A stretch of DNA of 64,000 bases from a bacterium (GTDB taxonomy: Bacteria; Actinomycetota; Acidimicrobiia; Spongiisociales; Spongiisociaceae): NCBI GenBank assembly GCA_028821265.1, contig JAPPGU010000050.1, forward strand, positions 1-64,000. Reading direction: 5' to 3'. The notes beneath the pieces were generated by a model. The model saw only the letters and a list, made by a program, of their open reading frames with translations. It made no database searches and was not told the origin of the DNA. The position numbers and the translations under genes are program-made. Shown piece after piece: positions 1 through 64,000 of the stretch (its first letter is position 1; every line of letters begins with the position of its first letter).

Positions 1-2
1 CC

Positions 3-1760
3 GGGACCATCGTCCCAAGTCCTCGAGTGTCCACCAAAGCGGGTCAACCTCACGGTCCTGCCGACGTAACAGACAGTGAGGGCAGCGAGAACGCTACCGC
101 TTCCGGGTCCGTTGAAGCTGGCGTGGATGATGCAGTGACCACCTCCACCCGAGCCGACCCTGCCGCCGCCGGAGAAGAGCCTGACGTAGCAAAGCCGACC
201 GAGGAGCCTGAGGTGGCAAAGCCGGCCGAGGAGGACGGCAGAGACGGCGATTCGGCGAGCCAAGTGTCCCTGCCGGGTGAAGGTGTGAACGTCACCATGG
301 CTCGCGCCCCGTGGAACACCGGCTACTTCCAGGCCGAGGTTTACAAGGCGCTGCTGGAAGAGTTGGGCTACACGGTTTCCGATCCAAGCCAAGCTGAGAT
401 GCCTCCCGGCAACTTCTATGTGGAGTTGGCCAGGGGCGACTTCGACCTGTGGGTCAACTCCTGGTTCCCGGCCCACGACCAGTTCTTGGCCGTTGAACTT
501 CCCGACGGGAGCCTGGTCTCAGACCATGTCTCGGTGATCGGAGAACAGATGCTGGCGGGAGGCCTTAACGGTTTCGTGATCGACAAGAACACCGCCGATG
601 TCCATGGCATTGTCACCATGGCCGACATCGCTGACAATCCAGAGATTGCCGCCCTGTTCGATAGTGACGGCAACGGCAAGGCTGATCTCCTCGGATGTAA
701 CGAACGATGGGGATGCCGCGAGATCATCGACCAGACCATTGCCCGCAACGGGTGGGAAGACACCATCGAGCAGATCTCCGGTGAATACTACGGTCTGTTT
801 TGGGTAGCGTGGGAACGCCACCTGGGAGGAGAGCCGCTTTTCACCTACGCGTGGAGCCCCAGCCTATTTGCGGGTGTGCTGCGTCCGGGTGTGAGCGTGT
901 ACTGGCTGACGGTTCCCAATCCGCTACCCGACCAGAGGGGCGCAGCAGTGCTGCCCCCCGAGCAGTGCCCGGGACAGCCCTGTGAGCTGGGCTTTGTGCC
1001 GGCTGACATCCTGGTGACCGCCAACAACGGTTTTCTGGAAGCCAACCGGCCGGCCGCGATCCTGCTGGAACGGGTCGTGATCCCGAGCACCGATGTGAAT
1101 CGGCAGATTGTACGCATGGAGACCGGGGAGGGCAGCCAAGCCGACATCACCCGCCACGCCCACGAATGGATCGAATCCAACCGCGACACAGTCGACCGAT
1201 GGGTCGCCGCCGCCATGACAGCCGCAGAGACCACCACCACGACCGTTCCGGACACCACTACCACGACCAGCGCAGCCACTACCACCACCGCTCCGGACAC
1301 CACCACGACCACTAGCGCAGCCACTACCACCACCGCTCCGGACACCACCACGACCACTAGCGCAGCCACTACCACTACGACGACTAGCGCAGCCACTACC
1401 ACTACCACGACCAGAGTCCCCACCACCACCGTTGCACCCGGCCGACCGGGCAAGTTCTCGGATTTCAATGGGGCCGATGCAGCTACCTGGCAACAGATGC
1501 ATGCCGATGGCGAAGTGGTGGCGTGCTATGAAGGTATAGCCCTGCCGCTGGACAGCTTCTGTCTCGACGAGAACTTCCGATTCTCTGCGGACTACTCCCA
1601 GGTGCTGGACGTATCGTTCATGGTGATCCACCTCCCCGACGGCGACGGTGTCGTGCTGCAGGGAAGTGCGACGTTCCGGGCGGGCGGCTCCGTTCAACTC
1701 GGCTGGATAACGTTTGAGAAAGTCGGCGCCAACCGCGTCATCACGCACCTGGAGCCGTAG
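3..1760 (+). CDS. OpuAC/ProX-type glycine betaine/choline-like substrate-binding protein with Thr-rich repeat linker and extra C-terminal domain (5' end probably outside window)
   Basis: ORF open to the left edge (first GTG at 27). Contains ProX-like NFYVELARGDFDLWVNSWFPAHD and DSDGNGKADLLGCNERWGC segments, then a TSAATTTTAPDTTTT repeat tail. Confidence 0.75.
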   Translation, partial: GTIVPSPRVSTKAGQPHGPADVTDSEGSENATASGSVEAGVDDAVTTSTRADPAAAGEEPDVAKPTEEPEVAKPAEEDGRDGDSASQVSLPGEGVNVTMARAPWNTGYFQAEVYKALLEELGYTVSDPSQAEMPPGNFYVELARGDFDLWVNSWFPAHDQFLAVELPDGSLVSDHVSVIGEQMLAGGLNGFVIDKNTADVHGIVTMADIADNPEIAALFDSDGNGKADLLGCNERWGCREIIDQTIARNGWEDTIEQISGEYYGLFWVAWERHLGGEPLFTYAWSPSLFAGVLRPGVSVYWLTVPNPLPDQRGAAVLPPEQCPGQPCELGFVPADILVTANNGFLEANRPAAILLERVVIPSTDVNRQIVRMETGEGSQADITRHAHEWIESNRDTVDRWVAAAMTAAETTTTTVPDTTTTTSAATTTTAPDTTTTTSAATTTTAPDTTTTTSAATTTTTTSAATTTTTTRVPTTTVAPGRPGKFSDFNGADAATWQQMHADGEVVACYEGIALPLDSFCLDENFRFSADYSQVLDVSFMVIHLPDGDGVVLQGSATFRAGGSVQLGWITFEKVGANRVITHLEP

Positions 1761-1914
1761 CAGCGGTGAGCCCCACCATCCGTCGCGATCGCGACGCCAC
1801 CACAAGGACACTCGCGATATAGTAACTACTATGTAGATTGGCAACTCGGCTACTACTCCGGTTGATGAAGAGGACGGGGTGTGTGTCTGTGATGGCTCAC
1901 TATTGTCATGGTTC

Positions 1915-2571
1915 ATGAGCGATTCCGCCGACACCCAAACCGCCGGTAGTGGCCGCCCACGTCGCCGAACGGATCCGGAAGCGACGACAGCGCGGTTGTT
2001 GGACGCCGCCGCGACGGAGTTCGTTGAATACGGGTACGAGGCAGCCGTTATCAGCCGCGTCGCACGCCGCGCCGGGGTGACTGTCGGCGCGGTCTACTCA
2101 CGATGGCCCACGAAGACCGAGGTGATGGTTGCCGCCCTCGATCACATCTTCGAACGGCTGCTGCCCTCGGAACGGATGCAGCAGTTGAATGTTGCCGAGT
2201 TGCCGACGCCTGCCGTCTTGGAGCTCTGGTCAGCGCACCTGTTGTCCTCTGATGCAGTCCAGGACGTGTTGATCCAGGTCTTCGGTAGCGCCCGCAACCA
2301 CCCGGCGGTCCGCGAGCGGCTGCAGCGCTTCCTCAATGACCAATCCGACCAGCTGACCTACCTGATCGAGAAGGGCAAGACCGAGGGGCCCTACAACGCC
2401 GAACTGAGCACCGTCGCGGTGACACTGATGTGCCAAGCCATCGGGATCGGCACCCACTTGCTGATTTCTGCCGGGCTGGACGATCGTCACATCCCAACCG
2501 AAGAGGAATGGACCGAGCTCCTCAGGCACGTGATCGGCCTCGTGTACCCACCCACCGAGCAAGCAACCTGA
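1915..2571 (+). CDS. TetR/AcrR family transcriptional regulator
   Basis: N-terminal HTH TTARLLDAAATEFVEYGYEAAVISRVARRAGVTVGAVYSRWPTKTEV; ATG at 1915 in frame with ORF 1879..2571. Confidence 0.9.
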   Translation: MSDSADTQTAGSGRPRRRTDPEATTARLLDAAATEFVEYGYEAAVISRVARRAGVTVGAVYSRWPTKTEVMVAALDHIFERLLPSERMQQLNVAELPTPAVLELWSAHLLSSDAVQDVLIQVFGSARNHPAVRERLQRFLNDQSDQLTYLIEKGKTEGPYNAELSTVAVTLMCQAIGIGTHLLISAGLDDRHIPTEEEWTELLRHVIGLVYPPTEQAT

Positions 2572-2618
2572 CCGGCGCCCGCTACCGCGGCTGTACTAGG
2601 ACTCCTAGGACCCTGACT

Positions 2619-3959
2619 CTATAGGTTGGCGAAGAGATCCGTCACTCTTTCTGTCGCGGGAACGAAGCGGTATTGCCTGCCCACCTTGTGGCGCTCGAGA
2701 AACCCTCGCTGGTGCAGATCAGTCAGGTCGCCGTGGGCGGTCGGGTAGGTCACCCCATAGGTCGTCTGGTGCGACCTGAAGGTGTAGATAGCGTCGGGTC
2801 GACGCAAGGCCCTGCTCAGCAGGTCGATCTGCCGATGGTTCAAGTCGGAACTCCCTCGGAGTGCCCGCTCCGCTTGACGGACCTCGGTGGCCTTGGTGTC
2901 CAGGTAGCGCCATAGCTCCTCGATGGATCGATGTAGGACGTCCAACTGGTGGAGGAGGAAGTAGGTGAAGTCTGCGTCGTCGGTTTCCGTGTGGATAAAG
3001 GCCTTCCCGTACTGAACCGGAGCCCGGCGGAGCAGTCGGGAGATGGATAGATACTCGGCCAACCAATACCCCTGCCGCAGGAGCGAGCGATAGAACAGTG
3101 CCCGGGCCGTCCGGCCGTTCCCGTCGACGAATGGATGCAGATACGCCAGGTAGAAGTGGAGAGCGATGGCCCTCACAACCGGATGCACGAAGGGGTCGGA
3201 TTCCAGGTCGTTGGCGAAGGACACCATAGACTCCATCCGGCCGGGCAGTTCTTCGGCCGTTGGCGGAACGTGATATGCCGGGTCTGGATTGATGAAGTGG
3301 CCGACGATGACCCGTTCCTCACCTGGTTGCTGCATGCGTCCGGCGTCCTCCGGGTGGTCCAATGTCCCTTCGGTCACCATCCGGTGTAGCTCGAACACCA
3401 ACCCTGCTGTCAGCGGTGCCTTCAGGTCCCGGCTGATGTGCATCATCGTCTGGTAGTTGTTGACCACCATCTGCTCGGCGGTGGTACGCGGAGATCGGTC
3501 CGAGCGGAGCAGGTCCTTGGCATGTTTGCGCGTAGTTGCGGCGCCCTCGAGGAGGCTGGAGGCTATTGCCTCCTCCATCAGACCTGCGACCACGTAGCGA
3601 GTCCGGTCGCGCGGGTTGACCACGTCCTCCGGCAGTCCTATGCGGCCGGCGGCTTGCTGGTCGATACGCTGCAACAGGGAGAGTGCTTCGTCCGTGAGGA
3701 CATAGCTGAACAGTTGTCCGTCACCGTTCATCAGGGGGAGGGCCCGGCGACCCAGTTGCCGGGCCATCTTGATGCCCAGCCACCACTCCTCCGACGAGAG
3801 TCCCTCCGGGGGCGGCCGATGACGGAGTTGGTCCCAGTGGTAGTAGTGACCTCCGGGCGCCGCATTGATCTGGCCGCCAAGGACTATCTCGGCAAAACGG
3901 TCGGGTCCGACACTTTCGAACAGGTCGTTGACCTGCGGCGGATTGCGGGGTCTCTTCAT
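2619..3959 (-). CDS. Fic/DOC family protein (AMPylase-like) with C-terminal wHTH-like region
   Basis: Fic motif HPFVDGNGRTARALFYR; class II-like inhibitory helix SSLLEG upstream; C-terminal region resembles a winged helix. Confidence 0.93.
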   Translation of the reverse strand: MKRPRNPPQVNDLFESVGPDRFAEIVLGGQINAAPGGHYYHWDQLRHRPPPEGLSSEEWWLGIKMARQLGRRALPLMNGDGQLFSYVLTDEALSLLQRIDQQAAGRIGLPEDVVNPRDRTRYVVAGLMEEAIASSLLEGAATTRKHAKDLLRSDRSPRTTAEQMVVNNYQTMMHISRDLKAPLTAGLVFELHRMVTEGTLDHPEDAGRMQQPGEERVIVGHFINPDPAYHVPPTAEELPGRMESMVSFANDLESDPFVHPVVRAIALHFYLAYLHPFVDGNGRTARALFYRSLLRQGYWLAEYLSISRLLRRAPVQYGKAFIHTETDDADFTYFLLHQLDVLHRSIEELWRYLDTKATEVRQAERALRGSSDLNHRQIDLLSRALRRPDAIYTFRSHQTTYGVTYPTAHGDLTDLHQRGFLERHKVGRQYRFVPATERVTDLFANL

Positions 3960-3973
3960 GCGATTGTCCTGAT

Positions 3974-3988
3974 CTATAGATTCTATAG
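3974..3988. promoter_or_regulatory. Perfect palindrome CTATAGATTCTATAG (copy 1) upstream of the Fic gene, candidate operator
   Basis: Read directly; 15 bp inverted repeat, 15 bp upstream of the Fic start codon. Confidence 0.6.
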
Positions 3989-4056
3989 ACGTTTGATACG
4001 TCGCCTATACATCCCTACGCCCCCGAGGATCCCGGAGGGCATCTCCCGATGCCTTA

Positions 4057-4071
4057 CTATAGATTCTATAG
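4057..4071. promoter_or_regulatory. Perfect palindrome CTATAGATTCTATAG (copy 2), candidate operator
   Basis: Identical to copy 1; the repeat extends to TATAGATTCTATAGA(C/G)(G/A)TTTGATAC, copies 83 bp apart. Confidence 0.6.
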
Positions 4072-4230
4072 AGATTTGATACATCCTTGATATGGCGCTG
4101 GCCATTTCCGGCGCTGGTCGGGACAGTTCGCCTCGCTGGACCACGGAATGGCAGCACTACTCGCTGCGTCTGCCCGGCCCGGGTGGTGAGTGATTCCCCG
4201 GATGCCCCAAGATTCTCCGGTGTTCAATCC

Positions 4231-5241
4231 CTATAGGGGTTTGCGAGCCAGGAAACAGTAGAGCGGTGTGAAGATCCCGGTGCTGCCACCTGCGACATAT
4301 GCGCGGGCGGTCTGATCCAGCAGCCTGACGACATCCTTGGTGCCCTTCGGGAGCACCCGCAGAGCCTCGGCTAGGCCGGCCATCCCGATGTGCGCCTTCA
4401 GGTTCTGCATCCTGATACGGGTGGCCATGGGCTGGTACCAGGGTTTCGAAGGGTGGGTCCAGTCGACGGCTCGGTCTATCCCCTCGACAAGCTCGAACCC
4501 CGCGGTTGCGAGCGCACGGTCCACCTCATCCGTCGTGGCTATGTCCTTGAGCGCGATGCCGTGCATCAGGTCCGCCTTGATGGCTCGGTGCTCGCTGTCG
4601 TGGGGGTCGAACCTGTCGGTCAGGCACATCTCCTGGCCCCAGAAGAGCGAGCCTGGCTTCAGCACGCGGTAGATCTCGGCGAACGCTCCGACCTTGTCCG
4701 GCGCATGGCATGTCGACTCGATCGCGTACGCCCTGTCGTACGTGCCGTCTGCGATGGCGCCCATGTCCATGAAGCTGGCAGCGAGGTAGTCGACCATGTG
4801 GTCTACTTCCGCCTCGGCGTTCAACGATCTCGCCTTGGCCAACTGGACCTCGCTGTAGTTGACCCCCAAGACCCTGACACCGGCCTCACGGACGACACGA
4901 CGCATCGGGCCACCGATGCCGCAGCCGACATCGACCACCGTCATGCCCTCGCGCAACTCCAGCTTGGAGATCATCAGCCGCTGATGCCGGGTCTTGGAGT
5001 CCTCGAGGCTCTCCTGAGGCGAGAGCGGAGCGAAATGCAGCGACTCGCCCCAGCCAAAGATCATCAGCTCGCTGCAGAGGTCGTAGTACTCCGTGACGGT
5101 CTTGGCATGGTCGTAGCCCTTGGCGTCCGCATCGTCCGCTGACGCTCTACCTGTCCATCCATCGAAGCGCTGCACGCGACGGGTGACGTCCGACCCGCGA
5201 TATGTGGACCTGAGCCCCTTGTAAAGCCGAAGAAGTTTCAA
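4231..5241 (-). CDS. SAM-dependent methyltransferase, sterol C-24 methyltransferase (Erg6/SMT)-like
   Basis: Colinear with Erg6: FGWGESLHFAPL, VVDVGCGIGGPMR, YAIESTCHAPDKVGAFAEIYRVLKPGS, C-terminal VAGGSTGIFTPLYCFLARKP. Confidence 0.8.
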   Translation of the reverse strand: MKLLRLYKGLRSTYRGSDVTRRVQRFDGWTGRASADDADAKGYDHAKTVTEYYDLCSELMIFGWGESLHFAPLSPQESLEDSKTRHQRLMISKLELREGMTVVDVGCGIGGPMRRVVREAGVRVLGVNYSEVQLAKARSLNAEAEVDHMVDYLAASFMDMGAIADGTYDRAYAIESTCHAPDKVGAFAEIYRVLKPGSLFWGQEMCLTDRFDPHDSEHRAIKADLMHGIALKDIATTDEVDRALATAGFELVEGIDRAVDWTHPSKPWYQPMATRIRMQNLKAHIGMAGLAEALRVLPKGTKDVVRLLDQTARAYVAGGSTGIFTPLYCFLARKPL

Positions 5242-5501
5242 GAGTCCCTGACGGGGTGTGGTGCAATCGCATCCATTCTGGCACGGATCGTCCTGCCCTC
5301 GGAGTGTTCCCCCGTGTTATCCGGGTCGTGGCTGCATGAGACGCAAGGCGGGTTCGTCATCATGACGTGATAAGGCCGGCTGGAGATGCACCTAAGCTGT
5401 CACGAACTTGGAGAAGCCTGGTACCCGGGCGGGCTTCGGACCCCAGACTCCCTGGGGCAGCGGAGTTCAACCGTTTCGGTCGACACTCTTGATGGTTACC
5501 C

Positions 5502-6134
5502 ATGAGCCTTAGCACAGCATGGTTTGCGACGGCTGCCAGAAGGCACCCTGTGCTCGCCGGAGTGACGGCGCTGTACGTGGTCGTGTGGACCGTGTACGGC
5601 ATCGCTACCGATGCGGCCGGGGTGTACGCCTATCTGGTCTGGATGGTTTTCGCCGTCGGCCTTATGGCGTATCTCGACGGGCTGGTTCGCTTCTCCACCC
5701 ATGTGCTCGTGGTCCTGTGCATTGTCGGCTTCTCCCATATGGCGGGCGCCAATGTCGACATCTCCGGAGCCATCCTCTACAGGCAGGTCTGGTTCGGGTT
5801 CATCGGTTACGACCATCTGGTCCATGTCTTCGGCCTGGGCGCCGCTGGGTTGGCCGTGTGGGAGGCGACGCGCCGGATGCTGGCCGCTGATGGTGGTGTG
5901 CGGGCGGCGGTGGTGGTGATCCTCGGCGCCAACGCCGTGGGGGCGCTCATCGAGGTCGGGGAGTACCTGGCCAGCGTGACCCTCGGGGAAGTCCGGGTGG
6001 GTGCCTACGCCAACAACATGCAGGACCTGATAGCCAACCTGGTTGGCTCCCTGGTCGCCGCACGGTGGGTTATGCGACGAACTGAGCCAGCACGACCCCC
6101 AGGATCGCCAGATCGGTTACGGCGTGCGCGATGA
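5502..6134 (+). CDS. Multi-pass membrane protein (DUF2238/YjdF-like)
   Basis: Several hydrophobic helices; GYDHLVHVFGLGAAGL and NNMQDLIANLVGSLVA motifs. Confidence 0.6.
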   Translation: MSLSTAWFATAARRHPVLAGVTALYVVVWTVYGIATDAAGVYAYLVWMVFAVGLMAYLDGLVRFSTHVLVVLCIVGFSHMAGANVDISGAILYRQVWFGFIGYDHLVHVFGLGAAGLAVWEATRRMLAADGGVRAAVVVILGANAVGALIEVGEYLASVTLGEVRVGAYANNMQDLIANLVGSLVAARWVMRRTEPARPPGSPDRLRRAR

Positions 6135-6858
6135 CCGGCACGGCCAGGCCGCCGGATCGCCGACGTAACAGGCCCAGCACCAGGCCGTAGAGGAAGGCGA
6201 GTGCGACTCCGCCGTGTCCTTGCAGGATGCCGGTGGGGAAGTGCAGAGCGGCGAAGACGGCCGCCTGCATCACGAGTGCTGTGACGCCAGGTCGAAGGAC
6301 CCTCTCGAGCGAATCCTGGATGATCCCCCGGTAGACGGCCTCCTCGACCACCGCGTTGACCACGGCGGCGAGAACTCCGAGGGACAGGAGGGTCCAGATG
6401 GACCAGTCCCGAGTTATGTCGAGGAGGTCGGCCAGTTGCTCCGGTCTCCGCTCGTACCACGCCCACAGGGCCAATCCTGCGACCAGGCCGATCGCCGCAC
6501 CGGCGGCCCCCTGCCGGAGGTTGCACGACCAGGCATGGCGCCACGGGGCTAGCTCCCGCAACCACGGCAATCGCGATGCGACCACCACGTATACGACAAC
6601 AGCGAGACCGAACAACAACCGTTTCGGCCGCAGGCCCGTGAGCCCGAGCAGGAGGAAGGCCACCAGCAGAACGCCGATGGCACCCGCCGCGGGCATCTTC
6701 CGGACCATGGCGAAGGCTGTAAGCACGATCACAGCGATCCCGCCTGCGGCAACTATGCCGGCCGACCTTGCGAACGGGAGGGCAATCGCCAGGCCCGTGA
6801 GCAATACGACGACAACTCCCTCGCTCCGGATGTCGGTACGCGGCCTCATGCCGTTCAT
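6070..6858 (-). CDS. CPBP family intramembrane glutamic endopeptidase
   Basis: EEAVYRGIIQDSLER, ALHFPTG and VPVIAHAVTDL motifs; overlaps the convergent ORF 5502..6134. Confidence 0.85.
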   Translation of the reverse strand: MNGMRPRTDIRSEGVVVVLLTGLAIALPFARSAGIVAAGGIAVIVLTAFAMVRKMPAAGAIGVLLVAFLLLGLTGLRPKRLLFGLAVVVYVVVASRLPWLRELAPWRHAWSCNLRQGAAGAAIGLVAGLALWAWYERRPEQLADLLDITRDWSIWTLLSLGVLAAVVNAVVEEAVYRGIIQDSLERVLRPGVTALVMQAAVFAALHFPTGILQGHGGVALAFLYGLVLGLLRRRSGGLAVPVIAHAVTDLAILGVVLAQFVA

Positions 6859-7031
6859 GTTTGCAGGTGGTCCGGCACCTGACGGTTACGACACGCGGGA
6901 GTGGACGCGAATACGATTGTGACCACGGCCGGTCCGGATGGACCGATTGTGGTTCTATGGCTGTACGCGCCCGACGGAAGCGAGCAACGGCTGGCGCAAG
7001 ATCGAGACCGAAGGTGGTAGGAAGGAGCCGC

Positions 7032-7892
7032 GTGAGCAGACTCTATGTCATCGGTGCCGGGACGCCGACACCGACTCCGCAACGTTTCGGCACGGCTTTT
7101 GTGGTCGATACCGGCTCTGACCTGGTCATGTTCGATTGCGGTCCGGCCACCACCCACAAGCTGGTGAAGGCCGGCCTGTGGCCGACGCGTATCGACCATC
7201 TATTCTTCACGCACCATCACTTCGATCACGACGCCGACTACCCCTGTTTCCTTCTTTGCAGGTGGGACCAGAGCATCGGCCGGGAGGGCATGCTCAAGGT
7301 GAGGGGACCGACGCTCACGGCCGGCATCACGGAGGGCCTGATCGGTGAGAACGGGGTCTTCGCCCACGATTGGAAGGCACGGGTCCGAACGCCGGTGAGC
7401 CAGCGGGTCTTCGTGAACCGAGGAGGCGTCCTGCCGCGCCCCGCTCCTGTCGTGGACGCCGCCGACATCGGTCCCGGTTCCGTGATCGAGGGCCCCGACT
7501 GGCTGGTGCGGTCTGCCGAAGCCGTTCACGTGCAGCCGTTCCTCGACTCTCTCGCTTACCGGATCGAGACACCGACGGCCAGCATCGTCGTGACCGGGGA
7601 CACGGAGCCGTGCGACTCCGTGGTCGCTCTCGCCAGGGGGGCGACCGCGCTGGTCAGCATGTGCTGGGACCACGAGGATGCGATGCTGGAATGCGGTGAG
7701 GCGCCAGGCCAGACCGGCACCAGGGGTGCGGCGCGGATGGCTCGTGAGGCGGAGGTCGCGAAGCTGATCCTGGTCCATAGGGGACCCGGACTCGAGGGTG
7801 AGGAGTCGGAGGCACGGGCCAGATCCGACGTTGAGGGTATCTACGACGGCGAGGTAATCCTGGCCGATGAGTTGGATGCGATCGACATCTGA
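7032..7892 (+). CDS. MBL-fold metallohydrolase
   Basis: GTG at 7032 after an AAGGAG-like RBS; FFTHHHFDHDADYP (HxHxDH-like) and VVTGDTEPCDS. Confidence 0.85.
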   Translation: MSRLYVIGAGTPTPTPQRFGTAFVVDTGSDLVMFDCGPATTHKLVKAGLWPTRIDHLFFTHHHFDHDADYPCFLLCRWDQSIGREGMLKVRGPTLTAGITEGLIGENGVFAHDWKARVRTPVSQRVFVNRGGVLPRPAPVVDAADIGPGSVIEGPDWLVRSAEAVHVQPFLDSLAYRIETPTASIVVTGDTEPCDSVVALARGATALVSMCWDHEDAMLECGEAPGQTGTRGAARMAREAEVAKLILVHRGPGLEGEESEARARSDVEGIYDGEVILADELDAIDI

Positions 7893-8065
7893 CCGGCAAC
7901 CCGCAGACACGTGAGATGTGAGGGCACTTCGACCACTCCCGAGTCGATTCCACCTCCACTTCCAAGCGGTCAACAGAATCGACCCGTACGCAGGCACAAC
8001 ATCGGACGCGAGGCCTCAGCCTTTCAGGAGATTTTCGCCACTCCACCCCGCATGTCCGCGCAGGG

Positions 8066-8178
8066 CTCGTTAGGCTTTCCCGTGACCCATTTGCATTCGA
8101 CCATACGATCGGACTACCGGCTGTGTGGCTTCTGCCCCAGGCCTATGAGCGAGAGGCTCCGCTGGTGGTCTATCGAAG
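8066..8178 (+). pseudogene. Decayed fragment of an MBL-fold hydrolase gene similar to 15095..16057
   Basis: gacccatttgcattcgaccatacgatcggactaccggctgtgtggct... aligns with 15388 gacccacctgcactccgaccatacgatcggactgccggctgtgtggct... with a frameshifting indel. Confidence 0.7.
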
Positions 8179-8193
8179 ACTAGGGAGTGGAGC

Positions 8194-9543
8194 ATGAGAA
8201 GCAAGCTACGGTATCTGTTCGTCTTCGTCCTCGCATTTTCGTTCGCTCTTGCTGCTTGTCAGACGGCTGATGAAGAACCAGCACCGGCTGAGGAAGCCGA
8301 GACGGCTGCTCCGGTTGAGGAGGCTGCTCCGGTCGAGGAGGCGGAGCCCGTTACGCTCCGCTTCATGTTCCCTGAAGGCGCTGGTCGCGGACCCGGCTTT
8401 GAATCGGCAATCGCTGCCTATCAGGAGATGAATCCTCACGTTACGATCGAGATGGAATCAGTTCCGTTCCGGGAGTATGGCGGCCTGCTGCCCGTCCAGT
8501 TCGCTGGCGATAGCCCAGCCGACGTCGCCTTGGTTGACAGCTCTGCGGTGATCTCCTACGCGTATAACGGAGCGATCGTTCCCTTGGATGGCATCTTTGA
8601 GCAATCCGATGTGGACGATTTCCTTCCCAGCCTGGTAGCTCAAGCAACTTACGAAGGCAGCATGTATGCCGGACCGTTCTTCATATCAACTCAGGGCGTG
8701 TTCTACAACGTGGATATGTTCGCGGCAGCCGGAGTCGAGCCGCCGACCACTGTGGAGGACGCTTGGACGTGGCCGGAATTCGTAGAGAATGTCTCTAAGG
8801 TAGCGGAGAGCGCACAGAGCGATGAGGGTGATGTCTGGGGGCTGGTGTTCCTGTCGAACCCTCCAGGAAGCATCTCATGGTCGCTGCCGGTAATCCGCAG
8901 CAATGGCCAGCCGGGCTCGAACACGTTCATGGCCCTCTCGCCTGACGGCACAGAAGTGTCGGGATACCTGGACACTCCTGAGGCCATGGAAGCCTATCAA
9001 TTCTGGCAGGACCTGTATGTGGAACATGGTCTTGCGCCTCAAGGTGACGTGCCGGACGCGTTCGGTAACGGACAGGCCGCGACGATGATCTCGTTCTCAG
9101 CGTGGGGCAGCGTGCTCAATAACGTGTTCCCGGACCTCAATTGGGATATCATGCCGATTCCCTATCTTGAGACACATGTCGTGCACGCCAGCCACTTCAT
9201 GCCCACGGTCGCGGCTAAGAGCGACAACCAGGATGAGGCCAAGGCCTTTGTACAGTTCCTCTCAAGCATCGAGGGCTTTATGGCTTACTATGATGTAACG
9301 AGTGATATGCCCGCACGGGTTTCCTTGCTGAACGAGCTCGAAGAGTTTCAGGTCCGTCCGCTTAGCATCTTCAAGGATGAGCTCCTCACGGTTGCCTACG
9401 CAGCACCTGGTGGTCCCGGCGGCGCGATATACGCTGAGATCGTCGGCGACTTGATGCTGGACATCGCACAGGGAGCGGATATTGAGGCAGCTGTAGACGC
9501 AGCTGTAACCGAACTCGATGCCCAGCTGGCTCAATTCGGATAG
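8194..9543 (+). CDS. ABC transporter extracellular (sugar-type, family 1) substrate-binding lipoprotein
   Basis: Lipobox-like FALAACQTADEE; SBP_bac_1-type sequence; followed by two permeases. Confidence 0.9.
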   Translation: MRSKLRYLFVFVLAFSFALAACQTADEEPAPAEEAETAAPVEEAAPVEEAEPVTLRFMFPEGAGRGPGFESAIAAYQEMNPHVTIEMESVPFREYGGLLPVQFAGDSPADVALVDSSAVISYAYNGAIVPLDGIFEQSDVDDFLPSLVAQATYEGSMYAGPFFISTQGVFYNVDMFAAAGVEPPTTVEDAWTWPEFVENVSKVAESAQSDEGDVWGLVFLSNPPGSISWSLPVIRSNGQPGSNTFMALSPDGTEVSGYLDTPEAMEAYQFWQDLYVEHGLAPQGDVPDAFGNGQAATMISFSAWGSVLNNVFPDLNWDIMPIPYLETHVVHASHFMPTVAAKSDNQDEAKAFVQFLSSIEGFMAYYDVTSDMPARVSLLNELEEFQVRPLSIFKDELLTVAYAAPGGPGGAIYAEIVGDLMLDIAQGADIEAAVDAAVTELDAQLAQFG

Positions 9544-9568
9544 TTCTAGGCCAGGTACGCGCTCTACC

Positions 9569-9606
9569 AGATTGCCGCTCTCAATTCGCTTGGAGAGCGG
9601 CAATCT
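9569..9606 (+). terminator. Intercistronic stem-loop between binding-protein gene and permease genes
   Basis: agattgccgctctc / gagagcggcaatct: perfect 14 bp stem, 10 nt loop. Confidence 0.75.
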
Positions 9607-9676
9607 TGGTTAACTCAGGTTTCGTGATCCATCTTCAGGCCCGGGAACGGCCTGGGGCGTCCCAAGGACCGACAAT

Positions 9677-10552
9677 ATGGACGTAAGGAGACCCAGTGCG
9701 CATGCGATAGAGCACTATCGTTCCGCACTCCTCTTGAGCTTGCCAGCGCTCGTTGGCCTTGCCATCTTCTGGTACTGGCCAACGATTCAAGCTGTGATTC
9801 TGGGCTTCCAGGACTACAACCTGATGTCCGGCAGCCAAGCATGGACTGGTCTCGAGAACTATCGAACCGCAGCAACCGACCCGCTGCTAGGGCTTACGTT
9901 CTTGAACACAGTGATCTACTTTCTCATGGAGGTTCCGCTACAGATGGCCCTGGCCCTCGCCCTGGCACTACTTGTACGGCGTGGTCCGGCTTGGCTCCGC
10001 ACCGTCATACTGGTCCCAACTGTGACTTCAATGGTGGTCGTGAGTGTCATATGGGGATTGATGTATCACCCCAACAGCGGGTTGATCAACAGCCTGCTGG
10101 GCGGTGTCGGTGTGCCGCCTCAGCCGTTCCTCACCAGCTCGCAACAGGCCATGCCGTCGATTGCGCTGCTCATGATCTGGAAGAACGTCGGCTTCAGCAT
10201 GCTGTTCTTCCTGGCCGGCTTGGTGAGCATCCCGCGGAACTACTATGAGGCGGCCGCGACGGACGGTGCGAACAGCCGTCAACTCTTTCGCTATATCACC
10301 CTTCCACTCCTGCGCGGTACTGTGGTGTTCTTGCTGATCACGAACACGGTAACTGCGTTCAAGGTGTTTACCCCCATCTTCTTGATCACAGAAGGAGGAC
10401 CCATCAATGCTACTCGGGTTGTTGTGCTCTACATATTTGAGAATGCGTTTCGTTTCAACAAGATGGGCTATGCCGCAGCCATATCCGTGTTACTTGCACT
10501 GTTCTTACTCGTCATAAGCGTCTACTCGCTTCGCGCGTCCAGGGCGAGGTGA
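9677..10552 (+). CDS. Carbohydrate-type ABC transporter permease (UgpA/MalF-like)
   Basis: Multi-TM; EAAATDGANSRQLFRYITLPLLRGT (EAA loop). Confidence 0.9.
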   Translation: MDVRRPSAHAIEHYRSALLLSLPALVGLAIFWYWPTIQAVILGFQDYNLMSGSQAWTGLENYRTAATDPLLGLTFLNTVIYFLMEVPLQMALALALALLVRRGPAWLRTVILVPTVTSMVVVSVIWGLMYHPNSGLINSLLGGVGVPPQPFLTSSQQAMPSIALLMIWKNVGFSMLFFLAGLVSIPRNYYEAAATDGANSRQLFRYITLPLLRGTVVFLLITNTVTAFKVFTPIFLITEGGPINATRVVVLYIFENAFRFNKMGYAAAISVLLALFLLVISVYSLRASRAR

Positions 10553-11460
10553 TCAACAATGACTCCAACCTACCGACGCTCATGTACTCGAGAATAGTAG
10601 GGCGGCGATCTGATCGCCTGACCGGCCCACGCCAGCGTAGCTGGGCCGTGCTCCGGTTGCCGGTAGTGATCGGAGTCGCTTTCTTCTTTGTCTTTCCATA
10701 CCTCTGGTTGGTGGGATCATCCTTCAGACCCCGGGAGGAGATCTTTCGTTACGTCAATCCAATCTCGTGGCGTACCTTCGTTCCGCTGGCGCCGACCCTT
10801 GACAACTTTCGCCATTTGTTCTTCGAACGCAACTTTGGTCGGGCACTGGCTAACAGCCTGGTCATCGCACTCGTCACCGTGGCTATTACGCTGTTCATCG
10901 GTAGTATGATTGCCTTCGCCCTTGCCCGGATCAAGTTTCCCGGACGCGAAGTCGTGTTCGTGTTGATCCTCGCCACGATTCTGATTCCGTTCGAGACGAT
11001 CATGGTCTCGGTGTTCTTGACGATACAGCGCCTGGGACTGTTCGATACCTATGCGGCGCTATTCTTGCCCTGGGTTACGGATGCCTTTATCATTTTCCTC
11101 CTTAGGCAGCATTTTCGAGATATCCCTGATGAGCTACAGGACGCTGCCATCGTAGATGGTTGCTCACTATTCCGGGTCTACTGGAACGTGATGTTGCCAA
11201 ACATACGGCCCGCGCTGGTCAGCGCTGCCTTTGTCAAGTTCGTGTTTTCGTGGGACGCGTTCCTCTGGCCACTTATCGTTACCCGAGACCCGGATCTGAC
11301 GGTGGTCCAGCTGGCGATCTCTCGTCTCTTTACAGACCAAAATGTCTTATGGGAGCTCATCTTCGCAGGCGCGTTCATCGGCACTGTGCCACTTATCATT
11401 CTCTTCCTGTTCTTACAGCGTTACTACGTCGAAGGGGTGGTCACCAGCGGATTCAATTGA
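10549..11460 (+). CDS. Carbohydrate-type ABC transporter permease (UgpE/MalG-like)
   Basis: Multi-TM; ELQDAAIVDGCSLFRVYWNVMLPNIRPAL (EAA loop); overlaps previous gene by 4 bp. Confidence 0.9.
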   Translation: MINNDSNLPTLMYSRIVGRRSDRLTGPRQRSWAVLRLPVVIGVAFFFVFPYLWLVGSSFRPREEIFRYVNPISWRTFVPLAPTLDNFRHLFFERNFGRALANSLVIALVTVAITLFIGSMIAFALARIKFPGREVVFVLILATILIPFETIMVSVFLTIQRLGLFDTYAALFLPWVTDAFIIFLLRQHFRDIPDELQDAAIVDGCSLFRVYWNVMLPNIRPALVSAAFVKFVFSWDAFLWPLIVTRDPDLTVVQLAISRLFTDQNVLWELIFAGAFIGTVPLIILFLFLQRYYVEGVVTSGFN

Positions 11461-11479
11461 GGTAGGCGGGCTTGCGCCC

Positions 11480-12904
11480 ATGAGGAGTACGAAGGGCACC
11501 AACATGCTTCTGATCAACAACGTGACGGCGGTGACGGTCGATGCGCAGCGGCGCATCATCACCGACGCCGCGATCGCCGTCGCGGGCGACCGCATCGCCG
11601 ATGTCGGTAAAGCGTCCGATCTGGCCCACCGCCACCCGGATGCGGAGCGACTCGACGGCCATGGAATGCTGGCCTTGCCCGGGCTGATCGATGCCCACGC
11701 TCACTCGGATCAGGCGCTGCTGCGGGGTGCCGCCGACGACCTGCCCTGGAGACCCTTTCTCCGGGAGGTCATCTGGCCGCTGCTGAATCAGCGCACCCAG
11801 GAGGATGCCCGGATCAGTCTGAAACTGTGCATGCTGGAGATGATCAAGTCCGGCACGACCTGCTTTGTCGACTCGATAGTGCCGAGCCACTATGACTTCG
11901 ACGGGCTGGCGCAGGCGGTGGTGGACATGGGGATGCGTGCCGTGCTGGCGAAGTATGTCCTGCCGGACGCCTTGTTCGAGCGCGGCGAGAGCATCGTGGA
12001 CACCGGCGGGTTCAGCGGGGAGGAGGAGTCTCTGGCCGACGCCGAGCGGGGGATCGGCGTCTGGCACGGTGCGGCTGGCGGCCGAGTGCAGGTGTGGCTA
12101 GGGCCTCTGGTGCCGCGGGAGGAGCCACCGGCCAGCGCCTCGCCGGGTTTCTACCGCAGGGTCTCCCGGCTCGCGGCGAAACATGGGACGGGGATCACCG
12201 TACATTTCGCCGGCACTATCGATGATCCTCCCTTCTTTCAGCGGGAATTCGGCATGCTCCCTGCCGAGTTCGCCCGGCGCTACGACCTTCTGGGGCCCAA
12301 CGTGCTGCTCATCAACGGCACTTGGTTCTCCGAGGAGGAGATCCCGATCCTTGCCGAAACCGATACCCGGCTGGTCCACAGCCCTTCGGCCAATATGAAG
12401 ATGGGAGAGGGCTTCGCCAAGGTACCGCAGATGCGGAGCGCCGGGGTAACGGTGGCGCTGGGCTGTGATGCGGGGGCCAACAACAATTGCCATGACATGA
12501 TCCGGGAGATGAAAGCCGCCTCACTGCTGCACAGCGTGAAGACGATGGATCCCACCACGCTGACGGCCGAGGATGCCCTGGAGATGGCGACGATCGAAGG
12601 GGCGCGTGCCATAGGGCAGGGTGACCAGTTGGGGTCGCTTGAGGCAGGGAAGCAGGCAGACGTGATCCTGGTCGACCTGCGGCGGCCGCACACGATGCCG
12701 GTCCATGATCCGATCGCCAACCTCGTGTATGCGGCGCATGGCGGCAACGTGGACACGGTGATCGTGGCGGGGCAGGTGCTGATGCGAGGTCGGCAGGTGC
12801 TCGTGGCCGACGAGGCGGCGATCCTGGCGGAGGCCCAGGAGCGGGGTCCGGCGCTGTTGGACAGGGCGGGGATCGAGGTGGCCCCGGCATGGCCCGTCGA
12901 GTGA
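11480..12904 (+). CDS. Amidohydrolase family protein (MTA/SAH deaminase / AtzB-like)
   Basis: GLIDAHAHSDQALLRG, HSPSANMKMGEG, LGCDAGANNN motifs; ATG at 11480 or 11504. Confidence 0.88.
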   Translation: MRSTKGTNMLLINNVTAVTVDAQRRIITDAAIAVAGDRIADVGKASDLAHRHPDAERLDGHGMLALPGLIDAHAHSDQALLRGAADDLPWRPFLREVIWPLLNQRTQEDARISLKLCMLEMIKSGTTCFVDSIVPSHYDFDGLAQAVVDMGMRAVLAKYVLPDALFERGESIVDTGGFSGEEESLADAERGIGVWHGAAGGRVQVWLGPLVPREEPPASASPGFYRRVSRLAAKHGTGITVHFAGTIDDPPFFQREFGMLPAEFARRYDLLGPNVLLINGTWFSEEEIPILAETDTRLVHSPSANMKMGEGFAKVPQMRSAGVTVALGCDAGANNNCHDMIREMKAASLLHSVKTMDPTTLTAEDALEMATIEGARAIGQGDQLGSLEAGKQADVILVDLRRPHTMPVHDPIANLVYAAHGGNVDTVIVAGQVLMRGRQVLVADEAAILAEAQERGPALLDRAGIEVAPAWPVE

Positions 12905-12914
12905 GGAGGAAGAC

Positions 12915-13703
12915 ATGGGAGATTATTTGACGGAGCGCTTCTTGCGGCTGCCGGACGGTTCGTTGCCGCACATGGGCGTGAAGGGCGGCGGGGACGTTGC
13001 TCCTTATGTCCTGCTCTCAGGCGACCCCGGACGCGTTGAGAAGATGAAGACCTGGCTGGACACGGCGGAGGGGGTCGGCAGGGAACGCGGCTATGTCGCT
13101 TACACCGGTTCATATCGAGGCACGCCGGTGACGCTGGCATCGACCGGGGTCGGCGCTCCATCCGTCGCGATTGCCATCGAAGAGTTGGCGTTGGCCGGGG
13201 GGAGGGTCTTCATCCGAGTCGGCAGCTGTGCGAGCATCGCAGAGAACATTCCGATCGGTGATGTGGTCATCGGCACCGCCGGCGTCCGCGATGAGGGCGT
13301 GAGCCACACCTACGCGCCCGCCATCTATCCCGCGATCGCTGATCCCGACGTGGTGGCCGCCCTCCGGGCCACCGCGGAGGCGGAAGGTACGCCTTACCAT
13401 CTGGGGCTGGTGCGAAGTACCGATTCGTTCTACGAGGGGGAGCGCAAAGTCGAGATCATCGACCAATGGCGGGACCTGCGCGTTCTCGTCTTTGAAATGG
13501 AGAGCTCGGCGCTCTTCACCGTGGCCATGGTCCGCGGCGTGCGCAGTGGCTCCATTCTCGTGCCCGGGTCCAACCTGGTAACAGGCCAGAAGAGCACCTA
13601 CCAGGGTCAGCAATTGGAGGAATACACGGCGGGGATCGACGCGGCGATCGCTACCGCCCTGGGTGCTGTCGAGCGCCTGCATGCCGCTTCCGAGCAGAGA
13701 TGA
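12915..13703 (+). CDS. Nucleoside phosphorylase (PNP/UDP family, uridine phosphorylase-like)
   Basis: LLSGDPGRVEKM, STGVGAPSVAIAIEEL, RVGSCAS, VFEMESSALFTVA. Confidence 0.9.
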   Translation: MGDYLTERFLRLPDGSLPHMGVKGGGDVAPYVLLSGDPGRVEKMKTWLDTAEGVGRERGYVAYTGSYRGTPVTLASTGVGAPSVAIAIEELALAGGRVFIRVGSCASIAENIPIGDVVIGTAGVRDEGVSHTYAPAIYPAIADPDVVAALRATAEAEGTPYHLGLVRSTDSFYEGERKVEIIDQWRDLRVLVFEMESSALFTVAMVRGVRSGSILVPGSNLVTGQKSTYQGQQLEEYTAGIDAAIATALGAVERLHAASEQR

Positions 13704-15040
13704 AGACCACTTCTTCGGTCCTGATCCGCAACGGGGTGCTCATCACGATGAACGCCGACCGCGAGATCCTGGATGGCAGCGTCTACATCGAGGATGGGCG
13801 TATCCGCGAGATCCCTTCGGCTCGGACGAGGGCCGACACGATCATCGACGCGACCGATTGCCTGGTAACGCCCGGGTTCGTCCAAACCCACGTCCATCTG
13901 TGCCAGACCCTCTTTCGCGGGATGGCGGACGATATGGACGTGATCGATTGGCTTCGTCTGCGTATCTGGCCGCTCGAGCAGGCCCACGATGAGCGATCCA
14001 TATACGACTCTGCGCGCCTGGGCATAGCCGAGTTGATTCGCGGCGGGACAACCTGCGCGCTCACGATGGAAACCGTCCGTGACACCGAAGAGGCGTTCCG
14101 GGCTGTACTCGAGACCGGCTTCCGGGCGATCAGCGGAAAGGCGATGATGGACCGCTGGGAGCCTGGAACCGAGATGGTCGGGGAGGAGACCAAGGCCTCG
14201 CTTGATGCGAGCCTCGCGCTCGTCAAGGAGTTTCATGGCAAGGGCGACGGCCGGCTGCAGGTCGCGTTCTGCCCCCGTGGTTCACGCAATTGCACCGAGG
14301 GTCTATGGGCGGACATAGTCGCGCTGGCCGGCGAACACGACACGGTCATCCACACGCACGCCGCCGAGAACGAAGCGCAGACCGAGCGTCTCGCGATCGA
14401 TAGCACGACCGATATCGAGTATCTCCACGGCCTGGGTGCGACGGGCCCGCGACTGGTCGCCGCGCACTGCATCTGGGTGACCGAACCCGAGATCGAGATA
14501 CTGGCCGAGACCGGGACCAAGGTGGCCCATTGTCCTTCGTGCAACATGAAGCTCGCCTCCGGGTTCGCCCCAGTGCCGGAGTTCCTCGAGCGAGGCATCG
14601 TCGTAGGCCTCGGCGCGGACGGTGCCCCCTGCAACAACAACCTGGACATGTTCCAGGAGATGCGTCTGGCGTCGCTCATACACAAGCCCCGGATCGGCCC
14701 CCGTGGTATGCCGGCGATGTCCGTGCTGGAGATGGCCACTCTGGGGGGAGCGAGGGCGCTTGGATTGGAGGACGAGCTTGGCTCGCTCGAGCCCGGCAAG
14801 CGGGCCGACGTCATCGTGATCCGCCGCGACGGGCTGCACGCCCAACCCCAAGCCGGTGTTGACCCGGTCGCGCAAGTGGTGTACGAGCACAGAGCGTCCG
14901 ATGTCGATAGCGTGATCATTGACGGGAAGGTTCTCGTTCGTGGGGGCGAGTTCACGGAACTCGATCCGATTGAGATCCGCGCCCGTGCGAGCGATTCTGT
15001 GGAGCGTGTTCTGGCGCGAGCCGAGCTAGCGAATGGATGA
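13700..15040 (+). CDS. Amidohydrolase family protein (MTA/SAH deaminase-like)
   Basis: PGFVQTHVHLCQTLFRGMADD, HTHAAENEAQ, HCPSCNMKLASG, LGADGAPCNNN; 4 bp overlap with preceding gene. Confidence 0.9.
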   Translation: MKTTSSVLIRNGVLITMNADREILDGSVYIEDGRIREIPSARTRADTIIDATDCLVTPGFVQTHVHLCQTLFRGMADDMDVIDWLRLRIWPLEQAHDERSIYDSARLGIAELIRGGTTCALTMETVRDTEEAFRAVLETGFRAISGKAMMDRWEPGTEMVGEETKASLDASLALVKEFHGKGDGRLQVAFCPRGSRNCTEGLWADIVALAGEHDTVIHTHAAENEAQTERLAIDSTTDIEYLHGLGATGPRLVAAHCIWVTEPEIEILAETGTKVAHCPSCNMKLASGFAPVPEFLERGIVVGLGADGAPCNNNLDMFQEMRLASLIHKPRIGPRGMPAMSVLEMATLGGARALGLEDELGSLEPGKRADVIVIRRDGLHAQPQAGVDPVAQVVYEHRASDVDSVIIDGKVLVRGGEFTELDPIEIRARASDSVERVLARAELANG

Positions 15041-15094
15041 CCCTTTGCACACAAGGATCCCAAGCTAGCCACGCAATTGATTAGGGAGGCTGTT

Positions 15095-16057
15095 GTGACT
15101 CCGACTCGAGGAACTCCATGGCTGCTCAGCGAGATTGGGTTTGCGCCAGGAGCACCCCGCAACCTGGCGCCTGACGGGGCAACAACACTTGCAGTCGTGC
15201 TGGGTTCTGGAGGAGTAACACCGAACCCGCATCGACACGGTCCCAGCGCGGCGGTCATCGTCAACGACTCGACCTACTTGATCGATGCCGGCGAAGGGAT
15301 CTGGCGCAGCCTTGCCCGGGCTGCGGTATCCCACCCTGATCTGATAGCCGAACATCTTGCCCCGTACAGGCTTACCAGGCTCTTCTTGACCCACCTGCAC
15401 TCCGACCATACGATCGGACTGCCGGCTGTGTGGCTCATGCCCTGGGCCTATGGGCGCGAGGTTCCGCTGGAGGTCTACGGCCCGGTCGGCACACGAAGCT
15501 TGATGGAGCATTTGGAAGAGGCTTATCAGGGAGATCTGCAAGAACGTAGGTTTGGCCCCGGCGCTCCGGAGAGGATGGTGGATGCGCACAAGGCGACTCC
15601 ACACGAGATCAAGGATTCAGGCAAAGTCTACGAAGATGACAATGTGAAGATCGAAGCATTTCATCATGCACATGGCAGTTTCGAACAGAACTTTGCCTAT
15701 CGTTTCACATCCCGGGATCGAGTGATTGCGTGGGCAGGAGACGGCCGGGTGGAGGGCCAGCTCGACAAGGCAGCCCAGGATGCAGATCTGTTCTTCTGTG
15801 AGCTATCCACCGAGGATATGATTGCGAACGCTAACTGGGGTGGAGAAACTGTCGAAGAGAAGGCAAGAACGATTTGGTCGTATCACATCCGGCCTAATGA
15901 GCTGGCGGAGTTTGCTACTGAAGTGAACGTCAAGCAGCTCGTGACGATGCACGAGCGAAACTATACAGACCCGTATGAACCCGACGCATTGATGAAGGAA
16001 TTCAAGCGCCACTATTCGGGTACCGTATATTCGGCACGCGACGGCGATGTGTTCTAG
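15095..16057 (+). CDS. MBL-fold hydrolase (RNase Z-like fold)
   Basis: LTHLHSDHTIGLP motif; RBS-like AGGGAGG before GTG 15095. Confidence 0.85.
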   Translation: MTPTRGTPWLLSEIGFAPGAPRNLAPDGATTLAVVLGSGGVTPNPHRHGPSAAVIVNDSTYLIDAGEGIWRSLARAAVSHPDLIAEHLAPYRLTRLFLTHLHSDHTIGLPAVWLMPWAYGREVPLEVYGPVGTRSLMEHLEEAYQGDLQERRFGPGAPERMVDAHKATPHEIKDSGKVYEDDNVKIEAFHHAHGSFEQNFAYRFTSRDRVIAWAGDGRVEGQLDKAAQDADLFFCELSTEDMIANANWGGETVEEKARTIWSYHIRPNELAEFATEVNVKQLVTMHERNYTDPYEPDALMKEFKRHYSGTVYSARDGDVF

Positions 16058-17324
16058 GTCAGCGAAAGGCGCCGGGTTGGTGTCAGTCCACGACGATGAT
16101 GCTCCCCGCCCGAAGGGGTTTCCGCTCCGAGCCGAGGGCAGGACCGGATGGTCGATCTTCGACAACGATGTCGCCTATCCGATAGCGGTGCTCCTGCGCT
16201 CCGCGCTCGACCACAACCGTGCGACTATGCGAGCGTTCTGCCTGCGGAACGGGGTGGACCTTGCTCCCCACGGCAAGACCACGATGTCTCCCGAACTGTT
16301 CCGGATGCAGATGGACGACGGGGTCTGGGCGATCACCGCCGCCACGACCTGGCAGGCCATGGTCATGCGGGATTGCGGCGTTCCCAAGGTGCTGATCGCC
16401 AATGAGGTGGTGTCCCCCGGCGAGATCGAATGGCTGGCCGGAGCCCGGAGAGACGGCTTCGACGTCACGTGCTACGTCGACTCGCTCGACGGTGTGGCCG
16501 TCTTCGACCAGGTCCTGGGCCGGCTGCAACCCGACCGGCCCTTCCCGGTCCTGGTGGAGGTTGGAGTTCCCGGAGTACGGGCGGGCGTGAGAACCACTGA
16601 GGAGGGCTTGACGGTTGCCGGCGCCGCAGCCTCCTCCGCGCATCTCTCGCTGACGGGAGTCGCCGGGTTCGAAGGCCTCCTGGGCGCCCGGGGTGACCGC
16701 AGCGCCATAAAGGTGGTCGACGCGTTCCTCGATCAGATCGTGGATCTGGCCTGCGAGGTTGCCGGGCGCGGCTGGTTCGATCCCACCGCCGAACCGATCC
16801 TCACCGCCGGCGGGAGCTCCTACTTCGACCGGGTGGTAGCACGGTTCTCCCGTGCCGACCTGGGCCGGCCCCACCGGGTGGTGATCCGCAGCGGCTGCTA
16901 CCTGACCCACGACGACGGCTGGCTGCATGGCACTTCTCCTTTGGGAGAGACAGGCAGGACCGGTTATCCCGAGCACCTGATCCCTGCCATCGAAGTGTGG
17001 GGGACGGTCCTGTCGCGGCCGGAACCGACCAGGGCGATCGTGGGCGTGGGCCGGCGCGACGTCTCGTTCGACGCAATGTTGCCGGTCGTCAAGAAGGTGC
17101 GCCGGAGGGACGGGTCGGCGGTCGCGGCGGCGCCACCGATGCGGACGGTGGCCCTCAACGACCAGCACGCCTTCATAGACGTGGAAGAAGAGACGCCGCT
17201 GGCCGTGGGCGATCTGGTGGGACTCGGTATCTCGCATCCATGCACCACCTTCGACAAGTGGAGGGCGATCCCGATCGTGGAGGGTGACTACCGGGTTGTT
17301 TCGGTGGCGCGGACCCTGTTCTGA
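16047..17324 (+). CDS. PLP-dependent D-serine/D-threonine dehydratase-like protein (DSD1 / alanine-racemase N-terminal fold)
   Basis: LAPHGKTTMSPELFRMQMDDGVWAITAATTWQA; C-terminal HAFIDVEEE...VGDLVGLGISHPCTTFDKWR. Confidence 0.85.
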   Translation: MCSRSAKGAGLVSVHDDDAPRPKGFPLRAEGRTGWSIFDNDVAYPIAVLLRSALDHNRATMRAFCLRNGVDLAPHGKTTMSPELFRMQMDDGVWAITAATTWQAMVMRDCGVPKVLIANEVVSPGEIEWLAGARRDGFDVTCYVDSLDGVAVFDQVLGRLQPDRPFPVLVEVGVPGVRAGVRTTEEGLTVAGAAASSAHLSLTGVAGFEGLLGARGDRSAIKVVDAFLDQIVDLACEVAGRGWFDPTAEPILTAGGSSYFDRVVARFSRADLGRPHRVVIRSGCYLTHDDGWLHGTSPLGETGRTGYPEHLIPAIEVWGTVLSRPEPTRAIVGVGRRDVSFDAMLPVVKKVRRRDGSAVAAAPPMRTVALNDQHAFIDVEEETPLAVGDLVGLGISHPCTTFDKWRAIPIVEGDYRVVSVARTLF

Positions 17325-17544
17325 AGCGGGAGCAGTTGCCGACCATGCGGTTGATCGAGGCGACGTGCCCTACGGGGGCGAGGACTGCGAGACTCCGGGA
17401 ATCATCCGACTGAGGAAGTTGCTATGAAGAGAACGTCGGTACCGTCCAACAGGAAGTGGTCCAAGGTCGGGTACTCGAGGGCGGTACGGGTCGGGAGCAT
17501 CATCGAGGTGGCCGGTACCTCATCAAGCGGGCCGGACGGGCAGA

Positions 17545-17784
17545 TCTGCCGGGCAATCTGTGCGTTGGAGCAGATATAGACGATGTCGATCTGCTCGATA
17601 CTGCCGGGCCCCTCCCACAGGTGGTCGAGCGCCTTAGTTATCACCCCGCGCGCCACCAGTGTCTTTCCGAGGTTCACCTCGTCGGCCACCAGGAAACGGC
17701 GGGTCGAGTCCTCCGCCTGGTAGAGCCGCTCGAATGCGTACCGACGGTGTCACGCTGGAATCCCTTGAGACCGTCGAGGACGGC
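17545..17784 (-). pseudogene. Truncated duplicate of the 5' region of the helicase gene at 19147..22377
   Basis: Near-identical to about 22090..22340 (ADEVNLGKTLVARGVITKALDHLWEGPGSIEQIDIVYICSNAQIARQ) with indels. Confidence 0.85.
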
Positions 17785-17803
17785 GGGCGACCGGAGGTTG
17801 TCG

Positions 17804-18916
17804 TCAAGGCTTGATTGAGACGATCTGGATGAGGTTGCCGCAGGTGTCGTCGAACACGGCGATCCAGGCCTCGCCGACATCGGTCGGGGGCACCGTGAAG
17901 GCGACGCCGGCCTCGGTCAGCCGCTGGTGTTCGGTTTCGACGTCGTCGACGGCGAACTGGGCCAGGGGGATGCCGGCGGCCATCAGGGCGTCGCGGTAGG
18001 GCTTGACCGCCGGGTGATGTGATGGCTCGAGCAACAACTCGGGCCCGTCGGGGTCGTCGGGCGAGACCACCGTGAGCCAGGAGTCTTGGCCAAGCGGAAT
18101 GTCGTGGCGCTTCTGGAATCCGAGCACGTCGGTGTAGAACGCCAGGGCTTCCGCCTGGTCGTGAACGAATACGCCGGTGAGTTCGATCCGGATGGCCGGG
18201 GTGCTCTGCGGCCTGCCATCACGTGCCGCCGTCGTGGGCGTGACGTCGGTGTGCTGCTTCTGTGAGACGATCTGGATGAGGTTGCCGCAGGTGTCGTCCA
18301 ACACGGCCATCCAGACCTCGCCGACATCGGTCGGGGGCACCGTGAAGGCGACGCCGGCCTCGGTCAGCCGCTGGTGTTCGGCGTCGACGTCGTCGACGGC
18401 GAACTGGGCTAGCGGGATTCCATCGTCGGCCAAGGCCTTGCGGTAGGGCGTGACGGCGGCGTGGCCGGCCGGGTCGAGCTGCAGCTGGGGCCCGTCGGGG
18501 GCGTCGGGTGAGACGACTGTCATCCAGAAGTCGTCACCGATGGGGATGTTGGAGTGTTCTTGGAACCCCAGGATGTTGGTGTAGAAGTCCATGGCCTTGA
18601 CTTGGTCATCGACGTACACACTCGCAAACGCAATCTTCACTCTTGGGCCCTTTCTCGGCCATCGCCGGCTGATCTCGGACAGCGGTGCCGGGTTGAAAAA
18701 GTGGTACTTGTAGCGGCCTTCACGTCTGTATCTGACGAGGCCGGCCTCCTCCAGGACACCGAGGTGCTGAGAGATCGCCTGGCGGGTCGAACTCAGCTGA
18801 TGCTTGGAAGCGAGCCGTGCTCCAATCTCGAACAGTGTTTGGCCATCGCGCTCGGCCAACTCGTCGAGGATGATCCGACGCGTCCGATCCGCGAGGGCCT
18901 TGTAGATGTCGGCCAC
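17804..18916 (-). CDS. ArsR-type HTH fused to two VOC (glyoxalase/bleomycin-resistance-like) domains
   Basis: ADIYKALADRTRRIILDELAERDGQTLFEIGARL...QAISQHLGVLEEAGLVRYRREGRYKYH, then two VOC repeats (MDFYTNILGFQ..., LAFYTDVLGFQ...). Confidence 0.88.
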   Translation of the reverse strand: MADIYKALADRTRRIILDELAERDGQTLFEIGARLASKHQLSSTRQAISQHLGVLEEAGLVRYRREGRYKYHFFNPAPLSEISRRWPRKGPRVKIAFASVYVDDQVKAMDFYTNILGFQEHSNIPIGDDFWMTVVSPDAPDGPQLQLDPAGHAAVTPYRKALADDGIPLAQFAVDDVDAEHQRLTEAGVAFTVPPTDVGEVWMAVLDDTCGNLIQIVSQKQHTDVTPTTAARDGRPQSTPAIRIELTGVFVHDQAEALAFYTDVLGFQKRHDIPLGQDSWLTVVSPDDPDGPELLLEPSHHPAVKPYRDALMAAGIPLAQFAVDDVETEHQRLTEAGVAFTVPPTDVGEAWIAVFDDTCGNLIQIVSIKP

Positions 18917-18932
18917 TGGCCCGTACCTTAAC

Positions 18933-18952
18933 AGGCAAGTGGCGACTTGCCT
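18933..18952. promoter_or_regulatory. Perfect inverted repeat AGGCAAGT-GGCG-ACTTGCCT, candidate ArsR-type operator
   Basis: 8 bp arms, 4 bp spacer, about 17 bp upstream of the proposed GTG start at 18916. Confidence 0.65.
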
Positions 18953-19146
18953 ATCAGTGAGACAGCGCGGCCCGGCGAAAACATTGCCGGGCGTACCCCG
19001 GCATGTGGCGGCGGGCGTGCTGCATGAGCTGGAAGGGACGCCGATCGCCCCCTCGTCCAGCCCGTCCCTACGCGGACCTATGACCTTCATGTTCACAGGT
19101 GAACCGGCGCCTGCCGATTTCCCGGACCGTGGATCCCGCGATCGCG

Positions 19147-22100
19147 TTACGAGGGTCCCGTTGGCCGGGGAGACAAGTCGATGCGCAACATGGGCGCGAT
19201 CTCGTTCAGGATCTCGGGGCTGCACTGCTCGAGCAGAAACGTCATCAGATCGTCCTGTCTCGGCTGCCCGAAGACCATCCGGTAGACGGCAAGGGACCGC
19301 TTGAGCGCTTGGAGTCGGGACGCGTCCTGGCTCAGAGGGAGCGCCGGGACATGCCGCTCGATGTGCGCGCCGCCCGGGACCGGGAAGAGCCAGTAGGGGA
19401 CGAGTCCACCTTCGTTTGATGACTGTTCATGAGCGACTTCGAACAGGGCAGACCAGACGTCCGTCGACGGGCCACGGAGGACGTCGGCCCCGTGCTTTAA
19501 CGCGACGTTCTTGCGCACAGCGTGACCCTTGTAGCGGTGGACGCGGCCTTCACGCTGCTCGAGATCGACGGGGTTCGACGGAAGGTTCCAGTGCATGACG
19601 GAATGGCAGTAGGCATGGAAGTCCAGGCCTTCCTGACCGACTGATGTGGATGCGAGGACGAAGGGCCAGAAGGGAGAGTTGAAAGCCTGGCGCACCTGGC
19701 CCTCGCGCGCCCCGGCCTTGCCGTCGTCAGCCTCCTGGGCACCGAAGCGCATCGCGAAGTGGTTGCGCATGCGGTGGTGTTCGATAAGGGACGTCTCGTC
19801 GCCTGACCGGATTTCGTCCACGCGCGGAGCGCCTGTGCGGAGCGACAGCGCAGCTGACACAACCGCGGCCAGCGTGCCCCAAGCCTCCTCTTGGTCGGCT
19901 GCGAAGAGTCCTTCGAGGTCCCGTAGCGTGTGGACGTACTCATCCAGCACGGCCTGGAGGTTGCCGGCTGCGCAGTAGTCCACGACCTGCCGCCAGTAGG
20001 GCGTGTCATCTCCGGGCCGCTCGCCTCGGATGAGGTACGACGCTTCCGGCAGGTTGAACAACGTGCGGAAGCTCCAGGCGATACGGGCAGCTGCGTCGCG
20101 GGCCACGAGCGCCGCGGCCGTTCCCGGACCCGAGGCACGGGTGATTGCCCGAAGGGCGCTCGTCGCAGGGCCCGCTACGGATCGCGTGGCGAGGACCTCC
20201 GCCAGATCCGCGGGCGGCCGTCCGAGGTCCGGCGATCCGGTGACAGCCTCCTCGACTAGCCGCTTCGCCTCTCCGACATGGTCCACCCACCGGGAGCCCT
20301 CGTCATCGTCCTCCGCCGCGCCGTTCCATTGGCTTGGAAGATCCCGACGACCGAACCAATCTCTGGTCGACTCGCCGTGCCTGTCAAGATCGAGCAGGAT
20401 CGGGGCCGCCCAGTACCAGTTCTCGTCCTCGCGGGCGGTCTCGGGATACGGAGCCGTGAGGCTGGCGAGAACCGGTTCGAGTCTTACCTTCGCGCGGGCT
20501 AGGGCGTCTTCCAGGGTGGGCTCGCCCTCCGCCATCGGGACGGGATCGCCCAGCTCGACGAGGCTGGGACTCGGATACATCATCCCGAGCACCGGCATTC
20601 CCGTGAGGCGCTCGTTCGAGTACGCAAACCGCAGCAGCGGCCGCCTTCTCCTGCGCTCCTCGGGCGTGTTGCGTATCGAGTCGTCGAAACGCGGAAAGAT
20701 GCGGCGCTCCACCTCGTAGCTCACCACACTTGCGACCGCTTTGGGAACGACCTGCCAGGTGGAGAAAATCAGACGCTTGGACAGTTGCTGCCGACGGGCT
20801 GCCTTCCAGGGTCCCGACTCGGCGTAGTACGGAAGCGAAGGTGGCAGCCAGAGGAGCTTCCAGGCCTGGCCGAGCTCCACCCACTTGAGAAGGCTTCGCA
20901 AGCGCGCGTTGGCCGGGTCGAGCCCTGAGTAGGCCTCCACCTCCTCCCAGGTAAGTGATGCCCGCCCGCTGCCGGCCAGAAGCCTGGTGAGACCGTTCTC
21001 CGGAGACAGGTCCAGCCTCGCGGCCACCTCGGTCTTGAGTTTGTAGTCGTCCATGAAGCTGAGTAGGTACGGCGCTGACTTCCAGTATTCGAGGACCTGT
21101 GGCTGCCCCACTTCGCGGCCGATCTCCTGGAGCGCGAGGTAGTCCTGTACATCTTCCGCAGTGAGTTGCAGGCCCGCGCTCGGCACTTCGCACATCATCC
21201 CGTCTGATTCCGCAGATGCCCGCACCCGCTCGGTCCGCGACATCACCCGCCGGAGTTCCGTCTCGATCTCTCCCTTGATCCGTACGAGGGACTCCGTTTC
21301 GGACTCGATCCGGTACATGGCCTGCCGGTAATCGTCCAGCAGGCCGCGGAGGGCGCCGCTCTCCCCGAGGCCGGGGTCGAGAAACTCGACGGTCCGCAGG
21401 AAGTCCCGGTAATGGTCGTCCTCGGCGCTTTCGTGGTGCAGCGTGTACATCCGGTAGGGCGTCGCCGAGAGGAGTAGGAGGCGCACGTCTGAAGTCTCAT
21501 CGGAGTAGGTGAAGAGCTGCTTGGCCAGCTTTGCGGTGGCATCCTGTCCGTCCAGGAGATGCTTGAAGCGCTGGAATTCGTCGAGGATCACGAGGTCGGG
21601 CTCGAGCGCCGTGACGCAGACTTCAGCCAGCATCGAGCGCACCTTGCCGATGAACGAGATCTGCTGCGATCGATCGGCCCACGGGATTCTTGTTCGACTG
21701 TTCCGGAATCGCCTGCACAGCTCCTCATACTCTCTTCTGAGATCGTCGCCCTCCTCGGCAAGACGACGTTTGAATGCCTCTGCGAGGTCGTCGTCGATAC
21801 GCCGCCGGCGCTTGAACTCCCTCAGTTCCCAGCGGAAGTAGCCCGTGTTCTTCACGTACCCCTGGAGGAGGTTCATGGGGGCCTTGCGGCGATCCGGCCA
21901 CACGCGCTGCAGGAGGTGGTAGAGGAGGACCCGTTCCTCCCGCCTACCCATACTGCTCCTCAGATCGAACGAGGTTCCGGGTGTGAGCGCTAGGTAGTTG
22001 ACCCTGTTCTCCTTCAGGCCGTGGATCTCCTGTGGCAGCAGCCCCAACCGGGCGGCGCGGACGAACCTGCCGCTGCCGATCTGGAGCCGGCGGACGTTCT

Positions 22101-22377
22101 GCCTGGCAATCTGTGCGTTGGAGCAGATATAGACGATGTCGATCTGCTCAACGCTGTCGGGACCCTCCCACAGGTGGTCGAGCGCCTTCGCTATCACTCC
22201 CCGCGCCACCAGTGTCTTCCCGAGGCCCACCTCGTCGGCCACCAGGAAACGGCGGGTCGAGTCCTCCGCCTGGTAGAGCCGCTCGAATGCGTACTCCACG
22301 GTGTCGCGCTGGAAGCCCTTGAGGCCGTCGAGGACGGCATTGGTGTCGGGGCGTTCGCCCGCTCTCCGCTGGCTCAT
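19147..22377 (-). CDS. SNF2/DEAD-like superfamily 2 helicase
   Basis: Walker A ADEVGLGKTLVARG, Walker B VILDEFQRF, LLLSATPYRM, motif VI-like DLEQREGRVHRYKGH; ATG at 22377 overlaps PLD stop. Confidence 0.9.
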   Translation of the reverse strand: MSQRRAGERPDTNAVLDGLKGFQRDTVEYAFERLYQAEDSTRRFLVADEVGLGKTLVARGVIAKALDHLWEGPDSVEQIDIVYICSNAQIARQNVRRLQIGSGRFVRAARLGLLPQEIHGLKENRVNYLALTPGTSFDLRSSMGRREERVLLYHLLQRVWPDRRKAPMNLLQGYVKNTGYFRWELREFKRRRRIDDDLAEAFKRRLAEEGDDLRREYEELCRRFRNSRTRIPWADRSQQISFIGKVRSMLAEVCVTALEPDLVILDEFQRFKHLLDGQDATAKLAKQLFTYSDETSDVRLLLLSATPYRMYTLHHESAEDDHYRDFLRTVEFLDPGLGESGALRGLLDDYRQAMYRIESETESLVRIKGEIETELRRVMSRTERVRASAESDGMMCEVPSAGLQLTAEDVQDYLALQEIGREVGQPQVLEYWKSAPYLLSFMDDYKLKTEVAARLDLSPENGLTRLLAGSGRASLTWEEVEAYSGLDPANARLRSLLKWVELGQAWKLLWLPPSLPYYAESGPWKAARRQQLSKRLIFSTWQVVPKAVASVVSYEVERRIFPRFDDSIRNTPEERRRRRPLLRFAYSNERLTGMPVLGMMYPSPSLVELGDPVPMAEGEPTLEDALARAKVRLEPVLASLTAPYPETAREDENWYWAAPILLDLDRHGESTRDWFGRRDLPSQWNGAAEDDDEGSRWVDHVGEAKRLVEEAVTGSPDLGRPPADLAEVLATRSVAGPATSALRAITRASGPGTAAALVARDAAARIAWSFRTLFNLPEASYLIRGERPGDDTPYWRQVVDYCAAGNLQAVLDEYVHTLRDLEGLFAADQEEAWGTLAAVVSAALSLRTGAPRVDEIRSGDETSLIEHHRMRNHFAMRFGAQEADDGKAGAREGQVRQAFNSPFWPFVLASTSVGQEGLDFHAYCHSVMHWNLPSNPVDLEQREGRVHRYKGHAVRKNVALKHGADVLRGPSTDVWSALFEVAHEQSSNEGGLVPYWLFPVPGGAHIERHVPALPLSQDASRLQALKRSLAVYRMVFGQPRQDDLMTFLLEQCSPEILNEIAPMLRIDLSPRPTGPS

Positions 22378-24254
22378 GACCTGAGCGCTTCCCGCGCCGC
22401 CCAAACCGGTTCCCATATCTCGATCAGGCCTTCCGGCAGGAGTTCTTTCCCCTCCGGAGTCCTCTTGAGGTCGGAGATGAGCCGGGCAACGTCGTCGATC
22501 TGTGTCGGGTTCCGGCTCAGAGTCCGGAGGAGCGCCTCCAGCAGGGTCCCACGGTGCCAACCCCCGAAGGGTCCCTGCGCAGTCATGCCGTCGCGGCGCT
22601 CTGCCTGCAGGATGGTCAATACATCGGCGCCCTCACCCATCAGAATGAGGAACAGGAGTTGGAGCACACGACGGCGATCCCGAAGGAGTGAGCGCAGCAG
22701 CCGCTCCTTACGGTTCTCTGGTGCGCCGACCAGCTCCGCCGTGACCGCGAACCGTCTACGGACGTCGCACTGTCCTTCCCGTAGCAACACCTCGAACGAG
22801 AAGAAAGCGGTCAGCGCTTCGAAGGACACCCGTTTGAATGTCGCGATCGTGTCCGCAGGGCCATCGATCCGCGCAGCCGCCTCGGGCGGAAGCGTCGCGG
22901 GCCACACCTTGACCTTTGCGCCGCCGGGGATCCTCGGGAGTTCTCCCGACAAGGTGACATCCCACAACCGTTCAGCGTCCACATGCTGCACCTTCGCCTT
23001 GAAAGGTACGGTCGCCAGGAGCCGCACGATCTGGTCGGCCTGCCTTTCCAACTCCCTACATGGCTCCGGTTCGGGACACTCAGGCGGCGGTTCGGGGTGG
23101 TACTCGTGCAGGAGAGATCGGAGGGTCTCAAGCTTCGGATCTTCCTTGAGTCCGAGGAGGGCGTCGATGCCACAGTCCTTCGTTTTTCCGACCAGTTCGA
23201 CAAGAACCTCGACGTTGGCGTGGAAGGCAGCTCCGGTCGCGTTGGCCGAGCCCGTGAACAGCCGCGTCTCAGGGCCGTTCTCGAACAGGAACAGCTTGGC
23301 GTGGAGGCCCGAGAGTTCGATCGCGTCTTCAGAGAGCGGCGGGCCGTCCGGCTGCTCCTCCCCCTCCTCCTCTGCGTGACGGGCGTCGAGGCCGGCTCCT
23401 GGCGAGAGCACGTAACACGTTCGAGGCAGGGCCTCGCGCCCTACCCGGCGGACGACATCCGCCAACGCCTCCGGTCGGGAGATGAGGACTTCGAGCCCGT
23501 GCTCACGCAAGAGGCTCTGGACAGTTAGACCGGCGAGGAATGGCGAGATCACCAAGCTCCGTCCTCCCTTACGGAAGGGCCACCGATTGCTTCCGTCTAG
23601 GCCGAGATTGTGGATCTTGAATCTGGCGAAGGGGTGAGGCGGTTTGAAGTTCACCCTCCTCACATCTCGCGCCATTCGCTCGATGTCCTCGCGAAGCTCA
23701 TCCCTGATCGGTTGACGGATAGCGAGCCTCGGGAGCGCCAAGAGTAAATCCGCGAGGGGATCGTTCCTCGGGTAATCGCCTTCCTCCATGAGAACTCCCT
23801 CAAGACGGAGGCAGGTGTCCCAGGCCCGAGCGAACGTGAGGTTGCGGGATAGACACAGCACCCGGTAGATATCCGGCCGCGCCTCGGATTCGAAGTTGAG
23901 CACCCAGACCTTCGGGTGGAAGATCCCTCCATCCTCCTCGGGCTTCACCTCGATCACTGAGCCTTCGAGGTAGGCCAGGAGGGTCTGGTCGGGGTTCGGC
24001 ACATCAATCGCACCGGCCTGGCAGAAGAGCGTCACATTCTCGGCATGCCGCCGGAGCGCCTCGAGCAGCGCCACCGGGTCGGCCAGGGGTGCCCCATCCT
24101 CGTCGTGGGCGTCGAAGAAAGTGAAGGCGAGTGGTGCCGTCAGCAGCGCCATTAGGTCGAGCGTGAAGCTGGTCCCTACGGCGCGCCGCAACCGGTAGCC
24201 GGGGGGCGGGCGGAGGTTATCCAGTAAGAGCGTTCGCTCACGCGTTCCCAGCAT
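22374..24254 (-). CDS. Phospholipase D-like (HKD) nuclease family protein
   Basis: Two HKD-like segments: FHPKVWVLNFESEARPDIYRVLCLSRNLTF and LHAKLFLFENGPETRLFTGSANATGAAF. Confidence 0.85.
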   Translation of the reverse strand: MLGTRERTLLLDNLRPPPGYRLRRAVGTSFTLDLMALLTAPLAFTFFDAHDEDGAPLADPVALLEALRRHAENVTLFCQAGAIDVPNPDQTLLAYLEGSVIEVKPEEDGGIFHPKVWVLNFESEARPDIYRVLCLSRNLTFARAWDTCLRLEGVLMEEGDYPRNDPLADLLLALPRLAIRQPIRDELREDIERMARDVRRVNFKPPHPFARFKIHNLGLDGSNRWPFRKGGRSLVISPFLAGLTVQSLLREHGLEVLISRPEALADVVRRVGREALPRTCYVLSPGAGLDARHAEEEGEEQPDGPPLSEDAIELSGLHAKLFLFENGPETRLFTGSANATGAAFHANVEVLVELVGKTKDCGIDALLGLKEDPKLETLRSLLHEYHPEPPPECPEPEPCRELERQADQIVRLLATVPFKAKVQHVDAERLWDVTLSGELPRIPGGAKVKVWPATLPPEAAARIDGPADTIATFKRVSFEALTAFFSFEVLLREGQCDVRRRFAVTAELVGAPENRKERLLRSLLRDRRRVLQLLFLILMGEGADVLTILQAERRDGMTAQGPFGGWHRGTLLEALLRTLSRNPTQIDDVARLISDLKRTPEGKELLPEGLIEIWEPVWAAREALRS

Positions 24255-25476
24255 CGCCCTCGCCCTGTGCCAGCCCGTCGAAGATGTCCGTGAGGATCCG
24301 CTTGGCTGCTCCCCACCGGTAGGCCATCCGGCCCGTCCCTGAGTCCCCGCCCCACAGTTCAAGCCGTCGGGCACTTGTCAACCGGGCACGGGCACGCTTG
24401 AGCTGAACCTCGCGGTCCCGCACAAGGGTTCGCGCTTTGGAGGCATCGGCTACGACGGCCCTGGGTCCAACCCGCTTCAGCTCTTCGATCCAACTTTCGG
24501 CGAAGGCTTGGGTCGGGAAGCCGAGGGACCGGCCCGAGGACCTCACGACCCGCCACACCCCGTCCGGTTTCCAATCCCATCCAGCCGGCTTGAGTGCGTC
24601 AACGTCGTCGGCCCAGCCCTCGAGCCTGCTCCTGTATTCCTCCGTCCACTCGGCATGCTCCCGAAGTTCGGAGAGCATGAGGTTGTAGAGAAGGGCCGCC
24701 CCTTGCATGCAGACGGCGAACAACTCCGCGTCGTATAGCTGCTCCCGGAGTACGGGCGTCACCTCGCTGAGTTGTGAGAGCTGCCACGGTCGATCGGCCT
24801 GGAGGTCCGCTGGATCGGCCCGGCCTGCGAGCGCGGCGAAGAGGCTCTCGGGATGCCTGGCCTGGATTCGGTCCCGTAGGTAGTCGGCGTCTTTGTGGCG
24901 GAGAGCAACCGAGACGTTCTCGTATGGGAACCCGGACGGAGGGTCCGGAACGTGAGGGTGCCAGTTCGCGGGAGGCGCGCTCCTGCCCTCCGTATCATGT
25001 GGCACGCTCCGGAACCGGTGGCCGCGTCGGTAGAAGCCGTCGAGCGATCGGAAATACGCCCACTTATGACCCGAGAAGGTGCAGATTCCCCAACTTCCGA
25101 GCCCACCCCAGTAGACCTCGCTTGGAAGCCGCTTCAGCGCATCGCCTGCTTGGGAACCGAACACACCCAGTGTGTCGTCCCCGCCCAGCATTCGTCTGGA
25201 CAGGTTGAGTTCCGCCCGCCGAGCCCTCGCTGCGACTTTGCTTGATGAGGTCCGCAGGCGTTCGAGCCGAAGGAACGTCCACGGTACGAGGAGGAAGTAG
25301 CACGCCCGGGTCTGGACCGTGCTGGTCCCGGGGAAAAAGAGATCCGAAAAGCTGTTGCGGACGGTTGCCATCCCGAGTTCGTCGACCGTGCTGGTCTCCC
25401 GAAACAGGTCGATGACGTCAAGAGCACGACGCCGGTCCCTCTCCGAGTAGTCGAGCCAGGTGAGGGAGGACGTCAT
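24238..25476 (-). CDS. DUF6361 family protein
   Basis: N-terminus TWLDYSERDRRRALDVIDLFRETSTVDELGMATVRNSFSDLFFPGTSTVQTRACYFLLVPW, recognised as the DUF6361 pattern. Confidence 0.75.
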   Translation of the reverse strand: MTSSLTWLDYSERDRRRALDVIDLFRETSTVDELGMATVRNSFSDLFFPGTSTVQTRACYFLLVPWTFLRLERLRTSSSKVAARARRAELNLSRRMLGGDDTLGVFGSQAGDALKRLPSEVYWGGLGSWGICTFSGHKWAYFRSLDGFYRRGHRFRSVPHDTEGRSAPPANWHPHVPDPPSGFPYENVSVALRHKDADYLRDRIQARHPESLFAALAGRADPADLQADRPWQLSQLSEVTPVLREQLYDAELFAVCMQGAALLYNLMLSELREHAEWTEEYRSRLEGWADDVDALKPAGWDWKPDGVWRVVRSSGRSLGFPTQAFAESWIEELKRVGPRAVVADASKARTLVRDREVQLKRARARLTSARRLELWGGDSGTGRMAYRWGAAKRILTDIFDGLAQGEGDAGNA

Positions 25477-25597
25477 CTCGCCACGCTATTCGTGTGCTTT
25501 CCTTCACCCAAACTCAACTGTCCGTGTCGATGCAGGGTGAGTGCGGAGCACCCCTAGCGGGCCGAACCGTGCGTCCGTAGTCGAGAAGCTAACCCGG

Positions 25598-25682
25598 TGC
25601 CCGGGGTGGGATTCGAACCCACACGCCCCTGAGGGGCAGCGGAGTTTAAGTCCGCCACGTCTACCGATTCCGTCACCCGGGC
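25598..25682 (-). tRNA. tRNA-Leu (anticodon UAA)
   Basis: GCCCGGG acceptor, anticodon arm GCGGA-CTTAAAC-TCCGC, variable arm, T arm GGGTTCGAATCCC; CCA not encoded. Confidence 0.95.
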
Positions 25683-25778
25683 CAAAAGGGAGTGCGCTCT
25701 AGCCTGTCCGTCCGCCTTCCCGGTCCCCATTCTCGCACCGATCCGTCGGCTCGGGTGGGTTGTTGTCCGGTTGGTCGC

Positions 25779-26300
25779 TCAGCGGGGCTCCACCCAGTTG
25801 GGGTTCTTGGCGGCTTGGCCCTCGGCTTCGATCACGCAGGGGACCGGACAGTCGAGCGGTTCCACCCAGGGAGCTACCAGTTCACCGACCGGATTGGCGT
25901 TGCTGGCCCGGGTGTCCGCGTAGTGGGCATGCAGGCACTTGACCCCGCTGGTGGCGCCCGCTACTCCTCCCCGGGGCTGCGGGTCCGCACCCTCCGGCAG
26001 CAGGGCGTCCCGCTGGGCGGCGTACCGGGCGTGGGCCGCTTCCAGGGCGGCGCCGAAGGCAGGCACCCGGTCCGCCCGCCGGTCCAGCGCCTTGACCCCG
26101 CCGCCGCTCTCGAGGCGGCTGATCCGCTTCACGGCCAGAGGGCACGTCAACCAGTACAGGGTCGGGAAGGGTGTGCCGTCCTCCAGTACCGGGGGCACCC
26201 GGACGACAACCGGGAGGTCGAGGTGGCAACGGGAGAGGGTGGTGATCTCGGCTCTCGATGGCCGGCCGATCTGTGCCGCTACGACCTGACGCTCATCCAT
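25779..26300 (-). CDS. DUF501 domain-containing protein
   Basis: QVVAAQIGRPSR, PTLYWLTCPLAVKRISRLESGGGVK, VKCLHAHYADT; conserved neighbourhood with ftsB/eno. Confidence 0.88.
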   Translation of the reverse strand: MDERQVVAAQIGRPSRAEITTLSRCHLDLPVVVRVPPVLEDGTPFPTLYWLTCPLAVKRISRLESGGGVKALDRRADRVPAFGAALEAAHARYAAQRDALLPEGADPQPRGGVAGATSGVKCLHAHYADTRASNANPVGELVAPWVEPLDCPVPCVIEAEGQAAKNPNWVEPR

Positions 26301-26688
26301 TGCTCATGTCGCGGCCGGTGAGGAAGTCCCAGAGCGCTTCCCAGAAGCCGCCGGACTCGGGCACCACCTCGCCCGACCCGCCCTGCAAAGGCTCGTGGTT
26401 GAGTGGCTCGTCGCTCATGATGACCACGTAGCTGGTCTCTCCGGGATTCACGTAACCGAAGTCGGCGCGGGCGATGCGCTCGATCTCGGTGGGGGAGTGC
26501 AGCAGCTCGACCTCCCGCTCCAGCTGAGCGTTTTGATCCTGGATCTCGGCCAGTTGCACGCGGAGATCCGCGGCCTCACCGTTCAGCGCCACCAACTGGC
26601 GTATCGGGAACACGTCCACGGCCGCAACCAGCACTATCCCCAGCATTATCAGGGGAAGGAGGACGCCGCGGCGCTGGCGGGCCTCCAC
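26293..26688 (-). CDS. Septum formation initiator FtsB/DivIC family protein
   Basis: Single TM then coiled coil, then IERIARADFGYVNPGE; located downstream of eno. Confidence 0.85.
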   Translation of the reverse strand: MEARQRRGVLLPLIMLGIVLVAAVDVFPIRQLVALNGEAADLRVQLAEIQDQNAQLEREVELLHSPTEIERIARADFGYVNPGETSYVVIMSDEPLNHEPLQGGSGEVVPESGGFWEALWDFLTGRDMSNG

Positions 26689-26689
26689 C

Positions 26690-27988
<1,299 letters not shown>

Positions 27989-28135
27989 TTAACTTATCAC
28001 GATAAGCCGCCAACTCCGTGCATCTATGGCTGGCGCCGCCTCTATATCAGAATCGCGGCAAGAAGCCACAGCTACATACTTCTTAGCATGGTTCCAGCTG
28101 GTTTATGTCACACCCATGGTGTATGATACGAACAT

Positions 28136-29497
28136 ATGTTCGATTACTTGCTCGACTACCCCGAGGCCGACCCGGCCCAAGCAAACCCCGCGGTCACCGC
28201 CGACGTCCGAGGATCGCATGCCGGCATGTTCATGACCCGCTACCAGAAGGAGCGGCAGGACGCCTATGACCGCGCTCGCCACATGGTCGAGGGCCGTGGC
28301 CATCTAACTCCCGATGTCGAGGACGCCAAGGCCGAAGCTGCGTTGGTTCGGGAGCAGGCCGCAGTCAGCCGGGCCAGAGGTGGTCAGCTGGGCTGGGTCA
28401 AGAGCATGCTGCGGCGCTACAGCGCGGCCCGACTCGGGTACGGCAACCCGGTCGATCTGGTGGCTTCACGCATGGATGTCCATCGCTCCACCGCCCGTGA
28501 CCTGGTCTACCTGGCCCAGCGGCTGGACACCAGCGACATCGATCGGATACGCCGGGGCGAGGTCTCCTACGTCCGTGTCCTGGAGGAGACCCGCCTGCGG
28601 GAGGCCGGAGCATCGGCTGAGGAGATAGCCCGGACCCGGGACCTGGACCTCAACTCGGTCGGACGGATCGTCCAGCAGATGCGAAAGATCACCCGCGATG
28701 ACGAGCGGCGGATCTTCGAGGGCCAGTACGTAGCGTTCCAGCCCTCCCTGGATGGCTCCCACGTACGCATGAACGGCCGCCTCGGATCCTTCGAGGCGGA
28801 GATATGCCGAGAGGCCCTCAACCGCAGGGGCGAGGCGCTCGTCCCGGCCGGTGAGGAACGGCCTGACCCAGGGCAACGCAGGGCGTTGGCCCTCACCACC
28901 CTATGCCAGGACGAACTGGACAAGCACCCCCAGGTCGCTCCGGCGGCCGTGCCCGGCACCCCATCGCCGCGCAGCCGGCGCGAACCCCTGCTCATGGTCG
29001 TGGCCAACAATCCCATCGCCGAGGCGTCGGGCTTCGAGCAAGGCGTCTCCGTCCTGGCAGGAGGCCGGGTCGGTCCCGGCACCGTGGACCTGATCCAGTG
29101 TTCCGGCCGCATCGAGAACATCACGGTGACCGGACAGGACATCAACCGTCACGGATCCACCTCGACCATCCGGCCCGGTCTGCGGCGGGCTGTCCTCGCC
29201 CGCGACGATGGATGCACCATCGACGGGTGCAGCTCCACCTACCGGCTGGATGTTCACCACATCCTCGAGCGATCCAGAGGCGGTGATAACTCTCCCGAGA
29301 ACCTCACCACCCTGTGCTGGTGGCACCACCACGTGGCTGTCCATCGCCGAGGCATGCGGATCGATCCCCAATCCCCACCGCGCCGCAGGCGCCTGCTACC
29401 CGAGCGCAGGATCTGCGGCTACCGGCCACCCCCACCGGACCCCTACACCCTCGCCGCACTCCGGGCCCTCGCCAAGATCAACCGAGCCCCACCCTGA
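28136..29497 (+). CDS. HNH endonuclease domain protein (DUF222-like actinobacterial type)
   Basis: C-terminal DDGCTIDGCSSTYRLDVHHILERSRGGDNSPENLTTLCWWHHHVAVH. Confidence 0.85.
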   Translation: MFDYLLDYPEADPAQANPAVTADVRGSHAGMFMTRYQKERQDAYDRARHMVEGRGHLTPDVEDAKAEAALVREQAAVSRARGGQLGWVKSMLRRYSAARLGYGNPVDLVASRMDVHRSTARDLVYLAQRLDTSDIDRIRRGEVSYVRVLEETRLREAGASAEEIARTRDLDLNSVGRIVQQMRKITRDDERRIFEGQYVAFQPSLDGSHVRMNGRLGSFEAEICREALNRRGEALVPAGEERPDPGQRRALALTTLCQDELDKHPQVAPAAVPGTPSPRSRREPLLMVVANNPIAEASGFEQGVSVLAGGRVGPGTVDLIQCSGRIENITVTGQDINRHGSTSTIRPGLRRAVLARDDGCTIDGCSSTYRLDVHHILERSRGGDNSPENLTTLCWWHHHVAVHRRGMRIDPQSPPRRRRLLPERRICGYRPPPPDPYTLAALRALAKINRAPP

Positions 29498-29566
29498 CCC
29501 CCGTCTTTCCCCCCGAAGCCGAAGTCCCAAAGCCGCCCCAGCCCGATCGCCGCGCTGTCTTACTCC

Positions 29567-29596
29567 GCTAGTTACTACTAGCAACTAGCAACTAGC
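29567..29596. repeat. Degenerate heptamer array (TAGTTAC/TACTAGC/AACTAGC/AACTAGC) overlapping the mazG stop codon
   Basis: Read directly: tagttactactagcaactagcaactagc. Confidence 0.6.
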
Positions 29597-31163
29597 GATG
29601 TTCCTCTCGTTTGGCTTGTTCCCACAGGGCGTCGAGACGGGTCAGGTCGGCGGCGGCGAGGTCGTCGAGTTCCTCCATGCGGCGGAAACGGCTCTCGAAG
29701 CGGTTGACGGCCTTGCGGAGCGCCAGTTCCGGTTGCACGCCTAGGTGCCGGGCCAGGTTGGCTACCGCGAACAGCACGTCGCCCAGTTCGTGGTCGGCGT
29801 CCTCCGGGCGGGCTTCCTCGGCCTGGTCTATCACCTCGACCAGCTCGGCGATCTCCTCCTCCACGTCGCCTACCACCGAACGGGCGTCTGGCCAGTCGAA
29901 CCCCACCCGGGCGGCTCGCTTCTGGAGCTTGACCGCCCGGTCCAATCCGGGAAGAGCGCTCGGCACGCCGTCCATCAGCGATTCACGATGCTTCTCGCCC
30001 GCCTTGATCTCCACCCAGTTGGCGATCACCTCCTCGGCGTCCTGGACCCCGAGGGTGCCGAACACGTGAGGATGGCGGCGCACCAGCTTGCGCCGGAGGG
30101 TCTCGGCCACGTCCTCGACGTCGAACGCCCCCGTCTCCGAGGCGAGGTTGGAATGGAAGATCACCTGCAGGAGGACGTCGCCTAGTTCCTCCTCCACGTC
30201 GTGGTAGGCCACGTAGTCGATCTCATCCCCGCCGGGGGCGCCGTGAGGGAGCCGGCCGATGGCCTCCAGTAGCTCGAAGGTCTCCTCCAGGGCGTATGGA
30301 GTGAGCGAGTAGTGGGTCTGCCGCCGGTCCCATGGACACTCCGTCCTCAGCCGGCGCATCGCCCGGATGGCCCCGACGAGGCCGGTCTCGGGAGGGTCGA
30401 GGAACAGGCTGGTGCGCGCACCAGCCGCATCGGCGGGGACGTCGCCGATCGGGTAGGTACGGACCAGGGCTTTCTCGGTGCCGAGGTCCGACAGCACGGT
30501 TACCGGGGTGCCTTCGGGGAGGGTGCGTCCGAGCCGGCGCAGCGCCTCGTCGAGAACCGGTCCGGTGTCCACCTGGAACACCACCGTCGGCAGGTGCAAC
30601 ATCAGGGGATCCGGCAGGTCCCGGCCGTCCAGTACCGTGAAGCCGCGCTCGGTTGGGTCCAGCTGAAGGGCGGAGAACACCTCGTCGAGGAACGAGGGGG
30701 CATGTAGCAATTCGACCGGCCGGCCCGCGGCCCGGCAGCGCGCTCTCAGTTCGGCGACGGTGCGTTCCCCGTAGAGCGGGCTACCCGGCGTCGCGTAGAT
30801 CACGGGGCCCGTCTCCGCCGCCGCCAGCACCCTCGACACGATGGCCTCGTACACCTCGTCGAACGTCTCGCCGGCGTCATAGAGGTCGTCACAGGTGGTC
30901 ACCCGGCGCCTCTGCGCCAACTGGGCGGCGGCGGGGTGCTGCCCGGTGCGGAGGATCACCCGGCGATCGGGATCCAGTAATGCCGCCCGGACCCCGGCGG
31001 GAGTCCGGGAGAGATCTCCGGCCCCGAGGCCGGCGACGAACAGGGCTTCGTTCAGGATTCCGGCGGGATGATGTTGGGGCTCGGGTCGGTCGTCCACGTT
31101 CCGTACTCGGGTTCTACGGTGACTTCTGCTTCCGTGAGGACATTGGTCAGCCACTCCACCCAT
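29592..31163 (-). CDS. mazG: Tetrapyrrole methylase-like domain fused to MazG nucleotide pyrophosphohydrolase (start codon uncertain; likely internal to ORF)
   Basis: VAGLGAGDLSRTP N-terminal methylase-like region; CPWDRRQTHYSLTPYALEETFELLEAI and MazG repeat. Confidence 0.92.
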   Translation of the reverse strand: MGGVADQCPHGSRSHRRTRVRNVDDRPEPQHHPAGILNEALFVAGLGAGDLSRTPAGVRAALLDPDRRVILRTGQHPAAAQLAQRRRVTTCDDLYDAGETFDEVYEAIVSRVLAAAETGPVIYATPGSPLYGERTVAELRARCRAAGRPVELLHAPSFLDEVFSALQLDPTERGFTVLDGRDLPDPLMLHLPTVVFQVDTGPVLDEALRRLGRTLPEGTPVTVLSDLGTEKALVRTYPIGDVPADAAGARTSLFLDPPETGLVGAIRAMRRLRTECPWDRRQTHYSLTPYALEETFELLEAIGRLPHGAPGGDEIDYVAYHDVEEELGDVLLQVIFHSNLASETGAFDVEDVAETLRRKLVRRHPHVFGTLGVQDAEEVIANWVEIKAGEKHRESLMDGVPSALPGLDRAVKLQKRAARVGFDWPDARSVVGDVEEEIAELVEVIDQAEEARPEDADHELGDVLFAVANLARHLGVQPELALRKAVNRFESRFRRMEELDDLAAADLTRLDALWEQAKREEHR

Positions 31164-31999
31164 CGCCGGTTACCGTCCGACAGCCGCAGGTCCTCGGCCA
31201 GCCCTTCCCGGACATCCTCGAATGCGGGAACAGTCCGCGCGTTCACCAGGATCACGTGCCAACCGAAGTTGGATTGGACCGGTCCGAACGGGATGCCCAC
31301 CTCGGCCTCGAGGGTGGCGGCGGCGAACTCGGCAACGTACGTAGCAGGGGAGGAGCACCCCAGGTCGCCCCCGTTGGGGCCGCTCGGCCCGGTTGACAAC
31401 TCCATCGCCAAGGCGCCGAAGTCCTCTCCTGCCACGGCGCGGTCGTAGGCGGCGTTGCCTTCCTCCTCGGTCTCGAGGAGGATATGGGCGGCGCAGACCT
31501 GGCTGAGCTCACCGAGCGACGCCTCGTAGATCGCCATCAGCTCCTCTTCGGCGGGGGGACCGGCGCCGGCCACGAGTTCCTGCGCCACCTGCTCGGCGGT
31601 GACTTCCTGTGCCGCGATGAGACGGAGCGAGGCCTCGGTCAGGCCGTAGGTCTCGTAGATCTGCTCGGCGGTGAGGCCGGTTTGCAGGAGCAGTTCTCCA
31701 AGCTTGGCGTCGATCTGCTGCTCGGTCCGGACCACGCCGAACTGTTGCTCGGCCTGCGAGGACATCACCCGGTCGGCCACCACCAGCATCAGCGAGTTGG
31801 CGAAGCGGTTGACGTCAACCGTGTCGCCCTCATCGGGGATCAGGACAGCCACCTCGTCGAAGGTGATCGATTCGCCTTCAACCGTGGCCACTTCGCCGGT
31901 GCTCCCGCACGCTACGAGGAGAACCGCCGTCAACGACGCGAGCGCGACGAGGGCCGGACGGGACCGGCTTCCCCGGCGTACGGTGATGAGGCTACGCAA
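31052..31999 (-). CDS. PpiC/SurA-type peptidylprolyl isomerase lipoprotein
   Basis: Signal/lipobox VLLVACGS; parvulin region VCAAHILLETEEE...GDLGCSSPATYVAEFAAA...FGPVQSNFGWHVILV; TTG start at 31999 after AGGAG-like RBS. Confidence 0.85.
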   Translation of the reverse strand: MRSLITVRRGSRSRPALVALASLTAVLLVACGSTGEVATVEGESITFDEVAVLIPDEGDTVDVNRFANSLMLVVADRVMSSQAEQQFGVVRTEQQIDAKLGELLLQTGLTAEQIYETYGLTEASLRLIAAQEVTAEQVAQELVAGAGPPAEEELMAIYEASLGELSQVCAAHILLETEEEGNAAYDRAVAGEDFGALAMELSTGPSGPNGGDLGCSSPATYVAEFAAATLEAEVGIPFGPVQSNFGWHVILVNARTVPAFEDVREGLAEDLRLSDGNRRWVEWLTNVLTEAEVTVEPEYGTWTTDPSPNIIPPES

Positions 32000-32156
32000 C
32001 CTTGTCTCCTTCCTACGGACGCAATCCGGTTCCGGCGCCCATGGAGTCCGGGTAGCGATGGTAGCCCTGATTCTCGGCACGATTACCGGCCGACCGCTGC
32101 ACCCCGGCCGGACCCGCGCCTCTCGAGGACCTGGGGACCGGGGCATCCCGGCCGGG

Positions 32157-35100
32157 TCAATCTTCGGTATCGGCGGGCGGGGGCCACATTCTCGTCAGGA
32201 AGGCCAGCAGGAAGGGCAGGGCATCCACATACCCGGGTAGGGGTAGGAACAGCTTCTCCCCGGTGGCGTTCAGGATGGCCTCCGGCGCCAGGCGGTCGAG
32301 GCGGATCTCCTGTGATTGGCTGAGGCGAACGGGCCCGAGGCGGATCTCCCTGCGGAGTTGGACGATCTCGTCGATCCCCACCCTGATGGCCTCGACCCGC
32401 AGGCGGGCCATGTCGAGCAGCCGCTCCGCCTCATCGGGGAGCGGGCCGTAGCGGTCGCGCCATTCCAGCGCCACGTCGGCCACGTCCTCCTGGGACACGG
32501 CCACCGCCAGGGTGCGGTACGCCTCGAGCCTCGCATGCTGGTCGGATACGTAGTCCTCGGGTAGATGCGCGTCGACCGGCAGATCGATCCGGACTTCCTT
32601 GATGGCCTCGGTGGCGGGCTCGGTGCCCATCCTCTCGGCGACCGCCTCCGAGACCAGCTCCACGTACATGTCGAAGCCCACCGCCGCGATATGGCCCGAC
32701 TGCACCTCGCCCAGGATCGAGCCCGCTCCCCGGATCTCCAGGTCGCGCAGCGCGAGTTGGAGCCCTGATCCGAGATCGCTGGATTCACCCACGGCTTCCA
32801 GGCGGCGGTAGGCGGTCTCCGAAAGCGTGGTCTCGGGATGGAACAGGTAGGCGTAGGCCCGCCTTCCCGATCGTCCCACCCGGCCTCGGAGCTGGTGGAG
32901 CTGGGCTAGGCCCAGCTGGTCGGCCCGCTCCACGATCAGGGTGTTGACCTGGGGCAGGTCGAGTCCCGACTCGATGATGGTGGTGGCGACCAGCACGTCG
33001 TAGCGGTGGTCCCAGAAGTCGAGCATCATCTGCTCGAGGGTGCCTTCGTTCATCTGGCCGTGGGCCACTCCGTAACGGGCATTGGGTACCAACTCCCGGA
33101 GCCGGGCCACGGCGTGGTCGATCGAGCGCACCCGGTTGTGGACGTAGAAGACCTGGCCGTCGCGGAGCATTTCCCGGCGGATCGCCGCCGACACCACCCG
33201 CGGGTCATAGGGGCCCACGAAGGTGAGGATCGGGTGCCGATCCTCGGGTGGGGTGCGGATGTGGCTCACGTCCCGGATCCCGGTGAGGGCCATCTCCAAG
33301 GTACGGGGAATGGGGGTGGCGGTCAGCGTGATCACGTCCACGTCCGTCCTCATGGCCTTGATGCGGTCCTTGGCCTTGACGCCGAAGCGATGCTCCTCGT
33401 CCACGACCAGGAGGCCCAGCCTGCGGAACCTCACCCGGTCGGACAGCAGCCCGTGCGTCCCGATCACGATGTCCACCTGCCCGCTCTCGAGGCCGTTCAC
33501 CACCCGGCGTGCCTGGGCGGGGGTGAGGAAACGGCTCAGCATCTCGACCCGGAGGGGGTAGGCGGCGAAGCGCTCCGAGAAGGTCTGGAAATGCTGCTGG
33601 ACGAGGAGCGTGGTGGGACACAGCATGGCAACCTGGTACCCGTCCGCCACCGCCTTGAAGGCGGCCCGCAGGGCGACCTCGGTCTTTCCGAAGCCTACGT
33701 CGCCGAAGATGAGGCGGTCCATGGGGAGCGGGGACTCCATGTCCCTCTTGACGTCCTCGATAGCGGTCAACTGGTCGGCCGTCTCCTCGAAGGGGAAAGC
33801 GGCCTCGATCTCGCGCTGCCAGGGAGTGTCGGCGGCGAAGGCATGGCCCTTGGCCGCGGCCCGGGCCCGGTGGACCGCCACCACGTGGTCGGCCAGGACC
33901 GAGGCTTCACGCCGCACCTTGTTCCGGGTGGCCGCCCAGTCGCGCCCTCCCATCCGGCTGAGACGGGGGGACTCCCCGCCGGTGTACTTGCGAACCGCCG
34001 TCAACTGGTCGGTGGGCACGTACAGACGGTCATCCCTGGCGTAGACGATCAGGAGGTAGTCCCGCTCCACCCCGGCGATGGTCCGGCTGATCAGCCCGTC
34101 GAAGCGCCCGATCCCGTGGTGGCGGTGGACCACGTAGTCGCCGGGCTCGAGGTCTTCATATCCGGAGGCGGTCCGGCGGCGGGCGACGGGGCGGCGATGG
34201 GCTCGGCGGCGACCCAGTATCTCCCGCTCGCCCAGCACGGCCAGCTTCAGGGATGGAAGCACGACTCCGGTGTGGATGCCCTCGGCGAGGATTCCCGAGC
34301 GGACCGGCCCGGTCACCCGCTCGATGACCGGCAGGTCCAGGCCGTTCTCCCTCAGGACGTCCGCCACCCGGTTGGCGGCCGGGGCGCCGTCCATGGCCAG
34401 TACCACGTCCGTACCGGCGAGCCGTAGGCGTAACAGCCCGGCGGTGACCGATTCCCGATCACCGGGTTGAGCCTCCCAGTGGCCCACCGTGATGCCTCGG
34501 TCAGCCGGGGAGGCGGCCAGGGGAGGGCACTCCAGCACCTTGCCGGGGAGGGAGCGGTCGAGGTCTAGGAACAGGGCCGGCCGGTCCTGGTCGACCGGGA
34601 AGCCCTCTCCCCAGGTTCCGGCAAGGGCCTCGGCCAGGTCCTGCTCCTCCTCGGCGAGGTCCGTGGCCCGGGCTCTCATCCGGACCGGGTCGAGGAGGAC
34701 GGTGGTGGCCGCAGGTGGGATCTCGTCCAGGAAGCAGCGGGCTGGGGCCAGCCACGGGAGCCAGGACTCCATCCCGGCGAACCGGAGCCCCTGCGCGAAC
34801 CGATCCCATATCGAGGCCGCCCACGGGAGGCGGTGGTAGAGGTCCCGGGCTGCCTCCCGAACCTCGGGGTCGGGGCGGAGCTCGCGGGCCGGATAGGCCC
34901 GTAACTCGTCGACCGAATCGGTGGAGCGCTGGGACCCGATCGAGAACACCCGGATCTCGTCGACCTGATCACCCCAGAAGTCGAGCCGGACGGGTAGTTC
35001 GGCCTGCGCCGGGAAGACGTCGAGGATGCCGCCCCGCACGGCGAACTCTCCTCGCGCCTCGACCCGGTCGGTGCGGGTGTAGCCGTTGGCGTCGAGGCGG

Positions 35101-35531
35101 CTGACCAGGGGCTCGAACGCCACCTCGGTCCCCGATCTCACCACGACCGGGCCGGTGGAGCACCCGCTGACCCGCTGGATGACGGATCGCACCGAGGCGA
35201 CCACCACCAGGCCGCGAGGACCACCCGACAGCCGGTCCCGGACCTCCGACCGCGAGGCCATGGTGGACAGGTTGGGGGAGACGTGCTCGAAGGGCAGGGT
35301 CTCCCAGGACGGGAACAGGAGTACGTCGTCGGTAAACAGCCGGAGGTCGGACGCGAGGTTCTCGGCTTCCGGATCGGATGGAACGACCACCACGACCGGC
35401 CCCCGGGCCGATCCGGCCAGCCCGGCGACGGTGATGGCCCGGGCTGCCACCGGCACCACCAACCGGTCGGGAGGCCGGGGTAGGTGGGCGTGGCGCCAGC
35501 GATCCAGGAGCGTGGAAAGGGGTGCGCGCAC
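32157..35531 (-). CDS. mfd: Transcription-repair coupling factor
   Basis: CarD-like RID (LEPGDYVVHRHHGIGRFDG), GDVGFGKTEVALRAAFKA, DEEHRFGVKAKDRIKAM, TRCF C-terminus. Confidence 0.98.
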   Translation of the reverse strand: MRAPLSTLLDRWRHAHLPRPPDRLVVPVAARAITVAGLAGSARGPVVVVVPSDPEAENLASDLRLFTDDVLLFPSWETLPFEHVSPNLSTMASRSEVRDRLSGGPRGLVVVASVRSVIQRVSGCSTGPVVVRSGTEVAFEPLVSRLDANGYTRTDRVEARGEFAVRGGILDVFPAQAELPVRLDFWGDQVDEIRVFSIGSQRSTDSVDELRAYPARELRPDPEVREAARDLYHRLPWAASIWDRFAQGLRFAGMESWLPWLAPARCFLDEIPPAATTVLLDPVRMRARATDLAEEEQDLAEALAGTWGEGFPVDQDRPALFLDLDRSLPGKVLECPPLAASPADRGITVGHWEAQPGDRESVTAGLLRLRLAGTDVVLAMDGAPAANRVADVLRENGLDLPVIERVTGPVRSGILAEGIHTGVVLPSLKLAVLGEREILGRRRAHRRPVARRRTASGYEDLEPGDYVVHRHHGIGRFDGLISRTIAGVERDYLLIVYARDDRLYVPTDQLTAVRKYTGGESPRLSRMGGRDWAATRNKVRREASVLADHVVAVHRARAAAKGHAFAADTPWQREIEAAFPFEETADQLTAIEDVKRDMESPLPMDRLIFGDVGFGKTEVALRAAFKAVADGYQVAMLCPTTLLVQQHFQTFSERFAAYPLRVEMLSRFLTPAQARRVVNGLESGQVDIVIGTHGLLSDRVRFRRLGLLVVDEEHRFGVKAKDRIKAMRTDVDVITLTATPIPRTLEMALTGIRDVSHIRTPPEDRHPILTFVGPYDPRVVSAAIRREMLRDGQVFYVHNRVRSIDHAVARLRELVPNARYGVAHGQMNEGTLEQMMLDFWDHRYDVLVATTIIESGLDLPQVNTLIVERADQLGLAQLHQLRGRVGRSGRRAYAYLFHPETTLSETAYRRLEAVGESSDLGSGLQLALRDLEIRGAGSILGEVQSGHIAAVGFDMYVELVSEAVAERMGTEPATEAIKEVRIDLPVDAHLPEDYVSDQHARLEAYRTLAVAVSQEDVADVALEWRDRYGPLPDEAERLLDMARLRVEAIRVGIDEIVQLRREIRLGPVRLSQSQEIRLDRLAPEAILNATGEKLFLPLPGYVDALPFLLAFLTRMWPPPADTED

Positions 35532-35591
35532 GACCGACCATCGTACCCGGCCCGTGTTCCGGAGGGGAGGCCGGCTCGTTACCGGGCCGGG

Positions 35592-36563
35592 TCAGGCGTC
35601 GGTGAGACCGGCCTCCCGGTACGAGTCGAGCGCACCCGCGAAGGTCTGGCGGGCGGATCGATACTCCAATCCCAGCTCCCGGGCGGCGAGGGAACCGTCG
35701 TAGCTGGCGCCGTAGCGCATCAGATGCACGGTCTCCCGGCAGATGGGAACCGAACGGACCCGCCGCCCGATGAGGTCGGCCATAGGGCCCAGCGGAACCA
35801 GCAAGGGCCTGGGCAGGAACGTGACCGGGTGACGACGCCCGGTCAGCTCGCTGAGCAGATCCCAGGCCTGGCGGAGGGTGATGGTGAAACCGCTCAGCAC
35901 GTAGCGCCGGCCGGCGACTCCTCGCTGCTCGGCGGCGATGTGGCCCCGGGCGCAATCCTCGGTGTCGACGATCGAGATGGGGGTGTCCACCAGGAACCTG
36001 AGGCGCCCGTTCACCGCCTGGAGCAGCAGGTTGCCGGTACCGGTCGTCCGACCCCCGCCCTGGACGGAGGATGGGTTGACCACCACCACCTCCATGTCCC
36101 CCGCCTCGGCGCGCGCCACCAACTCTCCCTGGTGCTTGGACCGGGCATAGTGGCTGGCGTAGCGACCGGTGTGCTGCGTGGACTCGTCCCCGACCGTTCC
36201 CGGTCTCTCTCCCAGGGCCGCCACCGAAGAAGTGTGGATCAGACGCCTGACTCCGGCCCGGCGGGCAGCCCTCACCACGTTCCGGGTGCCCTCGACGTTG
36301 ATCCGGTAGAGGGCGGCCGGATCAGCCGGGCAGAAGGACACCAGCCCGGCGATGTCGTACACCACCTCGCAACCCGACATGGCCCGGACCAGGGAATCAG
36401 GGTCCTCGATGTCGCCCGCCGACGGTTCGGCGCCCAGTCCTTCCACAACCGACGCCGCCTTCTCCGAGCGGGCCAGACCCCTCACCTCCCGGCCGGATTC
36501 CACCAGCCGGCGGATCACCGGCTGCCCGACCACGCCGGTGCCGCCGGTGACCAGGACGGTCAC
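35592..36563 (-). CDS. NAD-dependent epimerase/dehydratase (extended SDR)
   Basis: VLVTGGTGVVGQPVIRRL, SSVAALGE, YARSKHQGE. Confidence 0.88.
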   Translation of the reverse strand: MTVLVTGGTGVVGQPVIRRLVESGREVRGLARSEKAASVVEGLGAEPSAGDIEDPDSLVRAMSGCEVVYDIAGLVSFCPADPAALYRINVEGTRNVVRAARRAGVRRLIHTSSVAALGERPGTVGDESTQHTGRYASHYARSKHQGELVARAEAGDMEVVVVNPSSVQGGGRTTGTGNLLLQAVNGRLRFLVDTPISIVDTEDCARGHIAAEQRGVAGRRYVLSGFTITLRQAWDLLSELTGRRHPVTFLPRPLLVPLGPMADLIGRRVRSVPICRETVHLMRYGASYDGSLAARELGLEYRSARQTFAGALDSYREAGLTDA

Positions 36564-37150
36564 GAATCCGCGGTTCGTCCGGCGTGGCGGATCGCCTGCC
36601 GGAACTTGACGGCATAGTCCCAGCCCGAAGCGAACGTCACCGTGCCGGCGAACCACATCCAGTACTCGTCGAAGTAGAGCGGTCCCCACGGGTCGGGGAA
36701 TCGCATCATCGCGAACCCGAGCGCGAAGAACTGGACGGCGGCCTTGGTCTTGCCGGCCACCGACGCCGGAACCAGCGTTCCGTCGATGGCGACCACGCTC
36801 CGGATGGCCATCACCACGAACTCGCGGGTCATGATGATGACCGTCACCCACACCGATGCCCGGTCCACGGAGACCAGGGCGATCAGCACGCCGCTTACCA
36901 GGATCTTGTCGGCGGTGGTGTCCAGGAAGGCGCCGATTGTGGAGGAGATGCCCTGGCGCCGGGCGATGTAGCCGTCGAGGGCGTCACTGAGACCGGCGAG
37001 GATGACCAGCACGGTGGCGATGCCGAAGAGGTACCGACCGGTGGTGTGCTCGGTGGCCAGCACCAGGCCGATGATGGCGGGTACGCACAGCACGCGGAAG
37101 AGGGCGAGCAGATCAGGGATCGAAATAGCACTACCTCCCCGCGGGAACAC
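36560..37150 (-). CDS. pgsA: CDP-diacylglycerol-glycerol-3-phosphate 3-phosphatidyltransferase
   Basis: CDP-alcohol phosphatidyltransferase motif LSDALDGYIARRQGISSTIGAFLDTTADK. Confidence 0.92.
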   Translation of the reverse strand: MFPRGGSAISIPDLLALFRVLCVPAIIGLVLATEHTTGRYLFGIATVLVILAGLSDALDGYIARRQGISSTIGAFLDTTADKILVSGVLIALVSVDRASVWVTVIIMTREFVVMAIRSVVAIDGTLVPASVAGKTKAAVQFFALGFAMMRFPDPWGPLYFDEYWMWFAGTVTFASGWDYAVKFRQAIRHAGRTADS

Positions 37151-37169
37151 TACACCGCGCGCCAGACCA

Positions 37170-38666
37170 CTAGCCCACCCAATCCAGCGAACGCTCCAGC
37201 GCCTGGCGCCATCTGGCGTACAGCATCTCCCGGTCCGCGGTGACCATGCCGGGTGACCACCGGTCGGCTTCCCGCCACCGGGAGCGCAGATCGTCGAGAT
37301 CACGCCAGAACCCCTCGGCCAGTCCGGCCCCGTAGGCGGCGCCGAGAACGGTGGTCTCGTCCATCCCGGGCCGCACCACCGGAACGTCGAGGATGTCGGC
37401 CTGGAACTGCATCAGCAGGTTGTTGACCACCATGCCCCCGTCGACCCGGAGTTCCCTCAGCGTCACGCCCGAGTCGGTCTGCATCGCCTCCAGCACCTCC
37501 CGGGTCTGGTAGGCCACCGCCTCGAGGGCGGCGCGGGCTATGTGCGACCGGGTCGAGAAGCGGGTCAGGCCGGTGATCACCCCTCGGGCGTCCGAGCGCC
37601 AGTGGGGCGCGAACAGGCCCGAGAAGGCGGGCACGAAGTACACGTCGCCGTTGTCCTCCACCGAGGCGGCCAGGGTCTCCACCTCGCCCGCGGTCGAGAT
37701 CATGCCGAGGTTGTCGCGTAGCCATTGCACCACCGCGCCGGCGATCGCGACGGAGCCCTCCAGCGCGTACACAGGTGCTTCCCCGGCGATCTGGTACCCG
37801 ATCGTGGTGAGCAGTCCGTGGGTCGAGGGGACCATCGTCTCGCCGGTGTTCATCAGCAGGAAGCAGCCGGTCCCGTAGGTGTTCTTGGCCTCGCCCGGGA
37901 GGAAGCATGTCTGCCCGAACAGGGCGGCGTGCTGGTCGCCCAGGATGGCCGAGATGGGAACGCCCTCGAGGACCCCGGTTCCCAGCCCCACCCGGCCGAT
38001 GGAGGGAACGATCTCGGCCATCATGGAGCGAGGGATCCTCATCGCGGCGAGCAGCTCATCGCTCCAGGTCAGGCTGTCGAGGTCCATCAGCATGGTCCGG
38101 GATGCGTTGGAGACGTCGGTGACGTGCCGCCCGCCCGCGGTACCGCCGGTGAGGTTCCACAGCAGCCACGAGTCGATGGTTCCCATAGCCGCCCGCCCCG
38201 AGGCCGCCTGCTCCGCCAGCCCGTCCATGTGATCGAGCAGCCACGTGGCCTTGGGGCCGCTGAAGTAGGTGGCGAGCGGGAGTCCTGTCACGGGCCGGAA
38301 GCGGTCCATGCCGTGGCCACCCTCCAGTTCCCGGCAGAGCCGGGATGTCCTCGTGTCCTGCCAGACGATGGCATTGGCCAGGGGAGCGCCCGTAGAGCGG
38401 TCCCAGACCACCGTGGTCTCCCTCTGGTTGGTGATCCCGACCGCCACCAGATCCCGGGCCGCCACGCCTGACCGGGAGAGGGCCCGAGTGACCACGCTCT
38501 CGACGGTGGCGAGGATCACCGCCGGGTCGTGCTCCACCCAGCCGGGCCGGGGATAGATCTGCTCGAACTCCTCCTGCGCGGACGCCACTACGGCACCATC
38601 GTGGTCGAAGACCATGAAGCGGGTGCTCGTGGTCCCCTGGTCGATGGCCCCGACCAATCGTCGCAT
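37170..38666 (-). CDS. glpK: Glycerol kinase
   Basis: [57 protein letters not shown]. Confidence 0.97.
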
Positions 38667-38723
38667 GTGACTACCTCCTTGCGCCGGTCAGGGTGGCTGG
38701 AACCGCCGATGCCGACATCCGCG

Positions 38724-39308
38724 TCACGGCCGCCTGCCGCCGGCGAGTTCCATGGCTCTTTCGGGATCGGTCATGAACCTCTCCACCACATCCGCGGCAT
38801 CGGCCACCAGATGGTCGGCATCCTCTCGTTGCGCGGCCGAGAACCGGCTCAGAACGTAGTCGGCCGGATCCATCCGTCCGGGTGGACGCCCGAGGCCGAG
38901 CTTGAGACGCCAGAAATCGGTGGTTCCGAGCGATCTCACTATCGACCGTACACCGTTGTGCCCGCCGTGGCCATGGCCCGATCGGAGCCGGAGCCGGCCG
39001 AACGGCAGATCGATGTCGTCATGGATGACCAGCAGATCCTGCGGCGCCACCTTGTAGTAGTCGAGTAGACCCCGGACTGGCGGCCCGGACACGTTCATCG
39101 AGGCGTTGGGGAGGGCCAGCAGAGCGGGCTCGGTTCCGATGCGCGCCCGGGCCACCCGGCACCGGACGCGCCGGGGTCCCCGTCGCAGCCGGCTGTCCGA
39201 GCGCCGCGCCAGGGCCGCGATCACCTCGGCCCCGATGTTGTGGCGCGTGCCGGAGTAGGCAGGCTCGGGGTTGTGCAGCCCAACGATCACCTGCATGCTG
39301 GCCCTCAC
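38724..39308 (-). CDS. pth: Peptidyl-tRNA hydrolase
   Basis: VGLHNPEPAYSGTRHNIG, NASMNVSG, VIHDDIDLPFGRLRLRSGHGHGGHNGVRSI. Confidence 0.97.
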   Translation of the reverse strand: MRASMQVIVGLHNPEPAYSGTRHNIGAEVIAALARRSDSRLRRGPRRVRCRVARARIGTEPALLALPNASMNVSGPPVRGLLDYYKVAPQDLLVIHDDIDLPFGRLRLRSGHGHGGHNGVRSIVRSLGTTDFWRLKLGLGRPPGRMDPADYVLSRFSAAQREDADHLVADAADVVERFMTDPERAMELAGGRRP

Positions 39309-39329
39309 GGTCGGGACGAGCCTCCGAGG

Positions 39330-39986
39330 TCAGGCGTCCTGTTCGGGAGCGGCCTCCGTGCCTTCGCCATCCTCGCCAACCAGCGCGAGATCCTCCTCTT
39401 CCTCCTCGGCCTCTTCTTCGGTGAGGGCGATGGCCGGGAGGCTTACCACCAGGATCGGTCGGTCCGGGTCGTCGAGGTACTCGACCTCGCTGAGGGCGGG
39501 AAGGTCCGATACGCGAAGCGTGTCGCCCACGCCAAGCTGAGTGATGTCGGCCTGTATGGACTCCGGGATAGCCGTTACCAGCGCCCGCACGTTGACCGTG
39601 TTGGCGATCGTCTCGAGGATGCCGCCCCCCTCCCGGATCGCGCCCGGATCCCCTACGAGTTCTATGGCCACCACGGCTTCGACCTCGTCGGTGAGGGAGA
39701 TCTTGAGGAAGTCCAGGTGGATGATGTCCCCCTTGGTGGGGTGGCGCTGGAGTTGGCGGGCCAGCGATGTGTGGGTCTCCTCTCCGATCTGGAGGTTGAT
39801 CACCGCGTTGAGTCCGGCGTCCGTGGTCAACGCCGAGCGGAGATCGCGGGCGCTCACCGCGATCGAGCGAGCCTCCGAACCCTGGCCGTACAGCGTGGCG
39901 GGCACCATGCCGCGGCGCCGCAACCTTCTGGACGTTCTCGTACCGATTTCACGGCCGGTTTCGGCGCGCAGGATGACCTTCGACAT
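39330..39986 (-). CDS. rplY: 50S ribosomal protein L25/general stress protein Ctc
   Basis: LRAETGREIGTRTSRRLRRRGMVPATLYGQG N-terminus; HLDFLKISLTDEVEAVVAIELVGDP; start ATG 39986. Confidence 0.95.
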   Translation of the reverse strand: MSKVILRAETGREIGTRTSRRLRRRGMVPATLYGQGSEARSIAVSARDLRSALTTDAGLNAVINLQIGEETHTSLARQLQRHPTKGDIIHLDFLKISLTDEVEAVVAIELVGDPGAIREGGGILETIANTVNVRALVTAIPESIQADITQLGVGDTLRVSDLPALSEVEYLDDPDRPILVVSLPAIALTEEEAEEEEEDLALVGEDGEGTEAAPEQDA

Positions 39987-40092
39987 GGCAACTCCTCGGA
40001 GACACAGGTGGGGCGGGCGACCGCCGGACCGAGCCCGCCGCGGAACAAAGGTCCTAGACGGGCGTGGCAGGCCGGTTAAGGATAGCCACCCA

Positions 40093-41112
40093 TCAAGGGC
40101 TGGTCGGATACGAGCCGACGTAGGCGCTGATCTCGTCCTGGAGGGCCTTCTTGCGGCCGTCCGGAAGGAAGGTTGCCTCGATCGAGTTCCTGGCCAGCCG
40201 GACCATGTCACCCCGGGTCAACCCGAGGGCATCGGCGATAGCGAGGTAGTTGTCGCCCACGTAGCCGCCGAAGTAGGCCGGATCGTCCGAGTTCACCGTC
40301 ACCAGCACCCCTGCGTCCATGAAGCGTTTGAGGGGGTGCCTGCGGAGGTCGGGGAATACCTGGAGCCGTTGGTTCGACAGGGGGCAGATGGTCAGGGGTA
40401 CCCGCTCCCGGACGAGGCGATCCACCAGTTCCGGGTCATCGCCGGCCCTCACGCCGTGGTCGATTCGCCGGGCGCCCAGGACGTCCAGGGCCGAGCGGAT
40501 GTATCCGGCCGGACCTTCCTCACCGGCGTGGGCGACCGGGATGAGCCCGGCCGCGACCGCCATGCGGTAGGGCTCGGCGAACAGTTCCGGCGGGTTGCCC
40601 TTCTCGCCGGAGTCGAGGCCCACACCCTGGACGTGCTCGAGGTAGGGCCGGGCCGCCTCCAGGGCTTCGACCGCCGCCTCGGCGGGCAGGTGCCGGAGGA
40701 AGCACAGGATCAGCGTGGAGGTGATGTCCGGTGCGGCGTCCCGCTGGGCGCTCACGAATCCCCGGATCACCGTCCCCATGTCGATGCCCCGTTCGGTGTG
40801 GGTCTGGGGGTCGAAGAAGATCTCGGCGTGGCGTACCCCGTCGGCCACCGCCCGGGCCAGGTAGGCGGCCATCAGATCGGCGAAGTCGGCCTCGGTCCGG
40901 AGCACCGCGGCGGCCTCGTAGTAGATGTCGAGGAAGGACTGCAGGTCCGCGAACGCGTAGGCCGCCTCGACCTCCTCGATCGAGCCGTACGGCAAGGTCA
41001 CCCCGTTGCGTCGGGCCAGGTCGAACATCATCCGCGCCTCGAGGGTGCCCTCGATGTGGATGTGCAGCTCCGACTTCGGTAGCCCCCGGACGAACCGCTC
41101 CATATCTGTCAT
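40093..41112 (-). CDS. add: Adenosine deaminase
   Basis: LPKSELHIHIEGTLEARMM, AHAGEEGP, RIDHGVRAGDD, TVNSDDPAYFG. Confidence 0.95.
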   Translation of the reverse strand: MTDMERFVRGLPKSELHIHIEGTLEARMMFDLARRNGVTLPYGSIEEVEAAYAFADLQSFLDIYYEAAAVLRTEADFADLMAAYLARAVADGVRHAEIFFDPQTHTERGIDMGTVIRGFVSAQRDAAPDITSTLILCFLRHLPAEAAVEALEAARPYLEHVQGVGLDSGEKGNPPELFAEPYRMAVAAGLIPVAHAGEEGPAGYIRSALDVLGARRIDHGVRAGDDPELVDRLVRERVPLTICPLSNQRLQVFPDLRRHPLKRFMDAGVLVTVNSDDPAYFGGYVGDNYLAIADALGLTRGDMVRLARNSIEATFLPDGRKKALQDEISAYVGSYPTSP

Positions 41113-41132
41113 GACCCGACCCCCGGGAACAG

Positions 41133-41160
41133 GGAGAGGGCGCCTGACGGCGCCCTCTCC
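41133..41160 (-). terminator. Intercistronic hairpin between permease and add
   Basis: GGAGAGGGCGCC-TGAC-GGCGCCCTCTCC perfect 12 bp stem; no clear U-tract. Confidence 0.55.
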
Positions 41161-41179
41161 GGAGTCAAAGGTGGGTGGA

Positions 41180-42505
41180 TCAGAGGTAGGCGCCGAGCCA
41201 GTCCTGGAGGAAGTAGATCAGGCACGCAGCGGAGACGATCCACATCAGGACATGGACCTGGGCGGCCTTGCCCTTCACGACCTTGATCAGGGTGTGCGTC
41301 AAGAACCCTGCCGCGATTCCCACCGTGATGGAATACGTCAGCGGCATCAGGATGACGGCCAGCAACGCCGGTAGGCCTTCTTCCAGATCGGTGAAGTCGA
41401 TCTTCTTCAACAGACCCACCATCAGGAACCCGATCAGGATCAGAACGGGAGCCGTGGCCTGGGCCGGTACCAGCAGTGCCAGTGGCGACAGGATGATGGC
41501 GATCAGGAACAGCACGCCGGTGACGACCGACGTAAGGCCCGTCCTTCCGCCCTCGGCCACGCCCGCCGAGCTCTCGATGTAACTGGTGTTGGAGCTCACC
41601 CCGCACAGTCCACCGAGCGCTGCGCCCAGCGAGTCCACCAGGAGCAGCTCGCGGAGCTTGGGAATCCGGCCGTCCTCATCGGTCAGCCCGGCTTGCTCCG
41701 AGACCGCGGTGGCCGTTCCCATCGTGTCGAAGAAGTCCGTCAGCATGAAGGTGAAGATGGTGAGAATGGCCGCCAGTGCGCCCATCTCAGTCCACACGTT
41801 CCCCAAGTCGACGGCGCCGATGGTCGAGAAGCTGACGCTGGCCGACAAGCTCTCGGGTAGGTCAATCACGTTCAGGATCAACGCCACGATGGTGGTGAGG
41901 ATGATCGTGATGATCATCGCACCCTTCACCTTACGGGCCATCAACACCAAGGCGATCAGGACCCCGACCAGCGTGGTGCCGGCGGAGTACGAGTTCGGGA
42001 ACACGAACTCCACGATGGCGCCGCCCTGGCGTACCAGGCCTCCGTTGACCAGGCCGATGAAGAGGATGAACAGGCCGATCCCCACCCCGATGGAGTACTT
42101 CAGGCTGTCGGGGATGGCGGCCATCACCGCCTCCCGCAGGCCGAGCACGACCAGGATGGTGACGAGGATGCCCTCCCACAGGATCACGCCCATGGCGCCT
42201 TCCGCGGTCAACCCGTCGGTCAGCACCAGGCCGAACGCCACTGCAGCGTTGATTCCCAGCCCTGCAGCCAGCGCAATCGGATGGTTGGCGATCACCCCCA
42301 TTGCGATGGACAGGATTCCGGCCACCAGGGCCGTTCCGGCGGCTACCGCAACCGGATCGAGGCCGGTGGCGCCGAGAATGTCGGCGTTGACGAACAGGAT
42401 GTAGGCCATTACCAGGAAAGTGGTGACTCCTGCCCGGACCTCCGTGCCTACTGAGGATCCGCGTTCGGAGACCTTGAAGTAACTGTCAAGTCCCGTTTGG
42501 GCCAT
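41180..42505 (-). CDS. NCS2 family purine (adenine/guanine/hypoxanthine) permease, AzgA/PbuG-like
   Basis: FLVMAYILFVNADILGATGLD, GLGINAAVAFGLVL, FFDTMGTATAVSEQAGL, SSNTSYIESSAGVAEGGRTGL. Confidence 0.95.
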   Translation of the reverse strand: MAQTGLDSYFKVSERGSSVGTEVRAGVTTFLVMAYILFVNADILGATGLDPVAVAAGTALVAGILSIAMGVIANHPIALAAGLGINAAVAFGLVLTDGLTAEGAMGVILWEGILVTILVVLGLREAVMAAIPDSLKYSIGVGIGLFILFIGLVNGGLVRQGGAIVEFVFPNSYSAGTTLVGVLIALVLMARKVKGAMIITIILTTIVALILNVIDLPESLSASVSFSTIGAVDLGNVWTEMGALAAILTIFTFMLTDFFDTMGTATAVSEQAGLTDEDGRIPKLRELLLVDSLGAALGGLCGVSSNTSYIESSAGVAEGGRTGLTSVVTGVLFLIAIILSPLALLVPAQATAPVLILIGFLMVGLLKKIDFTDLEEGLPALLAVILMPLTYSITVGIAAGFLTHTLIKVVKGKAAQVHVLMWIVSAACLIYFLQDWLGAYL

Positions 42506-42522
42506 TTCTCCTCCCTTCAGAG

Positions 42523-42543
42523 TCAGGTCGATGCTCGACCTGA
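42523..42543. promoter_or_regulatory. Perfect inverted repeat TCAGGTCGA-TGC-TCGACCTGA upstream of the purine permease
   Basis: 9 bp arms, 3 nt spacer, 18 bp upstream of the permease start codon. Confidence 0.55.
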
Positions 42544-42703
42544 CCTCCTCTCCAGGTTAGTGCAAGCACTCGCAGCGCGCCGGGGAAAACGCTAATGATC
42601 CCGGCGAGGCGACACCTATCACCCGCGCGCGGGCACTGGATTATCCGGAGGAAGAAGGCCGCGAGGGAGGGCTCCGGCCAGCGGCCGGGAGTGTCCGTTC
42701 TCC

Positions 42704-43891
42704 CTACAGGGCGTCGCCCGTTTCCGGATCGAAGAAGTGCAGCTTGGTGGTGTCGACCACCAACTCGGCGGACTCTCCGACGCGGGGAGCGTGGTCGGGG
42801 TTGACCCGGGCGGTGAACTTGGTCTCGTCGCCCAACGCATCGGCATCCGTACCCTCTTCGGCCAGCAAGGCCTCGATGTCGGCGGTGACCACCGGCCGGA
42901 CCGGCACCGCGAAGTGGACGTACGCCTCGGAGCCGAGTTGTTCCACGAGGGAAGCGGTGACGGTCATAGCGCTCCCGCCCGCCCCGGCCGCCGACCTGAT
43001 CTCGAAGGCCTCGGGTCGCACCCCGACCACGATCTCGCGCCCGGACGACTGCGCCAGTCCGTCAGGAAGGTCGCCGGAGTCCACGGCCAGGCTGTGGCCG
43101 TCGAAGTCGAGCGTGGTGGCGGTCCCGTCGGAGCCCACCGTCGCGTAGACGAAGTTCATGGCGGGCGAGCCGATGAATCCGGCCACGAACAGGTTGCGGG
43201 GATGGTCGTAGAGCTCCCGCGGGGACGCTATCTGCTGGAGGTTGGTCTCGGTGCCCGTGATCGCCTTCAGCACCGCCACCCGGTCGCCCATGGTCATGGC
43301 CTCCACCTGGTCGTGGGTCACGTAGAGGGTGGTGGTGCCGAGGCGGGAGTGCAGGAGGCCGAGTTCCGAGCGCATCTGGACCCGCAGCTTGGCGTCCAGG
43401 TTGGAGAGGGGCTCGTCCATCAGGAAGGCGGCCGGCTCCCGCACGATGGCCCGGCCCATGGCCACCCGCTGCCGCTGGCCGCCGGACAGGGCCTTGGGCT
43501 TGCGGTCCAGGTAGTCGGTGATCTCCAGGATGCGGGCCGCCTCGCCGACCCTCTCCTCGATTTCCTTCTTGGGCGTCTTCCTCAGCTTCAGTCCGAAGGC
43601 CATGTTGTCCCGCACCGTCATGTGGGGGTAGAGGGCGTAGTTCTGGAAGACCATGGCGATGTCCCGGTCCTTGGGAGCCACATCGTTGACCACCCGGTCG
43701 CCGATCAGGATCGTGCCCTCGGTTATGTCCTCGAGACCGGCCACCATCCGCAAAAGGGTGGACTTGCCGCAACCGGACGGTCCCACCAGCACCACGAACT
43801 CGCCGTCGGCGATGTCGATGGACACGTCCGCAATGGCCCGGGTCTCGCCGCCATAGATCTTGCCCACCGCATCGAATGTGATTCCCGCCAT
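42704..43891 (-). CDS. ABC transporter ATP-binding protein, UgpC/MsmK (sugar importer) type
   Basis: [61 protein letters not shown]-like C-terminus. Confidence 0.93.
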
Positions 43892-43971
43892 CTTCCGACC
43901 TCCCTGAGCGCCTTCGACCATACCACCACCCGGTGAGCATGGTGCGGGAACAGGACCCGGAATCACCCCGT

Positions 43972-43992
43972 CAGTGGCCAGTGGTCAGTGGC
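43972..43992. repeat. Heptamer array (CAGTGGY)x3
   Basis: cagtggc cagtggt cagtggc read directly at the 5' boundary of the truncated transposase. Confidence 0.6.
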
Positions 43993-44497
43993 CGGCCTGG
44001 AGCGGAACAAGCACGAGTCCAAGAAACTCCGGGCAGGTCGTGGGCCAGTCGGCAAAACGGCTGTTGTCGGCGCCAGGGATCGCGCCACCGGCCAAGTAGT
44101 CGCGAAGGTCATCCCTAACACGAGCGCGGACACGTTGCAGGGGTTTGTGGAGGAACGTAGGGTGCCGAACGCTCCGGTGTATACGGACGGAGCGACAGCG
44201 TATGACGGGTTGTCGAACCGTGAAGCCGTTGGCCATTCGGTCGGCGAGTACGTCCGCGGGCAAGCCCATACGAACGGGATGGAGAGCTTCTGGGCTACGT
44301 TGAAGCGGGCGCACAAGGGCGTGTTTCACCGCCTGTCGGCGAAGCATCTGCAGCGGTATGTGAACGAGTTCGCCGGTCGGCACAACATCCGGGATTTGGA
44401 CACCGCGGAGCAGATGGCCCATGTAGCCGCGGCGATGGTCGGACGCCGCCTGCTCTATCGGGATCTCGTGGCCGGGGAACGCGGATACGCAACATGA
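43988..44497 (+). mobile_element. IS1595-family (ISXO2-like) transposase, N-terminally truncated
   Basis: NKHESKKLRAGRGPVGKTAVVGARDR, VYTDGATAYDGL, HTNGMESFWATLKRAHKGVFHRLSAKHLQRYVNEFAGRHN; the N-terminal zinc ribbon and first catalytic Asp segment are absent. Confidence 0.88.
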
Positions 44498-46155
44498 CCG
44501 GCCCGTTGGTGTTCGGCCAACCACCCGCCGACAACTCATTGTTCTATGGCGACTGCCTGGACTGGATGAGACGGTGGCCCGACAACTGCGTGAACCTCAT
44601 CTACCTAGACCCCCCGTTCAACTCCAAACAGGACTACAACATGCTCTACTCGGCACAGGTTGCCGGGGATGCCCAATACCGCGCCTTTGCGGACACGTGG
44701 GTATGGGACGACGCTGCTGCGGATCGGCTCGATGGGTACATGGGTGCCATAGCCCGACCCGCACATAACGCCATCGCAGGGCTGAACCGTATGCTTGGTC
44801 AGTCAGGCATGTTGGCCTACCTCACCTATATGGCCGAACGGTTAGAGGAATGCTGGCGGCTACTAGCCCCCACCGGGGGCATCTATCTGCACTGCGACCC
44901 GACCGCCTCCCACTACCTCAAGGCGGTCATGGACGGCATATTCGGCGCTGGCAACTTTCGGTCAGAAATTATCTGGAAACGCACCTACGCTCATGGGCGG
45001 GCGCTCCGCTGGGGGCCGGTACATGATGTGCTTCTGTTCTACTCCAAAACGGACAAGTGGACCTGGAATCGGACCTATCAGGCATACGATCCCTTTTACG
45101 TAGAGAAGAATTATCGGCATAAGGACAAGCATGGCCGTTATCGCCACGTAACGCTCGATGGTCCAGGCACGCGGGGCGGTCCATCGGGACTGCCTTGGCG
45201 TGGTGTTGATCCAACAGTGGCGGGTCGACACTGGGAAGTCCCACCGGATCGCGCCTTACCGCCCTGGATCAATCTGCCAGACGGTTATCCACATATGACT
45301 GTCCAAGAGCGTTTGGACGTACTCGACGAACAGGGTCTGATTTATTGGCCTCCTAAAGGGACAAAACCTAGCTATCGACGTTACCTATCGGTCGCTCCGG
45401 GCAACCAAATACAAGACGTCGTAACCGACATTAGCGCTATCGGTGCGCGGGCGGCGGAACGACTTGGCTACCCGACACAAAAGCCCCGTGCACTGTTGGA
45501 ACGCATCATCGAGGCGTCATCCAACAAAGGCGACTTAGTGTTGGACCCGTTCTGTGGATGCGGCACCGCGGTCGACGCGGCCCAGCGGCTCGGCCGACGG
45601 TGGATAGGTGTGGATATCTCGTCCTTCGCTGTCGATGTGATGCTCGAACGGCTCGGAGACCGCACCATCCCCGTCTACGGCATCCCATATGACCTGCACT
45701 CGGCCCGTCGCATGGCCGCCGACGACCCGTTCGGGTTCGAGACATGGGCGGTGAACCGCCTTCGCGGATTCGTTCCCAACACCAAGCAAGTCGCTGACGG
45801 TGGGATCGACGGACGCGCCCATCTAGCGGTCCAGCCCGACGACTGGAAGTCGCGGCTGGCACTCGCGCAGGTCAAAGGCGGCAAACATCACCCCATCGAC
45901 GGGCTGCGAGCATTCAGTTCCGTAGTCGACCGTCGCAAGGCCGCACTCGGCTGCTACATCACCGTCGAACCCTTCAACACGGCCAGCGCCCGGAAGGTGG
46001 CTACTAGCCCTTCGACAATCCACGTCGGCGGCTACCCGTATCAACGGTTCCATCGGTGGTCCATAGCGGACTACTTCGATGAACGCCCGCCGCCTTTGCC
46101 ACCGATGAACAACCCATATACGGGTAAGCCGATGGCACAAGGAGAACTGTTCTAA
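44494..46155 (+). CDS. DNA methyltransferase (amino-methyltransferase, DPPF motif) with putative restriction-endonuclease-like C-terminal domain
   Basis: LIYLDPPFNSKQDYN and GDLVLDPFCGCGTAVDAAQRLGRRWIGVD; C-terminal DGGIDGRAHL...ALAQVKGG resembles PD-(D/E)XK. Confidence 0.88.
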   Translation: MTGPLVFGQPPADNSLFYGDCLDWMRRWPDNCVNLIYLDPPFNSKQDYNMLYSAQVAGDAQYRAFADTWVWDDAAADRLDGYMGAIARPAHNAIAGLNRMLGQSGMLAYLTYMAERLEECWRLLAPTGGIYLHCDPTASHYLKAVMDGIFGAGNFRSEIIWKRTYAHGRALRWGPVHDVLLFYSKTDKWTWNRTYQAYDPFYVEKNYRHKDKHGRYRHVTLDGPGTRGGPSGLPWRGVDPTVAGRHWEVPPDRALPPWINLPDGYPHMTVQERLDVLDEQGLIYWPPKGTKPSYRRYLSVAPGNQIQDVVTDISAIGARAAERLGYPTQKPRALLERIIEASSNKGDLVLDPFCGCGTAVDAAQRLGRRWIGVDISSFAVDVMLERLGDRTIPVYGIPYDLHSARRMAADDPFGFETWAVNRLRGFVPNTKQVADGGIDGRAHLAVQPDDWKSRLALAQVKGGKHHPIDGLRAFSSVVDRRKAALGCYITVEPFNTASARKVATSPSTIHVGGYPYQRFHRWSIADYFDERPPPLPPMNNPYTGKPMAQGELF

Positions 46156-46355
46156 TGAGCGACCAGAGGCGCAAGCGCCGCCGCCGCGAGGGATTGAAAG
46201 CCGACTACGGAGACGCCACCCCAGAGCAGGTCGCCGAAGCCGTACTCCGATGGAACCCTGACGGACCGAACCGGCCCCAGCCATCGACTAGGCTAAGTGC
46301 CGATGCAGGTATCTATCGAGATGAAACCAGTCGCGCGGATCGAACTCCCCGCTGA
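46155..46355 (+). CDS. Small hypothetical protein coupled to the methyltransferase
   Basis: TAATG overlap with the upstream stop; basic N-terminus. Confidence 0.35.
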   Translation: MSDQRRKRRRREGLKADYGDATPEQVAEAVLRWNPDGPNRPQPSTRLSADAGIYRDETSRADRTPR

Positions 46356-46702
46356 CCCGCGAGTTAGCCATTACGAGATAGAGATGCGCCCCGTCTCTAC
46401 TCCAACCACTCAAAGCTACCGTCCATTCTCCGTCGAATCCGACGGATCATGGGTGGCAATACGCCACCGTCAGCCGTCCGAGGAGTGATCACCACTTCAT
46501 GTGTCTCGCCTCGGGGGAACTTCCCGACGCGGATAAACCTGACCTGAGATCGATATCGACACGGTATCGCCCTCCAAGGCCTCAATGACTAGCTCGCCGC
46601 CACCACCCGGCAACGGCTTGACGTTCTCATCCCAGTCGTAGTTGCTCACGCCTCGGATCGTAGCCGCCCCACCACGCTTGTCAACCCAAGGTTATAATTC
46701 CC

Positions 46703-46728
46703 CTCAATAACTATCAACTAGCAACTAC
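46703..46728. repeat. Degenerate heptamer array (AATAACT/ATCAACT/AGCAACT) overlapping the stop codon of the reductase gene
   Basis: Read directly: caataactatcaactagcaactac. Confidence 0.5.
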
Positions 46729-47942
46729 GCCTTGGCCCGTGTTCTCCTCAGCAGCGGCTCGGCCAGCGCCAGGATCCGGTCGGTGGCGCCCAGCACCCGT
46801 CCCGCCGCGCCCGGGGTCTCCGAGTCCACCAGGTTGCCCATGACCCGCAGGGTGATGCGAGCGATGGCCTGGGTGCCGACCGCTACCCGTAGTCCGGCGT
46901 TGAGGATGGCGGGATGGCCGATCAGCAGGGAGAACCGCCGGCCGGTGCGAAGGAAGGCGTCGAAGCGTTCGCTCACCGCCCGGTCGTAACGCTCGGGCGC
47001 TGTGACCGGGTCCTCGACGAACAGGTCGGCGGCGATGATGCCCGATTCCAGCCCGTAGTCGATGCCCTCGCCGTTCATTGGGTTGACGAGTCCGGCCGCG
47101 TCACCCACCGCAACCCATCCCGGACCGTGCCTGCGGACGGAGCTCATGGGAAGGCGCCAGGCCCGCGGGCGCTCCAGGTAGGGCCCGAGCGCCCAGGCAT
47201 CTCGCACCTGGGCGTGGTAGGAGTCGAGTAGGGAGTTCAGGTTCAGGCGGCTGAAGTGCTTCATCGTGGACAGTGACCCGGCGCCGATGTTGACCGTTCC
47301 GTCCCCGGCCGGGAAGATCCAGCCGTATCCCGGCACCGCGTTGCCGTCGGGGTCGCGCATGGTCAGGCAGGCTTCGATGTAGCGCTCGGCGTGACGGGGG
47401 GAGGCCGCATAGCTGCGGATCGCCACCCCGTAGGGCTCGCCGGCCACCCGGGTGGCGCCCAGCAGCCGGGCGGCGGCGCCGGGCGCCCCGGTGGCGGCCA
47501 CCACCATTCCCGCCCTCCAGAGGCGCCCGCCGGCTTCGACCCCCACCACTCCGTCACCCTCGAAAACGGGTAGGGCCTCGGTATCCCAGACCACGCGAGC
47601 GCCCGCTTCGGTGGCGGCGTCCACCAGGGCGGCGTCCAGCTTGCGGCGGGGCAGAACCGCTCCGTGAGCCGGGAAGCGGCTGGTCTCGGGCCAGCGCAGC
47701 ATCCGCTCGGTCTTTCCGGCGATCATCCGCAGGCCTTCGACGGGGTGGAAGGCGCCGAGGTCGATGCCCAGCTCTTCGAGGGCGCCCACGGCCCGGGGGG
47801 TGAGCCCATCGCCGCACACCTTGTCGCGGCCGTAGGGAGCGCGGTCGAAGACCACCGTCCTGACGCCCTGGCGGGCGGCCCGGATGGCGGTGGCGGCGCC
47901 TGCGGGTCCGGCACCGATGACGACGAGATCCACGGCATTCAT
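46725..47942 (-). CDS. Geranylgeranyl reductase family FAD-dependent oxidoreductase
   Basis: DLVVIGAGPAGAATAIRAARQG, DKVCGDGLTPRAVGALEELGI, GDAAGLVNPMNGEGIDYGLESG. Confidence 0.93.
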   Translation of the reverse strand: MNAVDLVVIGAGPAGAATAIRAARQGVRTVVFDRAPYGRDKVCGDGLTPRAVGALEELGIDLGAFHPVEGLRMIAGKTERMLRWPETSRFPAHGAVLPRRKLDAALVDAATEAGARVVWDTEALPVFEGDGVVGVEAGGRLWRAGMVVAATGAPGAAARLLGATRVAGEPYGVAIRSYAASPRHAERYIEACLTMRDPDGNAVPGYGWIFPAGDGTVNIGAGSLSTMKHFSRLNLNSLLDSYHAQVRDAWALGPYLERPRAWRLPMSSVRRHGPGWVAVGDAAGLVNPMNGEGIDYGLESGIIAADLFVEDPVTAPERYDRAVSERFDAFLRTGRRFSLLIGHPAILNAGLRVAVGTQAIARITLRVMGNLVDSETPGAAGRVLGATDRILALAEPLLRRTRAKA

Positions 47943-47970
47943 GTCGGTGGACGATGGTACCGATGCCGTG

Positions 47971-49038
47971 TCAGCCGGCGTTCACCTGTATCTCGGTGGC
48001 CTTGACGGACAACCAGACCTCCGATCCGGGCGCCAGGTTCAAGCCCGTCTGGGCGTCAGGGGTGATCTCGGCGGTGACCGGCAGCGGGTGACCGGTCTGG
48101 ACGCGGACCCGGTCGGCATGATGATCGATCCGCTCGATCCTGGTCGGCCAGGAGTTGCGCGGGCTTCCCCCGGGCCGGTCGAGGTGGATGGAGATGGCCC
48201 GGGGATGGATGGTGGCGATCACCCGGCCCGACGCCGCCTCCGGAACCACCAAGCGGTGGTTCCCGACGGTCAGGACCCGTCCCGAGGCGGTTCCGACCAC
48301 CAGGTTGACCCCGGCCAGATCGGCTGCGTAGGGGCTGGCGGGACGGAGCCGGATCTGATCGGCGTTGCCCTCCTGGACAACGGAGCCGTTCTCGAGCACT
48401 ACCAGCCTGTCGGCCAGCAGGAAGGCCTCGGTGGGGTCGTGGGTGATCAGCAGGCTCGGTCCCTCGAAGTCGGCCAGGTGGTCCTGGAGCATCCGCCTCA
48501 GGCCGGCCCGTGAGCTGACGTCGAGAGCGGAGAACGGCTCGTCCAGCAGCAGCATGGCGGGTTCGGTTATCAACGCCCTAGCCAGGGCCACGCGCTGCCG
48601 CTGGCCTCCTGACAGGCGATCCGGACGCCGGCCCGAGAGCGCGTCGAGGCCCACCGCTTCCAGCCAGCCGGCCGCGCGCCGGCGGGCCTCGCGGCGGGGT
48701 ACCCGGCGGGAGCGGAGCCCGAAGGCCACATTCTCCAGCGCGCTCAGGTGGGGGAAGAGCACGCCGTCCTGGAACATGACGCCGATCCGGCGCTCCGCCG
48801 GTCCGACGAGGGTTCCGGTGACCGGATCCTCGAGGATCCGGCCACCGAGCCGTATGTAGCCCCCGTCGAGCGGTACCAGGCCTGACAGCGCCCCGACCAC
48901 GGTCGTCTTGCCCGCTCCGTTCGGGCCCAGCAGGGCGACCGTCTGCCCGGGATCGATACCCAGAACCACGTCCAGTCGGAAGCCCTCCCGCCGCATCATC
49001 AGGCGTGAGTCGAGACCCGGTCTCATCTGCTGCGCCAC
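47971..49038 (-). CDS. modC: Molybdate-type ABC transporter ATP-binding protein
   Basis: [37 protein letters not shown]-terminal TOBE-like region; operon with modB/modA. Confidence 0.85.
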   Translation of the reverse strand: MAQQMRPGLDSRLMMRREGFRLDVVLGIDPGQTVALLGPNGAGKTTVVGALSGLVPLDGGYIRLGGRILEDPVTGTLVGPAERRIGVMFQDGVLFPHLSALENVAFGLRSRRVPRREARRRAAGWLEAVGLDALSGRRPDRLSGGQRQRVALARALITEPAMLLLDEPFSALDVSSRAGLRRMLQDHLADFEGPSLLITHDPTEAFLLADRLVVLENGSVVQEGNADQIRLRPASPYAADLAGVNLVVGTASGRVLTVGNHRLVVPEAASGRVIATIHPRAISIHLDRPGGSPRNSWPTRIERIDHHADRVRVQTGHPLPVTAEITPDAQTGLNLAPGSEVWLSVKATEIQVNAG

Positions 49039-49877
49039 CAGTGGTCCCTGAGAGCGACGAGTACGGCCAGCGAGACGATCACCATCACCAGGCTGAGCGC
49101 CAGGGCCGCGTCCCGGTCGCTCTCCAGGGCGACGAACACCGCCAAGGGCAGCGTCTGCGTACGTCCCTCGAGGTTGCCGGCGAAGGTCAGGGTCGCTCCG
49201 AACTCACCGAGCGCGCGAGCCCAGGTGAGGGCGGTGCCGGCAACGACCGACGGGGCGATCATGGGGATCGTCACCCGGCGGAGCACGGTCCACCGTCCGG
49301 CGCCGAGCGTCTCGGCCGCCCGCTCGAAGCGGTGATCCAGGCTCCGGAGCCCGCCTTCGACGGTGAGCACCATCAGGGGCATCGCCACGAACACCCCCGC
49401 CAGGATCACCCCGCCGGTCGAGAACGGCAGGACTAGCCCGGTGGCCTCGTACAGGGGGGATCCCACCAGGCCGCGGCGACCCAGGGCGAACAGCAGGGCC
49501 GCCCCTCCCACCACGGGCGGTAGGACCATCGGAAGCAGCACGAGGCCTCTGAGGAGGGAGCGCCCCGGAAAGTCGTAACGGCACAGTGTCCAGGCCACGG
49601 GCACGCCCAGCAGCAGGGAGATGACTGCCGCGCTGACCGAGGAGATAGCCGACAGCCGGAGGGCTTCCAGGGCCAGATCGGAACCGAGCAGGGTCGCCAG
49701 CCGCCGCCACGGAGCGCGGCCCAGGAGCCCCAGCACCGGTAGGGCGAACAGAGCCAGCCCGATGGTGGCCGGGATGGCGATGAACGCGGGCGGCCGGCGC
49801 GGCCGCCGAACCGTCCCGGACCGGCCGCCGCTCCGGCGGGAGGCCTTCCGGATGCTGTCCTGGTCTTCAGTCATCAA
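49023..49877 (-). CDS. modB: Molybdate-type ABC transporter permease
   Basis: Multi-TM; ERAAETLGAGRWTVLRRVTIPMIAPSVVAGTALTWARALGEFGATLTFAGN. Confidence 0.9.
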   Translation of the reverse strand: MMTEDQDSIRKASRRSGGRSGTVRRPRRPPAFIAIPATIGLALFALPVLGLLGRAPWRRLATLLGSDLALEALRLSAISSVSAAVISLLLGVPVAWTLCRYDFPGRSLLRGLVLLPMVLPPVVGGAALLFALGRRGLVGSPLYEATGLVLPFSTGGVILAGVFVAMPLMVLTVEGGLRSLDHRFERAAETLGAGRWTVLRRVTIPMIAPSVVAGTALTWARALGEFGATLTFAGNLEGRTQTLPLAVFVALESDRDAALALSLVMVIVSLAVLVALRDHWWRSR

Positions 49878-49922
49878 CCCTGATTATTCACGTTTCACGG
49901 GTCCGGTGGCTGCTCGGCACCG

Positions 49923-50675
49923 TCAGGGGAGATGGAACCCGTGCCGGTTCAGGAGCGCCCGTCCCTCGTCCGATAGCACGAAGGCGATGAACGCAGCCGC
50001 GGTCTCCGGGTGGGACGTGCCGGACATTATCGCGATCGGGTAGTCGGTCGTGACGTTGTGCTCCTCAGGGATGGCGATGGCGACCGCGCCGCCCGCCTCC
50101 CGGACGTCGGTGGCATAGACGATGCCGGTGTCGAGTTCTCCGTGCTCGACCTTGGTGAGGAGGGCGCGCACGTTCGGTTCCTCGGTGTCGGGTTGGGCCG
50201 TGACCCCGGCTCTCCGGAGGACCTGGTGGGTGAATCGGCCGCAGGGAACCGTCTCGGCGCACAATCCCACCAGCAGCTCCGGCCGGGCCAGATCGTCGAG
50301 GCCGGTCACCCCGCCCGGATTCCCGGCGGGAACGGCGATGGCCATGGTGTTGCGGGCGAAGACGCGAGCACTGCCGCGGACCAGGCCGGCGGCGCGGACC
50401 TCTTCCATGATGGCGACGTCTGCCGGCGCGAAGGCGTCCACCGGCGCATTCGCCAGGATCTGCTCTCTCAGGAGCGAGCTGCCTCCCAGGTTCAGGACCA
50501 CGTCGACGCCGGGGTGCGCATCCTCGAAGGCCGTCTCGATGTCCCCGAAAGCGTCGGTGAGGGAAGCAGCCGCCGCCACCAGCAGCTCGACCCGGTCGGT
50601 GTCCGGGGCGCCGGCTCCCCCGCAGGAGGCGACGAGCAGGATGGCAATGGATCCGGCGATGAGCCGTCGGGTCAT
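49923..50675 (-). CDS. modA: Molybdate ABC transporter substrate-binding lipoprotein
   Basis: LLVASCGG lipobox; VAAAASLTDAFGDIETAFEDAHPGVDVVLNLGGSSLLREQI. Confidence 0.92.
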   Translation of the reverse strand: MTRRLIAGSIAILLVASCGGAGAPDTDRVELLVAAAASLTDAFGDIETAFEDAHPGVDVVLNLGGSSLLREQILANAPVDAFAPADVAIMEEVRAAGLVRGSARVFARNTMAIAVPAGNPGGVTGLDDLARPELLVGLCAETVPCGRFTHQVLRRAGVTAQPDTEEPNVRALLTKVEHGELDTGIVYATDVREAGGAVAIAIPEEHNVTTDYPIAIMSGTSHPETAAAFIAFVLSDEGRALLNRHGFHLP

Positions 50676-50743
50676 CGGGTTGAAGCCTTCCGGGGTGGGG
50701 GCGGGCCGGTCGGGCCGGTTTTGCGGGATCGGGGCAGGGTAAC

Positions 50744-51532
50744 GTGACCGGGATGGTACGGACGGCGGCCCGCCACGATCGTGATGCCGGAGGGGACCCC
50801 GCCCTCCTCGCCGCCAAGGCTTCGCTGCGGGAGATGGTGTGGGACCGCCTCTCGACCGCAGGGATAGCCCGGTTTCCGGGCGCTCGGAACCGGATCTCCA
50901 ACTTCGTGGGCGCGGAAGCGGCCGCCGAGCGGCTGCGCGGTACGCGGGCCTGGCGCCAGGCCGGCACCCTGAAGTCCAACCCGGACTCGCCCCAGTGGCC
51001 GGTCCGCCAGCGGGCACTCGAGGACGGCAAGCTGGTCTTCATGGCGGTACCCCGGCTGGCCGAGCCGGAGCCGTTCTTCTGCCTGGATCCCGATCGCCTG
51101 ACCGATCCTCCCCGGGCGGCGTCATCCATCAAGGGCGCCTCCCGCTCGGCTCGCACCGTCCGGATCGAGGACATGGCTCCGGTTGACCTGGTGATCACCG
51201 GGTGCGTGGCCGTGGACCCGACCGGCGCACGGCTCGGGAAGGGCGGGGGCTTCAGCGATCTCGAGTACGCCCTGGCCTGGGAGGCGGGCCTCATCGGACC
51301 GGAGACCCTGGTGGCTACCACCGTTCACGAGATCCAGGTTCTGGAGGCCGACCGGATCCCGATGGCGGGCCATGACCTCCGTCTCGACCTGATCGTCACC
51401 CCTGATCGGGTGATCGCCTGTGACGGTCCGCGCCCGGCACCCGGGCTGAGGTGGGAAAAGTTGACCGAGGAGAAGATAGCGGCCATCCCCCTGCTGGCCG
51501 CCCTCCGCTCCGCCGGTTCCCACCGCCCCTGA
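50744..51532 (+). CDS. 5-formyltetrahydrofolate cyclo-ligase family protein
   Basis: LKSNPDSPQWPVRQRALEDGKLVFMAVPRL, RLGKGGGFSDLEYALAWEAG. Confidence 0.85.
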   Translation: MTGMVRTAARHDRDAGGDPALLAAKASLREMVWDRLSTAGIARFPGARNRISNFVGAEAAAERLRGTRAWRQAGTLKSNPDSPQWPVRQRALEDGKLVFMAVPRLAEPEPFFCLDPDRLTDPPRAASSIKGASRSARTVRIEDMAPVDLVITGCVAVDPTGARLGKGGGFSDLEYALAWEAGLIGPETLVATTVHEIQVLEADRIPMAGHDLRLDLIVTPDRVIACDGPRPAPGLRWEKLTEEKIAAIPLLAALRSAGSHRP

Positions 51533-51549
51533 GGGGGGAGGGACCGCTC

Positions 51550-52527
51550 GTGCATCAGGGGAGACGGTCCAACTGGCGGGCGGCGGTGGCTCTGCTCGGG
51601 TGCCTGCTCCTCTGGTCCTGCGCCGGCGCCTCACCCACCGGGAGTCCCGCCTCCACCGCCAGCACCTCTCCCGCGACCACCGTGCCGGTAACGGCCGCAC
51701 CCACAGCCGTGACCACGACCGCAGCGATCACGACCGTCGCGACCACGACCGTCGCGACCACCACCGCCGTTACCACCACCGTCGTGACCACGACCGCTCC
51801 GCCGGCGCCGGTGGAGCCGATGGTTCCGGCCGATCCGGTATCCATCGAGCTGGTTGTCGTAGAGACGCTTCCCCACGACCCGCAGGCCTTCACCCAGGGC
51901 CTGGTGATGGGAGACGGGGTCCTCTACGAGAGCACCGGGCTCTACGGCGAGTCGACCGTGCGGATCGTGGATCCCGCCACCGGTCATGTGATCCGCTCCA
52001 CGAGCCTCGAAGACGGGTTCTTCGGCGAGGGCCTGGAGCTGGTGGGCGATCGGCTCATCCAGCTGACCTGGAGAGAGGGGACCGCCTTCGTCTGGGATGC
52101 GGAGACGCTCGCCCCGCTGGGCACCTTCTCCTACACGGGCGAAGGGTGGGGGTTGTGCGCCCAGGAGGACCGGCTGGTCATGAGCAACGGGTCGTCACGG
52201 CTGACCTTCCGCGACCTCACGACTTTCGCGCCCGTGGGCGGTGTTGAGGTTCTGAGGTCCGGGGAGCCCGTGGAACGGATCAACGAACTGGAATGCGTGG
52301 AGGATCTCGTCTACGCCAACGTGTGGCAGACCGAGGAGATCGTGATCATCGACCCCGGCACCGGGAGGGTCGTGGGCCAGATCGACGCATCGTCGCTGCT
52401 AGATCACCTCGGATCGACCGATGGGATCGATGTGCTCAACGGCATCGCCTATGACCCCGAAGACCGGTCGTTCTACCTGACCGGCAAGCTCTGGCCCGCG
52501 ATCTTCCAGGTGCGCCTCACGCCCTAG
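51550..52527 (+). CDS. Glutaminyl-peptide cyclotransferase (plant/bacterial type), secreted lipoprotein with Thr-rich linker
   Basis: LPHDPQAFTQGLVMGDGVLYESTGLYGESTVRIVD, ELECVEDLVYANVWQTEEIVIIDP, VLNGIAYDPEDRSFYLTGKLWP. Confidence 0.92.
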   Translation: MHQGRRSNWRAAVALLGCLLLWSCAGASPTGSPASTASTSPATTVPVTAAPTAVTTTAAITTVATTTVATTTAVTTTVVTTTAPPAPVEPMVPADPVSIELVVVETLPHDPQAFTQGLVMGDGVLYESTGLYGESTVRIVDPATGHVIRSTSLEDGFFGEGLELVGDRLIQLTWREGTAFVWDAETLAPLGTFSYTGEGWGLCAQEDRLVMSNGSSRLTFRDLTTFAPVGGVEVLRSGEPVERINELECVEDLVYANVWQTEEIVIIDPGTGRVVGQIDASSLLDHLGSTDGIDVLNGIAYDPEDRSFYLTGKLWPAIFQVRLTP

Positions 52528-52539
52528 GTGGCCACTGAA

Positions 52540-52556
52540 CAGACCACAGTGGTCTG
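52540..52556. promoter_or_regulatory. Perfect palindrome CAGACCAC-A-GTGGTCTG upstream of rpsF; half-site CAGACCAC at 52588-52595
   Basis: Read directly in the rpsF upstream region. Confidence 0.5.
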
Positions 52557-52725
52557 CCTGAGGAATAGCTCGGCGCCATCCCCCAGACAGACCACTAGAC
52601 TTCCACCCGCCGCTGATGCATGATGCCTGTCATGCGGTTCCCACAATCCAAGTCCTGCGCCCGAGGTGGCGCCTTCTGGGGGGGTTCGTTCCGGCCCGGA
52701 TGTCCGAAGGAGGTGATGCGCCCCC

Positions 52726-53088
52726 ATGCGCACGTACGAGTTGATGACCATTCATAGGCCCGAGCTGGCCGAGGCCGATGCCAGGCGTGAGTCACAGGTT
52801 CTCAAGAACTTTCTCCACGAGGCCGATGCGGCCGTCGTGGAGATCGATTTCTGGGGCAAGCGGCGGCTCGCCTACGAGATCGACAAGGTCCGGGAGGGCT
52901 ACTACACGGTGGTCACGTTCGAAGGCGAGCCCCACCATGTAGCCGCCCTGGACCGCGCTCTCTCCCTTTCCGACGCGGTGATACGGCACAAGATCATCCG
53001 GCCCGGTGCTCGTCCCGGTCGGACGAAGAACGCCAAGGAGTCTTCGGACAATCCTGCTTCGGACACGGCGGACGTATCCGGTGCATGA
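52726..53088 (+). CDS. rpsF: 30S ribosomal protein S6
   Basis: MRTYELMTIHRPELAEAD, IDFWGKRRLAYEIDKVREGYY. Confidence 0.97.
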   Translation: MRTYELMTIHRPELAEADARRESQVLKNFLHEADAAVVEIDFWGKRRLAYEIDKVREGYYTVVTFEGEPHHVAALDRALSLSDAVIRHKIIRPGARPGRTKNAKESSDNPASDTADVSGA

Positions 53089-53152
53089 GAGTGTCACAGG
53101 GCCTTGATGTAATGGGTAGGAACCGAGTGAGCAGCACACAGATAGGAATGGC

Positions 53153-53611
53153 ATGCCTGACAACACAGTAACCATCGTAGGCAACCTGACCCAGGACCCC
53201 GAGATGAGGTTCACGCCCAACGGGGTGGCCATGGTCAGTCTCAGCATCGCCGTGAACCGCCGGCGCTTCAACCGCGACACCAACACGTGGGAGGATGGCG
53301 AGGCGAGCTTCTTCAACGCCACGTGTTGGCGCGACCTGGCCGAGAACGTCTCCGAGTCGTTGCGCAAGGGGACCCGGGTGTTGATCACCGGCCGGCTGCA
53401 GCAGCGCCGCTGGGAGACGCAGGAGGGCGACCCGCGCTCCGTGGTCGAGATCCAGGTCGACGAGATCGGCCCCAGCCTCAAGTGGGCCACCGCCTCGGTG
53501 ACCCGCATCCCGCGCGGCGGCGGCTGGAGCGGCGGCGGCCAGCAGCAGGGCAACGTACCCCCTGCCCCCGTGGCGCGGAACAACCCGCCGCCTGACGAAG
53601 CACCCTTCTGA
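53153..53611 (+). CDS. ssb: Single-stranded DNA-binding protein
   Basis: NTVTIVGNLTQDPEMRFTPNGVAMVSLSIAVNRR; acidic/hydrophobic C-tip PDEAPF. Confidence 0.97.
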   Translation: MPDNTVTIVGNLTQDPEMRFTPNGVAMVSLSIAVNRRRFNRDTNTWEDGEASFFNATCWRDLAENVSESLRKGTRVLITGRLQQRRWETQEGDPRSVVEIQVDEIGPSLKWATASVTRIPRGGGWSGGGQQQGNVPPAPVARNNPPPDEAPF

Positions 53612-53627
53612 CAAGGAGTTATGACTC

Positions 53628-53912
53628 ATGGCGAGACGAATCCCGAACCGCCGCCGCCGGCGGCCCAGAGGACCCAAGACGATCCGCAAGCGGGCCTGTC
53701 CGGGTTGCGGGCAGATGAAGTGCGACAACACCAGGGTGCCTTACGTGGACTACAAGGACCTGGACATCCTGGGCCGCTTCATCTCCGAACGCGGCAAGAT
53801 CCGTTCCCGGCGGGTAACCGGCGCCTGCGCCCAGTACCAGCGGCGGGTGGCGATCGCCATCAAGAACGCTCGCGAGATGGCGTTGTTGCCGTACACGAAG
53901 AGCCCGCGATGA
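53628..53912 (+). CDS. rpsR: 30S ribosomal protein S18
   Basis: [50 protein letters not shown]. Confidence 0.97.
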
Positions 53913-54361
53913 GGCTGGTGCTCAAGTCCGACGTGGCCGGTCTGGGCACGAAGGGAGACATCGTGGAGGTGTCCACCGGCTACGGACGCAACTACCTCCT
54001 GCCCCAGGGGCTGGCCGCCAATGCCACCACCGGCATGATCCGCCAGATCCAGGAGGCCGCGCGGGTCCGCCGGGAGGCTCGCCGTCGCGAACTGGAAGCC
54101 GCCGAGAACATCCGCTCGCACCTGGCCGAGACCCGGGTCGTGATCGCCGCCCGGGTGAATGACGAGGGTCAGCTGTTCGGGTCGATCGGGATCGCCGAGA
54201 TCGTCGACGCGGTGAGGAGCCTGTCGTCGGTGGTCCTGGAGCGGCGTATGGTCCTGCTGGCGGAACCCATCAAGACCATCGGCTACCACGAGGTGTCCAT
54301 CACCCTGCATCCTGAGGTGCAGTGCGTCCTGACTCTGGATGTGATCCCGGCTCACCGGTGA
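53909..54361 (+). CDS. rplI: 50S ribosomal protein L9
   Basis: [40 protein letters not shown] overlap with rpsR. Confidence 0.97.
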
Positions 54362-54682
54362 CGCCCGGGCGTTGCTCCGGCGAGTGGTCCGCGTCCCGGG
54401 CAGAAACCTGAAGAGCGGCAAAATCTGGCCCCGGAACCGGGGCCTGCCGGCCTTCCGGTTGCCTATGCTGACTGGCGGTTGGGATCCGGTCGGACGGCGC
54501 GACTACCGGTTACCTCCCCGGCCACTTCCCTCTTCCCCCTGTGACTTTCCCGCACGTCGCCGCGTAGCCGGGGGACCGCGCGGTGGGGAATGTCACACCC
54601 TCGCGCCATCCTGGTAGTGACGATGTAGGACAGAGGGAGGGCGCAGTATGGGCCGGGCCATCTTCCCCGCAGGGGCAACACC

Positions 54683-56050
54683 GTGACGGTGGCCGAGCGG
54701 GTCTCCGACCCCGTTGCCTTCACCCAGGCCATGGCTCCGCCCCACAGCGGCGAAGCGGAGGAGTCCGTGCTGGGCGCGGTCCTCCGGTCGCAGCCGGCGG
54801 CCGATGAGGTGATCGGACGCCTGAAGGAGTCGGACTTCTACGTTCCGGCCTACCGGATGATCTTCGGCGCCATGGTGCGCCTCTACGACGACAACCAACC
54901 CATCGACACGCTGACGGTGGCCGACCGTCTGACCAGGATGGGCAATCTCGACAAGGTGGGCGGCGTCGGCAGGGTCGCCGTGCTCTGGGACAAGGTGCCC
55001 AGTGCCGCCAACGTGGGCTACTACACGGAGGTGGTCGCCGAACATGCCGTCCGGCGCGGGATGCTGGAGGCGACCCGGCGGATCGGTGACCTGGCCATGA
55101 ACCTGGACATGGAGATCGAAACGGTCCTGGACCAGGCCGAACAGGCCGTCCTGCGGGTGGCGCAGGACCGGATGGACGGCGGCCTGGAGCAGATGGGAGG
55201 CCTGCTCGAGCAGATCCTGCAGAAGCTGGAGAAGGCGGAGAGAGGCGAGCAGGACGTCACCGGACTCTCCACCGGCCTGACGGATCTGGACCGCAAGCTG
55301 GGGGGCCTCCAGCCCGGCACGCTGATAGTGGTGGCCGGCCGTCCCGGTATGGGCAAGAGCGCCCTGGCCATGAACATAGCCAGCCATGTGGCCCTCAGTA
55401 ACGGGCCGGTGGCGTTGTTCAGCCTGGAGATGTCGCCGATGGAGATCGCCTACCGCTGGTTGGGATCCTACGCCCGGGTCAACTCCATGAAGCTGCGTTC
55501 CGGCCTGGATCAGGGCGAGTCGGCCAGGTTATGGCCCCGGCTCGTGTCCGCCTCGGCCAGCCTGTACGGGGCGCCGCTGCACGCCGACGAGGGGTCGCGC
55601 ACGGTTACCGACATCCGGGCCAAGTGCCGGCGGATGAAGCGCCAGAGAGGGCTGGATCTGGTGGTGGTGGACTACATGCAGCTGATGCAGGCCCGTACCA
55701 GGGAGAACAGGCAGCAGGAGATCGCCGAGATCAGCCTCAACCTCAAGGGGCTGGCCAGGGAACTGGACGTGCCGGTGATTGCGGTCTCGCAGCTCAACCG
55801 CGCCCTGGAGAGCAGGGGAGACCGGCGCCCGCAGCTCGGAGACCTCCGCGAGTCGGGGGCGATCGAGCAGGACGCGGACGTGGTGCTCATGATCTACCGC
55901 GACGAGTACTACAACCCGCAGTCCGACCAGAAGGGGATGGCCGACATCATCATCGCCAAGCAGCGGGCCGGTCCCACCGGTGTCGTCAAGGCCACCTTTG
56001 CCGCTGAGTACACCCGGTTCGACAACCTGCCGCACGGCTACACCAACTAG
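54683..56050 (+). CDS. dnaB: Replicative DNA helicase
   Basis: PPHSGEAEESVLGAVL, VVAGRPGMGKSALAMNIA, LVVVDYMQLM, QLGDLRESGAIEQDADVVLMIYRDEYY. Confidence 0.98.
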   Translation: MTVAERVSDPVAFTQAMAPPHSGEAEESVLGAVLRSQPAADEVIGRLKESDFYVPAYRMIFGAMVRLYDDNQPIDTLTVADRLTRMGNLDKVGGVGRVAVLWDKVPSAANVGYYTEVVAEHAVRRGMLEATRRIGDLAMNLDMEIETVLDQAEQAVLRVAQDRMDGGLEQMGGLLEQILQKLEKAERGEQDVTGLSTGLTDLDRKLGGLQPGTLIVVAGRPGMGKSALAMNIASHVALSNGPVALFSLEMSPMEIAYRWLGSYARVNSMKLRSGLDQGESARLWPRLVSASASLYGAPLHADEGSRTVTDIRAKCRRMKRQRGLDLVVVDYMQLMQARTRENRQQEIAEISLNLKGLARELDVPVIAVSQLNRALESRGDRRPQLGDLRESGAIEQDADVVLMIYRDEYYNPQSDQKGMADIIIAKQRAGPTGVVKATFAAEYTRFDNLPHGYTN

Positions 56051-56074
56051 GGGAGTAGGCGGACCGGGCGCCGC

Positions 56075-57079
56075 TCAGATGTGAATCTCGATGCGGTCTC
56101 CGTCCTCGAGGGGGAATGCCTTCCCGATGCGGCGGTCGGGCTGGCCGGGCCGGATCAGCCGGGCGAATTTGAGATCGCGGGCGAAGTCCTTGTGGATCAG
56201 AGCGGCCACATCCAGCACTGTCTGGCCCCGGCGGATCGTGTAGGGCCTGTCGTCCTTTCGCTCGGAGGCGGAGACCGTGTACACCCGCACCACCCCCAAG
56301 GCGCCGAAGAGCCAGTCGCCCAGATGGCTTACCTCGCCATCCGGCACCGAGGACCTGAGGACGGGTAGGTCGAGGCCGACCAACTCCATCAGCACCTCGA
56401 TCTCCTCCTCGACCTGTTCGGTCAGGTCGGCCTTGGACGCCACCACCGCGGCGGGCAGGATCTTGGCGAACGGATCATCGGGATCCGTGGGCGCCCCCGC
56501 GCCGCTGGGCCACTCCCCGGTCAGGAACACCTTGCGTTCCTCCAGCAACCCCACCAACTCCTCCACGGCCGCTACGCAGCCGGGCTCCGACACGTCAACC
56601 ACTAAGAGCGCCCCGTCCGCGGGCTGCAGGGCATTCCCGATCCAGGGCAAGGTGTGCTCGGCGGTGATCGGCGGGAGGTCGATCAGCTGGATCCCGATGT
56701 CACCCACGGGCGCCATTCCGGGCTGGGGATGCTGGGTGGTGAAGGGGTACGCCCCGACCGGGGCGCCTGAACCGGTGAGGGCGTGGTGGAGCGAGGACTT
56801 GCCGCTGTTGGGAGGTCCGAGCAGGACGATCTGGCCCGCCCCTTCCGGCCGGACGGTGTAGACCGGCCCGGCCCGCGCACCCGCCTTCCTGGGAGCGGCC
56901 AGCTCCTCGGTCAACTCCTTGATCTTGGTCTTGATCCCGGCCTGGAGGTGTTCGGTTCCCTTGTGCTTGGGGATGGTGCGCAGCATCTCCCGCAGTGCCG
57001 TCAGGCGGTCCCGGGACTCCCGGGCCGCCTTGTAGTCGGCTTCGGCCTTCTTGTACTCGGGGGAGACGTTGGTGGGCAT
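56075..57079 (-). CDS. TGS-domain GTPase (DRG/Obg-like)
   Basis: IVLLGPPNSGKSSLHHALTG (G1), LIDLPPITAEHT (G3-like), VASKADL (G4-like), C-terminal TGS IRRGQTVLDVAALIHKDFARDLKFARL. Confidence 0.85.
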   Translation of the reverse strand: MPTNVSPEYKKAEADYKAARESRDRLTALREMLRTIPKHKGTEHLQAGIKTKIKELTEELAAPRKAGARAGPVYTVRPEGAGQIVLLGPPNSGKSSLHHALTGSGAPVGAYPFTTQHPQPGMAPVGDIGIQLIDLPPITAEHTLPWIGNALQPADGALLVVDVSEPGCVAAVEELVGLLEERKVFLTGEWPSGAGAPTDPDDPFAKILPAAVVASKADLTEQVEEEIEVLMELVGLDLPVLRSSVPDGEVSHLGDWLFGALGVVRVYTVSASERKDDRPYTIRRGQTVLDVAALIHKDFARDLKFARLIRPGQPDRRIGKAFPLEDGDRIEIHI

Positions 57080-57144
57080 TGCCTCACAATGATGGCGCAA
57101 CGGCGGCGGGAACGCCGATCGGGCGGCGGTAATCTCGCGAAGCC

Positions 57145-57939
57145 ATGTTCGAAGAGCTCGCCGATGGCGTCTTCCGGCGTCCCTATCCCTTCCTGCGGAT
57201 CAACATCGGGGTCGTGATCGGCGCCGACGGCGTCCTGCTGGTCGACACCCGCGAGAGTGAGGATGCCGCCCGCGAACTGTCCGGCGAGCTTCGCACGCTG
57301 ACGGCCAAGCCGGTGAGGTGGGTGGTCAACACCCACTGGCACTGGGACCACGTATTCGGGAACGCTCTCTTCCCCGGCGCGGCTATCTGGGGACACCGGT
57401 CCTGCCGGATGATGCTCGTGGGGAATACGGAGCCCCACTTCGAGGATGCCCGGCGCTGGGTGCCCCGGGAGCGGAGAGACGAGATCGAGCGGGTGAGGGT
57501 GGTGCCACCGCAGCACACGTTCGAGGCGGTGACCGCCATCGACATCGGTGGACACCGGGTCGAGCTCACGTACCACGGCCGGGGACACACCGACGCGGAT
57601 GTGGTGGTCCGCTGCGGCGGCGTGACCTTCATGGGGGACCTGGTGGAACAGGGCAAGAGCCCCGAAATGGGCGATTCCTACCCCCTGGAGTGGCCCGCCA
57701 CGCTGGCCGCGGCGCGCCCCGGAGTGGGGCCCACGGTGGTGCCCGGCCACGGTGACCTGCTCTCTCCCGCCGACGTGGACGACCAGGCGGAGCGGCTCGA
57801 GAGGGTGGCAGCGTTGTTACGCCAGGTGCTCTACGAGGGGCGTCCGGCGGAGGAGGCGGTCCGGCGAGGGCCCATCCCCGAGCTGCATATGCGGAAAGCG
57901 CTAGCCCGGGCCCGAGCAGAGGCCGGCGTAACCCATTAG
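57145..57939 (+). CDS. MBL-fold metallohydrolase
   Basis: NTHWHWDHVFGNALFPGAAIWGH, YHGRGHTDADVVV, GDLVEQGK. Confidence 0.9.
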   Translation: MFEELADGVFRRPYPFLRINIGVVIGADGVLLVDTRESEDAARELSGELRTLTAKPVRWVVNTHWHWDHVFGNALFPGAAIWGHRSCRMMLVGNTEPHFEDARRWVPRERRDEIERVRVVPPQHTFEAVTAIDIGGHRVELTYHGRGHTDADVVVRCGGVTFMGDLVEQGKSPEMGDSYPLEWPATLAAARPGVGPTVVPGHGDLLSPADVDDQAERLERVAALLRQVLYEGRPAEEAVRRGPIPELHMRKALARARAEAGVTH

Positions 57940-58039
57940 TGGGGGTGATTAGGCACTGGAGAATAAGGTGTAGCTACTCTGGGCGGCGATGAATCCGGTT
58001 TGTTAAAGCAGAGGCTGAGTTGACAGGCTTAGAATTAGC

Positions 58040-58109
58040 AGGAAGGCGGCAGACCGGGTAGCGCCCACAACCGTGAGCTCTGCCGAAACCCGGCTCTGCC
58101 GCCTTTCCT
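58040..58109. terminator. Long stem-loop (bidirectional terminator or structured RNA) in a convergent intergenic region
   Basis: AGGAAGGCGGCAGACCGGG pairs with CCCGGCTCTGCCGCCTTTCCT, near-perfect about 19 bp stem. Confidence 0.5.
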
Positions 58110-58233
58110 TGTTGAACGTTCACCGAAGCGGCGCCCCGTTCGTTGCCTACTATAGCGACTAAACAGTTACACCATCCATACAGTCAACATATTCACGTTG
58201 GCTGCTAGAAGTTACTGGCCGCCGGTCGCCCGG

Positions 58234-58959
58234 TCAGGGGGACCGTTTGGCGGGGCGGCCGGACTCGATGGTGATCCCGCCGAAGAGGCAGGTTCCGGTG
58301 ATGGTGAGCGTCGGGCCGGTCCGGGGTGAGGTCTCGCTTCGCTGATCGTTGACTCCGCCGAAAATGTTGGTGGTGCGGAGGTCAACCACCCAGTCGTCGG
58401 GCACCACGAAGACGACCCCTCCGAACACCGCGGAGACGTCCACCCTGGGCGAGCTGATCGCCAGCCCGGCATCGACCAGGTCGATCTTGGCGGACCCGAA
58501 TATGGCGCTGACCGTTCCTCCGGAGAACATCCGGCTGGTGATCCGCTGCTCGGTCGTTCCGAACCCGCAGGACACGTTCACATCGGTCGTCTCGATGGCC
58601 TCGGAGTCCCGGTCCTGCTTGCGACGCCTGGTCCGGTGCTGGCGGCCCAGCAGGATGAACCTGGCGCCCACCCAGACCAGGACGAGCGGCCAGAGCCTCC
58701 ACACGTCTCCGTAGTCGAAGCCCCAGATACCCAGGGAGTCCAGCAACATCAACACGCCGAACAGGGCGACCGCAGCCCAGAACCACCGGCCCGAGCGCCG
58801 CCGGACCAGGTTGCCGAGTCCGATGACCACCAGGATCGCCGGCCACCAGTCGCTGAACGTGTAGCTCCAGTCGGTGAGGTTCTCGATGAGCAACAACGCG
58901 CCGATCACCACGAGCAGGAGCCCGGTCACTATCCGGGAGCTTCGCTTGCCTTCCATCAT
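58234..58959 (-). CDS. LiaF-like / DUF5668-type membrane protein
   Basis: Short TM helices (LLLVVIGALLLIENLT, WWPAILVVIGLGNLV) plus C-terminal FGS/FGG beta-repeat (AIFGSAKIDLVDAG, AVFGGVVFVVPDDWVVDLR). Confidence 0.75.
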   Translation of the reverse strand: MMEGKRSSRIVTGLLLVVIGALLLIENLTDWSYTFSDWWPAILVVIGLGNLVRRRSGRWFWAAVALFGVLMLLDSLGIWGFDYGDVWRLWPLVLVWVGARFILLGRQHRTRRRKQDRDSEAIETTDVNVSCGFGTTEQRITSRMFSGGTVSAIFGSAKIDLVDAGLAISSPRVDVSAVFGGVVFVVPDDWVVDLRTTNIFGGVNDQRSETSPRTGPTLTITGTCLFGGITIESGRPAKRSP

Positions 58960-59016
58960 GCCTCGCCTTTCATCGTTGCCGGGCCCGGGTCGACCGGTGG
59001 ACCTGGCCCGCGCCTC

Positions 59017-59919
59017 CTAGTCGGGGACCGGCCAGAGCCATGCCGCCCCCAGGACGCCCCCGGAGTCGCCATGCCGGTTCCTTGCCAGGCGGGTGGCCAC
59101 GCCATCGGAGAATATCCACTTTCCCCACCTTTGCGGCACCTCCTCGTAGAGTTGATCCGCGTTCGACAAGCCGCCGCCCAGGACCACGACCTCGGGATCG
59201 AGGACGTTGATCACCACCGCCAGGGCCCTCGCCAGGCGGGTGGCGTAGTGATCGAACACCGCGGTGGCTACCGCGTCGCCATCGATACGGTCCATGACCT
59301 GCTCAGCCGTCAGTTCCATCCCGCCGGATCGCCGGTACTCACGGGCCACCGCCGGACCGGACAGGTAGACCTCCACGCAGTCGGTCCTCCCGCAGTAGCA
59401 GGCCCGCCCGCCCGTCTCGGCCGGTTGGGGGTTGTGACCCCATTCCCCGGCGATGCGGTTGGGGCCGGCCTGGAGGGTTCGGTCGATCACCAGGCCGCCG
59501 CCCACGCCGGTTCCCAGGATCACGCCGAACACGGTCTGGGCCCCCACGCCTGCTCCCGTTACCGCCTCGGCCAGTGCGAAACAGTCGGCGTCGTTGGCCA
59601 GCCGCACCGGCCTTCCCAGCGCCGTTTCCAGGTCGCGATCAAGGGGTCGGCCGTTCAGCGCCACCGAGTTGGAGTTGCGCAGCAGCCCCGAGAAAGGGGA
59701 GATGGCCCCGGGCGTTCCGATCCCGACGGTGCCCTGCCCACCGGCGCCGGCCTCCACCTCGCGGATCAGCTCCACCACCGCCCGGACGGTGCCCTCGTAG
59801 TCCCCGGCCGGCGTCGGAACCCGCTTCCTGACCAGCACCCGCCCGCCGGGGTCGAGCACGGCGCCCTCGATCTTGGTGCCACCCAGGTCGATCCCGACCC
59901 GGAGCCCACCCCCGCTCAT
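59017..59919 (-). CDS. ROK family sugar kinase (glucokinase-like)
   Basis: VGIDLGGTKIEGAVLD, GGLVIDRTLQAGPNRIAGEWGHNP, CYCGRTDCVEVYLSGPA. Confidence 0.93.
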   Translation of the reverse strand: MSGGGLRVGIDLGGTKIEGAVLDPGGRVLVRKRVPTPAGDYEGTVRAVVELIREVEAGAGGQGTVGIGTPGAISPFSGLLRNSNSVALNGRPLDRDLETALGRPVRLANDADCFALAEAVTGAGVGAQTVFGVILGTGVGGGLVIDRTLQAGPNRIAGEWGHNPQPAETGGRACYCGRTDCVEVYLSGPAVAREYRRSGGMELTAEQVMDRIDGDAVATAVFDHYATRLARALAVVINVLDPEVVVLGGGLSNADQLYEEVPQRWGKWIFSDGVATRLARNRHGDSGGVLGAAWLWPVPD

Positions 59920-61394
59920 GCCCGTTCTTCCCTCCTGATGAGGCCGGCGACCCGCAGCCCCAGATAGGCGAGCATCGCCCCGACCTGGAGCCAATCGCCC
60001 CAGCGGACGTAGAGGGTGGGGCCGGCCGTCCGGGCCGCGGGGACGCCGGCGGCGGTGGTGGTCTCGAAGAGCTCGGTCCGGCTCTCCACCCGCCCGTCGG
60101 CGTGGACGAAGGCGGACTTGCCGGTAACCGCGGCGTGCACCAGGTCCACTCCCAGCTCCGCCGCTCTCATCCGGCTGATGGCGATCATCTGGTCGCTGGC
60201 CGGCGTCCTGCCGAAGGAGGCCTCGTTGGTCGCCAGCACCAGGAACGCCGCTCCCGCCCTCACCGCCTCCCGCTCGTAGCGGGCGTAGGCCCCTTCGTAA
60301 CTGATGACGGATCCGAACCGGACTCCGTCGAGGTCGAACAGCACCTGCTCCCGGCCCCGGACCATGTCCCGGGGCACCCGGTCGAGGGCCGGCACCACCT
60401 GGAAGAGGGGGCGGAGGGGCACGTACTCGCCGAACGGCACCGGGTGCCGTTTGCGGTAGGTGCCGACGATGGCGCCGCTGGGCCCGAACACCACGTTGAC
60501 GTTGTCGAAGTGACCGGGGCCCGCGTCCAGGTCTCCCCCCACCTGCAGCGTCGCGTCAAGCCGGACGGCTTCGGCGCCGATGGCCCCGGCCACCGAGGGA
60601 TCCCGGAGCGGGTCGGCGCTGCCCCCGGTGGAGCTCTCGGGCCAGACCACCAGGTCGGGACCGGGCTCCAGAGCGCGGGTCAGCGCCAGGTGGCTCTCGT
60701 AGATGAGCCGGCGCTCGCCAAGGCACCGCGTCCCGGGGCAGGGCGAGTTGCCCTGCACGATCGTCACCGACCGGGTCTCGCCCTCCGGTATGGCCGGCCA
60801 GACGTTCCCGGCCAGCCCCAGGATCATCACACCACCGGACACGGCCGCCAGGACCTTCCAGGACAGGCGGCGGCGAAGCACCAGAACGGCCACCGCCGCC
60901 ACCGCCGCCAGCAGGACTCCCCAGCCGGTGGCTCCAATCCACTGGGCGGAGGGCCGCAGGGGCGTGGCGCCGGCCATGACGCCGATCGATCCCCAGGGAA
61001 AGCCGCCGAAGGGCCACCGCACCCGCAGGAACTCCGCCAGCGCCCCCGCTCCCGCCGTCGCCAGCACGAACGTCCAGGGGGCGGCGTCCCGGTAGCGGAA
61101 TATTCCGCCGGCGGCGATGAGGAAGGCCAGGGCCTGCACCATCGCCAGCGGGTAGTAGGCGATCAGCTCCACCTCGATGAGCCAGGAGAGGATGACTGCG
61201 AAGTAGGCCAGCCCGAACAGGTAGCCGGACCACAGGGCGACCGCTCGGGTGCCGGCCGTCGCCACCAGCCAGACGAATCCCACCAGGCCCAACCAGGCGA
61301 GGGAGGTCCACTCGTACGGTGGGTAGCCGAGAGCCAGCATGATGCCCGCCAGCAACGCGCCGACCAGCCGCAGGGTTGTCACCGTCCGTGCCAC
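59916..61394 (-). CDS. lnt: Apolipoprotein N-acyltransferase
   Basis: Multi-TM N-terminus; LVVWPESSTGG, RKRHPVPFGEYVPLRPLF, VISYEGAYARYEREAVRAGAAFLVLATNEASFG. Confidence 0.93.
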   Translation of the reverse strand: MARTVTTLRLVGALLAGIMLALGYPPYEWTSLAWLGLVGFVWLVATAGTRAVALWSGYLFGLAYFAVILSWLIEVELIAYYPLAMVQALAFLIAAGGIFRYRDAAPWTFVLATAGAGALAEFLRVRWPFGGFPWGSIGVMAGATPLRPSAQWIGATGWGVLLAAVAAVAVLVLRRRLSWKVLAAVSGGVMILGLAGNVWPAIPEGETRSVTIVQGNSPCPGTRCLGERRLIYESHLALTRALEPGPDLVVWPESSTGGSADPLRDPSVAGAIGAEAVRLDATLQVGGDLDAGPGHFDNVNVVFGPSGAIVGTYRKRHPVPFGEYVPLRPLFQVVPALDRVPRDMVRGREQVLFDLDGVRFGSVISYEGAYARYEREAVRAGAAFLVLATNEASFGRTPASDQMIAISRMRAAELGVDLVHAAVTGKSAFVHADGRVESRTELFETTTAAGVPAARTAGPTLYVRWGDWLQVGAMLAYLGLRVAGLIRREERA

Positions 61395-61618
61395 CGGCGG
61401 GATTGTACGGCGCGTCCGGCGCTCTTCTATTACCCGGAATCCGGCGTGCCTGGCCGTAAGATGATGCGCTATCACGCACCGGATGGCAACGGCGGGGCGG
61501 CGCGCCCCCGAACCGCCATTCACAGTTCATAGTCCAAGGAGGCCTGTCTGCGAGACAACCAGGGGTGTTCCGGCGGCCGCGGGCGGATCGTCCGGCATCC
61601 TACGCCGGGACTATTCGG

Positions 61619-62446
61619 GTGACCACCGGAGCCTTGAACGTGGAGTTGCGGACCGACCTGGACGTGGCGATCGCCGCGGCGCGGGCCGGCGCCCGAGTGG
61701 TGCGCCGGTCGTTCGGGCGGGACTTCGACCCGGACCTCAAGAGCGTGGTCGATCCGGTGACAGAGGTGGACCGGGCCGCCGAGGCGGCCATCCGGGACGT
61801 CCTGAGCACCATGCGCCCCGAGGATGAGGTGCTGGGCGAGGAAGGGGGCGGCCAGACCGAGGCGGTAGGGCGGCGGTGGATCGTGGATCCCCTTGACGGC
61901 ACCGTCAACTTCCTGCACGGCCACCCGCACGTGTCCACTTCCGTGGGGCTCTGGGACGGGGACAAGCCGGTGGCGGGCGTGGTAGTCGATGTGATGCGGG
62001 GAGAGATGTTCACCGCGGCCCGTGGGCAGGGCGCCCACCTGGACGGCCGGCCCATCCGGGTCTCCTCCAAGACCAGGCTCCAGGAATGCCTGGTCGGAAC
62101 CGGATTCCCCTACGACCGCCACCTGAACGGCCCGGCCTACACCGCCGCGGCTGGGGAGGTGATGAAGCGGGCGCGGGACATACGCCGGCTCGGGTCGGCC
62201 GCCCTGGACTTCGCCTGGGTGGCCTGCGGGCGCTTTGACGGGTTCTGGGAGTTCGGCATCTATCCGTGGGACGTGGCGGCGGGATTGCTGCTGGTCGAAG
62301 AAGCCGGCGGCTTGACGGCCGACATGACGACGAGCCCGGCCACCGTGGACTCCACCCACTTCATCATCGCCGGGCCCGGAATATTCGAGCCCCTGGTGGA
62401 CCTGATCCGCTCGGTTGCCCCACCCCATGTTCGGGCCGGTACTTGA
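61619..62446 (+). CDS. Inositol monophosphatase family protein
   Basis: DPVTEVDRAAEAAIRDVL, LGEEGG, WIVDPLDGTVNFLHGHPH, WDVAAGLLLVEEAGG. Confidence 0.95.
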   Translation: MTTGALNVELRTDLDVAIAAARAGARVVRRSFGRDFDPDLKSVVDPVTEVDRAAEAAIRDVLSTMRPEDEVLGEEGGGQTEAVGRRWIVDPLDGTVNFLHGHPHVSTSVGLWDGDKPVAGVVVDVMRGEMFTAARGQGAHLDGRPIRVSSKTRLQECLVGTGFPYDRHLNGPAYTAAAGEVMKRARDIRRLGSAALDFAWVACGRFDGFWEFGIYPWDVAAGLLLVEEAGGLTADMTTSPATVDSTHFIIAGPGIFEPLVDLIRSVAPPHVRAGT

Positions 62447-63434
62447 GCGGCCGGACCGGGCTGGTTCCCTCCCGGTGACGGCCGGCGATGCCATCGCGGC
62501 GTTCTGGCGGGAATGGCCTCCGCTGCGGGACCTGCTGGAACAGGAACTGGCCCGGGGCGAGTACGGGGACGGCACCGAGCAGCTGACGGACCTCACCGAG
62601 GCGATCGATCCCGGACTCGAGTGGGATCTGCTGCCGGGACTCGAAGCCCGGCACGCCCTCTGTCTGAGCGCCGCCTCGGACCCCGCTCTGAGACCCCTCA
62701 CCGAGCAGTGGGTTCGAGCTGCGCCCGAACCCGATGGCGCTTGGGAGTACCACCCGGCACGGGTCCGCGTCCCGCCGGTCGCGCTCGCGGTGGGGAACCT
62801 CCGCATACATCCGCGCGATGTCCTGGTGGTGATCGAGCCCGACCGGGGCCGTGAGGAGCTGAACCTGACGGTCGGCCATCCCGATTTCGCCGGCTTGGAT
62901 GAAGTCCTGCAGCTCCAGGTGGTGTTCCGTCTCCTGGACGACCTCCTGGGCGAGGACCTCATGGAGAGCTGGGTCGGGTCGGTGGACGTGGTCCCCCATC
63001 CGCTCTCCTGGGGGGTGCCGCTACTCGACCTGGCGGACGAGGTCGACCGCCACTCGGGCCTGGCCACGGGCCGGAGGTGGGAGTTCATCGAGGAGGAGGA
63101 CGAGGAGCTGGGGGACAGCCGGCTCTTCATCAACCGGGCCCTCAAGAGGCTCGACCACCTGGACCTGGACTTCGTGGTGACGGTCAGCATCGAGGTCCAG
63201 TCGTTCGACCCGGTGCTGGTCAGGGAGGTGGAGAAGGACCTGGCCGAGTCCCTGGGCACCGAGGGCGTGATCTACGCCCATCGAGCCTTCGATGACTTCA
63301 CCGTGCTCTACGCCTACGTGGGGGAGGGAGTGGCCGACGACGTCCGGCGGCTGGCCGACCGGTGGTCACCCCAGGTCTACGAGGTGATGGTGGAGCCCGA
63401 TCCCGCGTGGGACACCTACGAGGACATGCGTTAG
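62427..63434 (+). CDS. Hypothetical protein (DUF695-like C-terminal region)
   Basis: Long high-coding-quality ORF in operon-like order; FDDFTVLYAYVGEG C-terminal motif. Confidence 0.6.
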   Translation: MFGPVLERPDRAGSLPVTAGDAIAAFWREWPPLRDLLEQELARGEYGDGTEQLTDLTEAIDPGLEWDLLPGLEARHALCLSAASDPALRPLTEQWVRAAPEPDGAWEYHPARVRVPPVALAVGNLRIHPRDVLVVIEPDRGREELNLTVGHPDFAGLDEVLQLQVVFRLLDDLLGEDLMESWVGSVDVVPHPLSWGVPLLDLADEVDRHSGLATGRRWEFIEEEDEELGDSRLFINRALKRLDHLDLDFVVTVSIEVQSFDPVLVREVEKDLAESLGTEGVIYAHRAFDDFTVLYAYVGEGVADDVRRLADRWSPQVYEVMVEPDPAWDTYEDMR

Positions 63435-64000
63435 ATGAACGCGCCACAGACGCTCTTCGACTACCCGTCCGTGACAGCCGAGTCGGTGGCCACCGCCGTG
63501 GAAGCGGCCATCGCCCGCGGTGAGGATCTGGTCGAGGAGATCCTCTCGGTGCAGGGTCCGCGCACGTTCGCCAACACCCTGCGGCCCTTCGAGGAGGTGG
63601 CTCGCCTGGGCTCCGTCGCGTACGGCAGGGGACCCTTCCTGGGCCAGGTGGCCACGGACGAGGCGGTCCGGACGGCCGCCCGGGAGGGCGAGGAGCGCTT
63701 GGAGAAGTGGGCCCTCGACCTGATCTCGCGGCGTGATCTGTACCGGGCCATCCGTGACTACGCGGGCACCGAAGACGCCGGGGCGCTGGCAGGCGAGCCG
63801 GCGCGAGCCCTCGATCACGTCCTGCGCGACTTCCGCATGGCCGGTCACGAGCTGGGCGAGGAGGACCGGTCCCGCGTACGGGAGCTGCTCACCCGCCTGG
63901 TCAGCTGCCAGGTCGCGTTCTCCGCCGCCCTGGCCGAGTACGAGGACCACCTCGAGGTCACCGAGGACGACCTCGAGGGCATGCCCGACTCGTACGTGGC
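63435..64000 (+). CDS. M3 family metallopeptidase (oligopeptidase), N-terminal part; truncated by window end
   Basis: Open frame to the window edge (absent from ORF track): RTFANTLRPFEEVARLGS...ALDLISRRDLYRAIRDYA...HVLRDFRMAGHEL. Confidence 0.8.
   Translation, partial: MNAPQTLFDYPSVTAESVATAVEAAIARGEDLVEEILSVQGPRTFANTLRPFEEVARLGSVAYGRGPFLGQVATDEAVRTAAREGEERLEKWALDLISRRDLYRAIRDYAGTEDAGALAGEPARALDHVLRDFRMAGHELGEEDRSRVRELLTRLVSCQVAFSAALAEYEDHLEVTEDDLEGMPDSYV

Follow-up and report, generated by a model that had tools for sequence, protein, structure and literature searches.

Identity and organization of the operon

The locus considered here lies in a 64,000-nucleotide stretch of DNA (hereafter the window) and raises the question of whether three coupled genes, which encode a DUF6361 protein, a PLD-type protein and an SNF2-like helicase, constitute a new defence system or one that already has a name. 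The genes and the tRNA gene directly upstream of them are as follows:

zacA: 25476-24238, minus strand, DUF6361 protein, 412 aa, ATG start
zacB: 24254-22374, minus strand, PLD-superfamily phosphodiesterase, 626 aa, ATG start
zacC: 22377-19147, minus strand, SF2/SNF2-type helicase, 1076 aa
tRNA-Leu (TAA): 25596-25682, minus strand, directly upstream of zacA

The gene coordinates (25476-19147) agree with the arrangement described in an earlier note on this DNA, in which three same-strand genes overlap by 17 bp (zacA/zacB) and by 4 bp (ATGA, zacB/zacC). A helicase open reading frame starting with TTG at 22560 was rejected as a mechanical extension, as alignment with relatives favours the ATGA start. 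No sigma-70 promoter was found for the operon, and terminator-like sites were at chance level.

All three proteins are matched over their full length by the PADLOC models for Azaca: ZacA by PDLC03828 (401 bits, residues 1-403), ZacB by PDLC03829 (547 bits, residues 1-623) and ZacC by PDLC03830 (1154 bits, residues 11-1070), and their genes are adjacent, on the same strand and in the order A-B-C. Judged from its sequence, the locus is, with a probability of about 0.97, an Azaca (zacABC) anti-phage operon that is complete and seems intact, next to tRNA-Leu in an Acidimicrobiia-like actinobacterium. Because the matches run from end to end, the system is a known and named one rather than a new one. 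That the operon is an unnamed new system, merely akin to known helicase-PLD systems, is scarcely credible: NCBIfam has no model above its cut-off for ZacA, ZacB or ZacC and DUF6361 is not mentioned in the literature searched, but end-to-end matches to three Azaca models at 401-1154 bits refute this reading.

A passage of PMC10952713, citing Millman et al. (2022), gives Azaca a PLD-like domain. ZacC is known as the helicase of Azaca (PMC12278908; PMC10925250) and is placed in SF2_SNF2 (PMC10925250), while Azaca is counted among the systems of unknown mechanism that are enriched in Actinobacteria (PMC10482375); no mechanism of Azaca or DUF6361 was found in the literature searched. What the earlier note had put forward as a coupled helicase-PLD-DUF6361 defence operon is thus Azaca according to PADLOC, and its description of the system as uncharacterised has to be given up, since all three proteins match Azaca models and Azaca is named in PMC10952713, PMC12278908 and PMC10482375. 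The same note had held that a match to a characterised system would count against its proposal; such a match exists for the name (PADLOC Azaca) but not for a mechanism. To the known name, the present analysis adds the fold class of ZacA, the Tdp1/PLD3 likeness of ZacB, the tRNA-Leu setting, a zacC fossil and relatives in other phyla.

Predicted properties of ZacA, ZacB and ZacC

ZacA belongs to Pfam family PF19888 (DUF6361; 225 bits, residues 3-400). AlphaFold2, run on alignments of the locus proteins, models it entirely as helices (pLDDT 86.9, pTM 0.85), with the N-terminal 28 residues poorly modelled. Foldseek returned nothing for this model at E<=0.001 in the PDB (best 0.93) or BFVD (best 1.5), and no credible match came from searching PDB sequences with a profile. 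ZacA is predicted to be an all-helical structural orphan relative to solved (PDB) and viral (BFVD) structures.

ZacB contains the two half-sites that had been noted as HKD-like motifs, in the form HxK...N: H113/K115/N138 and H318/K320/N338. These six residues are essentially invariant among 61 ZacB sequences. The aspartate of a canonical HKD motif, by contrast, does not appear in any near-invariant column, and the ZacB motif is accordingly HxK...N, as it is in Tdp1. Although the Pfam PLDc_2 score of 19.9 bits is below the cut-off of 27, the predicted fold (pLDDT 86.6, pTM 0.89) confirms membership of the PLD superfamily. The best Foldseek matches are Tdp1 and PLD3 (E 6.6e-7, TM 0.46 by target length), with which ZacB shares the bilobed, single-chain, two-motif PLD fold as well as HxK...N; the resemblance covers the first ~440 residues, identity is only ~12%, and ZacB has ~190 extra C-terminal residues in a region that is beta-rich plus helical. 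SauUSI, NucT and NgoAVII follow with weaker matches to their nuclease domains. Like Tdp1, ZacB could act on RNA or protein-DNA adducts instead of cutting DNA.

ZacC matches PF00270 (DEAD) and PF00271 (Helicase_C), both above cut-off, and carries the motifs DEVGLGKT, DEFQRF, SATP, STSVGQEGLD and QREGRVHR, in line with the Walker A/B and motif VI-like segments recognized previously. Among 58 ZacC sequences, hardly any variation is seen in Walker A, DEFQRF, SATP, motif V and QREGRxxR. An insert of ~330 residues (about 560-880), itself with invariant residues, separates the beginning of RecA2 from motifs V/VI. A profile search of solved structures reaches only RapA, over motif V/VI. In alignments of 58-76 sequences, ZacB and ZacC of the window keep all near-invariant catalytic residues.

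Comparison with other helicase-nuclease systems

As a representative of Azaca, the window copy has all three proteins in full length, including the PLD-like domain and the SNF2 helicase. Within Azaca it stands out only in detail: it lies next to tRNA-Leu, has no defence neighbours among the genes tested, and belongs to a clade with MAGs from several phyla.

DISARM (drmA/B/C/D, drmMI/II) likewise combines a helicase with a PLD protein, and the RecA2 motifs of ZacC resemble those of DrmD/DrmA (38-47 bits over ~60-70 residues). Over its length, however, ZacC is of another family, the best DrmC match of ZacB reaches only E 0.014 (12 bits), and the operon has neither DrmB nor a methyltransferase; no methyltransferase was detected among its three genes with Pfam, PADLOC or NCBIfam. 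A gene with a methyltransferase domain at 4231-5241, 14 kb away, looks like that of a sterol or small-molecule enzyme. Membership of DISARM, which takes the DrmA/DrmB/DrmC core and a methyltransferase, was rejected. Mokosh also has a helicase and a PLD-like domain, but Mokosh helicases are of the SF1 Upf1 type (PMC10925250) whereas ZacC is of the SNF2 type, and no Mko (MkoA/MkoC) model is among the 25 best matches of ZacC, so that Mokosh was rejected as well. The earlier claims that the operon is without DUF1998 (DrmB) and a methyltransferase and that it is distinct from DISARM and Mokosh, whose PADLOC models do not fit, both hold. Hachiman (HamAB) shares, by analogy only, the logic of a helicase sensor and a nuclease effector; HamB is Ski2-like whereas Azaca has an SNF2 helicase and a third protein, and no HamA/HamB model appears among the matches listed, which speaks against membership.

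Co-occurrence, distribution and flanking genes

GTDB species genomes were scanned with a ZacA alignment, 80 loci were kept, and gene order was tested in the 55 loci with at least 5.3 kb of sequence downstream of zacA. Of these 55, 47 have the intact order zacA-B-C; the remaining eight have a zacB and/or zacC that is truncated, split or otherwise broken. The overlap between zacB and zacC is 4 bp in 34 of the 47 intact loci, and overlaps between zacA and zacB are mostly 17, 14 or 8 bp. Pairwise identities of ZacA, ZacB and ZacC correlate with one another (Spearman 0.73-0.88; 0 of 500 permutations as high). The three-gene pattern is recurrent far beyond chance, and the three families do co-occur elsewhere. 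The earlier description of the system as self-contained is right for these three genes.

Within the phylum, DUF6361 is present in 8 of 398 genomes. Strong ZacC matches are found in seven of the 398, five of which are DUF6361-positive; in the other two, the contig also carries a ZacB match. Azaca loci also come from archaea (Methanotrichaceae) and cyanobacteria. In the ZacC tree, the window groups with full support in a 13-row clade (74-92% identity) whose members come from Actinomycetota, Acidobacteriota, Gemmatimonadota, Bacteroidota and Pseudomonadota. As the closest relatives belong to at least five phyla, horizontal transfer of the operon is likely; nearly all clade members are MAGs, so that some may be mis-binned, and one member (L023) is on a 5.1-Mb contig. 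Such close relatives in MAGs from several phyla suggest a sharing of defence genes among organisms of the same habitat; judging by project names, we take the clade members to be mostly sponge-associated.

One Acidimicrobiia MAG (G414) has two Azaca operons (L011 and L015) on different contigs, whose ZacC proteins are 92% and 79% identical to that of the window. In the nearest relative, L011, whose ZacA shares 99% identity with that of the window, an in-frame deletion in zacB (L011:11223-13031) removes the second HxK...N, possibly a naturally disabled nuclease; by this loss, some copies may be decaying. In a Desulfobacterium locus, zacB (L051:11238-14210) forms an open reading frame of ~990 aa: a large insertion keeps the frame, which then breaks.

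No defence genes were found among the ten genes tested downstream of the window operon. In flanks of relatives, eight of nine long open reading frames, picked for their length and counted without a control, match defence families (DrmA, type I restriction, HmaB, Mokosh/Hhe-like and HKD+Snf2), and an uncontrolled scan of 101 further flanking frames yielded type I specificity subunits, REase_I, DrmA, DrmB, PD-T7-1, AbiEii and a type II methyltransferase. There is no universally conserved fourth gene, the commonest flanking family being present in 8 of 75 loci. Two kinds of helicase gene were observed on the same strand upstream of zacA, the first of them (1050-1250 aa) just upstream in loci of different phyla and the second (1555-1799 aa) at a distance of 11-50 bp:

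L030:6264-9995, UvrD/GajB-like SF1 helicase, gap to zacA -4 bp
L073:3171-6437, UvrD/GajB-like SF1 helicase, gap to zacA -4 bp
L084:6852-10001, UvrD/GajB-like SF1 helicase, gap to zacA -1 bp
L031:2461-5655, UvrD/GajB-like SF1 helicase, gap to zacA 118 bp
L066:236-805, UvrD/GajB-like SF1 helicase, partial
L026:70-4734, DruE-like giant helicase (Clostridiales)
L029:3065-8362, DruE-like giant helicase (Anaerolineae)
L053:2468-7864, DruE-like giant helicase (Methanotrichaceae)

The UvrD/GajB-like helicase and zacABC may possibly represent a recurrent four-gene form; the window operon is without such an upstream helicase.

Proposed mechanisms

A key question is how the three proteins would act together. 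We propose that ZacC, as an SNF2-type DNA translocase, may load on or track along invading DNA and detect a foreign or abnormal state of that DNA, and that its ATPase would then license cutting of the invading DNA by ZacB, a Tdp1/PLD3-type phosphodiesterase with two motifs in a single chain. ZacA might bridge or gate ZacC and ZacB as an adaptor or a sensor. As a whole, this scheme, in which ZacC senses, ZacB cuts and ZacA couples, has in our estimate an even chance of being correct. It builds on what the sequences show, namely the identity of the genes, their conserved order and coupling, the intact catalytic residues, the fold class of ZacB and the defence neighbours of relatives; that the proteins form a complex, what the substrate is, the sequence of steps and the part played by ZacA are inferred. 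Because the module has no methyltransferase, discrimination by the state or the ends of DNA is more likely than discrimination by modification.

The absence of a methyltransferase or any other self-marking gene, which requires that discrimination come from sensing a state, also suits abortive infection, in which ZacC would sense infection and ZacB would attack host DNA or RNA, so that the cell is killed or arrested. The precedent of Hachiman, a helicase and nuclease that senses genome integrity and whose helicase restrains the nuclease until DNA damage is sensed (PMC12278908), points the same way. The sequence, however, fits direct targeting equally well, and PMC10482375 lists Azaca without a known mechanism; we consider abortive infection a serious candidate that falls somewhat short of probable. 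Housekeeping DNA repair, with a Tdp1-like enzyme clearing DNA adducts and a translocase assisting it, accords with the resemblance of ZacB to a repair enzyme and with RapA as the best solved relative of ZacC (motif V/VI only), but is very improbable in view of the patchy distribution of DUF6361 (8/398 genomes), the likely transfer across phyla, the tRNA-adjacent insertion with a fossil copy (see below) and the defence neighbours in relatives.

For direct targeting by ZacC, ZacB and ZacA, a more specific version is speculative and rather unlikely: a DNA-end-processing immune complex in which the SNF2 translocase would bring the Tdp1/PLD3-type phosphodiesterase to phage DNA ends and DUF6361 would gate it, with an upstream UvrD-like or DruE-like helicase added in some lineages (the four-gene form). 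Three features of the models lend themselves to testing: the bilobed active site of ZacB, which resembles that of Tdp1 (H113/K115/N138 with H318/K320/N338), the SNF2 motor and its conserved insert, and the DUF6361 protein, which has no known fold.

The tRNA-Leu site

A distance of 119 bp separates tRNA-Leu(TAA) from the operon downstream of it; the tRNA gene is itself preceded by DUF501, divIC and enolase genes. Three congeners resemble the window along the tRNA side as far as 25591-25597, where the resemblance stops at the 3' end of the tRNA. One of these, G421, lacks ZacC and has a gene for a tyrosine integrase adjoining the tRNA; on another contig it carries, at 94-96% identity, the block 8194-18615, which includes the following feature:

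zacC 5'-region fossil: 17545-17784, minus strand, ~93% identical to 22098-22338

The fossil is present in two congeners, of which one is G421, without an intact ZacC. The simplest reading of these comparisons, which are bounded by contig ends, is an integration hotspot from which an older Azaca copy appears to have been lost and where a newer one is present. In the congener G401, Azaca is on another contig, and its likeness to the window (77%) is limited to 19163-25476; the operon thus behaves as a unit.

No direct repeat of the tRNA 3' end that would mark an integration was found in the 64,000-nt window, no integrase or second defence gene among the tested genes at 2.6-17.3 kb, and no RNA family other than the tRNA at 15-30 kb. 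Outside the window's own genus, no locus has a tRNA within 900 bp of Azaca, and adjacency to a tRNA was rejected as a general rule. At 17804-18916, an ArsR-type regulator is joined in one frame to two tandem glyoxalase-like domains, which arose by a recent internal duplication (82% DNA similarity over 300 bp).
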